Source: Maribacter sp. PR1 (GTDB lineage: Bacteria > Bacteroidota > Bacteroidia > Flavobacteriales > Flavobacteriaceae). From it: DNA of 64,000 bases. Positions within the stretch are counted from its first letter, which is position 1, and each line of letters begins with the position of its first letter. The DNA lies in contig NZ_JAQPCG010000003.1 of the NCBI RefSeq assembly GCF_028464145.1, positions 248,001-312,000 of the forward strand. The letters run 5' to 3'. The notes under the pieces were generated by a model that had not been told where the DNA came from, made no database searches, and saw nothing but the letters and a program-made list of their open reading frames with translations. Below are positions 1 through 64,000 of this stretch, piece after piece. Made by a program: the position numbers and the translations under genes.

Positions 1-1916
1 TCTTTGGAAAATTTAGGGTTTTTATCGGCTATCAGGGATACTGATTTTGGGATAATCCTATTGTTTTTGGTTACGTAGTTGTTGACGGACTTAAAATTTT
101 CAAACCTTTTCTCAATTGGGTCTATTGCTGATTCATTATCTATTTCTTCCAAATTTAGATTGTGATCCAAATGAAAGGTCTTTCCATCGGTATAGAATAA
201 ATCGTTCATTATATAATCCTGAATATTGTAGGCATTTCTCAATAATGGAATTTCATTGTATGTTTTTAGGTCAGATTTATCGACCAAGTCTTGTCCCATC
301 CAAGCCATCTGATTGGGCTTTGTAAAGGAATATCCTTCGTTTAAAAGGGAGATCAAACTTGGGGCAATGTCCGCATGTGAAGTTATTTTAGGTATTACCC
401 CAGTTTTTTTTAATAAAGGACTGTACATAATTAAGGGAACCCTGTACTTGGACAATGTGTTTGCCTGCGGAAGTTCGGCCAACTGATGGCTACCAGTGAT
501 AATATAAATCGTGTTTAAATATGTTTTGTGCTTTCTTTCTTGGGTCAAGAAATCGTTTAAGGCCTCATCGGCATAAAGAAAACTAGCAAATAACTCATCA
601 TTTCTTCGAATAAATCTGTTTGTAGCACCTTCGAAATTCGATTGTTCTACTATTTGGCTTACTTGTTCCTGATACTTACTACTATTTGGAATATGAAATG
701 GCGCTTTGGTACTCAGCGTTACAAAGACATCAAACTTTGGAACGGTATAGAATTGCACGTTTTTATCATAATTGGAAAACAGTGCCTTATCTGGATATCC
801 CAAGGTAATTCCTGCCGCATCCTCTTCCTGTAGTTTAAATTCATTTCCAAAATTATTTCTGTCAAAAATCAAGGATACCTTCTCCTCTTCCAGGAATTTA
901 TCAAAATTATATAGTGCCGTATTTCCGCCATAATTAAATGAGGTAGCATACCCATTATTTTTCAAAATACTATATAACGTATTTCTATAGGTGAAATTAG
1001 GGATTTGAGTAAAACCTGCCTCTCCAAAAGGAAGAGAACCAACAACATTTGGAAAGGAAGCATAGCTTTCACCTGTATTACTGAGAAAATTACTCCAATA
1101 CAATGATTCCTCTTTTAAACCTTGTAATTGCGGCATAAAGGCTTTGAAATCACCTTGTACCAAATCATTACCTAATCCATCAACAATAATTATTTTTATG
1201 TGAGGCATGGAATCCTTAAGGTCAAAATATTGGGATAGACCCGCTACATTGTAAAAAGGATTCAATAATGGAAATTCTTCTTTACCATCATAAGTTTGTG
1301 ATTGGAATAGTTTCTTGGTGATATGCTGTGCCAAATGTTGGATCTTATTTTCATTGACCGGCTTTTTATCAGAATATAACGTAGCCAAGAAAATACTAAA
1401 AAAGATAATGGTCAATGGGTACATTCGACTAATAACACTATAGAACGATTTTATATACCTATAACAGAAATAACAAATGGCAAGGGTAAATAATGAAACC
1501 ACCAACGTTTGCAAGACAGAGAATCGAATTTCACTTTTTTTGAATAAGCCTACAAAATCCGCCCCTAGTGGCTCAAAATTCTGAACATAATAGGTAATTA
1601 AGGAAGCCTCGGCAAGAAGCAATAAAAGCAGAAGTACTTGAACAACTTTAAGGCCCAAACCATATTTTCTATTCTCTAAAATATTAAAAACAAAAGCAAG
1701 GAATAATGAACAGACGGAAGCAAATCCTAAATGGTGTAATAAATAGATAAAAAAACTAGTGTTGAGGATACTATCAAGGACACCAAATGAATACAATACA
1801 GTATTTTGATAAATAGACAGAACGACCAACCCTAGAAAAAAGGTAATCACCAAAGGAATGAAATCCTTTAGTGTCTTTTCTTTTAAATTGATATGTTCGT
1901 CCTTGTATTCCAGCAT
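1..1916 (-). CDS. LTA synthase/BcsG-like membrane transferase of the alkaline phosphatase superfamily (3' end beyond window)
   Basis: Open frame of 638 codons from an ATG at 1916 running off the window edge, so the C-terminus is missing. The first ~200 residues hold about five hydrophobic helices. An extracytoplasmic domain then opens with a metal-site strand (KIIIVDGLGND) and a nucleophile region (SNTGESYASFPNVVGSLP), and later has SHADIAPSLISLL, the usual C-terminal metal-ligand motif. This architecture is that of lipoteichoic acid synthases, OpgB, EptA and BcsG, which transfer phosphoglycerol or phosphoethanolamine to polymers or lipids. It starts 2 bp after the GT2 stop codon, so I infer that it decorates the polymer made by that enzyme. 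A plain phosphatase or sulfatase activity is not excluded. Confidence 0.82.
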   Translation of the reverse strand, partial: MLEYKDEHINLKEKTLKDFIPLVITFFLGLVVLSIYQNTVLYSFGVLDSILNTSFFIYLLHHLGFASVCSLFLAFVFNILENRKYGLGLKVVQVLLLLLLLAEASLITYYVQNFEPLGADFVGLFKKSEIRFSVLQTLVVSLFTLAICYFCYRYIKSFYSVISRMYPLTIIFFSIFLATLYSDKKPVNENKIQHLAQHITKKLFQSQTYDGKEEFPLLNPFYNVAGLSQYFDLKDSMPHIKIIIVDGLGNDLVQGDFKAFMPQLQGLKEESLYWSNFLSNTGESYASFPNVVGSLPFGEAGFTQIPNFTYRNTLYSILKNNGYATSFNYGGNTALYNFDKFLEEEKVSLIFDRNNFGNEFKLQEEDAAGITLGYPDKALFSNYDKNVQFYTVPKFDVFVTLSTKAPFHIPNSSKYQEQVSQIVEQSNFEGATNRFIRRNDELFASFLYADEALNDFLTQERKHKTYLNTIYIITGSHQLAELPQANTLSKYRVPLIMYSPLLKKTGVIPKITSHADIAPSLISLLNEGYSFTKPNQMAWMGQDLVDKSDLKTYNEIPLLRNAYNIQDYIMNDLFYTDGKTFHLDHNLNLEEIDNESAIDPIEKRFENFKSVNNYVTKNNRIIPKSVSLIADKNPKFSK

Positions 1917-1918
1917 GT

Positions 1919-3349
1919 TTAACTAGCTTTTGCGAAACCCTTTCTTACTTGGGATCCCCAACCTGATTTTATTTTGAACAATTTTTTATAATTACCGCGC
2001 ACTGCAGACCATACTACCAATGGATGAAAGGATATAGGTTCAATAATGGCACAGAACATTAAAATGAGAATATCCTTGGTTTTTTTATATTCATTATAGG
2101 AATAGACATCCCAGAGTATCGCATAAAAGGAAAACATTACCGAGAATACATATACTGCGGTGGTTATCGCAATAAAGAATTCCCAGTTCAAGATTCCCAA
2201 CCAGTAAAAAAGTAGGATGGTAAAAAATCCAAAAAATTCCAGAAGCGGAGCCATCCATTCATAAAAAAACCAATAGGGATAACTTAGCATTCCCAAGCGA
2301 CCGAATTTTGGATTAAAAAACATTTCTTTATGCTTGAAAAGCGTTTCCAAATTTCCTCTTGCCCAACGATCACGTTGATTTATTAAAATCTTAGTATCCT
2401 CCGGAACTTCCGTCCAACATAACGGATCAGGAATGTATTCTACCGTGTATGGAAGTTTACGCTCGTGCATAAAACGTCTCATCTTAAAAACAATTTCCAT
2501 GTCCTCCCCTACCGTATTCGTGTCATAACCACCAACCTCCAAGGCAATTTCACGATCAAAGAATCCAAAAGCCCCAGAAATTATTAGTAAGCTGTCTATT
2601 CTTCCCCATGCCATTCTACCAAGAATAAAAGAGCGGGTATATTCCAATAATTGAAACCTTGCCAACCAATTTGTCGGTAATTTTATTTCCTCCAATTGAC
2701 CACCTTGGATTATGCAGGAATTAGCCACCCTTATTACACCTCCTACAGCAATTACTTGTTTTTCGGAGCGTTGGTAAAAAGATTTAACTACATGCAAAAG
2801 AGCGTCTGGAAGCAAAAGGCAATCTACATCTATACATCCCACATACTGATTGGTAGATAGCGCCATTCCAGTATTCAATGCATCGGATTTACCTCCATTT
2901 TCCTTGTCGATTACGGTTAATTTTGAGAATGCTTTATGTGGGGATTTATAAATACCTCGTATGGGTTTGGACCTCCAATCCGGATCAATCTCTTGTTCTA
3001 TTTTAATTAGGTCATAAGCATCGATCATCTTTTGTAAGGTGTCGTCCTTACTCCCATCATTTACCACCATTACCTCATAGTTAACATACCTAAGGGACAT
3101 AAGGGAACGTATGTTTTCCACAATGGTAAGTCCTTCATTATAAGCAGGAGCTATGATTGTTATACTCGGGGCCAATGGCGAAGCCATTAATTTGGACATC
3201 TCCCCAAAGCTGTTTTTATTTCTATAGTGTATGGAGTTTCTGGTGGACAAATAGCCCATCAAGGTAAACATTGTAAATAGGACCACTGTAAACACGAAAA
3301 AAACAATGTTTATATATTCCAGTAATATTTCCAGAAATCCGTTAGTCAT
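1919..3349 (-). CDS. Membrane GT2 processive polysaccharide synthase (PgaC/cellulose-synthase-like)
   Basis: 476 residues. One N-terminal transmembrane helix (~12-32) precedes a GT-A domain with PAYNEG (~68-73), VNDGS (~96-100), the metal-binding DVD (D174/D176), GED (E282/D283) and the processivity motif QRDRW (325-329). Several helices follow from ~355. These motifs define processive synthases that polymerise and export beta-linked polysaccharide, for example poly-GlcNAc. No PilZ domain is visible. I chose the ATG at 3349, preceded by AGGAAGA and overlapping the HEAT gene stop by 8 bp; the frame is open 15 codons further upstream, but those residues look unrelated. It is translationally coupled to the HEAT gene. 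The product sugar cannot be read from sequence. Confidence 0.9.
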   Translation of the reverse strand: MTNGFLEILLEYINIVFFVFTVVLFTMFTLMGYLSTRNSIHYRNKNSFGEMSKLMASPLAPSITIIAPAYNEGLTIVENIRSLMSLRYVNYEVMVVNDGSKDDTLQKMIDAYDLIKIEQEIDPDWRSKPIRGIYKSPHKAFSKLTVIDKENGGKSDALNTGMALSTNQYVGCIDVDCLLLPDALLHVVKSFYQRSEKQVIAVGGVIRVANSCIIQGGQLEEIKLPTNWLARFQLLEYTRSFILGRMAWGRIDSLLIISGAFGFFDREIALEVGGYDTNTVGEDMEIVFKMRRFMHERKLPYTVEYIPDPLCWTEVPEDTKILINQRDRWARGNLETLFKHKEMFFNPKFGRLGMLSYPYWFFYEWMAPLLEFFGFFTILLFYWLGILNWEFFIAITTAVYVFSVMFSFYAILWDVYSYNEYKKTKDILILMFCAIIEPISFHPLVVWSAVRGNYKKLFKIKSGWGSQVRKGFAKAS

Positions 3350-5786
3350 TCTTCCTGTTGTATAGTTTAGTGGACATATTGCATAGGTGGTCAAATAACG
3401 TGCTGCTATGTTTTGGGTCTTTATTTACTGGATTACTATCGTATCCCTCCGTGATTGGTTCAAAATTGAGTTTGAAGAAATCAGGATTGTCCTTTTTAAT
3501 TAGTTCTTCAATAGAAACAGGCTTGTTACTTGTAATAAGGTTATCCTCATTCTCAGCCTCAAGCTTCAATCTGTTTTTTAGCAATTGCAATACCTTTTTG
3601 GCCTTTTTCTTGATTTCCTTGTTTTCATCCAATACCAAAGTTTGAAGTAGTTGTAATTCTTTGGAATCGCCCAATTCTGCAATTTCATTAAGTAGAAAAA
3701 TTTTGGAATCTAAATCTCCCTTATCGATCAACTCCTCAAAGACACTATATTCCTTTTCTTGAATTGATTCTATACTAAACCCTTGTTCTTGCGTATTAAA
3801 ATGTTCTAATAGAAAACCAATTCTTTCTAAAACAATGGATGATGTTTCAGTATCCAACATCGCCTTTAACAAAGGTATTTCCCGTGCATCCCCTAACTCT
3901 TCTATATTTTCTAAAAGCGCCAAAGTCTCCATAATTTCATTTGAATGAAAATTCGGCTTTAGGATTTGGTTATCCCTAGAAATATCTAGTGCTTCCTCAA
4001 TTTCTATTTGTATTTCTTCAAGGTCCCCAAGTTGGTTTTCAAAATTGAATGGCCATTCCAGGAACTCATTGGATTCGTCCGAATTAACCTTGTTTTCGTT
4101 TTTATTCCCTTGTTTTGGTTCAATAGGTTTAAGCCCAGAAAAGTCAAGGAGTTGACTGTTTTCTATTGTTTCCTTAGAAGACTTAATAGAAGGAAGAACT
4201 AGTTCAAAATAAACCTCTAAATCCTTAAGGGGTGGAATTTTAGTGATTTTTTCAAAAGAGACTTCCTCATACACAACCTTAATATTCAAGGGGTTTATAT
4301 CAATTCCATCCACAACTAACGGCAAAAAATTATCATTGAAAGGAATTATTTCTCTTTCTGGAATAACTTCTTCAAAATTTCCACTTAATTGATTTATAGG
4401 TGTTTTTCGATCTTGGTTAGTCGCTTCAATTTCATCCTCATTGGAATCAATTACTATGGGTAGGAATGCAATTTCTTCTTGAGTCAAATCCTTCTCATTC
4501 TCTAAAGCGTCATCATTCTCTAGACTTTTTGCCCTGCTTACAGGAATAAGGTTTTTGTTGGATAATGATGAGAGCTTATTTTTTTCTTCCGCCAGATTAC
4601 TATCCCTATAATTAGAATAATGGGTATCTGCTACTAATTCCTTTTGTAGCGTATTACTATCAACATCTTCATTTTTTTCTTCAATACGCTCACTATCTTC
4701 AGTAGGTTTAACAGTATCTGACGTTTTGGCTACCGTTCTTATTTCATATTCTTCAATATCCTTTGTGGGAAGTATAGCTTCTGGTTGAATGGTATTTATG
4801 GCTCTAACGGCCTTATTTTTTACCATAAAAGTGTCAGTACCCTCTTGAATACTTTCCAAAAAGGGTATCTCATCTTCACCACCAATTTCTGCAATGGTAT
4901 CCAGGATATGCATTTTTATATCCGTGTTGTTCTTCCAGAAGACCTGTTTAAGCATGGATAATGCATCACTTACATAAAATTCCTTGATGCAGTGAATAGC
5001 TTCTCGCTTGATAGGATTGCTTTTATGGTTAACCAAAGTTATAAGGGAAGCATTGGCATCATTCTGATTAAAATGTTTTATTAATCGAAGTGCAAAAAGA
5101 ACCACATAGTTATTTTTGGAGGTAAGCCAGAGTCTAAAAGGGGGTGGAATGTAATCATCCTTGTTTCTAACTACATCCAATAATTTCAACTGTTGCCATT
5201 CCGATATTCTATATTTTGTGTGGTCCATAAAAAAGGAGATACCCTCATTTTTAAGGGTGACTATCGCAATCTCGGCCTGTTTTCTTACCGTTCCTCTTTT
5301 ATCGTTAATAAACCCGGTAATAGGCTTATAAGCCTCTTCTACATGCATTTGAGTTAACTCGAATATCCCTTTGGAAATAATTTGCCAACGCCAACTTTTT
5401 AATTTTTTAAATGCATCCTCGTGCAGACCCAAATCTTGATAGATATTAAAAAGTTCTGTTCTGGTATGACCGGATACATCTTTCCGTAGGTCCATCAGAA
5501 TTTCCGTTAGCACTTTACGGTCAAAAGGATTTTTAATGAGTTCCCTAACCTCTATTTTGAGTCCTATATAATTTATTTTTTCAATTTTATCCCCATGCTC
5601 ATCGTAAAACAGAAACTCACTGATAATTGGGGATAATTCCTTCTTTTTCTCCCTTATTTTTTTACTTTCTTTTGTAATCTTATTTCTGAAATAAAATACC
5701 GAAATCAGATATAGCATGGCCAAGACCACAAAAAATGTGGAAAGGCCCCAAAGTAAATCCGTTGGAATTTTGGGGCTAGATATCAA
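3342..5786 (-). CDS. Membrane-anchored HEAT-repeat protein
   Basis: 814 residues. One N-terminal transmembrane helix (~12-32) is followed by a basic, coiled cytoplasmic stretch, an alpha-helical HEAT-like array (~60-345), a long acidic low-complexity linker (~350-600) and a second HEAT-like pair (~625-750). No catalytic motif is visible. The start is a TTG with no ATG option that keeps the membrane helix, so its exact position is uncertain. The gene lies between a response regulator and a GT2 synthase and overlaps the latter by 8 bp. I infer a scaffold between phosphorylated regulator and synthase; the domain assignment comes from the helical repeat pattern only. Confidence 0.8.
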   Translation of the reverse strand: MISSPKIPTDLLWGLSTFFVVLAMLYLISVFYFRNKITKESKKIREKKKELSPIISEFLFYDEHGDKIEKINYIGLKIEVRELIKNPFDRKVLTEILMDLRKDVSGHTRTELFNIYQDLGLHEDAFKKLKSWRWQIISKGIFELTQMHVEEAYKPITGFINDKRGTVRKQAEIAIVTLKNEGISFFMDHTKYRISEWQQLKLLDVVRNKDDYIPPPFRLWLTSKNNYVVLFALRLIKHFNQNDANASLITLVNHKSNPIKREAIHCIKEFYVSDALSMLKQVFWKNNTDIKMHILDTIAEIGGEDEIPFLESIQEGTDTFMVKNKAVRAINTIQPEAILPTKDIEEYEIRTVAKTSDTVKPTEDSERIEEKNEDVDSNTLQKELVADTHYSNYRDSNLAEEKNKLSSLSNKNLIPVSRAKSLENDDALENEKDLTQEEIAFLPIVIDSNEDEIEATNQDRKTPINQLSGNFEEVIPEREIIPFNDNFLPLVVDGIDINPLNIKVVYEEVSFEKITKIPPLKDLEVYFELVLPSIKSSKETIENSQLLDFSGLKPIEPKQGNKNENKVNSDESNEFLEWPFNFENQLGDLEEIQIEIEEALDISRDNQILKPNFHSNEIMETLALLENIEELGDAREIPLLKAMLDTETSSIVLERIGFLLEHFNTQEQGFSIESIQEKEYSVFEELIDKGDLDSKIFLLNEIAELGDSKELQLLQTLVLDENKEIKKKAKKVLQLLKNRLKLEAENEDNLITSNKPVSIEELIKKDNPDFFKLNFEPITEGYDSNPVNKDPKHSSTLFDHLCNMSTKLYNRKND

Positions 5787-5827
5787 TGTCGCTATTTTAA
5801 AAGTCTGGGGGATTATAATTATAAGAT

Positions 5828-6190
5828 TTAGTTTTTATAAAGTTCTCGTTTTAAGCGAACCAAAAGTTCCGTAGGGCTAAAGGGCTTTGATATAAACTCG
5901 TTCGCTCCCAATTCAAATGCACTTAAAACGTTTTCTTCATTCCCTGCGGATGAAATAATGATTATAGGTGTTCTCAGAGAAAGGTCTTTTCTAACATAAT
6001 TGATGAGCTCTATACCCGAAAAATAGGGCATCATGATATCACTCACGATGATATCAGGTGTGTTGGTTTTAAGGTACTCCTTTACTTCTTTTCCATTAGA
6101 GGATTGATGCACATCATATCCACCTTTTTTAAGTCGAAAACCTAAAAGGGAAGCCAATAAATCATCGTCATCTGCCAATAATACTTCCAT
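5828..6190 (-). CDS. Single-domain response regulator (receiver only)
   Basis: 120 residues, a complete CheY-like receiver with no output domain. The acidic pocket is ADDDD (residues 6-10), the phosphoacceptor is D51 (VSDIMMP), the conserved Ser/Thr is at 80-81 and the Lys is K102 (SKPF). It begins 1 bp after the hybrid kinase stop codon, so the two are cotranscribed and probably partners. With no DNA-binding domain it must act by protein contact; the HEAT protein encoded next is the obvious candidate. Confidence 0.93.
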   Translation of the reverse strand: MEVLLADDDDLLASLLGFRLKKGGYDVHQSSNGKEVKEYLKTNTPDIIVSDIMMPYFSGIELINYVRKDLSLRTPIIIISSAGNEENVLSAFELGANEFISKPFSPTELLVRLKRELYKN

Positions 6191-6191
6191 T

Positions 6192-7949
6192 TTATTTTTC
6201 TTTAGAAACCTGAGTAAATGCCTTGTCTATTTCCTTTTCATAATCTGGATAAATCCTGAGGAAATCTTGAAACAGGGATTGTATCTTTGTTTCCTCCTCT
6301 TTCTCACAACTTCCCTGCATATCTACCATCATCTGCACCAAATCATCCAGTTTTAGCATTTTTAACCCTGCTTTGAGCTTGTGTGCGGCAAACCCGATTT
6401 CTTTTAAATTTTTCTGTTTAAGATTTATTTTTACAGAACCTATAAACTCGTAAACATTCTGTTTAAAAAGTCGTATCAGTTCCTCCAAAACCGAAATATC
6501 ACCACAGCAATCATTGAGCACGCCATCAATATCTACCGTTTTTTTAGGATTCCCAGAAATCATTTCTTTTCCTAGAAGAACTTTACTTTCGCTAGATAGT
6601 GATGTCTCCTTTTTTGCCCTAATGACTTTTCGCAATAATTCATCTAGGGTATATGGCTTTAAAAGGAAATCATTGATTCCAGATGCAACACAATTCTCTT
6701 CGTCTTGAGCGGTAAAATCGGCACTTATTGCAACAATCGGCACTTGGTTTATCTGTTTATCCTCCCTTATTAGGTTTGAAATTTGGAATCCGTTCATTCC
6801 GGGCATCTTCAAATCCATTAATATTAAGTCGATAGTTTGTGTTTTTAATATACCCATCCCTTTATCCGAATTGGAAGTAACATATACCTTGCATCCCCAT
6901 TTGTCCAATTGTTCCTTAATAAGGTGCTGGTTCATTATGTTGTCCTCGAATACCAATATTTTGGTACCTAATAAAAGTTCCTTACCCTTTTGGGCACTAA
7001 TCGTGCTCAAGGTGTTATTAGGAATGTTTTTAGATACTCCTTTTTTGTAGGGTATTTTAAAATTAAAAGTGGATCCTGCTCCTATTTTACTCTCTGCCGA
7101 TATCTGCCCTCCTTGTTTTTCAACTAGCTCCTTAACAATGCAAAGGCCAAGACCAGTTCCACCATACTTGGAAGAAGTATATTGATCACCTTGTTTAAAA
7201 TATTGGAATACTCTGTCAATTTGGTCCTGTGACATCCCGATACCGGAATCTTTGATAGTAAACTCCAAGTTATAATCCCCGTTGTTCGAATTGATCGCGT
7301 TTATTTCTAAATGTATAAATCCCTTCTCCACAAATTTTACGGAGTTTCCCAGAAGATTTAGAAGTATTTGGGATAGTTTGGATGGATCCCCTATTAAAGT
7401 ATTTGGGATTTTGTCGTCTATCTTGACTTGTAAATCGATTTTCCGGTCAATTAACAGGGTCTGACAGAGAAAAATTACATCGTTGATCAAACTACGAAAA
7501 TTAAAATCCACTTCCATAAATTCCTCCATTCCGGAAGAAATTTTGGAGTATTCCAAAACCTCGTTTATGATTTCCAATAGGTTATTTGAGGCCATTTCTA
7601 TGGCATTTACCTTTTTTGATTGACTCTGGCTCAGGTTATCTTCCTTTAAAAGGTTGGTAAAACCAATTATACCATTCAAAGGAGTACGTATCTCATGGCT
7701 TATGTGTGCAATGAATTTTGTTTCCTGGTTTGCTGGAGTATCTGATTTATTAAAGGTTTTAGAGGAAGAAGCGGAATTTCCACTCCCTTCTTGGAATATT
7801 TTTTGCTCCAAATGACACTTAAATTCTTCAAATGAATCTTTTAAACTAGTTGCCTCGTCGGCACTCAAAGACTCAAAGGAAAATTTGGATATGGTAGATT
7901 CCAAATGGTTTAGTTGACTAAGTAAATCTTGTGTTTTCACAATTGACAT
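6192..7949 (-). CDS. Soluble hybrid histidine kinase with REC and Hpt domains
   Basis: 585 residues without signal peptide or membrane helix. A short helical N-terminus (~1-75) precedes HisKA with H85 (SHEIRTPLNG), HATPase (~185-300; N box around 198-203, DSGIGMS, GGTGLGL), a receiver (~328-445, phosphoacceptor D379 in LMDLKMPG) and an Hpt domain (~475-575, H523 in AAHKLKAG). Together with the next gene this gives a full phosphorelay: H85 to D379 to H523 to D51 of the stand-alone regulator. There is no recognisable sensor domain, so the input may come from a protein partner. It is the first gene of the operon, and a 144-bp region separates it from the divergent dipeptidase gene. Confidence 0.93.
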   Translation of the reverse strand: MSIVKTQDLLSQLNHLESTISKFSFESLSADEATSLKDSFEEFKCHLEQKIFQEGSGNSASSSKTFNKSDTPANQETKFIAHISHEIRTPLNGIIGFTNLLKEDNLSQSQSKKVNAIEMASNNLLEIINEVLEYSKISSGMEEFMEVDFNFRSLINDVIFLCQTLLIDRKIDLQVKIDDKIPNTLIGDPSKLSQILLNLLGNSVKFVEKGFIHLEINAINSNNGDYNLEFTIKDSGIGMSQDQIDRVFQYFKQGDQYTSSKYGGTGLGLCIVKELVEKQGGQISAESKIGAGSTFNFKIPYKKGVSKNIPNNTLSTISAQKGKELLLGTKILVFEDNIMNQHLIKEQLDKWGCKVYVTSNSDKGMGILKTQTIDLILMDLKMPGMNGFQISNLIREDKQINQVPIVAISADFTAQDEENCVASGINDFLLKPYTLDELLRKVIRAKKETSLSSESKVLLGKEMISGNPKKTVDIDGVLNDCCGDISVLEELIRLFKQNVYEFIGSVKINLKQKNLKEIGFAAHKLKAGLKMLKLDDLVQMMVDMQGSCEKEEETKIQSLFQDFLRIYPDYEKEIDKAFTQVSKEK

Positions 7950-8093
7950 GGGTTGTTCGGTGTTTTCAGCAAACTTTTTCAGTTTGTGATATTTTAAAAT
8001 TCCTGCTTTCCTGACCTACCCACAATTAAATGTTCTATAGGCTTCCTTTTTTGTTGTGAATAGCCTTTATTTGTAGGTATAAATTTTCACATA

Positions 8094-9377
8094 ATGAAGC
8101 AATACATCTATTTATTGGGTATTCTGACGGTGTTTGGCTGTCAACAAAAAGAGCCAAAGTCAACGGAATCCTTAGAAGAAAAAGCACAAAGAATTCACGA
8201 AAAGGTTATCACCTTGGATACGCATGATGATATCAATGTCGCAAATTTCACGGATAGTGTTAACTATACGCAGAGACTGGGTACCCAAGTGAATATTCCC
8301 AAAATGGAAGAAGGTGGCTTGGATGTAGCTTGGTTAATCGTTTATACGGGTCAGGATACCTTAACCTCCGAAGGATATGCAAAAGGTCGAGAGAACGCCA
8401 TGGAGAAGTTCGATGCTATCCATAGACTATGTGAGGAGATTGCTCCGGATGAAATTAATTTGGCGCTTACCTCGGAAGATGTAAGAAGAATACATTCCGA
8501 AGGAAAAAAAGTAGCCATGATCGGTGTTGAAAACGCCTATCCAATGGGGGAAGATCTCTCCAAGTTCGAACGCTACCATGCGTTAGGTGCAAGATATGTT
8601 TCGTTGGCACATAATGGACACAGTCAATTTAGTGATTCCAATACCGGAGAACGGGATTCTGTATGGTTGCACAATGGCTTAAGTGAATTAGGTAAAAATG
8701 CTGTAGCTGAGATGAATAGACTGGGAATCATGATAGATGTTTCGCATCCATCCAAGGAAGCAATGAAGCAAATGATAGCTCTTTCAAAAGCACCGATTAT
8801 CGCGTCACATTCCTCGGCGAGAGCCTTATGTAATCATAGTAGGAATTTGGATGATGAACAATTACAATTGATGAAGGAAAATGGTGGTGTTGTCCAAACC
8901 GTAGCCTTTAGTTCCTATTTGAATACAGAAAAAGACGAATCGCGTTCAGCTTACATGAAAGATATCTATCAAGAAGTAGCCGATTCTTTAGGGATTGAAT
9001 GGTTTGAACGTTCACAGTTCCAAAGTTTAACGGATGCCCAAAAAGAGTCCTTAATGGAAAACTATCCTAAGGTAACAAAGATTGGGGAGGAATTAGTAAA
9101 GGAAAGAACAGATGCCCCACAACCAGTGAATGTTTCGGATTTTGTGGATCACATTGATTATATGGTCGAATTGATAGGGATTGACCATGTAGGTATTAGT
9201 TCTGATTTTGATGGTGGTGGCGGCATAGATGGCTGGTCCGATGCCTCCGAAACCTTTAATGTTACCTTGGAATTAGTAAAACGCGGGTATACCGAAGCGG
9301 AAATCGCAAAATTATGGAGCGGAAACCTACTTCGAGTTCTAGACGAAGTGCAAAGTGTGGCTAAGTCTATGTCCTAA
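8094..9377 (+). CDS. Membrane dipeptidase, peptidase family M19 (lipoprotein)
   Basis: 427 residues with a lipoprotein signal ending in VFGC (C16), so it is probably membrane-tethered. M19 renal-dipeptidase features are visible: LDTHDD near residue 40 and IGVENAYP around 140 for the metal centre, SHSSARALCNHSRN in the middle, and GISSDFDGGGG near 370. The family hydrolyses dipeptides, including some with D-residues, using a binuclear zinc centre. The length is normal for the family. The gene is monocistronic in appearance, divergent from the kinase operon and convergent with the thioesterase gene 5 bp downstream. Confidence 0.92.
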   Translation: MKQYIYLLGILTVFGCQQKEPKSTESLEEKAQRIHEKVITLDTHDDINVANFTDSVNYTQRLGTQVNIPKMEEGGLDVAWLIVYTGQDTLTSEGYAKGRENAMEKFDAIHRLCEEIAPDEINLALTSEDVRRIHSEGKKVAMIGVENAYPMGEDLSKFERYHALGARYVSLAHNGHSQFSDSNTGERDSVWLHNGLSELGKNAVAEMNRLGIMIDVSHPSKEAMKQMIALSKAPIIASHSSARALCNHSRNLDDEQLQLMKENGGVVQTVAFSSYLNTEKDESRSAYMKDIYQEVADSLGIEWFERSQFQSLTDAQKESLMENYPKVTKIGEELVKERTDAPQPVNVSDFVDHIDYMVELIGIDHVGISSDFDGGGGIDGWSDASETFNVTLELVKRGYTEAEIAKLWSGNLLRVLDEVQSVAKSMS

Positions 9378-9382
9378 GCTAA

Positions 9383-9784
9383 CTAAGAAACCTCGGTCGC
9401 TGCTAACCTATCCTTTACAAACTCTATTTTTGTTTTGCCATGGGGTGCCGGTTTACCATTTTCACCAAGGTTGACCATGATAATATTGTCCACGGTAACA
9501 ATGGTTTCGTGATTCATCTTATTCCGGACCTCGCAATTAAGTGTAAGGGATGTTTTACCAAATTTTACGACCTGAATTCCTATTTCCACAACGTCACCCT
9601 GTTTAGCTGCGCTCATGAAATTAATTTCAGACATATATTTGGTCACTATTTTACTGTTCTCTAGCTGTATAATACTATATAAGGCGGCTTCTTCATCAAT
9701 CCATGCCAACACTTTTCCTCCAAATAAGGTGCCGTTTGAGTTTAAATCTTCCGGCTTTACTAATTTTCTTGTATGGAATCTCAT
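9383..9784 (-). CDS. Acyl-CoA thioesterase, hotdog fold
   Basis: 133 residues, a single hotdog domain. The N-terminus has the N-x-x-G-x-x-FGG-x-x-L-x-x-ID pattern typical of YciA/BFIT-type acyl-CoA hydrolases (NSNGTLFGGKVLAWID, ~15-30). These enzymes cleave fatty acyl-CoA to free acid and CoA in the cytoplasm. It converges with the dipeptidase gene. Acyl chain preference cannot be inferred. Confidence 0.88.
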   Translation of the reverse strand: MRFHTRKLVKPEDLNSNGTLFGGKVLAWIDEEAALYSIIQLENSKIVTKYMSEINFMSAAKQGDVVEIGIQVVKFGKTSLTLNCEVRNKMNHETIVTVDNIIMVNLGENGKPAPHGKTKIEFVKDRLAATEVS

Positions 9785-9998
9785 ATTATGATGTTTTATT
9801 TGTCAAAATTAAAACGAAAAAACAAGGTCATGATTGTCTTTATAGGTATTTAACAATCAGAATTATGAACATGGAAAAAGCAGTAAGCCCCAAACGAATA
9901 ATTCTTAAAATTAGGTGATTATTTTTTCCTTTATCTAGATTTACAACCCCTTAGCTTCATTCATTTTAACATAATATTAGATTAACAGTACAATTGAC

Positions 9999-10892
9999 TC
10001 AAAATAATGAAGGAGGGTCGAGAAGTGTGTTCGGAATTTTTAGGTCACACCCCCATTTTTTATTCAATTTTCTAATAAAATACGCGGACAACAACGGAGA
10101 TTCCAATTCCATATTTTGATGCACAAAGAAGTTTATTTTCTTTAGTCCCAAGGACTTCCATTCATTTAGCCTTGTTATCCAGTCGTCCAATCTCGAATAA
10201 TCACTTTTATGGTTGGCTCCGACAAAGCGAATAAAAGCTTCATCATTAGTGAGTCGCATATGCATCAAATCCCTTCTTCCGGCCGTATCGACCAAAATAT
10301 TTGCGATACCATTTTCTTCTAATAACTGATAGAGTTCCTGTGCCACTTTTTCATCATTGAACCAATCCGTGTGTCTAAATTCAATGGCTAACCTAAATTC
10401 CTTGGGCCAATTTTCTACAAAGTGTACTACCCTGTTCCAATCTTTTGGACTGAAATTACTGTGCATCTGTAGAAATAACGTTCCAAGTTTTTGCTCCAAG
10501 TTAGAAGTAACATCAAGATAATTCTGTAAGACCGGATAGGCATGCTCGTTTAGACGCCTCAAATGACTAACGTTTTGAACTATTTTAGGAAAAAAAGTGA
10601 AGTTTTCCGGCGTTTTTTCCTTCCACTTTTGATACGTCTCCGTTGGAAAGATTCTATAAAATGTAGCATTCAACTCTATACAATTAAATTGTCTCGAATA
10701 ATAGGAAAGTTCATCCTTCGTACCTCTTGGATAAAAATTCTTTAAATCTTGTTTGTTCCATTTAGCGCAGCCCACATGAACCGTGAAAGCATCTGTATCA
10801 TTTAGATTTTTAATTAGGGTTTCCGTGTTTTTATGGTCCATGGGCATACTAAAATCGATAAGTTCTGGCCGGTCTACTTTTCCAAATTTCAT
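9999..10892 (-). CDS. DUF72 (YecE-like) family protein
   Basis: About 297 residues, TIM-barrel DUF72 family: VGCAKWN near the start, FNCIELNATFYR, FTFFPKIVQNVSH and LAIEFRHTDWF mark the conserved strands. The biochemical function of the family is not established. I set the start at the ATG at 10892 (MKFGKVDRPEL), because the frame is open further upstream but those 30 residues look random and a promoter-like element for the divergent gene lies at 10982-11012. It is divergent from the 135-residue gene. Confidence 0.85.
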   Translation of the reverse strand: MKFGKVDRPELIDFSMPMDHKNTETLIKNLNDTDAFTVHVGCAKWNKQDLKNFYPRGTKDELSYYSRQFNCIELNATFYRIFPTETYQKWKEKTPENFTFFPKIVQNVSHLRRLNEHAYPVLQNYLDVTSNLEQKLGTLFLQMHSNFSPKDWNRVVHFVENWPKEFRLAIEFRHTDWFNDEKVAQELYQLLEENGIANILVDTAGRRDLMHMRLTNDEAFIRFVGANHKSDYSRLDDWITRLNEWKSLGLKKINFFVHQNMELESPLLSAYFIRKLNKKWGCDLKIPNTLLDPPSLF

Positions 10893-10981
10893 AGTATCAA
10901 AATAATCCATAAAAATAAGGAATTCGACTGGGTAAGATTTAGAATTCCTATTGTTTATAACCCCGTTAAAAACTAAAGTCA

Positions 10982-11012
10982 TTTGGCCTAGAGCCGCCTT
11001 ACTTTATCTTTA
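10982..11012 (+). promoter_or_regulatory. Bacteroidota-type promoter for the 11034 gene
   Basis: TTTG at 10982-10985, a 19-bp spacer, then TATCTTTA at 11005-11012. This matches the primary sigma consensus of the phylum (TTTG, ~19 bp, TAnnTTTG) except for the last base. The expected start of transcription is around 11019, 15 bp before the ATG at 11034. Confidence 0.5.
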
Positions 11013-11033
11013 TCTTTATAAAAACCACGCAAA

Positions 11034-11441
11034 ATGAACGAGAGGTCCCAAAAGTTGCTTCAGATTCGTCCAGAAATTCCTTCAGCCAAAATACTTCCCA
11101 ACATGAGTAACGACGAGCGGTTTCAGAATGAAACGCTTCGCCCCATCATCAAGCTTCAGAACGATTTATTATTGGCATCTTTTCAAAACTATATTGTAAA
11201 GGGAAAGAATTCATTTTATACGTTAAACATTGAAAATCGTTTAAACTATATCACGAATGCGATTCAAAAGGATATAAAGTTCAGGAATTCCCTTAAGGGG
11301 ATGGTCATTGGCCAATTTACCTTGGAGGAATATGAGACTTATATCAAGAATTCCTCGGCCCTAAACAAAAGAATGATGAATATGGTCATTAAGAGGTTGC
11401 AGGACCAAATTCAATGTTTTGAAAAGGAAGTCTTAGTCTAA
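11034..11441 (+). CDS. Conserved hypothetical helical protein
   Basis: 135 residues, soluble, predicted mainly alpha-helical, with no catalytic motif that I recognise. It starts with SQKLLQIRPEIPSA and has a charged helical C-terminus. Similar short proteins occur in flavobacteria, sometimes named glyoxalase without visible reason. A good promoter-like element lies 22 bp upstream of the start. It overlaps the end of the convergent DUF2461 gene by 9 bp. Function unknown. Confidence 0.7.
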   Translation: MNERSQKLLQIRPEIPSAKILPNMSNDERFQNETLRPIIKLQNDLLLASFQNYIVKGKNSFYTLNIENRLNYITNAIQKDIKFRNSLKGMVIGQFTLEEYETYIKNSSALNKRMMNMVIKRLQDQIQCFEKEVLV

Positions 11442-12113
11442 TAACGATTCACCATTAAGATTGGTGGTCAAAATATTGCTCATCAAATCAAAATAAGGAC
11501 GTATAGCCATAAAGGATTTATCTATTTTATCCAGAAAATCTGGCGAAAGAACTTCCTTGTCCGTAAATCTTCTAATAAAAATGAACTGCTTTTTTCGAAT
11601 GAGGTCAATATTGGGGTCTTCTTTATCGAATCCCTTTGGGGCTGTTTTCAATTCCTCCCCTTCCATCTCGCCCCAAATCTTTTGAAAATCGTAGTTTTCC
11701 ATAATTTTTCTCACTTCGGTGGCATCAACCTCCCATTCCTTTCTTATCCGCAGTAAATCCTCTTTCTCCGGATTCCAGAAACCTGTCGCAATAAAGCTTC
11801 CCTCGGGTTGTATATGAACATAATATCCACCACGTCTTTCCACACCCAATCTCTTGTAGGATGCCGAAAGATTATACTTATATGGAGTTTTGTCCTTTGA
11901 AAACCGGATATCCCTATAGATTCTAAATATCTTAAGTTTTTCAATCTTATCATGTGAATTCAGTTTCTCCATCACCGCCTGAAAAAACGCTTTTGCTTCT
12001 TTTTTGTGTGTTGTAAATCTATCTTTATGATTACCAAACCACTCCCTGTTATTGTTATTCTTCAATTCCGTTAAAAATTCCAGGGTATTTTTGGTAATTA
12101 TAGCATTTGACAT
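11433..12113 (-). CDS. DUF2461 family protein
   Basis: 226 residues. The N-terminus (TLEFLTELKNNNNREWF) and FRIYRDIRFSKDKTPYK followed by GGYYVHIQPEGSFIATGFW are characteristic of DUF2461 (TIGR02453), a family of unknown function spread over bacteria and fungi. It is full length and cytoplasmic, and the 3' ends of this gene and the convergent gene overlap. The family call is secure; the role is unknown. Confidence 0.85.
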   Translation of the reverse strand: MSNAIITKNTLEFLTELKNNNNREWFGNHKDRFTTHKKEAKAFFQAVMEKLNSHDKIEKLKIFRIYRDIRFSKDKTPYKYNLSASYKRLGVERRGGYYVHIQPEGSFIATGFWNPEKEDLLRIRKEWEVDATEVRKIMENYDFQKIWGEMEGEELKTAPKGFDKEDPNIDLIRKKQFIFIRRFTDKEVLSPDFLDKIDKSFMAIRPYFDLMSNILTTNLNGESLLD

Positions 12114-12208
12114 ACGACTTAGAAATTATGTGATTTTAAGCTAAAGTTAACCATTTGCAGGAAAGGCCTTTTAAATTAATGGTTAATTTTGATGTATAAA
12201 CCAAGCCA

Positions 12209-13000
12209 ATGAGCCACCAATCGATTGTTGAAAAGATAAATATTCATAAAAAGCAGCCCAACCTGCGATTTCGTCTAAAAAAAGACGTGGAAACCTTTAC
12301 CGATTTATTATTCTATACCTTATTTGACATTGAAACGCCTGTTGCGGACAATTTAGAAGCACTGGAGGCAAAGTTTGATAGTTTGGTAAATTTGGCCTGT
12401 TGGGAGTTTCAAAAGCCATGTAAAAAGGTATGGGCCAATTATGTGCAAAAGTTGCCGAATATCTTGGAAAAACTTAATAGGGATGCGGAGGCCACGGTAA
12501 ACTGTGACCCTGCTTCCCTCTCTATTGAAGAAGTGTATATGGCCTATCCCGGCTTTTATGCCATTGCCATCTACAGGCTAGCCCATGAGCTATATAGTAT
12601 TGGATTTCCATTAGTTCCTAGACTAATGACCGAGTATGCCCACCGTCAAACTGGGGTCGATATCAATCCTGGAGCACAAATCGGGGATTCCTTTCATATT
12701 GATCATGGCACCGGTGTTGTAATCGGTGAAACGGCCATCATTAAAAATCATGTAAAAATCTATCAAGGGGTTACCTTGGGCGGACTTTATGTGGCCAAGC
12801 ATTTGCAAAAGACCAAAAGGCACCCTACTATTGAAGATAACGTGACCATCTATGCCAATGCCACTATTTTAGGAGGTGACACGATAATTGGAGCCAATAG
12901 TGTTATTGGGGGTAATGCATGGTTAACGGATTCAGTTCCCGCAAATAGTACAGTATACCATTCCCCTGAAATTAAAATTAAAACCCAGACAGATGTCTAA
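12209..13000 (+). CDS. cysE: Serine O-acetyltransferase
   Basis: 263 residues. A helical N-terminal domain (~1-140) precedes left-handed beta-helix hexapeptide repeats (~150-250), including FHIDHGTGVVIGETA with the catalytic His residues, and GGLYVAKH. It acetylates L-serine with acetyl-CoA to O-acetylserine, the first step of cysteine synthesis. The last 8 bp overlap cysM, the next enzyme of the pathway, implying translational coupling. A TAATTTTG box at 12184-12191 could be the -7 element, but no convincing -33 element is placed correctly. Confidence 0.93.
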   Translation: MSHQSIVEKINIHKKQPNLRFRLKKDVETFTDLLFYTLFDIETPVADNLEALEAKFDSLVNLACWEFQKPCKKVWANYVQKLPNILEKLNRDAEATVNCDPASLSIEEVYMAYPGFYAIAIYRLAHELYSIGFPLVPRLMTEYAHRQTGVDINPGAQIGDSFHIDHGTGVVIGETAIIKNHVKIYQGVTLGGLYVAKHLQKTKRHPTIEDNVTIYANATILGGDTIIGANSVIGGNAWLTDSVPANSTVYHSPEIKIKTQTDV

Positions 13001-13877
13001 ATCGATAATAGACCTAATCGGTAATACCCCCTTGGTAGAATCCAGGGTACTGAATACAAATCCCAACGTAAAACTATATTTCAAGTTAGAAGGACACAAC
13101 CCGGGTGGTAGTGTCAAGGACAGGGCCGCTTATAATATGATTAAAAGTGGGCTCGATCGTGGAAGTTTGAAGCCTACAGACAAGCTTATTGAGGCAACTA
13201 GTGGAAATACGGGCATTGCGTTGGCCATGATTGCAGGCGTATTTGGTTTGGATATCGAATTGGTAATGCCGGAAAACTCCACAAAGGAACGTGTACAAAC
13301 CATGCGAGCCTATGGAGCAAAAGTGACGCTGACTTCTTCCGATGTTGGAATAGAAGGAGCACGGGATTATGCCGAAAATAAAGTAAAGGAGGAGGGTTTT
13401 GTCATGATCAATCAGTTTGCCAATGATGATAATTGGAAAGCCCATTACAAGACTACGGGACCTGAAATTTGGAATGACACCGACGGGAAAATCACACATT
13501 TTGTATCCGCTATGGGCACCACGGGGACCATTATGGGAACGTCCACTTTTTTAAAGGAAAAAAATAAAGACGTTCAAATTGTAGGGGTACAACCGTCAGA
13601 CAATGCAAAAATCCCGGGAATTCGGAAATGGCCAGCAGAATATCTGCCCAAAATATTCGATGCCTCCAAAGTGGATCAGGTTATGGAGGTTAATGAGACG
13701 GAGGCAATTGAAATGGCAAAACGCCTGGCAAAGGAAGAAGGTATCTTTTCGGGAATGAGCTCCGGAGGGGCGGCTACCGTGGCTTTACGATTGGCCGACC
13801 AGTTGGAAAGTGGCGTAATTGTTTCCATTGTATGTGACCGAGGAGATCGTTATCTTTCCTCTGATTTATTTGATTAA
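12993..13877 (+). CDS. cysM: Cysteine synthase B, PLP-dependent
   Basis: 294 residues of fold-type II PLP enzyme. IGNTPLVE opens the protein, the PLP lysine lies in GGSVKDRAA (~40), the substrate loop is EATSGNTGIA, and GTTGTIMGT forms the phosphate-binding loop. It converts O-acetylserine and sulfide (or thiosulfate) to cysteine. The length and lack of a long C-terminus fit CysM better than CysK. It is coupled to cysE by an 8-bp overlap and followed by a strong hairpin. Confidence 0.92.
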   Translation: MSKSIIDLIGNTPLVESRVLNTNPNVKLYFKLEGHNPGGSVKDRAAYNMIKSGLDRGSLKPTDKLIEATSGNTGIALAMIAGVFGLDIELVMPENSTKERVQTMRAYGAKVTLTSSDVGIEGARDYAENKVKEEGFVMINQFANDDNWKAHYKTTGPEIWNDTDGKITHFVSAMGTTGTIMGTSTFLKEKNKDVQIVGVQPSDNAKIPGIRKWPAEYLPKIFDASKVDQVMEVNETEAIEMAKRLAKEEGIFSGMSSGGAATVALRLADQLESGVIVSIVCDRGDRYLSSDLFD

Positions 13878-13901
13878 TCAAATATTTTTAAAGCAAATAA
13901 A

Positions 13902-13927
13902 AATGGAGCCAAATACATGGCTCCATT
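13902..13927. terminator. Bidirectional terminator hairpin between cysM and the 13957 gene
   Basis: Perfect 10-bp stem AATGGAGCCA / TGGCTCCATT with the 6-base loop AATACA, flanked by A-rich and T-rich sequence, placed between convergent genes. Confidence 0.8.
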
Positions 13928-13956
13928 ATCTTTTATAAGCAATCTAATTAGTCAAC

Positions 13957-14490
13957 TTATTTGGAATTGTCCATATCCCAAGCCTTGTTGTATTCTTCTA
14001 CGAAAAATTCAACATCCTTACCTTTGTCGTCGGTAAAAATATAAGTCGCTCGGTTTCCACTGGTTTCTTTCGATTTCAGATTCATGTTCTCCACAATTTT
14101 TAGACTATTTCCTTCATCTATGGCAACAACCAGTTCATCGGCATTGCTCACTAGGACAAAGTCCTCTGCTGTATCTGACTTATAACTAAAAACTATTTTT
14201 TCGTCAAAAGCGTCATCTTCATCATTATCAATTTTCACCGTTTTGGTAATGGTAGCTATGCTATCCGTGATTCTTGTCTGATCAACCTTATCGGCGTCCT
14301 TTTCATTATGTTTTATTGTATTTTCTCTCGCTGTAGTGACTTCAACCGACCTTTTTACCATCTTATCTCCCATATCTACATTATAAGTTTTGGTGGTGGT
14401 AGTTTGTAAAACCTCGGAATTGCCTTCTTGCGCCAGAGTGACTCCGCTTACAAAAAGTAAACCGGCTATAATCATCTTCATATTCTTCAT
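13957..14490 (-). CDS. Secreted protein of unknown function
   Basis: 177 residues with a Sec signal peptide (charged MKNMK, hydrophobic core, cleavage likely after TLAQ near residue 21). The mature part is rich in Asp, Glu, Lys and Thr and looks beta-rich, with no domain or catalytic motif that I recognise. It is probably periplasmic. It has its own 3' terminator shared with cysM. No operon partner is evident. Confidence 0.72.
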   Translation of the reverse strand: MKNMKMIIAGLLFVSGVTLAQEGNSEVLQTTTTKTYNVDMGDKMVKRSVEVTTARENTIKHNEKDADKVDQTRITDSIATITKTVKIDNDEDDAFDEKIVFSYKSDTAEDFVLVSNADELVVAIDEGNSLKIVENMNLKSKETSGNRATYIFTDDKGKDVEFFVEEYNKAWDMDNSK

Positions 14491-14679
14491 TATACTAAAT
14501 TTTAAGATTCATAAAATAACATGCAACGTAACTCAATGCCGTTACATCATTCTTTAGAATAATATAACTGAAAACAACATAAACGACTGACGCAAAAGCG
14601 ATTAACTTTTGTTGATTCAATGAAAATAAACCGTATAGACCCATTTGGGACTGGTAGTTTACTGATTTTCAACAAGAAT

Positions 14680-15777
14680 TTATAACCAGTTCTTTCTCTT
14701 AAAATAAATCAACATCCCAATAAAGAGGAGAATCATGACCGCCCAGACGACATAATATCCATATTCGTAGTGTAGTTCGGGCATGTGTTCAAAATTCATT
14801 CCGTAGATACCGGCAATAAAGGTCAGTGGAATAAAAATGGATGCCATAATGGTCAGTACTTTCATGACCTCGTTCATTTTATTACTCATATTACTCATAT
14901 ACATCTCCATGAGGCTCATGCTCATCTCCCTGTATATTTGTAGGCTTTCGTTTATTTCCAAGGAATGGTCCAAGGCATCTCTTAAAAATAATTTGGTATC
15001 ATGCTTGATTAATGGACTTTCGGAATCGATTAATCTACTTACCAGTTCCTTGACCGGAAATATCCACCGTCGTATTTTTAGGACTTCTTTCTTTAATTGC
15101 TGAATATGCTGGGCTACAATCGGTTTTGGATTGGCATAGACTTCTTCCTCCAAAAGTTCGATACGATGATTAATTTGTTCCAATACCAGAAAATAATTAT
15201 CGATTATCGCATCTAGTAGGGCAAAAAAGAGATAATCCGCTCCCCTAGTCCGTATACGACCAGATTTGGCTGCAATCCTATTTCTGACCCCATCAAAAAC
15301 ATCTTCCTTTACTTCCTGAAATACGAGTACGGTATTCTCCATAAGTACCATGGCCATATGTTCTGGGACAATTTCATCATTTTCGTTCAGGTATAGCATT
15401 TTGAATACGCCAAAAATATATCCTTCATATTCATCGATTTTTGGTCGCTGGTCGGTATTTACGGCATCCTCTAAAATCAAATTGTTCAAAACGAATCCTT
15501 TTCCCAATTCTTCAATAAATTGCTCGTCGGTAATCCCAATCACATTAATCCAGGAAGTCTTTGCTTCTTTCCTATATTTTAAGATGTCCTCCAGGCTTTC
15601 CACTTTCTTTGTATCCACCTCATCCGCATCGTAATTGGTAACATAGACGACACTATCGGATTTCTCCTTGGTACCTAAATAATTTACCGTTCCTGGGGCT
15701 GAACCCAATTTGCCCTGAACTCTGGATACTTTTTTCTTTCTTTTCGGTAAACCTATTTTTCGTCTTTTACCCGCCAT
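14680..15777 (-). CDS. corA: CorA-type Mg2+/Co2+ transporter
   Basis: 365 residues. A large cytoplasmic N-terminal funnel domain is followed by two C-terminal transmembrane helices (~305-325 and ~340-360). The first ends with the signature YGMNFEHMPE, the GMN and MPEL motif that forms the selectivity filter. A basic N-terminus (RRKIGLPKRKKK) precedes the domain. The protein forms pentameric magnesium channels. It lies 42 bp downstream of truA on the same strand, possibly cotranscribed. Confidence 0.93.
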   Translation of the reverse strand: MAGKRRKIGLPKRKKKVSRVQGKLGSAPGTVNYLGTKEKSDSVVYVTNYDADEVDTKKVESLEDILKYRKEAKTSWINVIGITDEQFIEELGKGFVLNNLILEDAVNTDQRPKIDEYEGYIFGVFKMLYLNENDEIVPEHMAMVLMENTVLVFQEVKEDVFDGVRNRIAAKSGRIRTRGADYLFFALLDAIIDNYFLVLEQINHRIELLEEEVYANPKPIVAQHIQQLKKEVLKIRRWIFPVKELVSRLIDSESPLIKHDTKLFLRDALDHSLEINESLQIYREMSMSLMEMYMSNMSNKMNEVMKVLTIMASIFIPLTFIAGIYGMNFEHMPELHYEYGYYVVWAVMILLFIGMLIYFKRKNWL

Positions 15778-15819
15778 ATTTAAACTTTAACTAAAGATAA
15801 CCAAAAGCTTGCAGCCAAA

Positions 15820-16605
15820 TCAGTCGATTTTTACTTCATTCAATAAAAGCCCGGAGCCCGGAGCAACGAATGTTAAGGTCACTCTCTTATTTGGATCCAG
15901 GGAGTCCGTTATATCCGCTTTCGTCAAATCTCCCTTCCCGACCTGAATCAAAGCTCCCATAATCATTCTAATTTGATAGCGCATAAACCCTTGCCCCCTA
16001 ATGACCAAGGCATAGCTTTCGCTCGGAAAGAAATTCCCGCTAATAAATGTATTGTTTTGTATTTCACAGAAATCTACAGTTCGTATTACTTGGGTATTCG
16101 GTTTTAAACGGGCCGTATACGACATGAAATTAAAAGTACCAACAAACAATTTGGCAACCTCTTTCATTAAGGATATATCTAAAGTATCGATGACATTGTA
16201 AAGGAAAGGCGCGCAAAAGGGATGATTTTTTTCACCAAAAGAAAACAAATAGACATACTCTTTGGATTTGCTGTTATGTATGATATTAAAATCCTTGGTC
16301 GTAGGAATAATTTCCCCGGCGCGAATATCTGGTGGAAGGTTTCTATTGAATAGCTTCAAAAATTCATCTAAATCGGCCAAAGGTTCATTTTCAAGAAATA
16401 ACTCAAAAATACCGTCCAAGGCAGAAACTTTGGCATCCGTTCGTCCTGAACTTAGAAGCTTGAATTTTTTACCGGGCAATACATGATTAAAAGTTTTGGT
16501 AAGCATACCTTCAATAGTACGCTGCCCCGGTTGTATTTGCCAACCACTGTATCTAAAACCTAGATATTGAATTTTTATAAGGTAGTAATAACGAGTTCTT
16601 TGCAT
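15820..16605 (-). CDS. TruA-family tRNA pseudouridine synthase, divergent
   Basis: 261 residues. The N-terminus (YLIKIQYLGFRYSGWQIQPG) and the catalytic motif SGRTDAKVSALDG with nucleophile D57 identify a TruA-fold pseudouridine synthase; FMRYQIRMIMGALIQVG near residue 225 is the conserved C-terminal helix. The normal TruA motif is GRTDAGVHA, and both Gly and His are replaced here. It may be a second paralogue with altered target. TruA itself modifies uridines 38-40 of tRNA anticodon arms. Confidence 0.85.
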   Translation of the reverse strand: MQRTRYYYLIKIQYLGFRYSGWQIQPGQRTIEGMLTKTFNHVLPGKKFKLLSSGRTDAKVSALDGIFELFLENEPLADLDEFLKLFNRNLPPDIRAGEIIPTTKDFNIIHNSKSKEYVYLFSFGEKNHPFCAPFLYNVIDTLDISLMKEVAKLFVGTFNFMSYTARLKPNTQVIRTVDFCEIQNNTFISGNFFPSESYALVIRGQGFMRYQIRMIMGALIQVGKGDLTKADITDSLDPNKRVTLTFVAPGSGLLLNEVKID

Positions 16606-16693
16606 TTTAAAATGATAAATTTAAAGGGGTTTGGTTCGTCATTGACGTCAAACTTTTTTGTAATTTAATCACAACTAATCTAAACCAATAATT

Positions 16694-17131
16694 ATGACAA
16701 CAGAAACCAAAGTTAAACCACCCACGTGGTTTTGGATCGTTAGTATTTTAGCACTACTATGGAATTTGACAGGAGCCATGGCCTATGTGGGTCAGGCGTA
16801 TATGTCTGTCGAAGATTTGGCCGCCCTAAGCGAGGCGGAGCGGACTTTATTTGAAACACAGCCCGCATGGGTAACAGGGGCCTTTGCCGTTGCTGTTTGG
16901 GGTGGTACTCTAGGATGTATATTTCTTTTATTGCGGAAAAAATGGGCCAAACCTATATTTATTATCTCCTTAATTGGCATTATTGCACAAATGAGCTACT
17001 CATTCTTTATGAGTAACAGTTTTGAAGTTTATGGTCCTGGCGGCTTGGTGATGCCGATTATGGTTCTTATCATTGGAATCGCCCTTATTTTATTTTCAAA
17101 CAAGGGGATTAGGAAACAATGGCTAACGTAA
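16694..17131 (+). CDS. Small four-helix membrane protein, unknown function
   Basis: 145 residues with four hydrophobic segments (~12-30, ~55-80, ~87-105, ~112-132) and a short polar C-terminus. No transport or catalytic motif is visible. The conserved-looking core starts PPTWFWIVSILALLWNLTG. The family seems common in Bacteroidota and is sometimes labelled sugar transporter without evidence. It has no close operon partner. Confidence 0.72.
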   Translation: MTTETKVKPPTWFWIVSILALLWNLTGAMAYVGQAYMSVEDLAALSEAERTLFETQPAWVTGAFAVAVWGGTLGCIFLLLRKKWAKPIFIISLIGIIAQMSYSFFMSNSFEVYGPGGLVMPIMVLIIGIALILFSNKGIRKQWLT

Positions 17132-17268
17132 TAACCTTATAAATAATACCTTAGTCGAGTCGGAATTTATTTTAAAGATTTGAACGTGTCGTTCGTCGAA
17201 TTTTTAGAATAAATGAAAATTGTGACCGTTTAAGAAGGAATAATTGTTTTTATAATCGAAATTCAAAC

Positions 17269-17757
17269 ATGCTCAAGTCTATTAAAGGAATTTTCACATG
17301 GAAGCGAACGCTTTTATTATCCTTGATCAGTATTCTTTTATTAAATGTGTTCAGTTTTTATGGGCTTTACACCAATAAATTCTACTTCTTCAAGGTGGAC
17401 AACTATATTTTCCCCATCCTCTCCCTGGCTCATGTCATATTTTTATATGTCATGTGGTTTAAGATAAAGGAAGCCGAGCTAAGTGATGTTCCCATGCGAA
17501 ATTTGGAGTATGGACTTTATTTTGTGAGCTTGGTCTATCTCTTTAAAGTATTCGAGACCCTATTTACCCTTTTATCGTATAATCAATATGAAAACCACTT
17601 GATTCCAGGAACCTTCCTGCCTATAGGTATTTTAATGCTGGTACTTTATCTTATGCTATTTGGACTTACTTTTCTGACCTTTAGTTATAGAAGGGAAATT
17701 GTAGGTACCTATGCCTTTGACGATATGAACCAGCATGTTGATAACTGGAATTCATAG
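17269..17757 (+). CDS. Four-helix membrane protein, unknown function
   Basis: 162 residues with about four transmembrane helices (~14-32, ~45-62, ~80-98, ~117-138) and a polar tail. I do not recognise a family. The basic N-terminus (KGIFTWKR) suggests a cytoplasmic N-terminus. The gene is followed by a 536-bp repeat-rich non-coding stretch. Confidence 0.68.
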   Translation: MLKSIKGIFTWKRTLLLSLISILLLNVFSFYGLYTNKFYFFKVDNYIFPILSLAHVIFLYVMWFKIKEAELSDVPMRNLEYGLYFVSLVYLFKVFETLFTLLSYNQYENHLIPGTFLPIGILMLVLYLMLFGLTFLTFSYRREIVGTYAFDDMNQHVDNWNS

Positions 17758-17813
17758 AAAAGAATATTAACCCTCATAACCAACGAGCAATTTTAAAAGC
17801 ATAGATGTTGTCT

Positions 17814-17833
17814 GGTCGAGCGCAGTCGAGACC
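17814..17833. repeat. REP-like palindrome copy 1
   Basis: GGTCGAGCGCAGTCGAGACC, an imperfect palindrome preceded by TTGTCT. Its reverse complement differs at one base from the element between hisD and hisC at 44816-44835, and it is related to the insertion inside hisA. Confidence 0.75.
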
Positions 17834-17841
17834 TGTTTTTT

Positions 17842-17882
17842 CCGGCTAGGAGTTCTCCCGCTCTGCGACGTCTGCAACTTCG
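17842..17882. repeat. Left arm of a degenerate inverted repeat around the 18294 lipoprotein gene
   Basis: CCGGCTAGGAGTT ... GTCTG..ACTTCG on the plus strand reappears inverted at 18811-18857 with the shared blocks GGCTAGGAGTT, GTCTG and ACTTCG in order. The rest of 17758-18293 contains no credible gene. Confidence 0.5.
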
Positions 17883-18213
17883 CAATTCATCAAAAAATAG
17901 GCTGCAAGGGCTTTTTTCGATGCTTGCTTAATCATTTTGCTTACCTAAAAAAGATACAAAGTTGTCCGATACTTTTTCCATTGCCAAAAAAGTATCCAAA
18001 AAGGCTAGGCTGATTTTAGGATACTTGAAATCCAAGAAGTCCTTGCGCCGCATCGCCCAGACCGTTTCCGATTGCATCGGAATACTTTTTGGGCGATTTC
18101 CTTATTGACAAACCAAAGCCTTCCGGATTTACTACGCATCCCAAAATAGGCCGGTTTTTCACCAAGCAGCATTTCCTATTACTTCCTCACTTTTTGCAAA
18201 CTAAAAAAAGCTC

Positions 18214-18261
18214 CCCTCCCTGGTGAGGGCCGGGTGTTTCGCCTTGGCGGAACGGGGAGGG
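18214..18261. repeat. GC-rich two-tier hairpin
   Basis: An outer stem CCCTCCC (18214-18220) / GGGAGGG (18255-18261) encloses an inner 8-bp stem GTTTCGCC (18236-18243) / GGCGGAAC (18246-18253). It stands out in AT-rich surroundings and lacks a T-tract. It lies between the 17269 gene and the end of the 18294 gene; it may be an interspersed repeat or a structured RNA. Confidence 0.5.
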
Positions 18262-18293
18262 TCGGGTTTAAATCCCTCATTGTAATTTTGCAA

Positions 18294-18734
18294 CTACTTT
18301 TTCCCTATAGCTTTCAATAATCTTTCATCAAAATATTCTCTAAAGCTACTTTCATTAATATTACCTTCAATTAAATCTTTAATGGTATTCTCCTTAATTC
18401 TTATGTTTTTTACATTTCTATTTCCTCCAATCTCGTTTAAATAAAGAGTATCGTCAATTATACTTATTTCTGACCTTTCTATAAATTTAGAATCAGTATT
18501 AATTCTTGTGGAAAAAACTCCATTTTTAATCTTATATTCTAATTCAGTTACTCCTAAGGCTCCTTCAAAGTAATAAACATTTTCATCTGTAAAATACATT
18601 TCTAAGTAATCTCCTAAGATATCTTCATCATAAATGGTTCCCCAACTAGTATTTTTAAAATCAATACTTTTATTTTCCTGAGAGGAACAATTAACAAGAC
18701 ACATGCAACTAATAATTAATACTAAATTCTTCAT
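18294..18734 (-). CDS. Small AT-rich lipoprotein, unknown function
   Basis: 146 residues with a lipoprotein signal ending LVNC (C16). The mature part appears to be a small beta-rich domain with alternating polar strands; no family recognised. The gene is clearly more AT-rich than its neighbours and sits between two inverted, degenerate repeat arms (17842-17882 and 18811-18857), which suggests acquisition as a unit. Confidence 0.65.
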   Translation of the reverse strand: MKNLVLIISCMCLVNCSSQENKSIDFKNTSWGTIYDEDILGDYLEMYFTDENVYYFEGALGVTELEYKIKNGVFSTRINTDSKFIERSEISIIDDTLYLNEIGGNRNVKNIRIKENTIKDLIEGNINESSFREYFDERLLKAIGKK

Positions 18735-18810
18735 ATTTTTTTAATATTTTATCCACCCACTCTGCTAAGTTTCCAACTTCGAAGTTGTCGGTTTATTTTA
18801 TTTTTTCTGT

Positions 18811-18857
18811 ACCGAAGTCACAGACTTTGCAAAATTGGACTCTCAACTCCTAGCCCG
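18811..18857. repeat. Right arm of the degenerate inverted repeat
   Basis: CCGAAGTCACAGAC ... AACTCCTAGCCCG is the inverted counterpart of 17842-17882. A separate perfect palindrome, CAACTTCGAAGTTG, lies at 18774-18787 just upstream of the lipoprotein gene start. Confidence 0.5.
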
Positions 18858-18924
18858 AAAGAAATTTTCATTCTGGTAGGGTCTCGAATTGACGGAAGAA
18901 GATAATTTTAAGGCAGCCTCTCTA

Positions 18925-20394
18925 TTAGATATCCTTTAAAAAACTGCTATACAAGTCCTTAAACTGATACCCTTCCGAAAAGCGTTGTTTGTTCAGTTTC
19001 CTATGGGAAACCAATCCCCATAGCAACAGTTCTTTTAAAAAGTATACATCCTCTTTTGGGAATTCCGGTTGATAGGTTTTAATCAATTGGTTTAATTCCG
19101 GTATTTCGTCTAAGGCTCTTTTATATTCCTCGTCCGTAAAATCGTCTAGCAACTCAAAACCTTCGCCTTGAAAAAACCAATGGAGCAAGTTATCATACGG
19201 AGTTTCCTCATCTTTACGTTCCAGCTTGTTGATTTTAGGGAAATATTCCGGAAAGAGGGACTTTACGGCCTCGTCGATTAAAATACCGGCAACGCCGTCC
19301 GCACCTTCTTGTTCCCCTTCATACACCAATTCTATTTTTCCGGTAATGGCCGGAATTACACCCAGAAAATCACTAAGTCTAACCATGGTCTTTTCAGCTC
19401 CGGTCAAGAGTGCTCTACGCTCCGCGGTACTTAGGAGATTCTCGAATGCCGTGATACTGGTACGGGCACTAACCCCACTTTTTGCATCTACATATTCACT
19501 ATTCCTAGCCTCGAAACTGATTTGCTCCAACAAATCTTTGGCCAAATCCGGTACATAGACGGCATCGGACTGCCGTACATCCAAGTTGGACTCTTGTGCG
19601 GTAATTTTTCGTGCCGTTTCAATGTCATCGGGATAGTGTGTCAGTATTTGCGAACCGATTCTATCCTTCAATGGGGTTACGATACTTCCCCTATTTGTAT
19701 AATCCTCTGGGTTTGCCGTAAATACAAACTGAATATCCAAAGGAAGTCTTAGTTTAAACCCTCTGATCTGTATATCGCCCTCCTCTAAAATATTGAAAAG
19801 GGAAACTTGTATACGTGCCTGTAAATCCGGTAACTCATTGATGACAAATATGCAGCGATTGGCCCTCGGTATCATTCCAAAATGGATAACACGGTCATCT
19901 GCATAGGATAATTTTAGGTTTGCGGCTTTAATGGGGTCTACATCCCCTATTAAATCGGCCACGGTTACATCCGGTGTCGCTAATTTTTCGTAAAAACGTT
20001 CCGCTTTGGGCAACCAAGTAATCGGTGTATCATCGCCCTTTTCTGCAATCATTTCCTTTGCATAGCGGGACATGGGAGCTAAGGGGTTATCGTTGATTTC
20101 CGAACCTTCCACTACGGGAATGTAATCGTCCAATAAATCCACCATCAACCTTGCCAATCGGGTTTTGGCCTGTCCCCGTAATCCAAGAAGATTAATATTA
20201 TGACGGGAAAGGATGGCCCGTTCCAATTCTGGAATAACAGAATCTTCGTAACCCCAAACCCCGGTAAAGGTTTCCTTTCCATTTTTAATACGATCGCGTA
20301 GATTATCGCGTAGCTCGTCCTTTATACTTTTAGATTGGTAACCTGCCTTTTTCAAGGCACCCAAAGTGTTAATCGCTTTATAGTTCAATTGCAT
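18925..20394 (-). CDS. MoxR/ChlI-like AAA+ ATPase
   Basis: 489 residues. Walker A is GLRGQAKT (71-78), Walker B-like CIFVINELPDL has Asn-Glu in place of Asp-Glu, and FTANPEDY plus RIGSQILTHYP give sensor 1 and the arginine-finger region. The fold is that of magnesium-chelatase subunit I and MoxR ATPases, which work with VWA proteins as chaperones that insert metals or remodel complexes. The VWA partner is the first gene of the same operon (20848-22008). It is often annotated magnesium chelatase, but no chlorophyll pathway is implied. Confidence 0.88.
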   Translation of the reverse strand: MQLNYKAINTLGALKKAGYQSKSIKDELRDNLRDRIKNGKETFTGVWGYEDSVIPELERAILSRHNINLLGLRGQAKTRLARLMVDLLDDYIPVVEGSEINDNPLAPMSRYAKEMIAEKGDDTPITWLPKAERFYEKLATPDVTVADLIGDVDPIKAANLKLSYADDRVIHFGMIPRANRCIFVINELPDLQARIQVSLFNILEEGDIQIRGFKLRLPLDIQFVFTANPEDYTNRGSIVTPLKDRIGSQILTHYPDDIETARKITAQESNLDVRQSDAVYVPDLAKDLLEQISFEARNSEYVDAKSGVSARTSITAFENLLSTAERRALLTGAEKTMVRLSDFLGVIPAITGKIELVYEGEQEGADGVAGILIDEAVKSLFPEYFPKINKLERKDEETPYDNLLHWFFQGEGFELLDDFTDEEYKRALDEIPELNQLIKTYQPEFPKEDVYFLKELLLWGLVSHRKLNKQRFSEGYQFKDLYSSFLKDI

Positions 20395-20402
20395 ATTTTT
20401 TA

Positions 20403-20816
20403 TTAATCAAATGGTAATAATTCTGGTTCTAGATACTTGACTTTTGCCACTTCACAATTAAAGATGTCGCTTACATAATGGCATCCTAATAATTCCTTGA
20501 ATTGATATTTTAATTTTGGGAATTCGGTAATGAACGCATTGAATGTCTTGGATTCCGACTTCCCCATAAAATAATAAACCGCCCGCACTGAGGCGATAGT
20601 CAGGGTGGTATTGTATTTGTCCGAAGCGCCCCAATGTGCCACATACTTTTTTAAATCTTTCTGTATAAATTGTATGGCGTTATCCAAACCTAAATGGGCA
20701 AGGTATAACCATGCCAAACGCAAATGCGCCTCATGACTAAATTGCTCTGGGAGTAACCTGCATTGTTGAAAAGCAGTTACAAAGGCAAGGTCCGAATAGT
20801 TATTGTCGTTTGTCAT
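20403..20816 (-). CDS. Small helical protein between VWA and AAA+ genes
   Basis: 137 residues, probably all helical, with a conserved-looking block FSHEAHLRLAWLYLAHLG (~25-42). I know similar short proteins with a FxHxxHLRLAWLYL core in many bacteria, but no function. The spacing is tight (8 bp to the AAA+ gene, 31 bp from the VWA gene), so it is likely coexpressed with, and may assist, the ATPase-VWA pair. Confidence 0.72.
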   Translation of the reverse strand: MTNDNNYSDLAFVTAFQQCRLLPEQFSHEAHLRLAWLYLAHLGLDNAIQFIQKDLKKYVAHWGASDKYNTTLTIASVRAVYYFMGKSESKTFNAFITEFPKLKYQFKELLGCHYVSDIFNCEVAKVKYLEPELLPFD

Positions 20817-20847
20817 GCTATTTTTCTGTATGCTTTGTAAGCCTCGA

Positions 20848-22008
20848 CTACTTTAATCGCTTTCTTCGATTTGTTTCATAATCCTCAAAAATCATTTCTC
20901 CCAATCCCTTCAATCCGGTAAAAAAAGCCTTCCCTTTATTGGCTTCCGTAAAATGACGGATAAATTGCATCAAATAAGGGTCTTGGGCAATCATAAACGT
21001 AGTAATGGGAATGTGCATCTTACGGGCCTGTCGCGCCATATTATAGCATTTCTCTACGATGTATTCGTCCAGTCCTACACTATTCTTATAGTAGGTGCCA
21101 TCGGGCATGCGTAGACAACTGGGCTTCCCGTCTGTAATCATAAATATCTGTTTGTTCGTGTTCCGCTTGCGGCGGAGCATATCCATAGCCAATTGCAAGC
21201 CTGCGACCGTGTTGGTATGATAGGGTCCTACTTTCAAATACGGTAAATCCTTAATGGGAATGGGCCAGGCGTCATTTCCAAAAACCAAAATATCCAAGGT
21301 GTCCTTAGGATAACGGGTGGTAATGAGTTCTGATAGTGCCATGGCAACTTTCTTCGCCGGTGTAATACGGTCTTCTCCGTAGAGAATCATACTATGGCTG
21401 ATGTCTATCATCAAAATGGTACTCATCTGGGCCTTATACTGTGTATCCTCTACGACAAGGTCCTCCTCGCTCAAATTAAAACTACCGATACCATGATTGA
21501 CTTGGGCATTTTTTAGGCTTTCCGTCATGGAAATATGTTCCAATCCGTCCCCATAGCGATATTCCCTAAAGTCACCGGTATGCTCGTCCCCTTGTCCGGA
21601 TTTACCCGTTTTATGGTTTCCGGCACCACTGCGTTTTAGTTTCCCAAAAATTTGGTCCAACGCGCGCTGACGAATAATCCGTTCCATCTTCGCCGTGATG
21701 GAAATGGTACCACCGCCAGGTCCTTCGCCTTCCTCACCCTCTTCCCCCATTTCTCCGCCACCATCTTCAAACTCTTCCCGAATGTAGCCTTTGGCCTTCA
21801 GATCTTCGATAAAGTCATCAATGGTATAGTTCTCATCGGTGAGCTCATACTCCTTATCCAGTTCCCGTAGCCAATCTATGGCCTCGTCAAAATCGCCCGA
21901 AGTATGGGTGATGAGTTCCTGAAAAATATCAAATAATTTATCGAAAGGAGATTGTTCCGGTGCTTCGTAGGGCACAAACCGAAATCCTTTTCTTGTATTC
22001 ATAGCCAT
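20848..22008 (-). CDS. VWA-domain protein, partner of the MoxR-like ATPase
   Basis: 386 residues. An N-terminal helical region with an acidic Gly/Glu linker (~105-125) precedes a von Willebrand A domain from ~185. The MIDAS is intact: DISHS, the Thr in HTNTVAG and the Asp in ITDGKPS. There is no signal peptide or membrane helix, so it is cytoplasmic. VWA proteins of this kind present substrates to MoxR ATPases. It is the first gene of a three-gene operon; the start could be at either of two ATGs 6 bp apart. Confidence 0.88.
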   Translation of the reverse strand: MAMNTRKGFRFVPYEAPEQSPFDKLFDIFQELITHTSGDFDEAIDWLRELDKEYELTDENYTIDDFIEDLKAKGYIREEFEDGGGEMGEEGEEGEGPGGGTISITAKMERIIRQRALDQIFGKLKRSGAGNHKTGKSGQGDEHTGDFREYRYGDGLEHISMTESLKNAQVNHGIGSFNLSEEDLVVEDTQYKAQMSTILMIDISHSMILYGEDRITPAKKVAMALSELITTRYPKDTLDILVFGNDAWPIPIKDLPYLKVGPYHTNTVAGLQLAMDMLRRKRNTNKQIFMITDGKPSCLRMPDGTYYKNSVGLDEYIVEKCYNMARQARKMHIPITTFMIAQDPYLMQFIRHFTEANKGKAFFTGLKGLGEMIFEDYETNRRKRLK

Positions 22009-22084
22009 ACCCTAAAATTAACATATTTGGTCCGAGTTTCCATCTATTTAAGAAAAGTTAACGTTGGCGGCAGTTTGGATTTAT

Positions 22085-22108
22085 GTGCCTTCGACTCAGA
22101 TCAGGCAC
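22085..22108. repeat. REP-like palindrome copy 2, degenerate
   Basis: Stem GTGCCT (22085-22090) / AGGCAC (22103-22108) around a TCGACTCAGATC core that resembles the TCGACTnnGCTC centre of the other palindromes. It lies in the divergent gap between the VWA gene and the DUF1853 gene. Confidence 0.45.
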
Positions 22109-22270
22109 CAAAAAAGGGTGCAACATCCAACGATTTGGTTTTTGAGCGAAGTTGAAATGACTTGTTTAGTTCTGATTTATTGTTTCGACTGTGTTCAACC
22201 ACCATTTTCTGGTAGCCTATAATCAACCACTAACGACCAACTCCCAATTCTTGATTACCTTCGTAACACC

Positions 22271-23086
22271 ATGTCAGATCATTTAGACCAACAAATACAG
22301 GGATTTTTGCAAACCCCACCCTTGTGGACTAAAACACAATTTGGGATGCGCCAGTTTAAGTTTCCCGAAGTGGACCTGACTCACTTCCAACCCAAACCCA
22401 TTCCACAAAAACTACGTTTGGGACACCAAATGGAACAGGTTTGCAAACAGCTGTTGGACCACTCCCCTACTTTTGAGGTGTTGTTGTACAATGAACCTGT
22501 TCGACAGGGGAAACAGACCATAGGGGAAATTGATTTTATCCTTAAAAACAATACTACCGGAAAACTTGTCCACGTAGAACTGACCTATAAATTCTACATC
22601 ATAAACCCAGAGATATCGGAGCCCATTCACCAATTGATGGGCCCCAACCGGCGGGATATGTTCTTTACCAAGTTGGAAAAGATCAAAAACGAGCAGTTTG
22701 GACTGCTACATAGTCCGGCGGGACAAAAAACATTAGCGGAAAATGGAATTCCCTTCCAAAACATCCAGCACCAAACCTGCTACAAGGCGCAATTGTTCGA
22801 ACCCTACCAAAGTAAGGCAATCAATATCCGACCCTTGAATACCCAATGTATCGTAGGCTTTTGGCTGCGTTTGGATGATTTACGGGCTGCCGATTTCAAA
22901 GCCTTTGAATTTTATATTCCCTACAAGGCGCAATGGGTTTTGGAACCCCATAATAAGGTACCTTGGATATCCCACTTTGAAACCCTTATGGAAGTTAACC
23001 TACGGTTTTTAAAACAGAATGCTCCTATGGTCTGGGTTAAGAAAAGTGAAAGCCAAATTGAAAAATTTTTTGTAGTCTGGTGGTAG
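22271..23086 (+). CDS. DUF1853 family protein
   Basis: 271 residues. LRLGHQMEQVCKQLL, then GEIDFILKN followed by HVELTYKFYI, is the DUF1853 signature. The spaced E..GE-I-D...E-x-T-x-K arrangement resembles a PD-(D/E)XK nuclease core, which is an inference from spacing only. It is cytoplasmic. The family is of unknown function. It lies alone between the VWA operon and the first cassette-like repeat. Confidence 0.8.
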   Translation: MSDHLDQQIQGFLQTPPLWTKTQFGMRQFKFPEVDLTHFQPKPIPQKLRLGHQMEQVCKQLLDHSPTFEVLLYNEPVRQGKQTIGEIDFILKNNTTGKLVHVELTYKFYIINPEISEPIHQLMGPNRRDMFFTKLEKIKNEQFGLLHSPAGQKTLAENGIPFQNIQHQTCYKAQLFEPYQSKAINIRPLNTQCIVGFWLRLDDLRAADFKAFEFYIPYKAQWVLEPHNKVPWISHFETLMEVNLRFLKQNAPMVWVKKSESQIEKFFVVWW

Positions 23087-23195
23087 CTTTTTTCGTACGA
23101 TGTTGTTGATAATTCTTGACAACTCCTTAAGCATAAAAGTTTTGCAACATCACAAAAAAACTAACTTGTTCCTCACATAAAAGCTGTTTATAAAT

Positions 23196-23306
23196 AATTG
23201 CTTGTTCACTGCCACCTTACAAAAATCCTCGCGGATTTTCTATTCGGTTTGTATTTGTTAAGTTAGTTCCTGAAACACGCAACGAAATCATACACAAACA
23301 CGTTGG
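23196..23306 (+). repeat. Imperfect repeat unit A, cassette-like
   Basis: Begins AATTGCTT, contains a hairpin AAAATCC tcgc GGATTTT, then TTTGTATTTGTTAAGTTAGTT, a CACGCAAC block, ATCATA and AAACACG. The same order of blocks recurs at 25483-25577. The two copies bracket the HTH and serine hydrolase genes. Confidence 0.5.
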
Positions 23307-23343
23307 AAATAATTATACTGAATTAAGATTAAGTTAAGTGCAG

Positions 23344-23874
23344 ATGAACATTAAAAGCCTTAGAGAACAAAAACATCTTACTCAAGAGGAGCTTGCTCGT
23401 GAATCTGGAATTTCCATAAGAACAATCCAACGGATAGAAGCTGGACAAGAACCTAAAGGACATACCCTAAAAGTATTAGCTAAAGCCCTCGAATTAGACT
23501 TAACCTCAATAAACAAAAAAGCAACAGCGAAGAGAAATTATTCTTTAATTAAAATCATAAACCTTTCTTCAGCATTTGTACTTTCTATACCATTATTGAA
23601 TGTTCTTTTACCACTTACCATCATGTACTTTGGTAAACAATTCAATGACATAACAAAACAAATCTTATCACTTCAAATTTTATGGTCTACTGTTTCTTTA
23701 TTTATTTTCATTTTAGCCTCATTTCTTAAAAACTCACTTAACCTTTCACATCGTTTTCCACTTTGGGTATTACTGGTGTTTATCATAATCAACATGGTTA
23801 TAATACTCATAAACGCTGCTAGTTTGGGCAAAAAGAAAAAACTCTTTTTTAAGCTTAATTTCAATGTTATTTAA
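23344..23874 (+). CDS. HTH (XRE-type) regulator with membrane tail
   Basis: 176 residues from the ATG at 23344 (a GTG two codons earlier is also possible). Residues ~4-58 form an XRE helix-turn-helix (LREQKHLTQEELARESGISI...). The C-terminal half has three hydrophobic segments (~75-100, ~112-130, ~140-160) and a basic end. It is probably a membrane-bound DNA-binding protein. It is AT-rich. It precedes the serine hydrolase by 118 bp and may regulate it. Confidence 0.8.
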   Translation: MNIKSLREQKHLTQEELARESGISIRTIQRIEAGQEPKGHTLKVLAKALELDLTSINKKATAKRNYSLIKIINLSSAFVLSIPLLNVLLPLTIMYFGKQFNDITKQILSLQILWSTVSLFIFILASFLKNSLNLSHRFPLWVLLVFIIINMVIILINAASLGKKKKLFFKLNFNVI

Positions 23875-23992
23875 ATATCACTAGTATTTACGGTTTATTG
23901 TCATGGTATTGGCAGCTCATTGTCGTGCTAAAATTTAAACTTGCACCATCAACTTTTTAGATTTTTGCAAAAAATAAACAAAATCAAAAAGT

Positions 23993-25453
23993 ATGAACAA
24001 AACACATCTATACACTATTTTATTAGTAATTATCGCTAATTATTCTTTAATAGGTCAAAATAAACTTCAGTCAAAAATTTTAAATTCTAGAATTGACAAT
24101 TATTTAAACGCTGGTGCTAAAAATGGGTTTTCTGGAGCAATCGCCGTTATTAAAAAGGGAAATATTATAATCAATAAGGGATACGGAGAGGCTAATAGAA
24201 ATATAAAAACACTTAATAACCCAAATACCATTTTTGACATCGGATCAAATACAAAACAATTTACGGCTACAGCAATTTTAAAACTTGCAGAATTAGGAAA
24301 GCTAAAATTAACAGATTCCTTAAGTACGTTTTTTAATAGAATTCCGGAAGATAAGCAGTCAATTACAATACATCAATTATTATCCCATTCCGCAGGTTTT
24401 GTGGATGCTATTGGAAAAGACTTTGCGGAGATTTCACAAGAAGACTTTTTTCAACAACTTTTTGCAACCAAATTATTATCGAAACCTGGTGAAAAATATT
24501 CGTATTCCAATACAGGATACAGTATTCTAGGAAGAATTATAGAGTTAGTTTCAAATCAACCTTATGAGGCCTTTATAAACGAATACCTTTTCGCACCAGC
24601 AGGTATGAAGCAAACAGGCTATTTGTTACCAAACTGGGATTCAAAAAATATAGCTTGGAGTTATAACCGCGGGATTTTAGAAAGTGAATCACCTATTTTT
24701 AAATATCAAAAATACAATGATATCACTTGGCACTTAAAAGCAAATGGAGGAATTAACAGTTCTCAAAATGATTTGGTGCTTTGGTATAAAGCTTTAAAAT
24801 CATATAAGATTTTAAATGAAGAATCATTAAAAAAGTTAACTACTTCCCATATTCATTTTACAAGTGCAAAATTTGAGTATGGATATGCCTATGGTTGGAC
24901 AGTAAGGATGTTAGAAAATAACATAAAAAGATTAACTCATAATGGTTCTAATGGAGCGTATTCACATTCATTAGTTTGGTTTCCTGAATATGACATTTTT
25001 ATATCATATGCAACAAATGCAAACAGCTCGCAAGTGGAATTTATTGCTTATGAAGTAGCCAAAATTGTACTAGATAAAAATTATAGTCCTGGACCTATTA
25101 AGAATAATTTGTACGCCTATGCAATTAATTTTATCAGAGAACATTCAACTGATAAATCTACAGAACTGATCGCGTTACTTCAAAAAAATTATGCTGACGA
25201 TTTTACAAATTCAAGACCTTTAAATTCTATTGGAAATATATTATTAATGATAAATGAAAATAACGAATGGGCGATAGAACTATTTAAAAAAAACATACAG
25301 CTCTATCCCAATGATGGTAACCTTTGGGATTCTTTAGGCGATGGATATAAAGCAAACAATCAAGAAGAAGAAGCCATAAAGAGTTATAAAAAAGCCGTTG
25401 AATTAGGTTATAAAGATTCACAGGTCAAGTTAACAGAGTTAATTAAAAATTAG
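23993..25453 (+). CDS. Secreted serine hydrolase, class C beta-lactamase fold, with TPR tail
   Basis: 486 residues. The signal peptide ends near residue 21 (SLIGQ). The beta-lactamase/penicillin-binding fold shows S85-x-x-K88 (SNTK), Y171-S-N173 and a HNGSNGAYSH motif in place of the KTG box. The last ~70 residues contain two tetratricopeptide-like repeats (GNLWDSLGDGYKANNQEEEA). Such proteins are esterases or D-aminopeptidases rather than true beta-lactamases. The gene is strongly AT-rich and lies between two repeat units. Confidence 0.85.
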   Translation: MNKTHLYTILLVIIANYSLIGQNKLQSKILNSRIDNYLNAGAKNGFSGAIAVIKKGNIIINKGYGEANRNIKTLNNPNTIFDIGSNTKQFTATAILKLAELGKLKLTDSLSTFFNRIPEDKQSITIHQLLSHSAGFVDAIGKDFAEISQEDFFQQLFATKLLSKPGEKYSYSNTGYSILGRIIELVSNQPYEAFINEYLFAPAGMKQTGYLLPNWDSKNIAWSYNRGILESESPIFKYQKYNDITWHLKANGGINSSQNDLVLWYKALKSYKILNEESLKKLTTSHIHFTSAKFEYGYAYGWTVRMLENNIKRLTHNGSNGAYSHSLVWFPEYDIFISYATNANSSQVEFIAYEVAKIVLDKNYSPGPIKNNLYAYAINFIREHSTDKSTELIALLQKNYADDFTNSRPLNSIGNILLMINENNEWAIELFKKNIQLYPNDGNLWDSLGDGYKANNQEEEAIKSYKKAVELGYKDSQVKLTELIKN

Positions 25454-25482
25454 CAAAAACTATTGCCAATAACGGTATTATT

Positions 25483-25577
25483 AATTGCTTTGGAAAATTC
25501 CTTCAGAATTTTCACTTGTTCGTTTCTGTTTACTAAATTTAGTTACTTAACCACGCAACTAATCATAAACCAAACGA
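25483..25577 (+). repeat. Imperfect repeat unit B, cassette-like
   Basis: AATTGCTT, hairpin AAAATTC cttca GAATTTT, then TTTCTGTTTACTAAATTTAGTT, CCACGCAAC, ATCATAAAC and AAACGA, in the same order as unit A at 23196-23306. Confidence 0.5.
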
Positions 25578-25692
25578 TGATGATGTAGTATTTTACAGTA
25601 GGCACATTCTCACAAAACGAAAAAAATTATGAAATTGACATAGAATATGCAGCGCTAGTAACAAATAAAATCATTACTAAACAGGAAAATAG

Positions 25693-26595
25693 ATGACCAC
25701 AAAACGAATATTCTTTACCGGTGGATCGGGAAAAGCAGGAAAGCACGTAATACCCTACCTTCTCGACCAAGGACACAAGGTAATGAATGTAGACTTGGTG
25801 CCTTTGGAACACCCAAGGGTAGAGAATTTGATAGCTGATATTACGGATTCAGGACAAATGTTTAACGCAATGAGTTCGTATGCAGGGTTAGATGAATTGG
25901 AACCAGGAAATGGAATACCAAAATTTGATGCTGTAGTACATTTCGCTGCTGTCCCTAGGATTCTAATCAATCCTGACAATGAAACTTTTAGGGTCAACAC
26001 CATGGGTACCTATAATGTGATTGAAGCAGCGGTTAAACTTGGTATCAAAAAAATCATTATTGCCTCCTCGGAAACCACCTATGGTATCTGTTTTTCAGAT
26101 GGCAAAACCGACCCTAAAGTGCTGCCCCTAGAGGAAGATTATGACGTTGACCCCATGGATAGCTATGGATTATCGAAGGTGGTAAATGAAAAAACGGCCC
26201 GGAGTTTCCAGCGGCGATCAGGTTTTGATATTTATGCCCTTCGAATAGGAAACGTGATCGAACCTCACGAATATGCTGAACTCTTCCCCCACTATTTTAA
26301 AAACCCTGAAGTACGCCGCAGGAATGCCTTCTGTTATATAGATGCTCGTGACCTAGGGCAAATTGTGGATTTATGTTTGAAAAAAGACGGCCTGGGTTAT
26401 CAGATTTTCAATGCTGGAAACGATCACAACGGTGCCATTATTCCCAGCAAAGAATTAGCTAAAAAGTTCTTCCCTAACGTACCGATTACTCGTGAATTGG
26501 GTCAGCATGAAGCATTGTTTTCAAATCGTAAAATCCGGGAAGTTCTTGGATTCAAAGAACAACATAACTGGCGAAAATATGTGAAATGGGAATAA
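25693..26595 (+). CDS. NAD-dependent epimerase/dehydratase (extended SDR)
   Basis: 300 residues. The Rossmann motif FTGGSGKAGKH lies at ~7-17, the active-site serine block is IASSETTYG and the catalytic pair is YGLSKVVNEK (Tyr and Lys). Extended SDRs act on nucleotide sugars or uronates; the substrate is not deducible. Base composition is closer to the core genome than that of the preceding two genes. It is monocistronic, in an accessory stretch. Confidence 0.85.
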   Translation: MTTKRIFFTGGSGKAGKHVIPYLLDQGHKVMNVDLVPLEHPRVENLIADITDSGQMFNAMSSYAGLDELEPGNGIPKFDAVVHFAAVPRILINPDNETFRVNTMGTYNVIEAAVKLGIKKIIIASSETTYGICFSDGKTDPKVLPLEEDYDVDPMDSYGLSKVVNEKTARSFQRRSGFDIYALRIGNVIEPHEYAELFPHYFKNPEVRRRNAFCYIDARDLGQIVDLCLKKDGLGYQIFNAGNDHNGAIIPSKELAKKFFPNVPITRELGQHEALFSNRKIREVLGFKEQHNWRKYVKWE

Positions 26596-26777
26596 ATTTG
26601 AATTTTGGCTTGTTCTATTTTAGGGAAGATTACACTGGGAAGATCGTCAAAATTAGTATTCTTAGTTTAGGGATTTTTTTATATTTCTTTAAAATAAGAC
26701 ACTAACGCTCAAACCCTCACATTGCTCTCGCAGCTTTCGTAGATAGCGCGCGAATGCATGCCATTAATTGAATTTAA

Positions 26778-27359
26778 ATGAAGAAGCCTAGAAAAATACT
26801 TTATGAAATTTTTGTCTTAATTGTACCTGTAATGCTTGGGGTCTACTTAGGCCTTTTAGCAAATAATTGGAGTAAAGAAAAAGAAGACAAACTACAAACT
26901 GAAAAAGTACTTAACAATATCTTACAAGAAATAAAGTATAATGAAGTTACAACACAAGAATCATTAAAGTATTTCAGACAACTGAGGGATAGTATATTTT
27001 TATTGGATAATCGAAACTCATTACCTTCTGACTTTACATTTTGGAAAGGACTAAATCCTCCTCTATTAAAAAATGCATCATTCCAATCTGCCTCTTTGTC
27101 AGGATTACTCAGTAGGTTTGATCTTGATTTGTTAGAACAACTTTCCAGTGTTTATAAACTGCAAGATGATTTAGAATTGCAATCCAACACATATATTCAA
27201 AGTGTTACAAACAAAATAGGGGACGAAAGTTTTAACAATAATAAATACTTGATAATCTTGGAAAATTACGCTCATGACCAGATAAGTACCGAAGAAAACT
27301 TATTTCAAGAGTTGAGCAAGGCCAAAAAAATGATTTCTAAAAAACTAAATTATCAATGA
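26778..27359 (+). CDS. Hypothetical protein with N-terminal membrane anchor
   Basis: 193 residues. One transmembrane helix (~10-28) after a basic start, then a helical, coiled-coil-like region (EKVLNNILQEIKYNE...). It resembles the DUF6090-type proteins of flavobacteria, which is a weak impression. It overlaps the following lipoprotein gene by 4 bp (ATGA), so the two are translationally coupled. AT-rich. Function unknown. Confidence 0.65.
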   Translation: MKKPRKILYEIFVLIVPVMLGVYLGLLANNWSKEKEDKLQTEKVLNNILQEIKYNEVTTQESLKYFRQLRDSIFLLDNRNSLPSDFTFWKGLNPPLLKNASFQSASLSGLLSRFDLDLLEQLSSVYKLQDDLELQSNTYIQSVTNKIGDESFNNNKYLIILENYAHDQISTEENLFQELSKAKKMISKKLNYQ

Positions 27360-28255
27360 AGTATATATTAATTTTTTGCTTGTTCATATTACTGTATTCT
27401 TGTAAAGAGACAATCCAGGAAAAGTCAGAATTGTACCCCTCAGATAGTATAGACTGGGCCATTGATAATTTTCCAAGCCTTGATAAGAGCTCAAATCATA
27501 AAGTGTTAACATTAGGAGTTTTTCATTTTGATAGAAGTCGTGACGGAAGTGATGTAGTTGCTAAAAATCATGTCGATATTTCTACCGAACTGAACCAACG
27601 TGAATTGGATACTATCATTCAGAGATTAAAAGACTTTAATCCAGCAAAAATAGCCGTCGAGTGGCGTCCAGAATATCAAAGCAATCTCGATTCTCTTTAT
27701 CAAGAATATTTAGCGGGAAATTATAAATTAGGTCTGAACGAAGCCTTTCAAGTTGGTTTTAGACTCGCAAAAATACTAGGGCATAAAAAGGTATACTGCG
27801 TGGATAACAACCCACCATTACCTGAAAGTATTAATGAGATAGAGGACTGGGAAGCCTATGCCGATAGTTTGGGACATTTGGGGTTATGGCATTCATACGA
27901 CCAAGAAAATTCAAGATATAATACATTTATGGATACTATTCAAAAACATCTAAATGTTAAGGATTATCTTCTACTCATAAACTCGAAAAAAAATGTATCA
28001 AGGAATAAGCAACTTTGGACTACAGGTCTTGTCAATGTGGGGTATTTAGACAAATATGTTGGCGCAGATTTATTGGGTAGATGGTATCGAAGAAATTCTA
28101 GAATCTATGCTAACTCAAAAAATTTAGTAAACCCTGTTTTGAAGGAAAATTTATTAATTATCTATGGAGGAGCACATAAATGGATCTTGGATGAATTGTT
28201 CGATTCTTCTCCAGATTTTCAAGTAGTTCAGTTTAATGAGTTAATGGTTAAATAA
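27356..28255 (+). CDS. DUF5694-type lipoprotein
   Basis: 299 residues with a lipobox LYSC (C16). The core VLTLGVFHFDRSRDG...AVEWRPEYQ and a C-terminal IYGGAHKWIL match the DUF5694 pattern, which resembles TraB/ChaN-like hydrolases with a His near each end. No activity is proven. It is coupled to the upstream membrane-anchored gene by an ATGA overlap, suggesting a cell-envelope pair. Confidence 0.72.
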   Translation: MKYILIFCLFILLYSCKETIQEKSELYPSDSIDWAIDNFPSLDKSSNHKVLTLGVFHFDRSRDGSDVVAKNHVDISTELNQRELDTIIQRLKDFNPAKIAVEWRPEYQSNLDSLYQEYLAGNYKLGLNEAFQVGFRLAKILGHKKVYCVDNNPPLPESINEIEDWEAYADSLGHLGLWHSYDQENSRYNTFMDTIQKHLNVKDYLLLINSKKNVSRNKQLWTTGLVNVGYLDKYVGADLLGRWYRRNSRIYANSKNLVNPVLKENLLIIYGGAHKWILDELFDSSPDFQVVQFNELMVK

Positions 28256-28430
28256 ATTGGCATACAACATTGCGCATGGTTCTTAAGTAAAACTCGCCTA
28301 GTAATTAATGAAACCACTATGAAAATGACATAACAGGTAATTGTTATATTTACTTTTGATAATATATAGGTCTAGATTCCCCTATCGATTAAACCAAGAT
28401 TATACAAGGATTATCTATTAAATAAAACAC

Positions 28431-29744
28431 ATGAATAAAAGAATTATAGTAATATCCCTTTGTGCTATCGGACTACTATCCTGTAGGAACTCCGAGAAAA
28501 AGAGCGACACAGAAATCGTAAACCAGTATTACCATATGTTGGACACTTCGGATTATTCGCAAATTTCCGTATTGTTGGCCGACAACATTCAAACCCAAGA
28601 AGGTGAGTATAGTCCGAGCTATTCCCAAGAGGAATATAAGGAATTGCTAAAATGGGATGCCGTTTTTGACCCTACGTATGAAATTTTGGAAATTGTAAAA
28701 GAAGACAATGGAACAATTAAAGCGACCGTTTCTAAATCGGATACCAGAATCCAATTTCTATATGAAAAACCTTTTATTACGGATAATAACATTACCATAA
28801 AAAATGGTAAGATTACTAAGGTCAGTACTGAGTATGTGGATTTTGATAGTAAAACCTTTGGAAACAACAGGACCAGACTCCTCACCTATATAGACGAAAT
28901 GAATCCGGAACTGAACGGTTTTCTAACGGATCAGACCGAGGCCGGAGCCAATAAATACCTAAAGGCAATCGAGTTATACAGAGCTAAACCTCGTTTCAAC
29001 CTAGGAAAAGACCTGTTATTGATGCATTTTGATTGTAAGACGGATGTGGATGATCTTCATGCCGCAGCCGGATTGCTGACCCTGATGTCACAACCCAAAT
29101 TTTCGGAGGTCAAGTATCACGCAGTGGCGGGTACGTATGGTATTCAAGAAGGATTGTATGTACCACCCAATTCATTGTTCAAATTGGCATTTGGACATAA
29201 TTGGACAGATGCCCATGAGCGAATGGAAGCTGCAGCGGAGGAAGTCGCCCAACGGGCTATGGCCACATTGGAAGCAGAAGGAGATATTTGGATTGCCGAG
29301 GCCGGTCAGTCCGATTTTTCGGCCCATTTGGTGATGGCAATTCAAAAAATGCTACCCGAGTTGGAAAGTAAGAAACGAATCCATATTGTACAACACAGCG
29401 ATTGGAATGAAGAAGTGACTAGTCCGGAGCTTCTAGAATTCGCAAAAACGAACACGGAATACAATAAAATTAAAGATGGAAACTCCGTAGGAAATGGAAC
29501 CCCAGGATTTCGTACGCCAGGATACACAGCATGGAAACAGGAGGTTAAAGACCCTAAATTAAAGTCGGTTTGGGAATTGGCAGTGAATCTATCCCAAAAA
29601 TACAATGGAAAAGAAGGGCGTTACAACAATGAAGCGGTTGCGGAGAACGGGCTAGATTTTTCGGACCTGTCCGAAGTTTGTTGGATGTTGCATTTGGAGG
29701 ACATCAAAGACACGGAGGAGTTTTTTAACCGATTTACACCTTGA
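28431..29744 (+). CDS. Lipoprotein with NTF2-like and nucleoside-hydrolase-like domains
   Basis: 437 residues with lipobox LLSC (C18). Residues ~27-145 look like an NTF2/SnoaL-type alpha+beta domain (IVNQYYHMLDTSDYSQIS...). From ~190 the motif LLLMHFDCKTDVDDLHAAAG resembles the D-x-D-x-DD-xx-A calcium site of inosine-uridine nucleoside hydrolases, and further features such as WIAEAGQSDF support a related fold. The call of each domain is moderate. It is periplasmic or surface-located and stands alone. Confidence 0.65.
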   Translation: MNKRIIVISLCAIGLLSCRNSEKKSDTEIVNQYYHMLDTSDYSQISVLLADNIQTQEGEYSPSYSQEEYKELLKWDAVFDPTYEILEIVKEDNGTIKATVSKSDTRIQFLYEKPFITDNNITIKNGKITKVSTEYVDFDSKTFGNNRTRLLTYIDEMNPELNGFLTDQTEAGANKYLKAIELYRAKPRFNLGKDLLLMHFDCKTDVDDLHAAAGLLTLMSQPKFSEVKYHAVAGTYGIQEGLYVPPNSLFKLAFGHNWTDAHERMEAAAEEVAQRAMATLEAEGDIWIAEAGQSDFSAHLVMAIQKMLPELESKKRIHIVQHSDWNEEVTSPELLEFAKTNTEYNKIKDGNSVGNGTPGFRTPGYTAWKQEVKDPKLKSVWELAVNLSQKYNGKEGRYNNEAVAENGLDFSDLSEVCWMLHLEDIKDTEEFFNRFTP

Positions 29745-29929
29745 TTTTTAGCTTTAAAAGACCATAGTACGTCAAAGAAAAAGAGCTTGGCCGCTTTGAG
29801 GGAAAGCGAGTGTTTCATTGAAAATCACTACCTTAAGACTTCCTATTAATTTCAGGTATAGTAGGTTTTTATGCTATTTTCAAATGAATAGTTGACGTAG
29901 CTATAATTTCAACCGTTAAGCAGTTAAAA

Positions 29930-30301
29930 ATGAAAATATCAGGAAAATCCATCAGACCTTTTATAGGTTCCAAGAATTACACCATATCCCGAAACTTTTA
30001 TCTGGATTTGGGTTTCTCCGAATTTGTAACCTCCAAAACAATGTCCTATTTCAGCATGGGAGAATTCGGATTCTATTTACAGGATGCCTATGTAAAGGAT
30101 TGGATAGACAACTCCATGGTATTTTTTGAAGTAGATGATTTGGAGGTAATGCTCACCTATGTTCAAGGTTTGGGACTGACCGAAAAATATAAAAACGTAC
30201 GATTGTCTGGAATTCAGTACAACGATTGGGGTAATGAATTCTTCCTGCATGACCCCTGTGGAATCCTATGGCATTTTGGAATCTTTACTACCAAAAAGTG
30301 A
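29930..30301 (+). CDS. VOC/glyoxalase-fold protein
   Basis: 123 residues, two beta-alpha-beta-beta-beta modules: IRPFIGSKNYTISRNFYLDLGF at the start and NEFFLHDPCGILWHFG at the end, the typical VOC (glyoxalase/bleomycin-resistance) pattern. Its TGA overlaps the GTG start of the glycosyltransferase, so both are made together. Substrate unknown; resistance, epimerase and dioxygenase roles all occur in the superfamily. Confidence 0.82.
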   Translation: MKISGKSIRPFIGSKNYTISRNFYLDLGFSEFVTSKTMSYFSMGEFGFYLQDAYVKDWIDNSMVFFEVDDLEVMLTYVQGLGLTEKYKNVRLSGIQYNDWGNEFFLHDPCGILWHFGIFTTKK

Positions 30302-31548
30302 ATATCCTCCTAATATCCATAGGTACTCGAGGCGATATGGAACCATTTTTGGCCATTGGTCAGAGTATGAAGGAAAAAGGGCATGCCGTGACTTGTCTTT
30401 TTCCAGAACAGTTTAGAAATCTAGTAGAAGAATCAGGGTTTGCATTTGAAAGCTTGGGATCAGCGTTTATGAAAATGCTAGAAAGTGACCTGGGTAAATT
30501 CGCTTTGGGCGGTGGCGGTTCCCAATTCAAGAAAATAGGAGCATTTATTAAGCTAGCCAAGATTCAGCGTGAAAACAATAAGGCAATGGTACAAAAGCAA
30601 TTTGACACCATTGCCCGTATAAAACCGGATAGGGTCATTCACAATGGTAAGGCCCTATATCCCGTTATTTGGGAATTGGAACATCCTGGTAAAACAATTT
30701 ATATTAGCCCAGTCCCCTATTTACATTACGTCAAAGGACATACCCACACAGCATTTCATAGCAATTATGGTGAGTTTCTAAATAAGCTCACGTATAAATT
30801 GGCGGATTGGGGTACGACGAAGGCAATTATGGATGTAGTCAAGCAATTGGGTATAGCAGGAGTTTCCAAGAAACAGATTAAAAACGCGATGCAGCGCCAT
30901 AAAATATTTTATACAGTGTCTCCCCAACTTTTTAAACGCCCTGAGTATTGGTCCAACAACATGAAAGTGCTGGGCTATCACGAGCGGAATAAAACTACAA
31001 ATTGGCAACCCGACGCTTCATTATTGGCGTTTTTGGAACAGCACACCAAGATTATTTTCATAAGTTTTGGAAGTATGACCAACCCGAAACCTGTTGAAAA
31101 AACGGCCATTATTCTGGATATTCTAAAACGTAATAACATCCCGGCTATCCTCAATACATCATCGGGAGGCTTGGTTTCACCAAGCACCTATGATACTGAT
31201 CTATTTCATTTTGTATCCCATATACCCTACGATTGGATTTTTAAAAGGATGTATGCCGTTATCCACCACGGAGGTTCGGGAACAACCCATATGGGCCTGA
31301 AAAATGGTTGTGCCTCCTTAATCATTCCCCATGTAATCGACCAATTTGTTTGGAATGAAATTATTCATGAAAAGGGCTTGGGTCCCAAAGGAATAAAAAT
31401 TAATAAAATCAGTACCAAAAATTTAGAACCCTTGATCTTGGATGTGTACAACAATAAAAACTATAGAGAAAATGCACTTTTGGTTGCCGAGGAAATGGCA
31501 AAGGAGTATATACTCAACGACGAATTATATAACCGTCTGATTGAATAA
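30298..31548 (+). CDS. UGT-like glycosyltransferase (GT1, sterol/macrolide type)
   Basis: 416 residues from the GTG at 30298; the frame is open further upstream, but VNILLISIGTRGDMEPF is the natural N-terminus of this family. The C-terminal donor-site motif HHGGSGTTHMGLKNG (~320-335) is the UGT/GT28-like signature, preceded by FISFGSM. These enzymes move a sugar from a nucleotide sugar to a small lipophilic acceptor. It is coupled to the VOC gene by a GTGA overlap. The acceptor cannot be inferred. Confidence 0.85.
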   Translation: MNILLISIGTRGDMEPFLAIGQSMKEKGHAVTCLFPEQFRNLVEESGFAFESLGSAFMKMLESDLGKFALGGGGSQFKKIGAFIKLAKIQRENNKAMVQKQFDTIARIKPDRVIHNGKALYPVIWELEHPGKTIYISPVPYLHYVKGHTHTAFHSNYGEFLNKLTYKLADWGTTKAIMDVVKQLGIAGVSKKQIKNAMQRHKIFYTVSPQLFKRPEYWSNNMKVLGYHERNKTTNWQPDASLLAFLEQHTKIIFISFGSMTNPKPVEKTAIILDILKRNNIPAILNTSSGGLVSPSTYDTDLFHFVSHIPYDWIFKRMYAVIHHGGSGTTHMGLKNGCASLIIPHVIDQFVWNEIIHEKGLGPKGIKINKISTKNLEPLILDVYNNKNYRENALLVAEEMAKEYILNDELYNRLIE

Positions 31549-31796
31549 TTTGGATTACTTTTTCTTTTAACACTTTGCTTTGTTTACGGGAGTTATCCTA
31601 CTATACTGTTAAAAGAGAAGCATCAACAAGAGAAATAATATACAGCTTGTAAAAAGTATCTAACCATTTATACAAAATCACTGTTATTTTTAATTAATAA
31701 TTCCGAAGATAGTTTTACCGATACTTAGAAACAGAAAAATGATTTTTTATATATCGTTTGACACCCATCTTTAATTACCTAAAAAACTAATTTAAA

Positions 31797-32288
31797 ACGA
31801 AAAATTTATTACTAATCCCCTTATTACTTTGTATTCTGTCCTGTAATGAAAAAGTTAAACAAACAGAGCTGGAGCCTGTGAAGGATAAAAACATAGATAT
31901 TCGGGCGGAACTGGCATCCATCGAGGAGACAAGAGCGGCATTCGAACTCGCGGTTAAAGAGAATAGATTTCAAGATTTGATGAATTATGGTACAAAGGAT
32001 GCTATGTCATTGACCCCCGATTGTGGTACTTGGGAGGCTTTTGTTGCATTGCAAGGCCAACCATCTGGGGAGTTCCATTACGATAGTTTGGTCATGAAAC
32101 CCATGGAAACCATAGTAGTAAGCGATAGTGTTGCCTATGATTTTGGAACGAGTACGACCTATTATACCAATGCGGATGGAAAATCTATTGGGTTACCAGC
32201 AACATACCTAACCATTCTAAAAAAAGACAAAAATGATGGTGTTTGGAAACTTCATAGAGAAGTAGCCAATACCAGAAATATTCAATAG
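31797..32288 (+). CDS. NTF2-like (DUF4440/SnoaL) lipoprotein with an apparent ACG start
   Basis: The region from 31878 (GTG) encodes an NTF2-like domain (AAFELAVKENRFQDLMNYG...), but the same frame continues upstream as a perfect lipoprotein signal, KNLLLIPLLLCILSC. An in-frame TAA lies two codons before the codon at 31797, and that codon is ACG where ATG is expected. Either ACG initiates, the start codon was lost by one substitution, or the base is a sequencing error; initiation at 31878 would give a cytoplasmic protein. The domain is a small-molecule binding or catalytic fold of unknown substrate. Confidence 0.6.
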   Translation, partial: TKNLLLIPLLLCILSCNEKVKQTELEPVKDKNIDIRAELASIEETRAAFELAVKENRFQDLMNYGTKDAMSLTPDCGTWEAFVALQGQPSGEFHYDSLVMKPMETIVVSDSVAYDFGTSTTYYTNADGKSIGLPATYLTILKKDKNDGVWKLHREVANTRNIQ

Positions 32289-32499
32289 GGTTTTTATTTG
32301 TATATACCTGCTGTATTTATTAGTAACATCGTATTCATTTTGATAATATCAATCCTATTTTTTAGAAAGCCTGAGCCATTAATAGTTCAAGATCTAATCA
32401 TTCAACTATAAATTCATGAAAACACGCCCGTTTTTTAGGTAATCTACGTAAGTGACAGAACTATCTTTTTATTTTTAGTGAACTTAAAATAAGTGAGGT

Positions 32500-34038
32500 A
32501 TGGCTTTAAAAATTAGGGTATTCTATTTTTTGATCATAATACTAATAGGTCTGCCGCTATTGGGCGTTGCCCAATCGGATATGGTTCAGACCCAAGTTAT
32601 TCCCGGGGAACTTCCAGATCCTTCCATTATTGAAGTGGATGGAGTCTACTATGCGACAGGAACCACGGGAGACTGGGCTCCTTTTTACCCTATCTATAAA
32701 TCAACAGATCTTTATCAGTGGGAACAAATTGGTGCCGTTTTTAATACCAATCCAAATTGGACCATGGGGAGTTTTTGGGCCCCGGAACTATATTATCAAA
32801 ACGGTACTTTTTATTGCTATTATACGGCCCGCGGTACGGATGGTATTTCTAAAATAGGGGTAGCAACTACCACGGATATTACTAAAGAGTTTAAAGATGA
32901 GGGTGTTCTAATTGATTGGGGCGATGAAGCCATTGATGCCTATGTGTATAAAGAAAAGGGAACGCTATATATTACCTGGAAAGCCTATGGTTTAACTCCG
33001 GACAAACCTATTCAAATTTTGGGTTCAAAACTTTCCAGTAACGGACTACAACTCGTCGGCAAATATTTTAATGTGGTTACGGCTGATTCAAGAACCTGGG
33101 AACGAGGAGGAATTGAAGGTCAGGCTATTATTAAACATGACGATTATCTCTATATGCTGTATTCAGGAAACGCCTGCTGTGGTAATGATTGTGATTATAT
33201 GGTTGGCGTTGCAAGGGCCAAAACCATTACGGGGCCTTGGGAAAAGTATAGTCAAAACCCCATTCTTAAAGGGAACTCCAAGTGGAAATGTCCAGGTCAT
33301 GGTACCGCCGTGCAACATGGCAATGATTGGTTTTATCTCTATCATGCTTACAATACCAAGGGTTTTCCTAGGTTAGGTAGAGCGGCACTTTTAAGTCAAT
33401 TTTACTGGGAAAAAACTTCTGGTTGGCCCTATTTTAAAGTAGATCCCAATACGGTTCAAGGAAATCGGCTCGAGAAGAATATTATAGACTCTTTTAATGG
33501 AAATCAACTTGCGCAGTATTGGAAGTATAATGTAAAAAACCCTGTATTTAAATCGGAGGTACATAACAACACTCTAATACTTAAGGAAACAGCTACAGAT
33601 TCAACAAACAAAACAGGGGCAGTACTTTGTGTTATCCCGGACGATTCAGAATTTGAGTTTACAACAAAAGTGGTAATTAGAAACGAAGCCTTAAAGGGAC
33701 TTGTATTGTATACGACCAAAAGCAATAGTCTTGGTATGGGAACAAAAGGAGATGAAATTATTATTTGGAAGGTTGAAAACGGCGAGTATACCCAAATAAC
33801 CTCAATACCTAGCCTTAAAAGTATGGGCGGTATTTGGCTTAGAGCCAAAGTGAGTGGCTCAAACGCCATTCAAATGAGTTACAGTTATGATAATCAAAAA
33901 TGGGAGCCCTTAAATTACCTGGATGGTGGGAATCTGGCCTGGTGGTCATCCGGAATGAAGGCCGGACTTCAAATTAAAATGGATGAAGTTTCTAGGGATA
34001 ATATAGGAATATTCGATTCCTTTAGCATAACCTATTAA
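32500..34038 (+). CDS. Secreted glycoside hydrolase family 43 enzyme
   Basis: 512 residues. Signal peptide cleaved near residue 25 (GVAQ). The five-bladed propeller (~35-320) shows the GH43 triad: D40 in LPDPSII as base, D146 in EAIDAYVY, and E206 in GGIEGQAI as acid. A C-terminal concanavalin-like sandwich (~330-510) follows. GH43 enzymes cleave arabinose, xylose or related residues from plant or algal polysaccharide. No SusCD pair or T9SS C-terminal domain is visible nearby, so it is an isolated secreted enzyme. Confidence 0.9.
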   Translation: MALKIRVFYFLIIILIGLPLLGVAQSDMVQTQVIPGELPDPSIIEVDGVYYATGTTGDWAPFYPIYKSTDLYQWEQIGAVFNTNPNWTMGSFWAPELYYQNGTFYCYYTARGTDGISKIGVATTTDITKEFKDEGVLIDWGDEAIDAYVYKEKGTLYITWKAYGLTPDKPIQILGSKLSSNGLQLVGKYFNVVTADSRTWERGGIEGQAIIKHDDYLYMLYSGNACCGNDCDYMVGVARAKTITGPWEKYSQNPILKGNSKWKCPGHGTAVQHGNDWFYLYHAYNTKGFPRLGRAALLSQFYWEKTSGWPYFKVDPNTVQGNRLEKNIIDSFNGNQLAQYWKYNVKNPVFKSEVHNNTLILKETATDSTNKTGAVLCVIPDDSEFEFTTKVVIRNEALKGLVLYTTKSNSLGMGTKGDEIIIWKVENGEYTQITSIPSLKSMGGIWLRAKVSGSNAIQMSYSYDNQKWEPLNYLDGGNLAWWSSGMKAGLQIKMDEVSRDNIGIFDSFSITY

Positions 34039-34060
34039 TTATTAACCTTTAGAAATACTA

Positions 34061-34091
34061 AATAAGTGTTTTAAAAATCCAAATACTTATT
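34061..34091. terminator. Candidate bidirectional terminator after GH43
   Basis: Stem AATAAGTGTTT (34061-34071) / AAATACTTATT (34081-34091) with a 9-base loop and one G-U pair; the right arm includes the stop codon of the convergent gene. The stem is AT-rich, so strength is uncertain. Confidence 0.4.
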
Positions 34092-34683
34092 CATTTTTGG
34101 GATTGTAGATGATAATGACTTGAATCAGGATTGCTAGAAAAATTAAAATATAGATTTCGAGCTGTGTAAATAATTCGACCGTATCAACCGCCTTTTTACT
34201 AATGTTCATTTGACGGTTACCTTCACTTAATTGAATTTGTGAAAGGTCATAAAGATTTTCCTTAACATCATCAATACTTGATTCGAGTAGTGTTTTTTGT
34301 GTCTTACCAGATTCAACAAATTTAACTTCTTGAGCTTTTAATTCCACAAGATTTTGTTTGAGCTCTTCAAAAACTTTTGCTTCTTCTTTTGTTAATTTAG
34401 TTTCCTGATAGCGTAAAATTAAATTTTGAATCTTGTCATTTATCTTCGAAGCCTTATTATTATAATAAGCGGAATCTTTCCGTACCATGGCAAGCTCCTT
34501 TTCATGTATATATCGGTCAATTTCAAAAATAATATTCTTGACTACCAAGCGATCTTCATAAATGGTGGTGACAGAATCCTTGACCCTTAAAAAGTTATTT
34601 CGGTCAATGAGATTCGTGGCAATGATCAATATAAAAATCATTGATATTCCCAAAATCCATTTAATCTTGCTCAGTATTGTCAT
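34087..34683 (-). CDS. Stand-alone 4HB chemoreceptor-type sensor domain in the membrane
   Basis: 198 residues. Transmembrane helices at ~8-26 and ~172-191 flank ~145 residues of long amphipathic helices (SVTTIYEDRLVVKNIIFEIDR...). This is the layout of the periplasmic four-helix bundle (4HB_MCP) of chemoreceptors and histidine kinases, but the protein stops five residues after the second membrane helix, with no HAMP, kinase or methyl-accepting domain. It may signal by pairing with another membrane protein. No kinase gene is adjacent. Confidence 0.72.
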   Translation of the reverse strand: MTILSKIKWILGISMIFILIIATNLIDRNNFLRVKDSVTTIYEDRLVVKNIIFEIDRYIHEKELAMVRKDSAYYNNKASKINDKIQNLILRYQETKLTKEEAKVFEELKQNLVELKAQEVKFVESGKTQKTLLESSIDDVKENLYDLSQIQLSEGNRQMNISKKAVDTVELFTQLEIYILIFLAILIQVIIIYNPKNE

Positions 34684-34963
34684 ATTTAAGTATTTTAAAA
34701 TTGCTATTTAAAAATACGAAAAGGATTCTCAATTACATAGGCCTGTTCTTAATTGGATGGCACTTGGTCACTTTAGGTATTAGAAGCTTTAATTTTCTTT
34801 AAACAGAAACTTATATTAAATTACAGTGACAGGAACCACTCTTATTTTTGCCATACAGTATTGAAAAATTTGCAATACTCCCTTAAGAAAAGGAATTCAT
34901 ATATAAAATCAGAAAACAATATAATCCTTAAATTTCCATTCGAAAAAAAATTAAAAAATCCAT

Positions 34964-35509
34964 ATGGGAAAAAAGTTATCTGAAATTGGTTCCGAACAAA
35001 GGTCATTTATAGAAAGTCAACATATATTCTTCGTAGGGACGGCTGCATCTAAAGGCCGGGTAAATGTATCCCCAAAAGGAACCGATAGTTTTAGGGTAAT
35101 TAGCGAGAACAAAGTGGTTTGGCTTAATCTTACCGGTAGTGGAAATGAGACAGCAGCACATCTTTTAAAAAATAGAAGAATGACCATAATGTTCTGTGCC
35201 TTTGAGGGAAAACCAATGATACTAAGACTTTATGGCAAGGCAACCATCTATCATAAAAGGGATAAAGCCTTTAAAACACACGCAACTTTGTTCCCTGTAA
35301 ATGCCGGCTCCAGACAAATCATTGAAATGGATGTCGATTTGGTACAAACATCCTGTGGATTTGCAGTGCCTTTTATGGATTTTAAAGAGGAACGTACAAC
35401 CCTAAATACTTGGGCTGAAATGCAAGGGGAAGAAAAGATATATGATTATTGGAAGAATAAAAATACCCAAAGTATTGATGGCTTTGAGACGAAGATTTTA
35501 GAAGAATAA
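34964..35509 (+). CDS. Pyridoxamine-phosphate-oxidase-like flavin-binding protein
   Basis: 181 residues of FMN-binding split-barrel fold. FFVGTAASKGRVNVSPKGTDSF at the start, then WLNLTGSGNETAAHL and MTIMFCAFEGKPMILRLYG, are typical of the PNPOx-like family. A flavin or heme cofactor is likely; the activity is unknown. It is separated by 45 bp from the DUF1080 gene on the same strand. Confidence 0.83.
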   Translation: MGKKLSEIGSEQRSFIESQHIFFVGTAASKGRVNVSPKGTDSFRVISENKVVWLNLTGSGNETAAHLLKNRRMTIMFCAFEGKPMILRLYGKATIYHKRDKAFKTHATLFPVNAGSRQIIEMDVDLVQTSCGFAVPFMDFKEERTTLNTWAEMQGEEKIYDYWKNKNTQSIDGFETKILEE

Positions 35510-35554
35510 ATTTCATAATTGCAAACACAAGAACACAAAAACACAAAATTAAAA

Positions 35555-36283
35555 ATGAAAAAGTTATTGAGTATTTCACTGATTTTCATGCTTTTATATT
35601 CCTGTGATTCCAATAAAAAGAAATCCAAACAGCAAATTGAATCGCAAACCCAAAATGATTGGATTGTTCTCTTTGATGGAAATTCTATACAAGCCTTAAG
35701 AGGCTACGGTATGGAAACATTCCCAGAAGGAATCTGGTATGTGGAAAATGGTGCCTTGGTTGCTAATCCAGATACCACAAACAGGGATTTAATTACGAAA
35801 GAACGGTTTAAGGATTTTGAGTTGGAATATGAATGGGCCGTGGACACGGCAGCAAATTCTGGTGTTTTCTTTCACATGCAAGAGGATTTGACCATGGAAT
35901 CGGGAAATGGTAATAGTCCCAACTGGTTGGACAACTATGAATTACAGATTTTGGATGATGAAAATTTTTATGATACCCTTGCCGTGCGGTCTGCCGGTTC
36001 TTTATATGATTTAATTAAACCCATGAATAAGGAACTGAAACCTATTGGTGAATTCAATAAGGCCAGGCTTATACACAACTCGGGACATGTAGAACATTGG
36101 TTGAACGGAAAAAAGGTCATCGACTTCACAATGGATAGTCCTGAAATGAAAAAATTATTGAACAATAGTAAATTCAAGGAAAATCCAGAATTCCATTCGG
36201 ATAAGGAAGGGCATATCATGTTTCAGCATCATGGTCAACGAGTATATTTCAAGAATATAAGGGTAAGACGGCTTGAAAAATGA
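35555..36283 (+). CDS. DUF1080 (3-keto-disaccharide hydrolase-like) lipoprotein
   Basis: 242 residues. I start it at the ATG at 35555, which gives a proper lipoprotein signal (MKKLLSISLIFMLLYSC); an upstream TTG would add only polar residues. WIVLFDGNSIQALRGYG, SGVFFHM and IMFQHHGQRVYFKNIRVR are hallmarks of the DUF1080 concanavalin-like fold, whose studied members hydrolyse 3-keto-glycosides. It overlaps the alcohol dehydrogenase gene by 4 bp. Confidence 0.85.
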   Translation: MKKLLSISLIFMLLYSCDSNKKKSKQQIESQTQNDWIVLFDGNSIQALRGYGMETFPEGIWYVENGALVANPDTTNRDLITKERFKDFELEYEWAVDTAANSGVFFHMQEDLTMESGNGNSPNWLDNYELQILDDENFYDTLAVRSAGSLYDLIKPMNKELKPIGEFNKARLIHNSGHVEHWLNGKKVIDFTMDSPEMKKLLNNSKFKENPEFHSDKEGHIMFQHHGQRVYFKNIRVRRLEK

Positions 36284-37236
36284 AAGCTGCAATCCGAAGA
36301 ATATATGGCGGTCCCGAGCAAATTTCAGTTGAAGAAATCAACCTACCCGATATCCATGATGATGAAGTACTGATTAGGGTACATGCTGCAACGGTAAATA
36401 GAACAGATTGCGCCAACCTTACCGCAAAGCCTTTTATTATGCGGTTAATTCTCGGGCTTTCTAAACCCAGAAAAGTAATTATGGGCACCGATTTTGCCGG
36501 TGAAATTGTTCAAATAGGGAACACTGTTACAAAGTTCAAAAAAGGTAATAATGTCTTTGGTTTTACCGATATTGGCTCGGAATCCCAGTCCGAGTATATG
36601 AAAGCCAACGTTAAGGATGTTTTTTCAATCCCAGATGGTGTTGGCCTTAAAGTAGCAGCCGCCAGTTTGGAAGGAGCACACTATGCATATACCTTTATCC
36701 ATAAAGTAAACATAGAACCAGGACAGAAGGTATTTATCAATGGAGCCACAGGAGCTATTGGATCTGCATTACTTCAGTTCGTAAGGCAGTACGATGTAAA
36801 AATTACAGCCACTTGCAACACAAAGAATATCGGTCTTATAAAATCCTTAGGGGCGGATAAAATTTATGATTACACAAAAGAAGATTTTACAACGGATACT
36901 GAATCGTACGACTTTATTTTTGATGCAGTGGGCAAGAGCACTTTTGGAAAGTGTAAACCCCTATTAAAGAAAAAAGGGGTTTATATTTCTTCTGAACTTG
37001 GACCTTATTCCCAAAATATATTCTATGCTTTATTTTCATTTTTAAAGTCTAAAAAAGTGATTTTTCCAATTCCATATGATAAACAAAAAACGATACCATA
37101 CCTAAGTAATCTTTTAAAATCGGGCACATTTAAGCCCGTAATCGACCAAGAATTCACGTTGGATGATATTGCCAAGGCCTATGATTTTGTAATGACCGGA
37201 GAAAAAACCGGTAATGTTGTCGTTGAAGTAGTATAA
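36280..37236 (+). CDS. Zinc-independent MDR alcohol dehydrogenase/quinone oxidoreductase
   Basis: 318 residues. GroES-like N-terminus (MKAAIRRIYGGPEQISVEEI), MGTDFAGEIVQIG, and the nucleotide-binding motif INGATGAIGSALLQF (~148-162). Zinc ligands are absent, as in NADPH:quinone oxidoreductases. It starts within the DUF1080 stop codon (ATGA) and ends directly against the start codon of the cation transporter, so all three are likely one operon. Confidence 0.88.
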   Translation: MKAAIRRIYGGPEQISVEEINLPDIHDDEVLIRVHAATVNRTDCANLTAKPFIMRLILGLSKPRKVIMGTDFAGEIVQIGNTVTKFKKGNNVFGFTDIGSESQSEYMKANVKDVFSIPDGVGLKVAAASLEGAHYAYTFIHKVNIEPGQKVFINGATGAIGSALLQFVRQYDVKITATCNTKNIGLIKSLGADKIYDYTKEDFTTDTESYDFIFDAVGKSTFGKCKPLLKKKGVYISSELGPYSQNIFYALFSFLKSKKVIFPIPYDKQKTIPYLSNLLKSGTFKPVIDQEFTLDDIAKAYDFVMTGEKTGNVVVEVV

Positions 37237-38031
37237 ATGAAGAAATCAATATTCGAGATAAGCAAGATGGATTGTCCATCCGAGGAAAATCTGATTCGGA
37301 TGAAATTGGAAGGTATCAGCTCTATTGTCCATTTGGATTTTGATATATCCAATCGGAAACTGGATGTTTATCATGAAGAAGATTCGGAAAAAATTGAGAA
37401 ATCCATTCTAGAACTGAACCTTGGTGGCAAAAAACTTTCAACAGTAGAGACGAACCAAAAGGATTTTAATGAAACCAACCATCAAAGAAAACTTTTATGG
37501 GTAGTACTCACAATAAATTTTTCTTTTTTCCTTATTGAAATGACTACTGGGTTCCTATCGAAATCCATGGGGCTGATTGCAGATAGTCTGGATATGCTGG
37601 CTGATAGTTTTGTATATGGTATTAGTCTTTTTGCTGTTGGAGGCACCTTAATGCGAAAAAAGAAAATCGCCAAGCTTGCCGGCTATTTTCAAATCGTATT
37701 GGCTTTGATAGGCTTTGTAGAAGTTCTTAGAAGATTTATTGGAACGGAGAAACTTCCCGATTTCTACACCATGATTATTATTTCCATTTTTGCACTAATC
37801 GCTAATGGTATGTGTCTTTATATTTTGCAAAAATCAAAGAGCAAACAAGAAGCACATATGAAGGCCAGTATGATTTTCACTTCAAATGACGTAATTATCA
37901 ATCTTGGGATAATTACAGCAGGGCTTATGGTACATTGGTTAGGCTCTAATAAGCCCGACCTAATTATTGGTACTATTGTATTTGTTTTGGTTATCCAAGG
38001 TGCTTTTCGGATTTTGAAGTTGAGTAAATAG
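37237..38031 (+). CDS. CDF-like cation transporter with N-terminal HMA-like domain
   Basis: 264 residues. Residues ~1-65 resemble a heavy-metal-associated ferredoxin-like fold with a single Cys (KMDCPSEEN) instead of CxxC. From ~85 there are about six transmembrane helices; GLIADSLDMLADSFVYG gives the D-x3-D pattern of cation diffusion facilitators in helix 2, while the helix 5 site reads SNDVIIN instead of H-x3-D. There is no C-terminal cytoplasmic domain. The transported metal is uncertain. Its start codon directly follows the stop codon of the dehydrogenase. Confidence 0.8.
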   Translation: MKKSIFEISKMDCPSEENLIRMKLEGISSIVHLDFDISNRKLDVYHEEDSEKIEKSILELNLGGKKLSTVETNQKDFNETNHQRKLLWVVLTINFSFFLIEMTTGFLSKSMGLIADSLDMLADSFVYGISLFAVGGTLMRKKKIAKLAGYFQIVLALIGFVEVLRRFIGTEKLPDFYTMIIISIFALIANGMCLYILQKSKSKQEAHMKASMIFTSNDVIINLGIITAGLMVHWLGSNKPDLIIGTIVFVLVIQGAFRILKLSK

Positions 38032-38049
38032 GGTAATATAAAACGATAG

Positions 38050-38649
38050 TTATTTTTTCCGTTTTACCAGCTCAGCCTCAATATCTTGTAAAGTAAACCC
38101 TTTAGCTTGTAATAGAATTAGATAGTGAAAGAGCAAATCGGCACTTTCATATAAAAATAAGTCATCATTACTGTCCATGGCCTCTATGACCGTTTCAACG
38201 GCTTCCTCCCCTACTTTTTGGGCAATCTTGTTTATACCTTTATCAAAAAGTGAAGCCACATAGGACTTTTCACCATCAGCTGCATTTTTACGTTCCGTAA
38301 TCGTGTTTTCCAATTCTGAAAAGAAACCAAAAGTGGAATCGTTTTCTTCACCCCAGCAAGTATCACTTCCTGTATGACAGGTAGGTCCCATAGGATTGAC
38401 CGAAATAAGTAATGTATCATTGTCACAATCATTTTTAATTTCAACTAGTTTTAGAAAATGACCGCTCTCCTCTCCTTTGGTCCATAACCTTGATTTGGTA
38501 CGACTAAAAAAGGTAACCTTGCCCGTCTCTTGGGTTTTTTGTAGGGCTTCCTCGTCCATGTATCCTAGCATGAGTACATTTTTAGTGCTAGCATCTTGAA
38601 TAATGGCAGGAACTAGTCCATCCGGGTTTTTGTTAAAGTCAACTTTCAT
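38050..38649 (-). CDS. hisIE: Bifunctional phosphoribosyl-AMP cyclohydrolase / phosphoribosyl-ATP pyrophosphatase
   Basis: 199 residues. The HisI domain (~1-110) has MLGYMDEEAL, TFFSRTKSRLWTKGE and CHTGSDTCW with the zinc cysteines; the HisE domain (~115-199) has QKVGEEAVETVIEA. It catalyses steps 2 and 3 of histidine synthesis. It is the last gene of the his operon, 10 bp after an inserted racemase-like gene. Confidence 0.95.
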   Translation of the reverse strand: MKVDFNKNPDGLVPAIIQDASTKNVLMLGYMDEEALQKTQETGKVTFFSRTKSRLWTKGEESGHFLKLVEIKNDCDNDTLLISVNPMGPTCHTGSDTCWGEENDSTFGFFSELENTITERKNAADGEKSYVASLFDKGINKIAQKVGEEAVETVIEAMDSNDDLFLYESADLLFHYLILLQAKGFTLQDIEAELVKRKK

Positions 38650-38659
38650 AGTTATTCTT

Positions 38660-39355
38660 TTATGCGTCTATTGCAAAGGCTATAGCAGCTTCTGAATGAA
38701 TTTTAGTGGTATCAAAGGTAGGAATATCGCAGTGTTTCTGTTGAATGAGCAAAGGAATTTCCGTGCATCCTAAAATAACTCCTTCGGCTCCAAGGTTTTC
38801 TGATTTTTGTATTACCTCTTGATAGACTTTTCTCGATTTTGATGTTATAATTCCCTTGGCCAGTTCATTGTAGATAATATCATGGACCAACTTCTGATCA
38901 GACTCCTTAGGAACCAAGGTATCAATATCAAATTTAGATTCGAGAATATGCTTATAAAAATCTAGTCCCATTGTGTATTTTGTTCCGAGTAATAAAACCT
39001 TCTTAAGACTCTTGGCTTTAATAACTTCACCAGTCGCTTCCGCTATATGCAATAAGGGTACGTTCGTTTTAGCTTTAATACTGTCCGCACAAAGATGCAT
39101 TGTATTGGCACCAATTAGAATAATCTCTGCACCTACCCTTTCCAATCTTTTTCCAATCTCGGCAAAGTCAGAATTCAAGGACTCCCAATCTCCTGCACTT
39201 TGCTTCTCTGAAATTTCTTGAAAATCAACAGATTCCAAAATCAGTTTACAGGAGTGTGAACTTCCCAATGCCCGATTAACGGCTTCATTTAAATACTGAT
39301 AATACAATTGCGTAGATTGCCATGTAATTCCACCTATAAGTCCAATTTTCTTCAT
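38660..39355 (-). CDS. Aspartate/glutamate racemase-family protein in the his operon
   Basis: 231 residues. MKKIGLIGGITWQST and GCTEIPLL are typical of the Asp/Glu racemase family (YgeA-like). The second catalytic cysteine is present (C197), but the first position is A83 (GANTMH), where paired-cysteine racemases have Cys and E. coli YgeA-type enzymes have Thr. One-sided or altered activity is possible. It sits between hisF and hisIE, 20 and 10 bp away, so it is cotranscribed with the histidine genes for no obvious metabolic reason. Confidence 0.85.
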   Translation of the reverse strand: MKKIGLIGGITWQSTQLYYQYLNEAVNRALGSSHSCKLILESVDFQEISEKQSAGDWESLNSDFAEIGKRLERVGAEIILIGANTMHLCADSIKAKTNVPLLHIAEATGEVIKAKSLKKVLLLGTKYTMGLDFYKHILESKFDIDTLVPKESDQKLVHDIIYNELAKGIITSKSRKVYQEVIQKSENLGAEGVILGCTEIPLLIQQKHCDIPTFDTTKIHSEAAIAFAIDA

Positions 39356-39375
39356 CGATTCGCTTTTGTATGTTG

Positions 39376-40131
39376 CTAAATTCTAACAGGAATTCCCTCT
39401 TTCCGTAATTCCTCCTTTAAATCCTTAATTTTAATTTCCTTAAAATGGAAAACACTAGCGGCCAAGGCAGCATCGGCTTTTCCTTCCTTAAAGGTATCCG
39501 TAAAATGCTGAATATTTCCGGCACCACCGGAAGCTATAATAGGAATATTCAATTCACCGGACAATTTTGAAAGCGCTACATTGGCAAATCCATTTTTAGT
39601 CCCATCGTGATCCATGGAGGTAAAAAGGATTTCTCCGGCACCGCGTTCTTCAACTTCTTTGGCCCATTCGAATAGTTTACGTTCCGTAGGGACTTTCCCC
39701 CCTACCAAATGAACAATCCATTCCCCATCAATCTGTTTGGCATCAATGGCCACCACGATACACTGAGAGCCAAATTTGGCTACTAGGTCATTAATCAATT
39801 GGGGATTCTTTACTGCTGAGGAATTAATGGATACTTTGTCCGCACCGTTATGAAGTAAAATGTCCACGTCTTCAACGGAGGAGATTCCCCCACCCACCGT
39901 AAATGGAATACTCACTTTCTCTGCTACATGATACACCAATTCCGCCAAAGTCTTTCTTTTCTGTTCCGTTGCCGAAATATCCAAGAAAACCAGCTCATCA
40001 GCACCCTCTTGACTATATATTTCGGCTAACGCTACGGGGTCTCCGGCATCCCGTAGATCCACAAAATTAACGCCCTTCACGGTTCTTCCGTCTTTTATAT
40101 CCAAACAGGGTATTATTCTTTTTGCTAACAT
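39376..40131 (-). CDS. hisF: Imidazole glycerol phosphate synthase cyclase subunit
   Basis: 251 residues, (beta/alpha)8 barrel. [19 protein letters not shown] at the N-terminus carries catalytic D11, and D130-equivalent lies in [20 protein letters not shown] binds phosphate. With HisH it forms IGP and AICAR. The normal partner order hisA-hisF is interrupted here by two inserted genes, and the start codon overlaps the end of the four-helix-bundle gene. Confidence 0.95.
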
Positions 40132-40538
40132 AACTTAAAGGTACAAGGGTAAAGGTTTGAGGTACAAGTATATCGTATAAATTGTTTATTATTATCTGTT
40201 TTTTTCGCAGTTTTTATGGATGCCACTGTAATAGCTAATAACTCTGAAGCTTCTTTCTTTAATGGAATTATTTCAGGTTCAAGTTCTGGCCGCACTTCCA
40301 AAAAAAGTTCTAACCAATACACAGACTCATCAGCTTCTTCCTTTACAATTTTAAGTTTATTGATAAAATCTGCAGTGGATTTTGCCCTTTGAGAAGCACG
40401 ATAATTTGCACCAACCGGTCTAGAACATCGAATTAACTGCCTTGCCCAAGCATCATATTCTCGAGATTTAGGAAGCTTGGAGCAAAAATGCCAACAATCA
40501 ACAGCAAATTTTTGAGTTCTAGATTTTAAATTCTGCAT
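40125..40538 (-). CDS. Four-helix-bundle protein (23S rRNA intervening-sequence type)
   Basis: 137 residues. The pattern [15 protein letters not shown]...[33 protein letters not shown] and a final helix matches the family of small four-helix-bundle proteins (TIGR02436) first known from intervening sequences of 23S rRNA genes. The last ~15 residues are encoded by the flanking repeat and the stop codon lies inside the hisF start region, consistent with insertion of the unit here. Function unknown. Confidence 0.85.
40138..40168. repeat. Left inverted arm flanking the four-helix-bundle gene
   Basis: AGGTACAAGGGTAAAGG TTTGAGGTACAAG, imperfect inverted match of 40564-40598. It lies between the four-helix-bundle coding core and the hisF start. 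Confidence 0.6.
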
Positions 40539-40563
40539 ATTTTAAATTTGATATAAGAACATT

Positions 40564-40598
40564 TTACCTCAAACCTTGTATTTTTAACCTCGTACCTC
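40564..40598. repeat. Right inverted arm flanking the four-helix-bundle gene
   Basis: TTACCTCAAACCTTGTA ... TTAACCTCGTACCTC is the imperfect reverse complement of 40138-40168. It abuts the stop codon of the DinB-like gene. Confidence 0.6.
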
Positions 40599-40599
40599 A

Positions 40600-41115
40600 T
40601 TATTCATTTTTAGTATTCAAATCCAGTCCGTCATAAAATCCAAGGTCTTTGTTTCTTAATAATTTCACCCAAAAGGCTATTTGTCCGGTATGATAGGAAT
40701 AGTGTTCAACGGCATGCATAATAACACCCACGCCCGAAAAAGAAAAACCTTGAACTGAGCGAATCTTTACCAATTGCTCCGACCTTGCATCAAAAATGAC
40801 TCGTTTTGCCGTATCCACGGTGTCTTTCAATTTTTTAAGCAATTCTAGTTTAGTTAGTCCACCGGATGCCGAAAACTCAGAATCCCGTTGTCTGTCATCT
40901 TCATTTTCACCCAATGAGGAGATTATATATTGCGTGATATTACCACAGAGATGGAGTATCAGGTTTCCCATACTGTTAAGTGAATCGTTGGGTTTTTGCC
41001 ATATTTCTTCCTCAGATATATTGCTTAGGCTTTTATTAATCATCCGAGTACTTTCCTCCATTCTGTACAGGGCGTTTTTGACCAACTCCTCTACTAACTG
41101 TGCTTCTTTATCCAT
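40600..41115 (-). CDS. DinB-like (DUF1572-type) helical protein in the his operon
   Basis: 171 residues, a four-helix bundle with His residues placed as in the DinB/YfiT metal-binding superfamily: [10 protein letters not shown] (~H55), then [17 protein letters not shown] (~135-150) near the C-terminus. Some relatives are thiol transferases; the function here is unknown. It overlaps the end of hisA by 8 bp, so it is translationally coupled to the histidine genes. Confidence 0.82.
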
Positions 41116-41938
41116 GATTTAGTATAAACGCTTCCAATTGTTTTAAACGGATTCTATTTTCGTAAATGGCTTTACCAATAATGGTTCCCTCACATCCCAT
41201 TTCCGCAAGTTTCGGCAACTCTTCAAAGGTGGAAATACCACCGGAAGCAATTAGTTTCAGGTCTGATGTCCCCTTGAGCGACCTTTGCCCAGCGGAGTCG
41301 GGGTAAGTCGAAAGGTCTTCATTAGTTCTCGACTTCGCTCGAACTGACAGGTTATAATTATTTGTGCTTTCCAATATCTTTCTGTATAATTCAAACGAGG
41401 GACCCTGCAGCATACCGTCCTTGGAAATATCGGTACAGATAACATAGGTGATACCTTTTTTTTGATAGTTCTGAATAAAGGGTATCAATTCCTCTTTCGA
41501 TTCTTCCTGCCAACCGGAAACCGCAACTTTTTCGTCCGTGGCATCCGCACCGAGGATAATTTTATCTGCGCCATGTTTTGCAATCCATCCTGTAAATACT
41601 TCCCTGTTTTTTACGGCGATACTACCTCCTGTAATTTGACTGGCTCCGCTTTCGAAAGCAATCTTTAAATCATCATCCGTTTTTAAACCACCTCCAAAAT
41701 CAATCTTCAGATTTGTATTTGAAGCAATTTGCTCTAAAACTTTATGATTTACAATATGCTTGGATTTTGCGCCGTCCAGATCTACCAAATGCAGGTATTG
41801 TATTCCGTGGGCTTCAAACTCCTTGGCAACTTCCAAAGGATTTTCATTGTATATTTTCTTGGTATCATAATCTCCCTTGGAGAGCCTTACGCACTTCCCT
41901 TCTATGATATCTATAGCTGGAATTATTCTCATTTTCAT
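41108..41938 (-). CDS. hisA: ProFAR isomerase carrying a 30-residue repeat-derived insertion
   Basis: 276 residues against ~240-250 for the family. [21 protein letters not shown] carries the catalytic Asp (D10), and D170 in [11 protein letters not shown] is the second. Residues ~197-226 (from [13 protein letters not shown] to SLKGTSD) have no counterpart in the family; without them the junction reads [12 protein letters not shown] as expected. The extra segment lies between helix 6 and strand 7, on the side opposite the active site, so the enzyme is probably active. It isomerises ProFAR to PRFAR. Confidence 0.93.
41258..41352. mobile_element. 90-bp palindromic element inserted in frame in hisA
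   Basis: CAGGT at 41258-41262 and again at 41348-41352, exactly 90 bp apart, flank sequence with two palindromic halves: GTTCTCGACTTCGCTCGAAC (41325-41344) and a GACCTTT...AAAGGTC arm pair. The first half matches the palindromes at 17814 and 44816. The length is a multiple of three and contains no stop in the hisA frame. A 5-bp duplication is what a transposition-like event would leave. Confidence 0.8.
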
Positions 41939-41947
41939 TAGTAACTT

Positions 41948-42529
41948 TTACATTTTCAAAAAATTCACTAGGATACGCTCTCCAATATCACTGCTCTTTT
42001 CGGGGTGAAACTGAGTTCCATAAAAATTATCATGCATTAAAGCAGCACTATAATCTACGCCATATGAAGATGTGGCAATGGTTTGCTTACAGATGGGTGC
42101 ATAAAAACTATGGACTAAGTAAATATGGCTTTTCTCATCAACATCATTAAACAAAACCGATTTGAGCTTTGCAATTTGATTCCATCCTATCTGTGGCACC
42201 TTTACCTTTTTGGAAAATCGGACAACATCTACATCAAAAATACCTAGCCCTTTCGTATTCCCCTCTTCGGATCCATTGCACATCAACTGCATTCCCAAAC
42301 AGATTCCCAGTACAGGTTGCGTCAAAGTAGGAATCAATTTATCCAGATGACTTTCCCTCAGTTTTTTCATGGCGCTACTCGCCTCGCCCACTCCGGGGAA
42401 AATAACTTTATCGGCGTTTCTTATTTCATTCACATCATGACTTAGAATTGCTTCATATCCCAATCTTTTTATGGCAAATTTGATGCTCTGTATATTTCCC
42501 GCACCATAATTAATAATGACAATCTTCAT
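41948..42529 (-). CDS. hisH: Imidazole glycerol phosphate synthase glutaminase subunit
   Basis: 193 residues, class I glutamine amidotransferase. FPGVGEAS, the nucleophile elbow GICLGMQLM with Cys ~77, and GTQFHPEKSS with the His-Glu pair are all intact. It delivers ammonia to HisF. It is 9 bp from hisA and 83 bp from hisB, where the gap holds nothing recognisable. Confidence 0.95.
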   Translation of the reverse strand: MKIVIINYGAGNIQSIKFAIKRLGYEAILSHDVNEIRNADKVIFPGVGEASSAMKKLRESHLDKLIPTLTQPVLGICLGMQLMCNGSEEGNTKGLGIFDVDVVRFSKKVKVPQIGWNQIAKLKSVLFNDVDEKSHIYLVHSFYAPICKQTIATSSYGVDYSAALMHDNFYGTQFHPEKSSDIGERILVNFLKM

Positions 42530-42612
42530 GATAATATTTATTCAGTATTGAGTTTTAAGTGCGACCAAATTTTCAGTGTGTTTAATGGATAGTCCTTTAA
42601 AGCATGTATTAT

Positions 42613-43755
42613 TTAAAGAACTCCTTTTGTTGATGGCAGTACCATCTTTTCTACATCGCGTTTTACCGCCATTTTAATGCTCTTGGCAAAGGCCTTAAAA
42701 ATGGCTTCTATTTTATGGTGTTCATTTGTACCCTCCGCTTTAATATTGAGATTGGCCTTTGCACCGTCCGAAAAAGATTTAAAGAAATGATGGAACATCT
42801 CCGTAGGCATATCCCCAATTTTCTCTCTCTTAAATTCGGCATCCCAGACCAACCAATTTCTACCTCCAAAATCGATAGCTACCTGTGCCAAACAATCATC
42901 CATGGGCAAGCAGAATCCGTATCGTTCAATTCCTAGCTTGTTTCCCAGAGCAGTATAAAACACTTCTCCCAAAGCAATCCCTGTATCCTCGATAGTATGA
43001 TGTTCGTCCACTTCTAAATCCCCGTCCACCTTAATTTTGAGGTCCATTTGTCCATGACGCGCCAATTGATCTAGCATATGGTCAAAAAATGCTAGTCCGG
43101 TTTTTATATCGCTCTTGCCAGTCCCATCCAAGCTTAATTCAATGGATATATCGGTTTCATTGGTCTTTCGGTGCGTGGCTCCCCTTCTATCCTTAAGTTT
43201 TAGAAACTCATAGATTTTCTCCCAGTCGTTATTCTCAAGAGCTATGACGCTATCCAATGCTTCTCTTTTTACGGTGATTTCTCCGGTACCCAGATGGGTC
43301 TCATCATTAATATAGATACCTTTTGCCTCCAAATTCTTTGCCAATTCCATATCTGTGAGCCGGTCCCCGATAACATAGGAATTTTGTAAGTCATAATCAT
43401 CCGAAAAATATTCTGTTAACAAACCAGTACCTGGTTTTCTAGTATTGGCATTTTCATGCGGAAAGGTTCTGTCCAAAAAGACCTTATCAAAAACGACACC
43501 TTCGTTCTCAAAAGATTTTAAAATGAAATTATGTACGGGCCAAAAAGTTTCTTCCGGAAAGACCTCTGTACCCAAGCCATCCTGATTGGTTATCATTACC
43601 AATTCATAATCCAATTCCTTGGCTATTTTACCTAAAAATGTAAAGGCCTTGGGATAGAAAACCATTTTTTCAAAAGCATCTATTTGCTCGTCAGCCGTTT
43701 CTTTTATAATAGTGCCATCGCGGTCTATAAATAAAACTTTTTTTTTGTTTTCCAT
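42613..43755 (-). CDS. hisB: Bifunctional histidinol-phosphatase / imidazoleglycerol-phosphate dehydratase
   Basis: 380 residues. The N-terminal HAD phosphatase (~1-170) has FIDRDGTI and MITNQDG; the C-terminal IGP dehydratase (~185-380) has [13 protein letters not shown] and [15 protein letters not shown] with the manganese histidines. The fusion is typical of enterobacteria and Bacteroidota. Steps 6 and 8 of the pathway. It ends 3 bp after the hisC stop. Confidence 0.96.
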
Positions 43756-43758
43756 ATT

Positions 43759-44802
43759 TTAGGATAATGATTTTAAAACGTCTTTCAATTTATTATTTTC
43801 ATCTTTGGTACCTATGGTAAATCGGAGTGTATTCTCACATAAGGGCTGCGTTGTTCTATTTCGAATTACAATACCCTTTCTAAGAAGTTCATTATATCTT
43901 TTATCCGCATCATCAACCTTGACTAAAATAAAATTAGCATCCGTCGGATAAATTTTGGACACAAACGGAATGGATTTCAGGGTTTCATTCAATTTTTGGC
44001 GCTCCCCTAAAATGCTGTTGACTTCCTGTTTAACCCTTTCCATATCAGCAAACCGTTCAATGGCCCGTTGCTGTGTAAGTTCGTTTACATTGTAAGGTGG
44101 TTTAATTTTATTTAAAATCGATATGATATCCGAGGAAGCAAAACAGATACCCAAACGGATACCCGCCATACCATAGGCTTTAGACAAGGTCTGTGTTATA
44201 ATGAGGTTAGGATATTCCGATAATTTGGAAATCCAGCTTTCTTCATTTGAAAAATCAATATATGCTTCATCGATGACAACCAATCCCTTGAATTCCTTCA
44301 ATAATCGAATAATACTATTTTTATTAAAACTATTCCCCGTGGGATTGTTGGGCGAGCATATAAAAATAATCTTGGTGTGATTATCCACATTCGCTAGAAT
44401 AGTATCTACATCGGGTTGGAAATTATCCAACAATAAAACCTCCCTATTCCCAACAACATTAATATCCGCCAATACTTTATACATGCCATACGTTGGGGGC
44501 AAAGTAATGACGTTATCCGCTTTTGGCTCACAGAAAGCTCGAAATAATAAGTCCAATACTTCATCACTTCCATTTCCCAATAAAACATTACGTTCTAAAA
44601 TACTCTTTTGTTGGGCCAATACGGCCTTTAGACTTCTTTGTTGAGGGTCGGGATATCGGTTGACTCCATTTTGAAAAGGATTTTCATTGGCATCCAAAAA
44701 AACCATTTCAGACCCATCAGATACGTATTCATCACGTGCAGAAGAATAGGGTTTTAATCCCTTTACGTTTTCCCTAGTAATTTTATCTAAATTGAAACTC
44801 AT
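43759..44802 (-). CDS. hisC: Histidinol-phosphate aminotransferase
   Basis: 347 residues from the ATG at 44802 (MSFNLDKITRENV). The frame is open 13 codons further, but those codons lie in the palindromic repeat. PLP fold type I: NENPFQN near the start, GNGSDEVLDLLFRAF, SPNNPTGN and the lysine motif TLSKAYGMAGIRLG. It converts imidazole acetol phosphate to histidinol phosphate with glutamate as donor. Confidence 0.94.
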   Translation of the reverse strand: MSFNLDKITRENVKGLKPYSSARDEYVSDGSEMVFLDANENPFQNGVNRYPDPQQRSLKAVLAQQKSILERNVLLGNGSDEVLDLLFRAFCEPKADNVITLPPTYGMYKVLADINVVGNREVLLLDNFQPDVDTILANVDNHTKIIFICSPNNPTGNSFNKNSIIRLLKEFKGLVVIDEAYIDFSNEESWISKLSEYPNLIITQTLSKAYGMAGIRLGICFASSDIISILNKIKPPYNVNELTQQRAIERFADMERVKQEVNSILGERQKLNETLKSIPFVSKIYPTDANFILVKVDDADKRYNELLRKGIVIRNRTTQPLCENTLRFTIGTKDENNKLKDVLKSLS

Positions 44803-44815
44803 AGTACTCAAATGA

Positions 44816-44841
44816 GGTCTCGACTCCGCTCGACCTGACAA
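44816..44841. repeat. REP-like palindrome copy between hisD and hisC
   Basis: GGTCTCGACTCCGCTCGACC followed by TGACAA; it fills the 41-bp gap between the hisD stop and the hisC start. One mismatch to the reverse complement of 17814-17833. Confidence 0.75.
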
Positions 44842-44843
44842 GG

Positions 44844-46133
44844 TTATTGATTCTTTAAACTGTTTAAACGTAAGGTCACCGCATTTTTATGTGCTTCTAA
44901 GCCCTCAGCTTCCGCCATTAATTCAATGGCTTCACCAATATTTTGAATTCCCTCTTCAGTTATCTTCTGAAAAGTCATACTCTTCATGAAACTATCCAAA
45001 TTAACTCCGCTATATTGTTTTGCATACCCATTCGTCGGTAACGTATGGTTGGTTCCAGAAGCGTAATCCCCAGCACTTTCAGGGGTGTAATTACCAATAA
45101 ATACGGAACCCGCATTAACCGTATTCTCAATGAAGAAATCTTCATTCTCTACGCAAACTATATAATGCTCGGGACCATATTCATTAATTAAATCAATAGC
45201 ATTCTGGTCATCCTTGATATAAATTAGTTTACTGTTTTTAATGGCCTTTTCGGCAATTTCTCTTCTAGGTAGGACTTTTAACTGATTTTCGACTTCTTTT
45301 TCGACTTTACCTAACATGTCCTTTGAAGTGGAAACTAAAATCACCTGACTGTCCACGCCATGTTCAGCCTGACTTAGTAAGTCTGAAGCCACAAATGATG
45401 CGTCCGCCGTGTCATCGGCCAAAACTAAAAGTTCACTGGGTCCCGCAGGCATATCTATGGCAACACCATGTTTAGTGGCAATTTGTTTGGCCACGGTCAC
45501 GTACTGATTCCCTGGGCCAAAAATTTTATATACTTTAGGAATGGATTCCGTTCCAAAGGTCATTCCGGCTATGGCCTGAATTCCACCTACCCTAAAAATT
45601 TTTGTAACTCCACATAGCGAAGCAGTATATAAGATTGCCGGATTCACTTTTCCTTCTTTATTGGGAGGAGTGCATAAGACTATTTCACTACAACCTGCCA
45701 AATTTGCTGGAATGGCCAACATCAAAATTGTTGAAAATAAGGGTGCTGTGCCTCCCGGAATATAGAGTCCAACTTTTTGAATTGGTCGTTTTTCTTGCCA
45801 ACAGGAAACTCCTGGAACCGTTTCAACTTCAACACGTCCTGTTTTTTGAGCCTTATGAAAGGTCTCAATATTAGCTTTGGCGAGTTGTATTGCTTTTTTT
45901 AAGTCTTCGGAAATCAACTGATTAGAGTCCACAATTTCCTCTTTTGATACTAATAGGGAGTTCAAGGAAACACCATCGAACTTTTCAGTATACCGTTTTA
46001 AACTATTGTCTCCACCCAGTTGAACATCTTTAAAAACATCAGTAACTAGGTCTTCAATATCCGAAACTGTTTGTGTAGGGCGTTTAAGTAATTTTGTCCA
46101 CTCTGTACGATCAGGGTTATAAACTTTGTTCAT
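44844..46133 (-). CDS. hisD: Histidinol dehydrogenase
   Basis: 429 residues from the ATG at 46133, the family length; a 26-codon upstream extension lies inside hisG and is ignored. LYIPGGTAPLFSTILML, GPGNQYVTVAKQ, DMPAGPSELLVLAD and SQAEHGVDSQ are the conserved blocks that bind zinc, NAD and substrate. It oxidises histidinol to histidine in two steps. Stop of hisG and start of hisD share one base (TAATG). Confidence 0.95.
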   Translation of the reverse strand: MNKVYNPDRTEWTKLLKRPTQTVSDIEDLVTDVFKDVQLGGDNSLKRYTEKFDGVSLNSLLVSKEEIVDSNQLISEDLKKAIQLAKANIETFHKAQKTGRVEVETVPGVSCWQEKRPIQKVGLYIPGGTAPLFSTILMLAIPANLAGCSEIVLCTPPNKEGKVNPAILYTASLCGVTKIFRVGGIQAIAGMTFGTESIPKVYKIFGPGNQYVTVAKQIATKHGVAIDMPAGPSELLVLADDTADASFVASDLLSQAEHGVDSQVILVSTSKDMLGKVEKEVENQLKVLPRREIAEKAIKNSKLIYIKDDQNAIDLINEYGPEHYIVCVENEDFFIENTVNAGSVFIGNYTPESAGDYASGTNHTLPTNGYAKQYSGVNLDSFMKSMTFQKITEEGIQNIGEAIELMAEAEGLEAHKNAVTLRLNSLKNQ

Positions 46134-46990
46134 TAGAGTACCATTTTCTCGATTGGACATACCAAGATACCTTCTGCACCAGCCTTCTTCAATTCGTCGA
46201 TAACCTCCCAAAAAGTATCTTTATCGATTACCGTATGTACGGAACTCCAGCCTTCTTCCGCCAGAGGAAGTACCGTTGGACTGCGCATACCCGGAAGTAA
46301 TTTTAATATTTCCTGTAATTTATCGTTAGGCGCATTTAAAAGTACATATTTTGACTTTCGAGCCCTTAAGACTGACTGTATCCTAAACTGTAGTTGTTGT
46401 AACAAAACAGTACGTTCATCGGATATTTTGGGTGAAACTGCAAGAACAGCTTCGCTCGTAAGCATCACTTCAACCTCTTTTAAATTGTTTTTGAACAAGG
46501 TACTGCCACTGGATACAATATCACAAATAGCATCGGCCAATCCAATGTTGGGTGCTATTTCTACAGAGCCATTAATAATATGTAAATCTGCACTTACGCC
46601 TTTTTGTTCCAAATAATTCGTAACCGTATTGGGATATGACGTGGCTATTCTTTTTCCCTCAAAATCCTGTACAGAATTGTATTTTACCGATTTCGGTACC
46701 GCCAAGGATACTTTGCATTTAGAAAACCCAAGTTTTTCAGCGATTAAAATATCCTCCCCTTTTTCAATAAGTACATTTTCACCAATAATGGCAATATCCA
46801 CGACCCCGTCTCTCAAATATTGGGGAATATCCCCATTTCGCAAATAGAACACTTCCATGGGAAAATTTCGGCTTGATGCCTTCAATTGGTCTTTGCCATT
46901 GTCTATGGAAATACCACAGTCCTTTAAAATTTTAAGGGAATCCTCATTTAGCCTTCCCGATTTTTGAATAGCAATTCTAATCTTTGTCAT
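46133..46990 (-). CDS. hisG: ATP phosphoribosyltransferase, long form
   Basis: 285 residues from the ATG at 46990 (MTKIRIAIQKSGRL); a TTG five codons upstream is less likely. The length indicates the long HisG with a C-terminal ACT-like regulatory domain (~210-285), which binds histidine for feedback inhibition. SSGSTLFKNNLKEVEV is the PRPP/phosphate region. It is the first structural gene, preceded by a leader peptide and attenuator. Confidence 0.94.
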   Translation of the reverse strand: MTKIRIAIQKSGRLNEDSLKILKDCGISIDNGKDQLKASSRNFPMEVFYLRNGDIPQYLRDGVVDIAIIGENVLIEKGEDILIAEKLGFSKCKVSLAVPKSVKYNSVQDFEGKRIATSYPNTVTNYLEQKGVSADLHIINGSVEIAPNIGLADAICDIVSSGSTLFKNNLKEVEVMLTSEAVLAVSPKISDERTVLLQQLQFRIQSVLRARKSKYVLLNAPNDKLQEILKLLPGMRSPTVLPLAEEGWSSVHTVIDKDTFWEVIDELKKAGAEGILVCPIEKMVL

Positions 46991-47038
46991 TTTCTTTATT
47001 TTCAATTTATTTGACCGACTTTAGTCTGAGCCAAAAAT

Positions 47039-47068
47039 AAAACCCGTTTGATTGCTCAAACGGGTTTT
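47039..47068 (-). terminator. his attenuator terminator
   Basis: 13-bp stem AAAACCCGTTTGA / TCAAACGGGTTTT with a 4-base loop, followed on the minus strand by ATTTTT. Its 5' arm (CGTTTGAG, plus 47055-47062) can instead pair with CTCAAGCG at the end of the leader peptide (plus 47105-47112), giving an 8-bp antiterminator. Confidence 0.85.
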
Positions 47069-47098
47069 AAAATATACTTGTAATACTACAATACATTT

Positions 47099-47152
47099 TT
47101 ACCTCGCTTGAGAGCAAGTATAAAAATGATGATGTGTATTGTTTTTTCTCAT
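47099..47152 (-). CDS. hisL: Histidine leader peptide
   Basis: A 17-residue reading frame MRKNNTHHHFYTCSQAR on the minus strand, with three consecutive CAT codons at 47134-47126. It ends 31 bp before the attenuator stem. A ribosome stalled on the His codons would leave the antiterminator segment at 47105-47112 free; one reaching the stop codon would cover it and allow termination. This is the classical amino-acid attenuation design. Confidence 0.85.
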   Translation of the reverse strand: MRKNNTHHHFYTCSQAR

Positions 47153-47243
47153 TACGATGTAAAAGTAAAAGGTATTTTTGATTTTACAAAAGAAAAGTTT
47201 GAAATGAAACAAAAAGGTTTACCCTAGGTGAAACATTCCACTC

Positions 47244-48059
47244 TTAATTATTTCCAAGAATTAAGGGCAATCCAGAATCTCCGCCACCAACAACGATTAC
47301 CTTAGCATTGGGTGATTCAGAAAGGCGGAGTGTAGCGTCAATACCTTTATCCCTTAAAATCTGATCGTTCAAAGAGGCACTCAATATCCTGTTTGCATCC
47401 GCTTTACCCTGAGCTTCGATTCTCACTTTTTCGGCTTCCTTAGAAGCTGTAACCAACCTAAATTCGTACTCCAGGGATTCTTGTTCCTGCCTTAGTTTAC
47501 GCTCAATGGCTTCTTTAATCGTTGGAGGTAGCGTTACATCACGTACTAGAATTTCATTTAATTGAATGTACTCATCATCCACTATTTTTTTAGTCTCCTC
47601 AAAGATTTCCATTTGTATGGCATCCCTTTTACTGGAATACAGTTGCTCCGGAGTATATCTGCCAACTACGGAACGCGCTGCTGAACGTATGGTAGGTAAT
47701 AAAACTCTTTGGATATAGTCCTCCCCTTTTTCTTGATGTAATTTTCCTAACTCATCATATTTAGGTTGAAACCAAGCCGAAGCATCTAGTTTAATATCCA
47801 ATCCATTGCTGGAAAGTACATTCATTTTCTCAAAAACTTCTTGTTGTCTCACTTCATAGATAAAAACCTTGTTCCAAGGTGCTACGAGATGAAAACCTTC
47901 ACCCATAGGAGGCTCATCGGTTACTACCCCGTCTCCAAAAGTTTTGTAGAGCACCCCTGCTTCACCAGACCCTATGGTTACAGCTGATTTTGATATTAAA
48001 ATTACAAGTACTATAAAAATAAATATTACCGGTAAGGCAATTTTTGGCAATTTGTCCAT
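47244..48059 (-). CDS. Prohibitin-like SPFH membrane protein
   Basis: 271 residues. One N-terminal transmembrane helix (~8-27), an SPFH/prohibitin domain (~30-190, GSGEAGVLYKTFG, RSVVGRYTPEQLY) and a C-terminal coiled coil (~195-245). Such proteins form large ring or cage assemblies at the inner membrane and often bind FtsH-type proteases. It is 11 bp downstream of the VWA-type membrane gene and probably cotranscribed with it. Confidence 0.88.
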   Translation of the reverse strand: MDKLPKIALPVIFIFIVLVILISKSAVTIGSGEAGVLYKTFGDGVVTDEPPMGEGFHLVAPWNKVFIYEVRQQEVFEKMNVLSSNGLDIKLDASAWFQPKYDELGKLHQEKGEDYIQRVLLPTIRSAARSVVGRYTPEQLYSSKRDAIQMEIFEETKKIVDDEYIQLNEILVRDVTLPPTIKEAIERKLRQEQESLEYEFRLVTASKEAEKVRIEAQGKADANRILSASLNDQILRDKGIDATLRLSESPNAKVIVVGGGDSGLPLILGNN

Positions 48060-48070
48060 TATTAATTTGT

Positions 48071-50089
48071 TTAGATTAAACCATTATATTTTCTGAGGAA
48101 CCACTCTATGGTAAAGGCTAAAACGATTATAGCCAAGAGCATCCTGTAATCTACCAAAGATACGATATTTTCGATGCTTTTTTGGGTTGGCACAAAGGCA
48201 TCATTTGAAGACAGTTCATCAATTATTTGATTTACTTGGGAAGGTAAAAAAGAAGTACCCTTGGTATAACTGGAAAGTAAATTCATTTTTTGATAATTGC
48301 TGGATACAAATTGTTTTTCCAAATCAAATTCAGAGATTACAAAGTTTCCGCTTTTACTTATATTTCCCCCCGCTACGTTTACCCTGAATTCATAAGATCC
48401 AGGAGAAAGGTCACTTAAATCCGCTTCATAGTACCCATTTCTCAGCACCATAGGCCTTGTAGACTCCTTAACATCGGTCCTAATTGTTATATCCAATGTA
48501 GCATTAGGTTCAAAAACATAGGCCTCATCAAAATAGGTTGCCGTTACTACTGCGGAATTACTCCCTTCGATTAGTGAATTGTATTCTAAATTTAGCCTCT
48601 CCCTTCTTGCATTACTAGTAAGATATCTCACTAATTTACCCATGAAAAGGTCGAAATTGGAAAAGTCTCCTGAATTTCTGTAGGTTTGACCTCTCCATTT
48701 CCAGATTCCGGAACCCACCCATAAACCACGCTTCCATGAATTATCCTCAAATACGCTTAATAAAGGAGAGTTAATATTTACTCCCTTTATTTCCGAATCC
48801 AATAATATATCGTTAGAAGTATTTAAAAGCAAAGGACCCGCATCACTGGATAATGGGGGGAAATTGCTCATGTCAAAGTCAGTGATGTCATATTTGGAAA
48901 ATGCTGAATTCAAAGAACCAAAAACCTCCTGTTCAGGATATCCCAATTCAAAAATAAAATTTTCTTGTACCTGATTCAAAAATCCAAAATCGGTATTGAC
49001 CCCAGTGACCATTAAGTAATTGGATTTTTTGCTCTGGATGTATTCTATAATGGATTTAAAACTTCTATCAGGTTCGTACAAAATAAACAAATCCATATCA
49101 TCCAAAATTTGCGATGTGGTATTTGATGAAATGAATTGGACTTGACGCTGTTCATTACTTTCAATGGCCTTTTTAAAAGCTCCTAAATCTGGATGTAGTA
49201 TTTGGGAAACAATAGCAACATTTGTCTTTTCATCAATTACCTCGACCGTAGTTTGCCTTGTGTTATTACTGATATTTCTTTCTGATGCAAGTTTGGTAAC
49301 ACTCACCTTAATGGTTTTATTGCCAACACTATTTGCATCTATCAAGGTGTTAATACTAGCAAGGTTATTGGATTTGGAAAGACTTATTGCTTGGGAAAAA
49401 ATATTTTTTCCGTCCAATGTTATGTTTACCCTACCCGATACATTGCCATTTCCCTGGTAGGTGACATAGCTTTCAAGAGGAAATTTATTGTTTAAAAAAG
49501 CGTACCTATTGGAATTTATGGCACCTATGCTTAAATCTTCGTAAGCAGTTGTATCCCCTATTGTAACGGTATAAATAGGTTTTTTTGTGTCTAGGTTGAA
49601 GATGTAATCCTTACCCACAGTTTGATTACCATCTGAAATGAGAAGAATGGTACTTTCCTTTCTTCGATACGCCTCATTGATACTTGATATTGAATTATCG
49701 ATATTGGTAAGTTCATCTGCAAAAGTTAAACTATCCAATGGTCTCAAAGTTTCACCAAAAACATAATTACTTACGGTAAACCTATCAGTAATCGTTTCGG
49801 AATTCTTCAAGGCCGATAAAATGGATTCTATTTCCTCCTTACTTGACGCAGCAGAGGTAGAATTATCCACCAAAACGGCCAATACAGGTTTTTCAATCTT
49901 ATAGGTCGTTTTTAAAATTTGTGGATTAATTAAAAGCAATAGAATTCCGAATACACCCAAAAACCGAAGAAAGGACAAGGTAACATGAAGTTTGTCCCTT
50001 CGCTTATTTCGAAAATAATACTGAAACAGGGACACCAGCAACGCCACAAGCGCAGCTAAAATGATAAGGAGTACAGTTTCAGTTTGCAT
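48071..50089 (-). CDS. Large membrane protein with degenerate VWA domain
   Basis: 672 residues. Two N-terminal helices (~5-25, ~38-58), a VWA-like domain from ~68 whose MIDAS reads VDNSTS (Asn in place of the usual x, with Asp and Ser kept) and has LLISDGNQT, then a long beta-rich extracytoplasmic part with Ig-like segments, and one C-terminal helix (~650-668). The build is like BatA/BatB-related or aerotolerance-type proteins of Bacteroidota. Role unknown. Confidence 0.75.
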   Translation of the reverse strand: MQTETVLLIILAALVALLVSLFQYYFRNKRRDKLHVTLSFLRFLGVFGILLLLINPQILKTTYKIEKPVLAVLVDNSTSAASSKEEIESILSALKNSETITDRFTVSNYVFGETLRPLDSLTFADELTNIDNSISSINEAYRRKESTILLISDGNQTVGKDYIFNLDTKKPIYTVTIGDTTAYEDLSIGAINSNRYAFLNNKFPLESYVTYQGNGNVSGRVNITLDGKNIFSQAISLSKSNNLASINTLIDANSVGNKTIKVSVTKLASERNISNNTRQTTVEVIDEKTNVAIVSQILHPDLGAFKKAIESNEQRQVQFISSNTTSQILDDMDLFILYEPDRSFKSIIEYIQSKKSNYLMVTGVNTDFGFLNQVQENFIFELGYPEQEVFGSLNSAFSKYDITDFDMSNFPPLSSDAGPLLLNTSNDILLDSEIKGVNINSPLLSVFEDNSWKRGLWVGSGIWKWRGQTYRNSGDFSNFDLFMGKLVRYLTSNARRERLNLEYNSLIEGSNSAVVTATYFDEAYVFEPNATLDITIRTDVKESTRPMVLRNGYYEADLSDLSPGSYEFRVNVAGGNISKSGNFVISEFDLEKQFVSSNYQKMNLLSSYTKGTSFLPSQVNQIIDELSSNDAFVPTQKSIENIVSLVDYRMLLAIIVLAFTIEWFLRKYNGLI

Positions 50090-50189
50090 GAATACAAATA
50101 GGGTTTACTCGAAAATCGAGGTTAAAAAGGCCATACGAGTATCATCAACTTTCCACATTGATGATTGAAATCATGGTAGATAATATGTA

Positions 50190-50939
50190 CTAGGTTAACA
50201 TGCCACCATCTACATTAAGAACCTGACCGGTGACATAAGCAGATAAATCTGAAGCAAAAAATAAGCAGGCATTAGCAATATCCTCGGTCGTACCTCCCCT
50301 TTTCAACGGAATTCCATCTCTCCATCCCTGCACCGTTTTATCATCTAATTTTTCTGTCATTTCCGTTTCAATAAAACCAGGAGCTATTGCATTACATCTA
50401 ATGTTTCTAGAACCCAATTCCAAAGCTACGGATTTGGTAAACCCAATCATACCGGCTTTTGAAGCCGCATAATTGGTCTGGCCAGCATTCCCTTTGACAC
50501 CTACAACACTACTCATGTTTATGATAGAACCTTTACGCTGTTTTAAAAATGTTCTTTGAGTGGCTTTCGTCATGTTGAAAACGGACTTTAGATTGATATC
50601 GATTACCGTATCAAAATCATCTTCGGACATGCGCATTAAAAGATTGTCTTTTGTAATACCCGCATTATTGATCAAAACATCAATTACCCCATCAAAATCC
50701 TTTAATACTTCGGCAACCAAATTCTCAGCTTCTTCATAACTAGCGGCATTACTTTTATAGGCTTTAGCTTTTACGCCGAGACTCGTTAGCTCCTTTTGTA
50801 ATTCTAAAGCCGGTGCTTCACTGGAACTATAGGTAAAAGCTATATTGGCACCATTTTCTGCAAATATTTTAGCGATTCCCTTTCCTATACCACGGCTTGC
50901 TCCTGTAATTATAACATTTTTTCCTTCTAACAATTTCAT
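50190..50939 (-). CDS. fabG: 3-oxoacyl-ACP reductase
   Basis: 249 residues from the ATG at 50939; ten more upstream codons are open, but the natural start is MKLLEGKNVIITG. SDR motifs: TGASRGIGKG, NNAGIT, and the tetrad Ser in SSVVGVKG, YAASK. It reduces beta-ketoacyl-ACP with NADPH in fatty acid elongation. A terminator from the upstream sucD gene ends before it, so it likely has its own promoter. Confidence 0.92.
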   Translation of the reverse strand: MKLLEGKNVIITGASRGIGKGIAKIFAENGANIAFTYSSSEAPALELQKELTSLGVKAKAYKSNAASYEEAENLVAEVLKDFDGVIDVLINNAGITKDNLLMRMSEDDFDTVIDINLKSVFNMTKATQRTFLKQRKGSIINMSSVVGVKGNAGQTNYAASKAGMIGFTKSVALELGSRNIRCNAIAPGFIETEMTEKLDDKTVQGWRDGIPLKRGGTTEDIANACLFFASDLSAYVTGQVLNVDGGMLT

Positions 50940-51001
50940 TTGTTTTCTATTTGTAAGGTCTTTTATCAAATATAAGTTTTGTTTGATATATAGGCGAAAA
51001 A

Positions 51002-51023
51002 AAATCCCGTAAGAACGGGATTT
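51002..51023 (-). terminator. Terminator after sucD
   Basis: 9-bp perfect stem AAATCCCGT / ACGGGATTT with loop AAGA, followed on the minus strand by a run of eight T, 24 bp downstream of the sucD stop. Confidence 0.85.
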
Positions 51024-51046
51024 AATATAGTTTTTAGAGATTTGCC

Positions 51047-51919
51047 CTAAGACATAACCTCTTTAACCTTCACTCCTATTTCTGCAGGGGAATCAACAAC
51101 ATGTATACCGTGCTCTCGCATAATTTTCTTTTTGGCCTGTGCCGTATCATCGCTTCCACCAACAATAGCTCCTGCATGTCCCATTGTTCTACCAGCAGGC
51201 GCCGTTTCACCGGCTATAAAACCAACGATTGGCTTTTTACTTCCACTCTCCTTGTACCATTTCGCGGCATCAGCCTCTAGCTGACCTCCAATTTCACCAA
51301 TCATGACAACGCACTCCGTTTCCGGATCATTGATCAAAAGCTCAACTGCTTCCTTGGTCGTAGTTCCAATGATTGGATCTCCACCAATACCTATGGCAGT
51401 AGTAATTCCCAAACCTTGCCTTACCACTTGATCCGCAGCTTCATAGGTAAGGGTTCCAGATTTTGAAACAATGCCGATATTTCCTTTTTTGAAAACAAAT
51501 CCAGGCATAATTCCAACTTTTGCCTCACCAGGTGTAATCACACCCGGGCAATTTGGACCAATAAGCCTACAATCTTTTCCTTTTATATAATCTGAGGCCA
51601 TAACCATATCGGCAACAGGTATACCCTCCGTAATTGTAATTATAACTTTTATACCAGCATTAGCAGCTTCCATAATGGCATCTGCAGCGAAAGCAGGTGG
51701 TACAAATATGATGGTTGTATCCGCTCCTACCTTTTCAACAGCCTCACTTACCGTATTGAAAACAGGTTTTCCCAAATGCTCCTGACCTCCTTTACCAGGA
51801 GTAACTCCCCCAACGATATTGGTACCATATTCTATCATTTGTTCGGCATGAAAGGTACCTTCACTTCCCGTAAATCCTTGTACAATTATTTTGGAATCTT
51901 TATTTACTAAAACACTCAT
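51047..51919 (-). CDS. sucD: Succinyl-CoA synthetase alpha subunit
   Basis: 290 residues. [11 protein letters not shown] at the CoA/nucleotide site, [21 protein letters not shown] and the phosphohistidine motif GHAGAIVGG (~His 245) are intact. It forms, with SucB (not in this window), the TCA-cycle enzyme that makes ATP or GTP from succinyl-CoA. It follows the lpxD paralogue on the same strand by 67 bp. Confidence 0.95.
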
Positions 51920-51986
51920 ACTGCTGTTTGGTTTTTATTACTACAAAAATATAGGTTTGTCAATGAATAGTAAAGCATTCTGCTTC

Positions 51987-52922
51987 TTATTTATTCTCTA
52001 GCCTTTTTATTATATCAGGAATTTTCTTGGTATACGCTAGCTGTTTTAATTTCTCTCTAGATTCTTCTACAGGGGTACCAAAATAACTCTTGCCTCCCGG
52101 TACGGATTTAGTCACCCCTGTCTGACCCATAATCACCGCTTTTTTTCCTATGGTTATTCCACTATTTGTTCCTACTTGACCCCAAATAGTCACTTCATCC
52201 TCTATGATTACACAACCCGCAATTCCCGTCTGAGAAGCAATTAGGCATTTTTTACCAATTACGGTATCATGTCCAACATGCACTTGATTGTCTAATTTAG
52301 AGCCTTTCCCAATTGTAGTATCGCCTGTAACACCCCTATCTATGGTACAAAGAGCCCCAAGGTCTACATCATCCTCTAGCACTACCCTTCCGCCTGAGCG
52401 TAATTTGTCAAATCCCTCTGGTCTGTTCTTATAATAAAAAGCATCGGCCCCAAGTACTGAACCGGCATGTATGGTAACACCATTGCCTATGACAGAATTA
52501 TCATAAATACATACATTGGAATGAATAATACAATTATCACCGATCCTTACATTGTTACCAATAAACACATTTGGCTGTATGATGGTGTTTTTACCAATTA
52601 TGGCAGAATTAGAAATTGCCCTGACTGCAGCAACGAATGGACTAAAATATTGGGTCAATGTATTGAAATCCCTAAACGGGTCATCGGAAATCAATAATGC
52701 CTTGCCTTGTGGACAGTCAACTTTTTTATTGATTAATATAACAGTAGCTTTTGAATTTAGTGCCTTGTCATAATATTTAGGATGGTCCACAAACACGATA
52801 TCCCCATTTTCCACAACATGAATTTCATTCATGCCCAAAATCGGAAACTCAGCATCACCAACGTACTCCGTCTGTATAATTTCAGAAATTTGTTTAAGGG
52901 TAAATGTAGTTGGAAATTTCAA
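51987..52922 (-). CDS. LpxD-like acyltransferase, second paralogue
   Basis: 311 residues, probable TTG start (no in-frame ATG nearby, and a TAA lies two codons upstream). An N-terminal uridine-binding-like domain (~1-95) precedes hexapeptide repeats (~100-270). The catalytic region reads LDNQVHVGHDTVIG and keeps the LpxD-like His. It is ~30 residues shorter than the lpxD at 55813 and diverges in the C-terminus. It may acylate a different sugar nucleotide or have specialised in lipid A variants. It lies between efp and sucD. Confidence 0.82.
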   Translation of the reverse strand: MKFPTTFTLKQISEIIQTEYVGDAEFPILGMNEIHVVENGDIVFVDHPKYYDKALNSKATVILINKKVDCPQGKALLISDDPFRDFNTLTQYFSPFVAAVRAISNSAIIGKNTIIQPNVFIGNNVRIGDNCIIHSNVCIYDNSVIGNGVTIHAGSVLGADAFYYKNRPEGFDKLRSGGRVVLEDDVDLGALCTIDRGVTGDTTIGKGSKLDNQVHVGHDTVIGKKCLIASQTGIAGCVIIEDEVTIWGQVGTNSGITIGKKAVIMGQTGVTKSVPGGKSYFGTPVEESREKLKQLAYTKKIPDIIKRLENK

Positions 52923-52983
52923 AGATTATATTTTACTCAATTGTTAAGATGTATACTTTTCTAAATCCTGTACTGTTTTCAAT

Positions 52984-53550
52984 CTATTCTTTTACACGTT
53001 CCATATAAGAAGCACTGGAAGTATCAATTTTAATTTTATCCCCCTCATTTATAAAAAGGGGTACGTTGACCTCTGCGCCAGTTTCTACTTTAGCTGGTTT
53101 TGTGGCATTCGTCGCTGTGTTTCCTTTTACACCCGGTTCCGTATAGGTTATTTCTAGTACAACACTTGCAGGCATATCAACGGATAATGGCATACTATCC
53201 TCTGTATTGAACATAATCTTTACAATCTCCCCCTCTTTTAGAAGACCGGGAGCATCCAAGGCACTTTCCTGAAGTGTAATTTGATTATAATCATCGGTAT
53301 TCATAAAATGATACGTTTCCCCTTCAGCATATAAAAACTGGTACGATCTGGTTTCCACACGAACATCCTCTATTTTATGCCCGGCTGAAAATGTGTTGTC
53401 CAAAACTTTTCCCGTAGACACACTCTTTAATTTTGTTCGGACAAAGGCTGGTCCTTTTCCCGGTTTTACGTGTAAAAACTCAATAATCTTGTAGATATCG
53501 TTGTTATATCTAATGCATAATCCTTTTCTAATATCTGATGTAGATGCCAT
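52984..53550 (-). CDS. efp: Elongation factor P
   Basis: 188 residues with three beta-barrel domains. The modification-site loop KPGKGPAF with the lysine at ~34 is present, and FLYAEGETYHFMNTDDY and GVKGNTATNATKPAKVETG are conserved. EF-P rescues ribosomes stalled at polyproline. It sits between lpxA and the lpxD paralogue in the same direction. Confidence 0.96.
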   Translation of the reverse strand: MASTSDIRKGLCIRYNNDIYKIIEFLHVKPGKGPAFVRTKLKSVSTGKVLDNTFSAGHKIEDVRVETRSYQFLYAEGETYHFMNTDDYNQITLQESALDAPGLLKEGEIVKIMFNTEDSMPLSVDMPASVVLEITYTEPGVKGNTATNATKPAKVETGAEVNVPLFINEGDKIKIDTSSASYMERVKE

Positions 53551-53616
53551 GCTTTATTACTTAAATGATTTATTAATGCTGCCTTAAATGATGTAGCAGT
53601 TTTAAAAATTAATGTT

Positions 53617-54402
53617 TTAATTATTACTGAAGTAGCCCTTCATAATACCTCTTTGGGAATCCCTAATGAATTGAAGTATTTCATCCCTTTCTGGGGTTGC
53701 CTCCATTTCGGCTTCCAAAATTTGGACCGCTTGGGTATTGTTGTAGTTTTTCTGATATAGAATTCTGTAAATATTCTGTATCTCCCTTATTTTATCCGAT
53801 TGATATCCTCTTCGTCTGAGGCCCACTGAATTTATTCCTACATAGGAAAGGGGCTCGCGAGCCGCCTTTACATAAGGAGGTACATCCTTCCTTACCAGCG
53901 ATCCTCCTGTAACAAAGGCATGTTGGCCCACAGAGACAAATTGATGTACGGCTACCAATCCGGCCAAAATTACATTGTCACCAATGGTAACATGTCCCGC
54001 TAAGGTTGAATTGTTGGAAAAGATGCAGTTGTTCCCAACCAGGCAATCATGGGCTACATGGCAATAAGCCATTATTAAGCAATTTTTTCCTATGACAGTT
54101 TTCATCCGGTCTGAAGTACCCTTATGAATGGTTGCGCACTCCCTAATTGTAGTTCCATTGCCAATGACTACAGTTGTTTCCTCTCCTTTGTATTTTAAGT
54201 CTTGAGGTGGAGCGGAAATAACGGCACCTGGAAAAATATTACAATTCTTTCCAATTCGGGCACCTTCCATTATCGTAACATTAGAACCAATCCAAGTTCC
54301 TTCTCCAATAGTTACATTGTTATGTATCGTGGTGAAAGGTTCGATAACCACATTCTTGGCGATTTTGGCGCCTGGATGAACATAGGCAAGAGGTTGATTC
54401 AT
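53617..54402 (-). CDS. lpxA: UDP-N-acetylglucosamine acyltransferase
   Basis: 261 residues of hexapeptide-repeat left-handed helix. NQPLAYVHPGAKIAKNV opens it; AYCHVAHDCLVGNNC contains the catalytic His (~120s), and the C-terminal helical part has NSVGLRRRGY. It transfers a hydroxyacyl chain from ACP to UDP-GlcNAc, the first step of lipid A synthesis. It begins 10 bp after lpxC-fabZ. Confidence 0.95.
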   Translation of the reverse strand: MNQPLAYVHPGAKIAKNVVIEPFTTIHNNVTIGEGTWIGSNVTIMEGARIGKNCNIFPGAVISAPPQDLKYKGEETTVVIGNGTTIRECATIHKGTSDRMKTVIGKNCLIMAYCHVAHDCLVGNNCIFSNNSTLAGHVTIGDNVILAGLVAVHQFVSVGQHAFVTGGSLVRKDVPPYVKAAREPLSYVGINSVGLRRRGYQSDKIREIQNIYRILYQKNYNNTQAVQILEAEMEATPERDEILQFIRDSQRGIMKGYFSNN

Positions 54403-54412
54403 ACTACGTAAC

Positions 54413-55810
54413 TTATTTTGATTTTACTATTTGGGCCATTAGTTCAGCTTCCGAAACCAATTTGTCATTGGCATAGGCATAAGCTTGCATATGACATATA
54501 CCTCGTCTAATAGGCGAAATAAGATCACATTTGAATATTAAAGTATCACCTGGAAGTACTTGCCTTTTAAATTTCACATTGTCCATTTTCATAAAAAACG
54601 TCAAGTAGTTCTCGGGATCGGGTACGGTACTAAGCACCAGTATACCTCCAGTTTGAGCCATAGCCTCAACTTGCAGAACGCCTGGCATTACAGGGGCACC
54701 GGGAAAATGACCAACAAAGAACGGTTCGTTCATAGTGACATTTTTTACTCCCACTACATGGGAATCGGACAACTCCAATATTTTATCCACCAAAAGAAAG
54801 GGTGGTCGGTGTGGTAACATATTCATAATCTGCGTTACATCCATTAAAGGAGCTTTATGCAGATCATACTTCGGTACATTATTACGTTTCTCAAGCTTTA
54901 TGATTTTAGAAAGCTTTTTGGCAAACTGCGTATTAACAAAGTGTCCTGGTTTATTTGCGATTACCTTACCTCGAATCCTAGTTCCAGCCAAGGCTAAATC
55001 ACCGACAATATCCAATAATTTATGTCGGGCAGCCTCATTGGGTTGATGTAAAGTAAGATTGTCCAAAATTCCATTGGGTTTTACGGAAAGCTTCTTTTTA
55101 TCAAAGGCCTTTTCAAGTTTTTTCATGGTAGCCTCCGAAATTTCCTTGTCCACATATACAATGGCATTATTTAGGTCTCCACCTTTTATGAGCCCGTTTT
55201 CCAAAAGCATTTCTAACTCATGTAAAAAACTGAATGTACGTGCTGCTGAAATTTCCTCTTTAAAATCGGATAATCGTTCCAAAGTTGCATTTTGGGTACC
55301 AAGAACCTTGGTACCAAAGTCCACCATAGTCGTAATTTGGTATTCATCCGAAGGAATAACGGTAATCTCACTTCCAGTAGCCTCGTCCCTGTAGGAAAGA
55401 ACCTCAGTGACCACGTACTCTTCGCGCGCTGCGTCTTGTTCAACGATTCCAGCATCCTCTAGGGCTTCAACAAAAAACTTGGAGGACCCGTCCATAATTG
55501 GTGGTTCCGGGGAGTCCAACTCAATTAACACGTTGTCAATTTCCAACCCTACAAGCGCGGCCAATACATGTTCTGAAGTTTGAATCTTAACCCCATTTTT
55601 CTCAAGGTTGGTACCCCGTTGCGTATTTACTACATAATTTGCATCAGCCTCAATAATAGGTTCCCCTTCTAAATCGACTCGTTTAAATTTATAACCATGA
55701 TTTTCCGGAGCAGGTAAAAATTTTATGGTTACGTTCTCTCCAGTATGTAAACCCACTCCTTTTAGGGATACATCCTTGGCAATGGTGCGTTGTTTATGTT
55801 TTGTATTCAT
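54413..55810 (-). CDS. LpxC-FabZ fusion protein
   Basis: 465 residues from the ATG at 55810 (a TTG at 55816 is also in frame). The LpxC part (~1-310) has KGVGLHTG, SEHVLAALVGL and LHQPNEAARHKLLDIVGD with the zinc histidines; the FabZ part (~320-465) has LPHRPPFLLVDKI and FFVGHFPGAPVMPGVLQVEAM with the catalytic His and Glu. LpxC deacetylates the acylated UDP-GlcNAc; FabZ dehydrates hydroxyacyl-ACP. The fusion is known from Bacteroidota and allows balance between lipid A and phospholipid. It starts 2 bp after the lpxD stop. Confidence 0.95.
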   Translation of the reverse strand: MNTKHKQRTIAKDVSLKGVGLHTGENVTIKFLPAPENHGYKFKRVDLEGEPIIEADANYVVNTQRGTNLEKNGVKIQTSEHVLAALVGLEIDNVLIELDSPEPPIMDGSSKFFVEALEDAGIVEQDAAREEYVVTEVLSYRDEATGSEITVIPSDEYQITTMVDFGTKVLGTQNATLERLSDFKEEISAARTFSFLHELEMLLENGLIKGGDLNNAIVYVDKEISEATMKKLEKAFDKKKLSVKPNGILDNLTLHQPNEAARHKLLDIVGDLALAGTRIRGKVIANKPGHFVNTQFAKKLSKIIKLEKRNNVPKYDLHKAPLMDVTQIMNMLPHRPPFLLVDKILELSDSHVVGVKNVTMNEPFFVGHFPGAPVMPGVLQVEAMAQTGGILVLSTVPDPENYLTFFMKMDNVKFKRQVLPGDTLIFKCDLISPIRRGICHMQAYAYANDKLVSEAELMAQIVKSK

Positions 55811-55812
55811 CG

Positions 55813-56829
55813 TCAATCCTTAATTTCCAAGTTGTCGATTCTGTTTATTATTTTGGGTAAGTTTTTAAAGTGTACGTAGGACTTATTAAAGTCCCCATAA
55901 TTTAAGGCAGGCGACCCCTGTAATACTTCGTTATCCTTCACGTTTCTACCAATTCCTGATTGTGCCTGAATTCTCACATGGTTCCCAATTACAATATGGC
56001 CAACAATTCCCACTTGACCGCCAATCATGCAGTGTTTACCTATTTTTGTAGAACCTGCTATTCCAGTTTGAGCGGCTATTACCGTATGCTCTCCAATTTC
56101 TACGTTATGGGCTATTTGAATTTGATTATCCAATTTTACTCCTTTTCTGAGAATGGTAGAACCTAGAGTAGCCCTATCTATAGTTGTTCCTGCGCCAACA
56201 TCAACATTATCCTCCAATATTACATTACCAATTTGTGGAACCTTAGAAAATTCCCCTTCAGAGTTTGGGGTAAAACCGAAACCATCTGCCCCGATTATAA
56301 CGCCGCTGTGAACTACACAATTGTTACCAATTATACTTTCCGAATATATCTTAGCGCCTGCGAAAACAACCACATTGTCACCAATTTTGACATTATCCCC
56401 TATATAAACGTTAGGATAAATCTTAACGTTATTTCCAATGACAACATCACTCCCTACATAGGAAAAAGCACCAAGATATAAGTCTTCACCAAAAGTCGCG
56501 GATTCTGACTTAAAAACAGGTTCTTCAACACCTGTTTTATTATTTTTAACTTGATTATAATATTCTAATAATTTGGAAAAGGATTTGTAGGCATCCTCGA
56601 CTTTAATCAACGTGGTTTCCAAATCTTGTTCGGGAACAAAATCCCTATTTACAATAGTAATTGAAGCCTTGGTCCTATAAATATGAGAGGTGTATTTTGG
56701 GTTTGCCAAGAAAGTTAAAGACCCTATTTCTCCTTCCTCAATTTTAGCAAGTTTATGAACGGCTATCTCTGGATTTCCATGGACTTCACCTTCTAAAATA
56801 CCCGCAATTTGACCTGCTGTAAACACCAT
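55813..56829 (-). CDS. lpxD: UDP-3-O-acylglucosamine N-acyltransferase
   Basis: 338 residues from the ATG at 56829 (GTG two codons earlier also possible). MVFTAGQIAGILEGEVHG is the uridine-binding N-domain, followed by hexapeptide repeats with GADGFGFTPN and KLDNQIQIAHNVEIGEH containing the catalytic His. It adds the second hydroxyacyl chain in lipid A synthesis. It is followed by lpxC-fabZ with a 2-bp gap. Confidence 0.94.
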   Translation of the reverse strand: MVFTAGQIAGILEGEVHGNPEIAVHKLAKIEEGEIGSLTFLANPKYTSHIYRTKASITIVNRDFVPEQDLETTLIKVEDAYKSFSKLLEYYNQVKNNKTGVEEPVFKSESATFGEDLYLGAFSYVGSDVVIGNNVKIYPNVYIGDNVKIGDNVVVFAGAKIYSESIIGNNCVVHSGVIIGADGFGFTPNSEGEFSKVPQIGNVILEDNVDVGAGTTIDRATLGSTILRKGVKLDNQIQIAHNVEIGEHTVIAAQTGIAGSTKIGKHCMIGGQVGIVGHIVIGNHVRIQAQSGIGRNVKDNEVLQGSPALNYGDFNKSYVHFKNLPKIINRIDNLEIKD

Positions 56830-56852
56830 GGGCACAAATGTAAGAAAAATTG

Positions 56853-58082
56853 TTATACGGCATCTTTAGGGTAACAGATATAATATTTAGTAACCGTATT
56901 GGAAAGTGCACTTAGATTTAAATGGTCGGATAGTTTTGCTACATCCACTATCTTTCCATTTTTTCTGAGAATATTAATATTTTGACTGTTTTGATTATAG
57001 GCCCTATTTTCAATCTTTCCGGTAAAAATAAAATAGGATATTTCCTCTTCCGAGATTAAACCCAATAGTTGGCCCACTTTTTTTCTTTTTTTGTCTAATT
57101 TGTCTTTGCCTATAGGCTCCTTTTTAATCTTTATGTGTAATAATTTCCGATCCAATAGCATTTTACATAGCGTAGCAAGTACTTTATCATCGGCTTCCTG
57201 CCAACCTTTTATTGCAGAAAGAATATCCACATCGTCCAATTTGGAAAATTGATGCAGTATTTTAGGGTCAAAACTTGTTTTGTTAATCGTATTCGTAAGA
57301 AAAAAAAGAAGTGGATTACTGGCCTTTAAGCTTACCCCTTCATTTAATAGGAAGCGCGCTCTTTTTAAGATACTGATTAAAATTTGCTCTGCAACGACTC
57401 CGGTTTTATGGAGATAAACCTGCCAGTACATAAATCTCCGGGCCATTAAAAATTTCTCTACGGAATAAATCCCTTTTTCTTCAACAACCAAATGTCCGTC
57501 AACCACATTCAGCATCGTAATTAATCGTTCCGCATTGGTATTACCTTCAGAAACACCCGTATAAAAACTATCCCGTTTTAGATAATCCAAACGGTCCATA
57601 TCCAACTGACTGGAAACCAATTGATTTAAAAATTTCTTAGGGTGTTTTCCTGTAAAAATGGAAATCGCATCTACCAAATCATTATTAAAAATAGCATTCA
57701 ATTCCTTCATAAACTGGAGCGAAATATGTTCATGGCTAACCCCGTTGACTATGCTGTGCTCCATAGCATGGGAAAAAGGGCCATGACCAATATCATGCAG
57801 AAGAATAGCACATAACAACCCATTTTCTTCCCTTTCGGTTATTTCGACCCCTTTAAATCGAAGTACCTGAATCGACTTTTGCATTAAGTACATACTTCCT
57901 AATGCATGATGAAACCGCGTGTGGTGAGCACCGGGATATACAAGATAGGACAATCCCATTTGAGAAATTCGACGTAGTCGTTGAAAGTACGGATGCGCAA
58001 TCAGGTCAAAAATCAAATCACTTGGGATTCTAATAAATCCGTAAATTGGATCATTAAATATGCTGAGCTTTTTGGGTTTCAT
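56853..58082 (-). CDS. HD-domain phosphohydrolase (dGTPase-like)
   Basis: 409 residues. The metal site is spread over HTRFHHALG (~50-58) and LLHDIGHGPFSHAMEHS (~90-106), with HD in the second. The arrangement matches the SAMHD1/YdhJ-like HD phosphohydrolase group acting on nucleotides; activity is inferred only. It is 23 bp upstream of lpxD and divergent from porX. Confidence 0.88.
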   Translation of the reverse strand: MKPKKLSIFNDPIYGFIRIPSDLIFDLIAHPYFQRLRRISQMGLSYLVYPGAHHTRFHHALGSMYLMQKSIQVLRFKGVEITEREENGLLCAILLHDIGHGPFSHAMEHSIVNGVSHEHISLQFMKELNAIFNNDLVDAISIFTGKHPKKFLNQLVSSQLDMDRLDYLKRDSFYTGVSEGNTNAERLITMLNVVDGHLVVEEKGIYSVEKFLMARRFMYWQVYLHKTGVVAEQILISILKRARFLLNEGVSLKASNPLLFFLTNTINKTSFDPKILHQFSKLDDVDILSAIKGWQEADDKVLATLCKMLLDRKLLHIKIKKEPIGKDKLDKKRKKVGQLLGLISEEEISYFIFTGKIENRAYNQNSQNINILRKNGKIVDVAKLSDHLNLSALSNTVTKYYICYPKDAV

Positions 58083-58107
58083 TCAATCCGTATAAAAGTA
58101 ATTGGCA

Positions 58108-58168
58108 AAGTTAGGCAAATGTTATTATAACCAAGGGGTTGACGCGTGCGATGATTTTAGCCTAACTT
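58108..58168. promoter_or_regulatory. Spaced inverted repeat in the porX upstream region
   Basis: AAGTTAGGC (58108-58116) and GCCTAACTT (58160-58168), perfect 9-bp arms 43 bp apart between the divergent HD gene and porX. The spacing suggests two half-sites of a looped or dimeric operator rather than a terminator. Confidence 0.45.
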
Positions 58169-58209
58169 CACAAAAGAAAATAAGATACCTTAAGTTATAT
58201 AGATCTTGA

Positions 58210-59754
58210 ATGAATAAAATAAAAATTCTTTGGGTGGATGATGAAGTGGACCTTTTAAAACCACACATTCTCTTTCTTCAAAATAAAAATTACGAAGTAA
58301 TTACTTGCCAAAGCGGACAGGAAGCTTTGGAAGAATTGGAAAGAACTAGTGTCGATATCGTTTTCCTGGATGAAAACATGCCTGGCATTTCGGGTTTGGA
58401 GACCTTAAGCGAAATTAAAATCATCGACTCTTCTTTGCCCGTAGTTATGATTACCAAAAGTGAGGAGGAGTTTATCATGGAAGAGGCCATTGGCTCTAAG
58501 ATTGCCGATTACTTAATAAAACCTGTGAATCCCCATCAAATTTTACTTTCACTAAAAAAGAGTCTGGACCATTCAAGATTGGTTTCCGAAAAGACCACCA
58601 GTAACTACCAGCAGGAGTTCCGGAAAATAGCGATGGACATGTCCATGGTCAACACCTATGAGGAATGGGTAGAACTATATAAGAAGTTAATATACTGGGA
58701 ATTACAATTAGAGCAAATTGAGGATAGTGGAATGTTTGAAATTCTAGAATCCCAAAAGGTGGAAGCCAACAATCAGTTCGGGAAATTTATTGACAATAAT
58801 TATGTGGATTGGTTTTGCGGGTCAGAGGCACCGGTGATGTCCCATACGCTGTTCAAAAATTGGATCGCCCCAGAAATAGTCGATAAAAAAACGTTACTGA
58901 TAGTCGTTGATAATCTCCGTTTTGATCAGTGGTATTCTTTTGAGGATACAGTAAGCTCCTTTTACAAAAAGACAAAGGAAAAGTCCTACTGTAGCATACT
59001 GCCAACAGCAACCCAATATGCGCGTAATGCGATATTTTCCGGATTGACCCCTTTGGATATGGAAAGAAAATATCCAGATTGGTGGAAAAATGATACAGAT
59101 GACGGGGGTAAAAATCTTTTTGAAGATAAATTTTTAGGGGAGCAACTAAAACGGTTAGGATTAGATTTAAAATGGGAATACCATAAAATAAGTAGCCTAA
59201 AACAGGGGAAACATTTATCCCAAAACTTTAAATCGCAAAAAGATAATGATTTAACTGCCATTGTTTACAATTTTGTGGATATGCTTTCCCACTCCAAAAC
59301 CGAAATGGAGGTTATCAAGGAACTGGCTTCCAATGATAAGGCTTACCGTTCGCTAACCCAAAGCTGGTTTAGAAATTCTCCCTTATTGGAGATTATTCAG
59401 CAAGCACAGCAATTGGGCATGAAGTTGATTATTACCACGGATCATGGTACCATCAATGTAAAGTCTCCCTCCAAAGTAATTGGGGACCGCGATACCAGCT
59501 TAAATTTGCGCTATAAGACTGGTAGAAGTCTGAGCTATGAAGAAAAAGATGTTTTGGCGGCCAAGGACCCTAGCAAAATTTTTCTTCCTAATATCAATGT
59601 AAGTAGCTCCTATATATTTGCCAAGAATGATTTGTTCTTTGCCTATCCTAACAACTACAATCATTATGTAAGTTATTACAGAAATACCTATCAGCATGGG
59701 GGAGTTTCTTTGGAGGAAATGATTGTACCTTTTGTAGTTTTGGAGCCAAAATAA
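58210..59754 (+). CDS. porX: T9SS response regulator PorX (REC-PglZ)
   Basis: 514 residues. REC domain (~1-125) with acidic pair D10-D11, D54 phosphoacceptor in FLDENMPG and KPVN; a helical linker; then a PglZ alkaline-phosphatase-like domain (~215-510) with IVVDNLRFDQW, SILPTATQYARN holding the nucleophile Thr, and LIITTDHGTINV. PorX phosphorylation controls type IX secretion and gliding genes in Bacteroidota, and studied members are cyclic oligonucleotide phosphodiesterases. The cognate kinase PorY is not in this window. It is followed by tsaE at 5 bp. Confidence 0.95.
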   Translation: MNKIKILWVDDEVDLLKPHILFLQNKNYEVITCQSGQEALEELERTSVDIVFLDENMPGISGLETLSEIKIIDSSLPVVMITKSEEEFIMEEAIGSKIADYLIKPVNPHQILLSLKKSLDHSRLVSEKTTSNYQQEFRKIAMDMSMVNTYEEWVELYKKLIYWELQLEQIEDSGMFEILESQKVEANNQFGKFIDNNYVDWFCGSEAPVMSHTLFKNWIAPEIVDKKTLLIVVDNLRFDQWYSFEDTVSSFYKKTKEKSYCSILPTATQYARNAIFSGLTPLDMERKYPDWWKNDTDDGGKNLFEDKFLGEQLKRLGLDLKWEYHKISSLKQGKHLSQNFKSQKDNDLTAIVYNFVDMLSHSKTEMEVIKELASNDKAYRSLTQSWFRNSPLLEIIQQAQQLGMKLIITTDHGTINVKSPSKVIGDRDTSLNLRYKTGRSLSYEEKDVLAAKDPSKIFLPNINVSSSYIFAKNDLFFAYPNNYNHYVSYYRNTYQHGGVSLEEMIVPFVVLEPK

Positions 59755-59759
59755 AAAAG

Positions 59760-60173
59760 ATGATGGAGTTCGTCTATACTGAAAAGGAAATCCAAACGGT
59801 GGCTAAAAAGCTAATTCAAGAATACCCTTCAAAAATCATTGCTTTTTTTGCCCCCATGGGCGCTGGAAAAACAACCCTGATTAAAGCCCTTGTCAAAGAA
59901 TTGGGCGGAGTAGATGAAGTCAGCAGTCCCACTTTTGGCCTGGTGAACGAATATCACGATAGAGAAGGAATGCCGATCGCCTATCATTTTGACTTTTACC
60001 GGTTGAACGACGAAATGGAGGCATTGGATTTTGGTGTTGAGGACTACTTTTCTTCCGATGCTTATATTTTTATGGAATGGCCAGAAAAGATTCCTTCCCT
60101 TTTGCCCGATAATTGTATCCATTTAAAAATTGACATTTTAGAGGATACCACCAGAAAAATCACGGAAATTTAA
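59760..60173 (+). CDS. tsaE: tRNA threonylcarbamoyladenosine biosynthesis ATPase
   Basis: 137 residues. Walker A APMGAGKTTLIKALV and the conserved VSSPTFGLVNEY, YHFDFYRL and FMEWPEKIP motifs are typical of TsaE, the ATPase of the TsaBDE complex that makes t6A37 in tRNA. ATG ATG offers two starts 3 bp apart. It is close behind porX and likely cotranscribed. Confidence 0.95.
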   Translation: MMEFVYTEKEIQTVAKKLIQEYPSKIIAFFAPMGAGKTTLIKALVKELGGVDEVSSPTFGLVNEYHDREGMPIAYHFDFYRLNDEMEALDFGVEDYFSSDAYIFMEWPEKIPSLLPDNCIHLKIDILEDTTRKITEI

Positions 60174-60246
60174 GTTATAACCTACAATTACCTCTAAATC
60201 TGTATTAGGATATCATCGTTTTTCATAGGTTTTTATTGCATTTTTT

Positions 60247-60320
60247 CGATGAAATACAGTCTAATCGATAAAATGTTCATTTTTTACGTTGAAATACACA
60301 ACTTTAACGTTTAAATACAT
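60247..60320 (+). promoter_or_regulatory. Three phased direct repeats upstream of the secreted peptide gene
   Basis: CGATGAAATACAG at 60247, CGTTGAAATACAC at 60287 and CGTTTAAATACAT at 60308, spaced 40 and 21 bp, about four and two DNA turns. The third copy ends 20 bp before a TACGTTTG box. The arrangement is typical of an activator binding array. Confidence 0.55.
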
Positions 60321-60340
60321 TTTTTTTGTCCATTATTTCT

Positions 60341-60348
60341 TACGTTTG
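60341..60348 (+). promoter_or_regulatory. Promoter -7 box of the secreted peptide gene
   Basis: TACGTTTG matches the Bacteroidota consensus TAnnTTTG exactly; the expected start of transcription is near 60355, 36 bp before the ATG. No -33 TTTG is found at the right distance, consistent with activator-dependence through the repeats. Confidence 0.5.
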
Positions 60349-60390
60349 TAGTAGAACAAATGGATTACTAACTAAAAACCCCTAGCGAAA

Positions 60391-60528
60391 ATGAAAAACA
60401 AAAGAACTTTTTTAGCCACTTTGGCATTAGGTGCTTTCCTTTTAGGAGTTATCTCTCCTGCAGTTTTGGATGACAAACCTAGCGTTGATAAAAGATTGAT
60501 TACCAAGACAGGAAAAAAGAATAGGTAA
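60391..60528 (+). CDS. 45-residue secreted peptide
   Basis: A short gene of 45 codons. The N-terminus MKNKRTFLATLALGAFLLGV is a signal peptide with a charged start, hydrophobic core and probable cleavage after SPA near residue 27. The remaining ~18-residue tail is Lys/Asp-rich (DDKPSVDKRLITKTG). It has a promoter box upstream and a strong terminator downstream, so it is a real transcription unit. No family recognised. Confidence 0.65.
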   Translation: MKNKRTFLATLALGAFLLGVISPAVLDDKPSVDKRLITKTGKKNR

Positions 60529-60558
60529 CATACTTTTTTAAAATTTTATAAATTTAAC

Positions 60559-60587
60559 AAAAGGGCAATCAATAAATTGCCCTTTTT
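60559..60587 (+). terminator. Terminator of the secreted peptide gene
   Basis: 11-bp perfect stem AAAAGGGCAAT / ATTGCCCTTTT with the 6-base loop CAATAA, ending in TTTTT. Confidence 0.85.
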
Positions 60588-60640
60588 GTCGTTGTATTAT
60601 ACTAGCATGAGTTTTAAGCGAAGAAATATAGACGGCGAAA

Positions 60641-61303
60641 ATGAATAGTTCAGAAAGAAAGCGGGCGAAGAGGAAGTTATTTCTTGATTCCTTAATGGTT
60701 TTTTTTATTATAGCTTCTCCATTTATCTTTAAACTACATGAGTACGTATCAACAGAGGAAGGGGCAACCTTTAACTTCTTGGGTATGGAGATTGATGATA
60801 ATGGATTTGCAAATTTGAGCGTCTATGTATGGTTCATGTTAGGTAAACTTGTGCCTTTATACCTTTTGTTTATTTGGTTTTTTACATGTAAGCATTGGTG
60901 GTATCATATTATTTTAATACCAATTACAATGTATGCTTTTCAAATTTTTGAAGAAGTATATTCCGATGACTATTATATAGACACAGAGAATATATTGTGG
61001 CTTCTACCAATATGCATGGTAATTATTCCATTTGTTTACTTTATTAGAATAAAGCTCTATGATAAATATGTCCACGGTATTGACTTGGAAGCTATGGAAG
61101 CAGAACTTCAGGAGTTAAAGGAAAAGAATGAGGCTCAAGGATTTTCTTCAACTTTATCGCAGGATAAAAACGAAATAGAAGAGGAACTTAAACCAAAGTC
61201 CATTTCTGAAGAAATTGATAGAAAACTTTCCACGAACAATCTTGAGCAGGGGCTTAAAATTTTCCAGGATAAGCTTGAGAACTGGTTTCATTTTAAATTT
61301 TAA
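60641..61303 (+). CDS. Membrane protein with C-terminal coiled coil, unknown function
   Basis: 220 residues. Three or four transmembrane helices (~14-30, ~62-82, ~86-103, ~120-140) followed by an acidic coiled-coil tail (AMEAELQELKEKNE) and helical C-terminus. The basic start (RKRAKRK) points to the cytoplasm. No motif recognised. It lies between the secreted peptide and the alanine dehydrogenase-like gene. Confidence 0.68.
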   Translation: MNSSERKRAKRKLFLDSLMVFFIIASPFIFKLHEYVSTEEGATFNFLGMEIDDNGFANLSVYVWFMLGKLVPLYLLFIWFFTCKHWWYHIILIPITMYAFQIFEEVYSDDYYIDTENILWLLPICMVIIPFVYFIRIKLYDKYVHGIDLEAMEAELQELKEKNEAQGFSSTLSQDKNEIEEELKPKSISEEIDRKLSTNNLEQGLKIFQDKLENWFHFKF

Positions 61304-61355
61304 ACCACAAGCAATCTCAAATTATACTAAGGGCTTATCGTTTATCTAAAAATTG

Positions 61356-61363
61356 TACATTTG
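61356..61363 (+). promoter_or_regulatory. Promoter -7 box upstream of the ald-like gene
   Basis: TACATTTG fits TAnnTTTG, 38 bp before the ATG. Behind it lies the 19-bp palindrome CTAAAAAAT-c-ATTTTTTAG (61372-61390), which could be a regulator site. Confidence 0.4.
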
Positions 61364-61401
61364 AGTTAGGACTAAAAAATCATTTTTTAGAAAACCTTTG
61401 T

Positions 61402-62601
61402 ATGAACCAACCTAGCTCACCCTTTAGTAAACACCAACTTATACCACAAGAAGAAACCCTCGAAGTTTTAAAACAAAAAGGAGAATTATTCATTGGTATA
61501 CCTAAGGAAAACCAATATCAGGAAAAGCGGATATGCCTCACTCCAGATGCTGTCAATGCCATTACATCAAACGGACATCGGGTATTGTTAGAATCGGGTG
61601 CGGGCGAAGGTGCCAACTTTTCGGATAAGGATTATACAGACGCCGGGGGTGAAATTACTCGGGATACGAAAAAGGTTTTTTCTTGTCCATTGCTATTGAA
61701 AGTAGAACCCCCTACCCTTTCGGAAATCGGTCTTATTCATCCGCAGACCACCGTTATTTCAGCCTTACAGATAAAGACACAGGATAAAAGCTATTTCGAG
61801 GAATTGGCAAAAAAAAGAATTACCGCCATTGCCTTTGAATATATTCGTGATGAAGATGGAAAATATCCCGCTGTACGATCTTTAAGTGAAATTGCGGGTA
61901 CTGCATCCGTGTTAATTGCCGCAGAATTAATGGCCGCTACCAATAAGGGTAATGGATTGATGTTCGGCAACATAAGTGGCGTTCCGCCTGCAGAAGTTGT
62001 AATTATTGGTGCGGGAACCGTTGGTGAATATGCAGCACGCTCCGCCATTGGGTTAGGTGCCAATGTAAAGATATTTGACAACTCGATCACTAGACTTAGG
62101 AACATCCAGACAAATCTTAAGCAAACCGTTTATACGTCCACCATTCAACCGAAAAACCTATTAAAAGCTTTAAAGCGTTGCGATGTGGCCATTGGTGCCA
62201 CGAGAGGCAAGGGCAGATCCCCAGTTATCGTAAGCAGTACCATGGTAGAGCACATGAAAAAAGGTGCGGTAATTATCGATGTAAGTATTGATACTGGAGG
62301 TTGTTTTGAAACAAGTGAAATCACCAATCACAATAAACCCACGATTGAAAAATCGGGGGTTCTCCATTATGGTGTACCCAATATTCCATCGAGATATCCC
62401 AAAACAGCTTCTGTTTCCATCAGTAATATTTTTACTCCCTACTTATTGAAAATTGGGGAAGATGGAGGATTGGAAAACTCCCTTCGATTCGATAAAGGCT
62501 TACGTAATGGGCTCTATATGTATCATGGTATTCTAACCAATAAAACGGTCGGAGACTGGTTCGACCTACAATATAGCGATATCAACTTTTTGATTTTTTA
62601 G
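61402..62601 (+). CDS. ald: Alanine dehydrogenase (PntA-like fold)
   Basis: 399 residues. Substrate-binding domain with GIPKENQYQEKRICLTPDAV (~33-52), then the Rossmann core GAGTVGEYAARSAIGLGA (~203-220) and NIPSRYPKTAS, typical of alanine dehydrogenase and the related transhydrogenase alpha subunit. The N-terminal ~30 residues are an extension relative to shorter Ald proteins. It would interconvert alanine and pyruvate with NADH. No pntB gene follows. Confidence 0.85.
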   Translation: MNQPSSPFSKHQLIPQEETLEVLKQKGELFIGIPKENQYQEKRICLTPDAVNAITSNGHRVLLESGAGEGANFSDKDYTDAGGEITRDTKKVFSCPLLLKVEPPTLSEIGLIHPQTTVISALQIKTQDKSYFEELAKKRITAIAFEYIRDEDGKYPAVRSLSEIAGTASVLIAAELMAATNKGNGLMFGNISGVPPAEVVIIGAGTVGEYAARSAIGLGANVKIFDNSITRLRNIQTNLKQTVYTSTIQPKNLLKALKRCDVAIGATRGKGRSPVIVSSTMVEHMKKGAVIIDVSIDTGGCFETSEITNHNKPTIEKSGVLHYGVPNIPSRYPKTASVSISNIFTPYLLKIGEDGGLENSLRFDKGLRNGLYMYHGILTNKTVGDWFDLQYSDINFLIF

Positions 62602-62671
62602 AATTGTCCTTCCATACTTTCAACATCCGTTATAATCCCATAATTTTACCTAGAAAATTCGAGAGAAAGAA

Positions 62672-63055
62672 ATGAGCTTTTTTAAACGTTTAGGATTCTA
62701 TTTAGCGGGACTGTCCATCGGTATTATTTTTTTAGCCCTTTTTTTAAGAAAAAAGTCCGATGAAACAGGCGTATCCTTTTGCTATTTCCCAAATTGCAGG
62801 ACACTAAAGGACATGAGGTCTAAACCTATGTATTATTCGGATGAAGTTACCCTTCAATTGGAAAATAAACAAATAGATTCCTTGGATATTGCTTTTTTGC
62901 TTAACAGCGGCGATGTGGATTTTTCTAAGAGTGAAACGAAGACTAGCCCTTGTAAGTCTTATTTGATAGAGGGTGCTTTTAAGCAACGAAAACTAGAGGC
63001 CTGGGTTAAGAATTGTCCGGATAAGATTCAAGTAGAATCCATTAACACTCCATAG
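62672..63055 (+). CDS. Small membrane-anchored protein (DUF4258-like), unknown function
   Basis: 127 residues. One N-terminal helix (~8-26) followed by a cysteine-containing soluble part (CYFPNCRTLKDMR, four Cys overall) that is presumably extracytoplasmic. I associate it with the DUF4258 group in flavobacteria, weakly. Its stop codon directly abuts the end of the proline dehydrogenase gene on the other strand. Confidence 0.68.
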   Translation: MSFFKRLGFYLAGLSIGIIFLALFLRKKSDETGVSFCYFPNCRTLKDMRSKPMYYSDEVTLQLENKQIDSLDIAFLLNSGDVDFSKSETKTSPCKSYLIEGAFKQRKLEAWVKNCPDKIQVESINTP

Positions 63056-64000
63056 TTACATACTTCTTCGCTTTCGCTCCTTTTTTATTAAGGATAATTC
63101 CCTACTGGTTTGTCCGGCTACGGAGGTGTTTTCCTCGGCCCTTCGAATTAAATAGGGCATAACATCCCTAACTGGGCCAAAAGGTAAATATTTGGCCACA
63201 TTGTATCCATTTGCCGCCAAATTGAAGGATATGTGATCGCTCATACCATAAAGTTGCCCAAACCAGACCCCAGCATTGTTTTTTTCTATTCCCTTTTCTT
63301 GTATAAGCTCCATCAACTTATAACAACTATTTTCGTTATGAGTTCCGGAAAAAATGGCCATATCTCCCAAATTTTCAATCATGTATGCAATGGTTGCGTC
63401 AAAATTTTCATCCGTAGCCGCTTTGGATTCGCAAATAGGGCTGGGATAGCCTTTTTCCCTCGCACGTTCATTCTCTTTTTCCATGTAGGCCCCACGTACT
63501 ACCTTAATCCCTATTTTAAACCCTTCTTCTTTCGCACGTTCATGCAGGTTTTTTAAGTAGGCTAATCGGTCCCATCGGTACGTTTGTAAAGTGTTGAAAA
63601 CAATTGCTTTTTTGGTGTTGTATTTGCGCATCATATCCTCAACCAATTGGTCTGCTGCATCTTGCATCCAGCTTTCCTCACCGTCTATCAGCAACGAAAC
63701 ATCAAGGTCATGGGCCTTTTTACAAACTTTTTCAAACCTATTAACGACTCTTTGCCATTCCGCTTCTTCCTTCTCACTTAGCTTTTCGCCTTCACTTATT
63801 TTTTGATACAGTGCGAACCTACCAAATCCAGATGGTTTAAAAACCGCAAAAGGAATAGCATCTTTCTCCTTTACGAAGTCCAAAATTTTCAAAATCATTT
63901 CGGTGGCAGAGTCCAAAGGGTCTTCTTCGTCTTTACCCTCCACTGAATAGTCCAGAACGGAACATACGCCTTTCTCGAACATTTCATCTACAACTGGGAG
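63056..64000 (-). CDS. Proline dehydrogenase (5' end beyond window)
   Basis: The frame is open to the window edge, so the N-terminus is missing; 315 codons are present. FAD-dependent ProDH barrel: FKPSGFGRF, DGEESWMQDAAD, FNTLQTYRWDRL, KVVRGAYMEKENERA and YLPFGPVRDVMPYLIRRAEENTS, the last with the conserved substrate arginines. It oxidises proline to pyrroline-5-carboxylate. It is stand-alone rather than the PutA fusion, as the C-terminus ends after the barrel. Confidence 0.92.
   Translation of the reverse strand, partial: LPVVDEMFEKGVCSVLDYSVEGKDEEDPLDSATEMILKILDFVKEKDAIPFAVFKPSGFGRFALYQKISEGEKLSEKEEAEWQRVVNRFEKVCKKAHDLDVSLLIDGEESWMQDAADQLVEDMMRKYNTKKAIVFNTLQTYRWDRLAYLKNLHERAKEEGFKIGIKVVRGAYMEKENERAREKGYPSPICESKAATDENFDATIAYMIENLGDMAIFSGTHNENSCYKLMELIQEKGIEKNNAGVWFGQLYGMSDHISFNLAANGYNVAKYLPFGPVRDVMPYLIRRAEENTSVAGQTSRELSLIKKERKRRSM

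Follow-up and report, generated by a model that had tools for sequence, protein, structure and literature searches.

Results

The hisA insert

The window, i.e., the whole analysed stretch of 64,000 nucleotides, lies on contig C17 of the 4.73-Mb host genome (G000, Maribacter sp. PR1) and contains a hisA gene whose upstream neighbour we take to be hisH; a presumed hisF follows past two small genes, both his assignments being made from the sequences (Table 1). The hisA search returned only one other match in the host genome, at the place of hisF. The claim of the preliminary description that a repeated palindrome lies in frame within an intact hisA was borne out by the open reading frame and by the profile match of the insert. 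About 30 extra in-frame residues are added between helix 6 and strand 7 and, on the coding strand, TGTCAGTTCGAGCGAAGTCGAGAAC is followed by a linker and by an inverted second palindrome with a GGGGACA end (41349-41267).

Table 1. Features of the window discussed in the text, with positions given in the window.
Feature	Position	Strand	Remarks
REP core copy	17814..17831	+	G000:C17:265814-265831, L118; no ORF of at least 80 aa over it
hisF (presumed)	39376-40131		past two small genes
23S rRNA-intervening-sequence-type protein	40125-40538		between hisA and hisF; PF05635
DUF1572/DinB-like protein	40600-41115		between hisA and hisF
hisA, insert included	41108..41938	-	open throughout, 276 aa; family models PF00977, TIGR00007
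CAGGT copy 1	41258..41262	+	flank; from the sequence
REP dimer, outward tags	41267..41349	-	coding strand TGTC (41349-41346) to GACA (41270-41267); HMM E=7e-8 for the first half
Second half, inverted, CCTTTCGACTT...CGCTCAAGGGGACA	41267..41315	-	encodes (D)LST...SLKGT
Palindrome-like extra stretch in the loop of the second half	41281..41304	-	looks nested, by eye
First palindromic half, TGTCAGTTCGAGCGAAGTCGAGAAC	41325..41349	-	encodes (L)SVRAKSRT
CAGGT copy 2	41348..41352	+	overlaps the element's own GACA end/tag; from the sequence
hisH (presumed)	41948-42529		upstream neighbour of hisA
REP core copy	44818..44835	-	G000:C17:292818-292835, L119; no ORF of at least 80 aa over it

Both family models, PF00977 and TIGR00007, are split over two stretches of HisA, the better of which ends at residue 193 or 199, and in the solved HisA structure 4gj1 about five residues bridge the two aligned stretches. 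An AF2 model based on 25 aligned sequences is a barrel (mean pLDDT 83, pTM 0.82) in which residues 206-223, between a helix (182-205) and a strand (228-232), stay below a pLDDT of 50; Foldseek gave HisA and PriA as the top PDB matches of this model. The low-pLDDT loop and the 4gj1 alignment agree with the placement between helix 6 and strand 7 proposed beforehand. In (beta-alpha)8 barrels, the alpha6-beta7 loop belongs to the face away from the active site. The repeat element is thus confirmed to sit in frame in an intact hisA, in the alpha6-beta7 loop. At the RNA level, the 95-nt hisA segment folded no better than its shuffles (z=+0.5, with an equal or better fold for 132 of 200), so that the hisA copy is not a strong hairpin and an RNA hairpin in this copy was rejected.

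Distribution and structure of the repeat

An 18-base motif of the repeat, allowing up to three mismatches, matched 41 times in the host genome, compared to a single match for the motif read backwards. The only match with zero mismatches is the hisA copy, the arms of which differ from those of most host copies. With the intergenic palindromes at 17814 and 44816 reported earlier as similar, the core is shared, each being one mismatch away from the motif, but the arms differ. A segment at G000:C19:52563-52647 matches the whole hisA insert segment at 74%. Within 25 kb of the host genome (G000:C19:39894-64676), 16 of the 41 motif matches are found, some of them in tandem. In related genomes, core matches numbered 122 in G165, 101 in G213, 46 in G119 and 30 in G114.

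An HMM was built on 92 distinct copies from the host and six other genomes of the family, none of them from hisA, and scored the hisA copy of the window with 29.7 bits. At a fixed spacing, 83 of the 92 copies carry the tag TGTC and two carry CGTC. The repeat unit measures about 25 nt and dimers about 56-100 bp. In the forward frames, 92, 84 and 90 of the copies are free of stop codons, and in the reverse frames 73, 76 and 34, compared to about 61-67 of shuffled copies.

The scanned loci contained 25 dimers with outward TGTC...GACA tags. None of these is adjoined by a direct repeat of at least four bases (about 0.6 expected), and the earlier reading of the two CAGGT copies, spaced by 90 nt in hisA, as a target-site duplication is consequently not supported as a general feature; flanking direct repeats of the classical MITE kind are likewise absent at this length. 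No relative near enough to reveal the empty hisA site or to fix the junctions was found among the hisA genes compared. Five cases of a REP nested in another were detected by pattern in the scanned loci (L120, L126, L132 and L139 of the host as well as L293 of G119), with the inner REP retaining its own tag, and by eye the second half of the window's insert and the loops of L043, L063 and L087 also look nested.

Recurrence in the same HisA loop

The hisA gene was read from 219 of 220 loci (all but L189), which gave 193 distinct genes. At E<0.01, the HMM matched 13 of these, every time in the alpha6-beta7 loop, and the best match elsewhere had an E of 5.8. A looser search for the core with one mismatch allowed found it in 29 of the 193 alpha6-beta7 loops (8,721 nt) and nowhere in the remaining 134,331 nt of hisA, while a shuffled-loop control yielded a mean of 0.55 in 193. 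In a sample of one genome per genus, 10 of the 108 hisA genes read contained the core. Reverse-strand cores occur in the loops of L063, L108, L150 and L151. The copies of L150 and L154 have top profile scores and, on this basis, look young.

In the 13 loops that were measured, the tag lies between +4 and +25 nt and takes different codon phases, i.e., phase 1 in seven loops, phase 2 in five and phase 0 in one decayed copy (L054); the HPELVEG loops of Leeuwenhoekiella likewise begin at phase 0. A single shared insertion is inadequate as an explanation, because phase and position differ among the loops. Conservation of the extra segment at protein level across HisA, which would have refuted the initial reading, was not observed, as sequence, frame and position vary from one REP-type insert to the next.

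From the genus of the window, 35 genomes gave a hisA match and 30 genes were read. The insert of the window is the sole one of its kind among these 30; a different REP-like insert is present in six genes (L004-L008, L016), and the loops of the other 23 are short (8-11 aa).

Counting events on a tree of HisA only gave 21 changes for 29 core-bearing tips and was dropped as too noisy, since a control loop class termed SGVED, which is conserved in sequence, needed 13 changes for 15 tips on the same basis. This SGVED-like conserved loop of about 25 aa lies at the same place in L069, L086, L095-L097, L106, L110, L148, L152, L153, L155, L157, L159, L164 and L169. It resembles the REP-coded SLSAVED of L004-L008 and is possibly a domesticated old insertion. 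In L193 (G227), two REP cores were seen at the 5' end of hisA, where an N-terminal extension would be possible if an upstream start were used.

Copies in other genes

The host genome harbors a further in-frame copy, namely in metG (G000:C1:686226-686243; L114, L319), where the long ORF encodes methionyl-tRNA synthetase. Among 30 metG genes read from the same genus (Maribacter group), 16 have the core, all in one loop, and none was found in the 46,836 nt of metG outside it; a core at the same site is also present in metG of G165. MetG is a second hot spot. For trpF, the core was found at one site in G165, G119 and G064 (3 of 27 trpF loops read), and no rate is claimed here because the query trpF itself bore an insert.

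Of 30 host loci read, six have an ORF of at least 80 aa over the core, i.e., L113 (hisA), L114 (metG), L122-L124 and L126 (113 aa). At L122-L124, the frame lies upstream of a GIY-YIG gene whose own ATG is downstream of the REPs, and the intragenic count for the host is restricted to hisA and metG. Nine further host stretches (L310-L318) comprised two 100-aa ORFs and, in a transporter-like ORF, one match with three mismatches, all of which were judged spurious.

In G119, the core fell into an ORF of at least 100 aa at 12 of 34 loci, or 11 of 35 after an adjustment by judgement, which added hisA (L151) and removed two loci: L288, where the core is N-terminal and the start is uncertain, and L297, which resembles a native SecD motif. 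Core-bearing genes named by Pfam include trpF, purL, leuS, two acyltransferases and diphosphomevalonate decarboxylase, as well as ribD in G165. The ORF survey gave 32 hits among 130 distinct cores, some of which are chance matches because up to two core mismatches were accepted. In the vicinity of the hisA loci, 42 further coding matches outside hisA were by eye nearly all due to chance (conserved codons, one-mismatch pattern) and are not claimed as REPs.

A short GIY-YIG gene between inverted REPs

Near host REPs, a 104-aa GIY-YIG protein is encoded at G000:C19:50916-51227 (match to the domain model PF01541 at 3e-18), and the unit at G000:C19:50872-51258 (L417:1457-1843) consists of this short gene between inverted TGTC-REPs. 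The subfamily of about 100 aa is present in 34 of 149 genomes of the family. Loci were given for 41 subfamily matches, which resulted in 30 loci, and the catalytic Y, YxG, R, H and E are kept in all 26 copies with the motif out of these 30. Within 300 bp, 27 of the 30 loci have an exact REP core on one or both sides, 23 on both sides and 21 as an inverted pair, with L445 scored as having no REP owing to an incomplete flank. Controls had REPs on both sides in 0 of 111 cases (UvrC-length or fused GIY-YIG 0/11, hisA 0/28, metG 0/30, trpF 0/30, other GIY-YIG 0/12) and on at least one side in 8 of 111 (hisA five, other GIY-YIG two, trpF one, metG and UvrC-length or fused GIY-YIG none). The GIY-YIG controls came from a separate set of 30 loci, seven of which (L387, L389, L390, L396, L397, L401, L410) were left out as subfamily members or suspected members. 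The genus set comprises 29 loci and includes more distant GIY-YIGs; here, REPs were present on one or both sides at 18 loci, on both sides at 10 and as an inverted pair at six.

Six loci were compared at the DNA level with the host unit plus flanks of 1.5 kb, and for that of G007 (L447) the entire context is shared. In three of the five non-syntenic loci (L419, L449, L450), homology ends at both REPs; at L418 it extends over the gene plus the 3' REP, and at L448 it continues into a neighbouring REP array. Some GIY-YIG matches with internal stops or truncation look decayed (L433, L442, L444, L453 and G045:C50:10156-10437), as is expected for decaying mobile elements.

Counting genomes without a listed subfamily match as negative within the range searched, the subfamily occurs in 6 of 8 genera with a REP in hisA versus 20 of 75 other genera (p=0.010; p=0.025-0.029 when one genus, which had been classed by eye, is excluded or assigned to the opposite class). 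It is absent in G056 and G114 despite their hisA REPs, for G114 as judged from its place among the genomes without a listed match.

Discussion

We consider it likely that the hisA insert represents a REP dimer, belonging to a TGTC-tagged family of the examined Flavobacteriaceae, which entered the gene within the Maribacter-group lineage and survives in a tolerant loop. Survival would be favoured because the dimer landed in the alpha6-beta7 loop, which is tolerant and variable in length, and because most frames of the repeat lack stop codons and the encoded peptide is short and probably disordered. The hot spots in HisA and MetG would then be made by purifying selection on insertions rather than by a DNA target.

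A target at the DNA level, with REPs homing to a sequence or to an older REP in the loop, would explain the hot spots by targeting instead of tolerance. The nested REPs described above could be products of such homing, and cores are indeed denser in hisA loops (29 in 8.7 kb) than in nearby non-coding DNA (29 distinct in 85 kb). However, both the entry point and the phase vary, the same family occurs in unrelated loops of MetG, TrpF and PurL, and the short loops of 23 of the 30 same-genus hisA genes hold no core to home to, which makes this option unlikely, though of some weight. Less plausible is a single ancient hisA insertion that was rewritten in place via recombination with other genomic REPs. 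Some Leeuwenhoekiella loops do resemble, by eye, a REP joined to the remnant of another (L054, L085, L101), but differing phases in one loop would require compensating indels, the core-less short loops of most same-genus genes do not fit, and the young appearance of the copies in L150 and L154 also renders such a history rather improbable.

With regard to the enzyme behind the spread by insertion and selection, the GIY-YIG nuclease is a candidate mobiliser of the TGTC-REPs, as suggested by its genomic setting. An autonomous element would comprise a TGTC-REP, the gene and a REP-GACA in about 390 bp, the nuclease acting on the REP ends, and dimers of the hisA type would represent non-autonomous, MITE-like short derivatives with the same ends. 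That the short GIY-YIG endonuclease with its inverted TGTC-REPs is the missing mobiliser of TGTC/CGTC-REPs, and forms a new minimal transposable element whose dimers add peptides to loops of core enzymes, is put forward tentatively, as a possibility somewhat short of an even chance. An alternative option is that the REP flanking of the gene could reflect a landing preference of REPs there.

In the RAYT picture, an enzyme gene is bracketed by inverted REPs, and REPs are scattered through the genome. TnpA-REP/RAYT genes flanked by REPs are described in parts of PMC6006769, and the unit reported here is similar in that an enzyme gene lies between inverted REPs; it differs by encoding a GIY-YIG nuclease in place of a Y1 HuH transposase and by the tag TGTC. 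REPs of the GTAG type, driven by such a Y1 transposase, perhaps in some genomes or in the past, could account for the missing target duplications at the 25 dimers. Moreover, PF01797 matched in 5 of 15 searched genomes (G005, G117, G122, G178, G211), and since all five have a REP-like hisA insert, RAYTs may play a role in some genomes. A search of the host genome with PF01797 (RAYT family, Y1 transposase) gave no match, so that RAYT was rejected as mover in the host; the model was also unmatched in G165, G213, G119 and G114, and 83 of 92 copies bear TGTC rather than GTAG. Altogether, a RAYT-driven repeat appears improbable. An adaptive use, by which peptide or mRNA would alter HisA stability, partner contact or expression of the his operon, could build on the recurrence in the same loop, but is highly improbable given that sequence, frame, length and position of the inserts all vary, that the insert has a pLDDT below 50 and folds like its shuffles as RNA, and that unrelated enzymes show the same insertions.

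In-frame palindromic elements are known from genes of Rickettsia conorii (RPEs; Ogata 2000, 2002; as described in parts of PMC10969869 and PMC3733652). As with RPEs, a palindromic repeat lies in frame in many intact core genes, hisA and metG in the case of the host, and is tolerated by the protein. The comparison by description with these two sources also gives differences, i.e., another host phylum and a unit of about 25 nt with dimers of about 56-100 bp, compared to RPEs of about 150 bp. Moreover, the repeat reported here is found time and again in one particular loop of an enzyme across several genera. The RPEs had been cited in the preliminary description as a rare precedent. The precedent for in-frame insertion holds, but the rarity does not, as in-frame copies are frequent in the genomes of the family that were read; the wording was an understatement because HisA, MetG and TrpF carry such copies repeatedly in the same loops and because in-frame REPs have been reported in several phyla.

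The repeat also resembles the CGTC-tagged REP superfamily, which features a 4-base tag by a short palindrome, dimers and intragenic copies (Di Nocera 2013, PMC3733652), and to which RPE-4 and RPE-6 are assigned in that text. The tag is altered to TGTC in many repeats (section 6), the stem of 8-9 bp opens with two A-T pairs and encloses a loop of 4-5 nt, and the 3-nt tail has the consensus CCA. Intragenic CGTC and GTAG REPs, in frame, are known from several phyla (section 15). The repeat of the host shares the tag (including the two CGTC copies among 92), the dimers and the intragenic copies. It differs in the tails, which in the printed copies read by eye are TAA, TCA and similar instead of CCA. 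One copy of the host genome folds with a stem of 5 bp that contains mismatches. A further difference to the superfamily is the REP-flanked GIY-YIG gene, since Table 1 of the same paper gives no association with transposase genes for the CGTC class. From GTAG REPs, the repeat is set apart by its tag, TGTC. As tag, dimers and intragenic copies agree with the superfamily whereas the tail, as read here, does not, it is called TGTC-tagged and CGTC-like and is not a proven member. REPs at about the same recB site in two Xanthomonas species (PMC3733652, section 15) provide a parallel for same-site intragenic copies in related species, which in the present case extend across several genera and more than one gene.

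Within the open-licence literature searched, supplements excluded, nothing was found on in-frame palindromes in Flavobacteriaceae, and no paper linked GIY-YIG with REPs; earlier reports are possible, e.g., in Additional file 3 of PMC3733652. As far as these searches reach, the same-loop recurrence in HisA and MetG across genera or species and in several frames is new, as is the REP-flanked GIY-YIG gene.

The short GIY-YIG endonuclease offers a concrete candidate enzyme for a class of REPs that is listed without transposase genes (Di Nocera 2013, Table 1, PMC3733652). Moreover, outside Rickettsia, mobile palindromes have repeatedly extended housekeeping enzymes by new protein sequence, always at the same loops and with the use of several frames. 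Whether selfish repeats feed protein evolution thereby becomes a testable question with ordinary enzymes, e.g., HisA.
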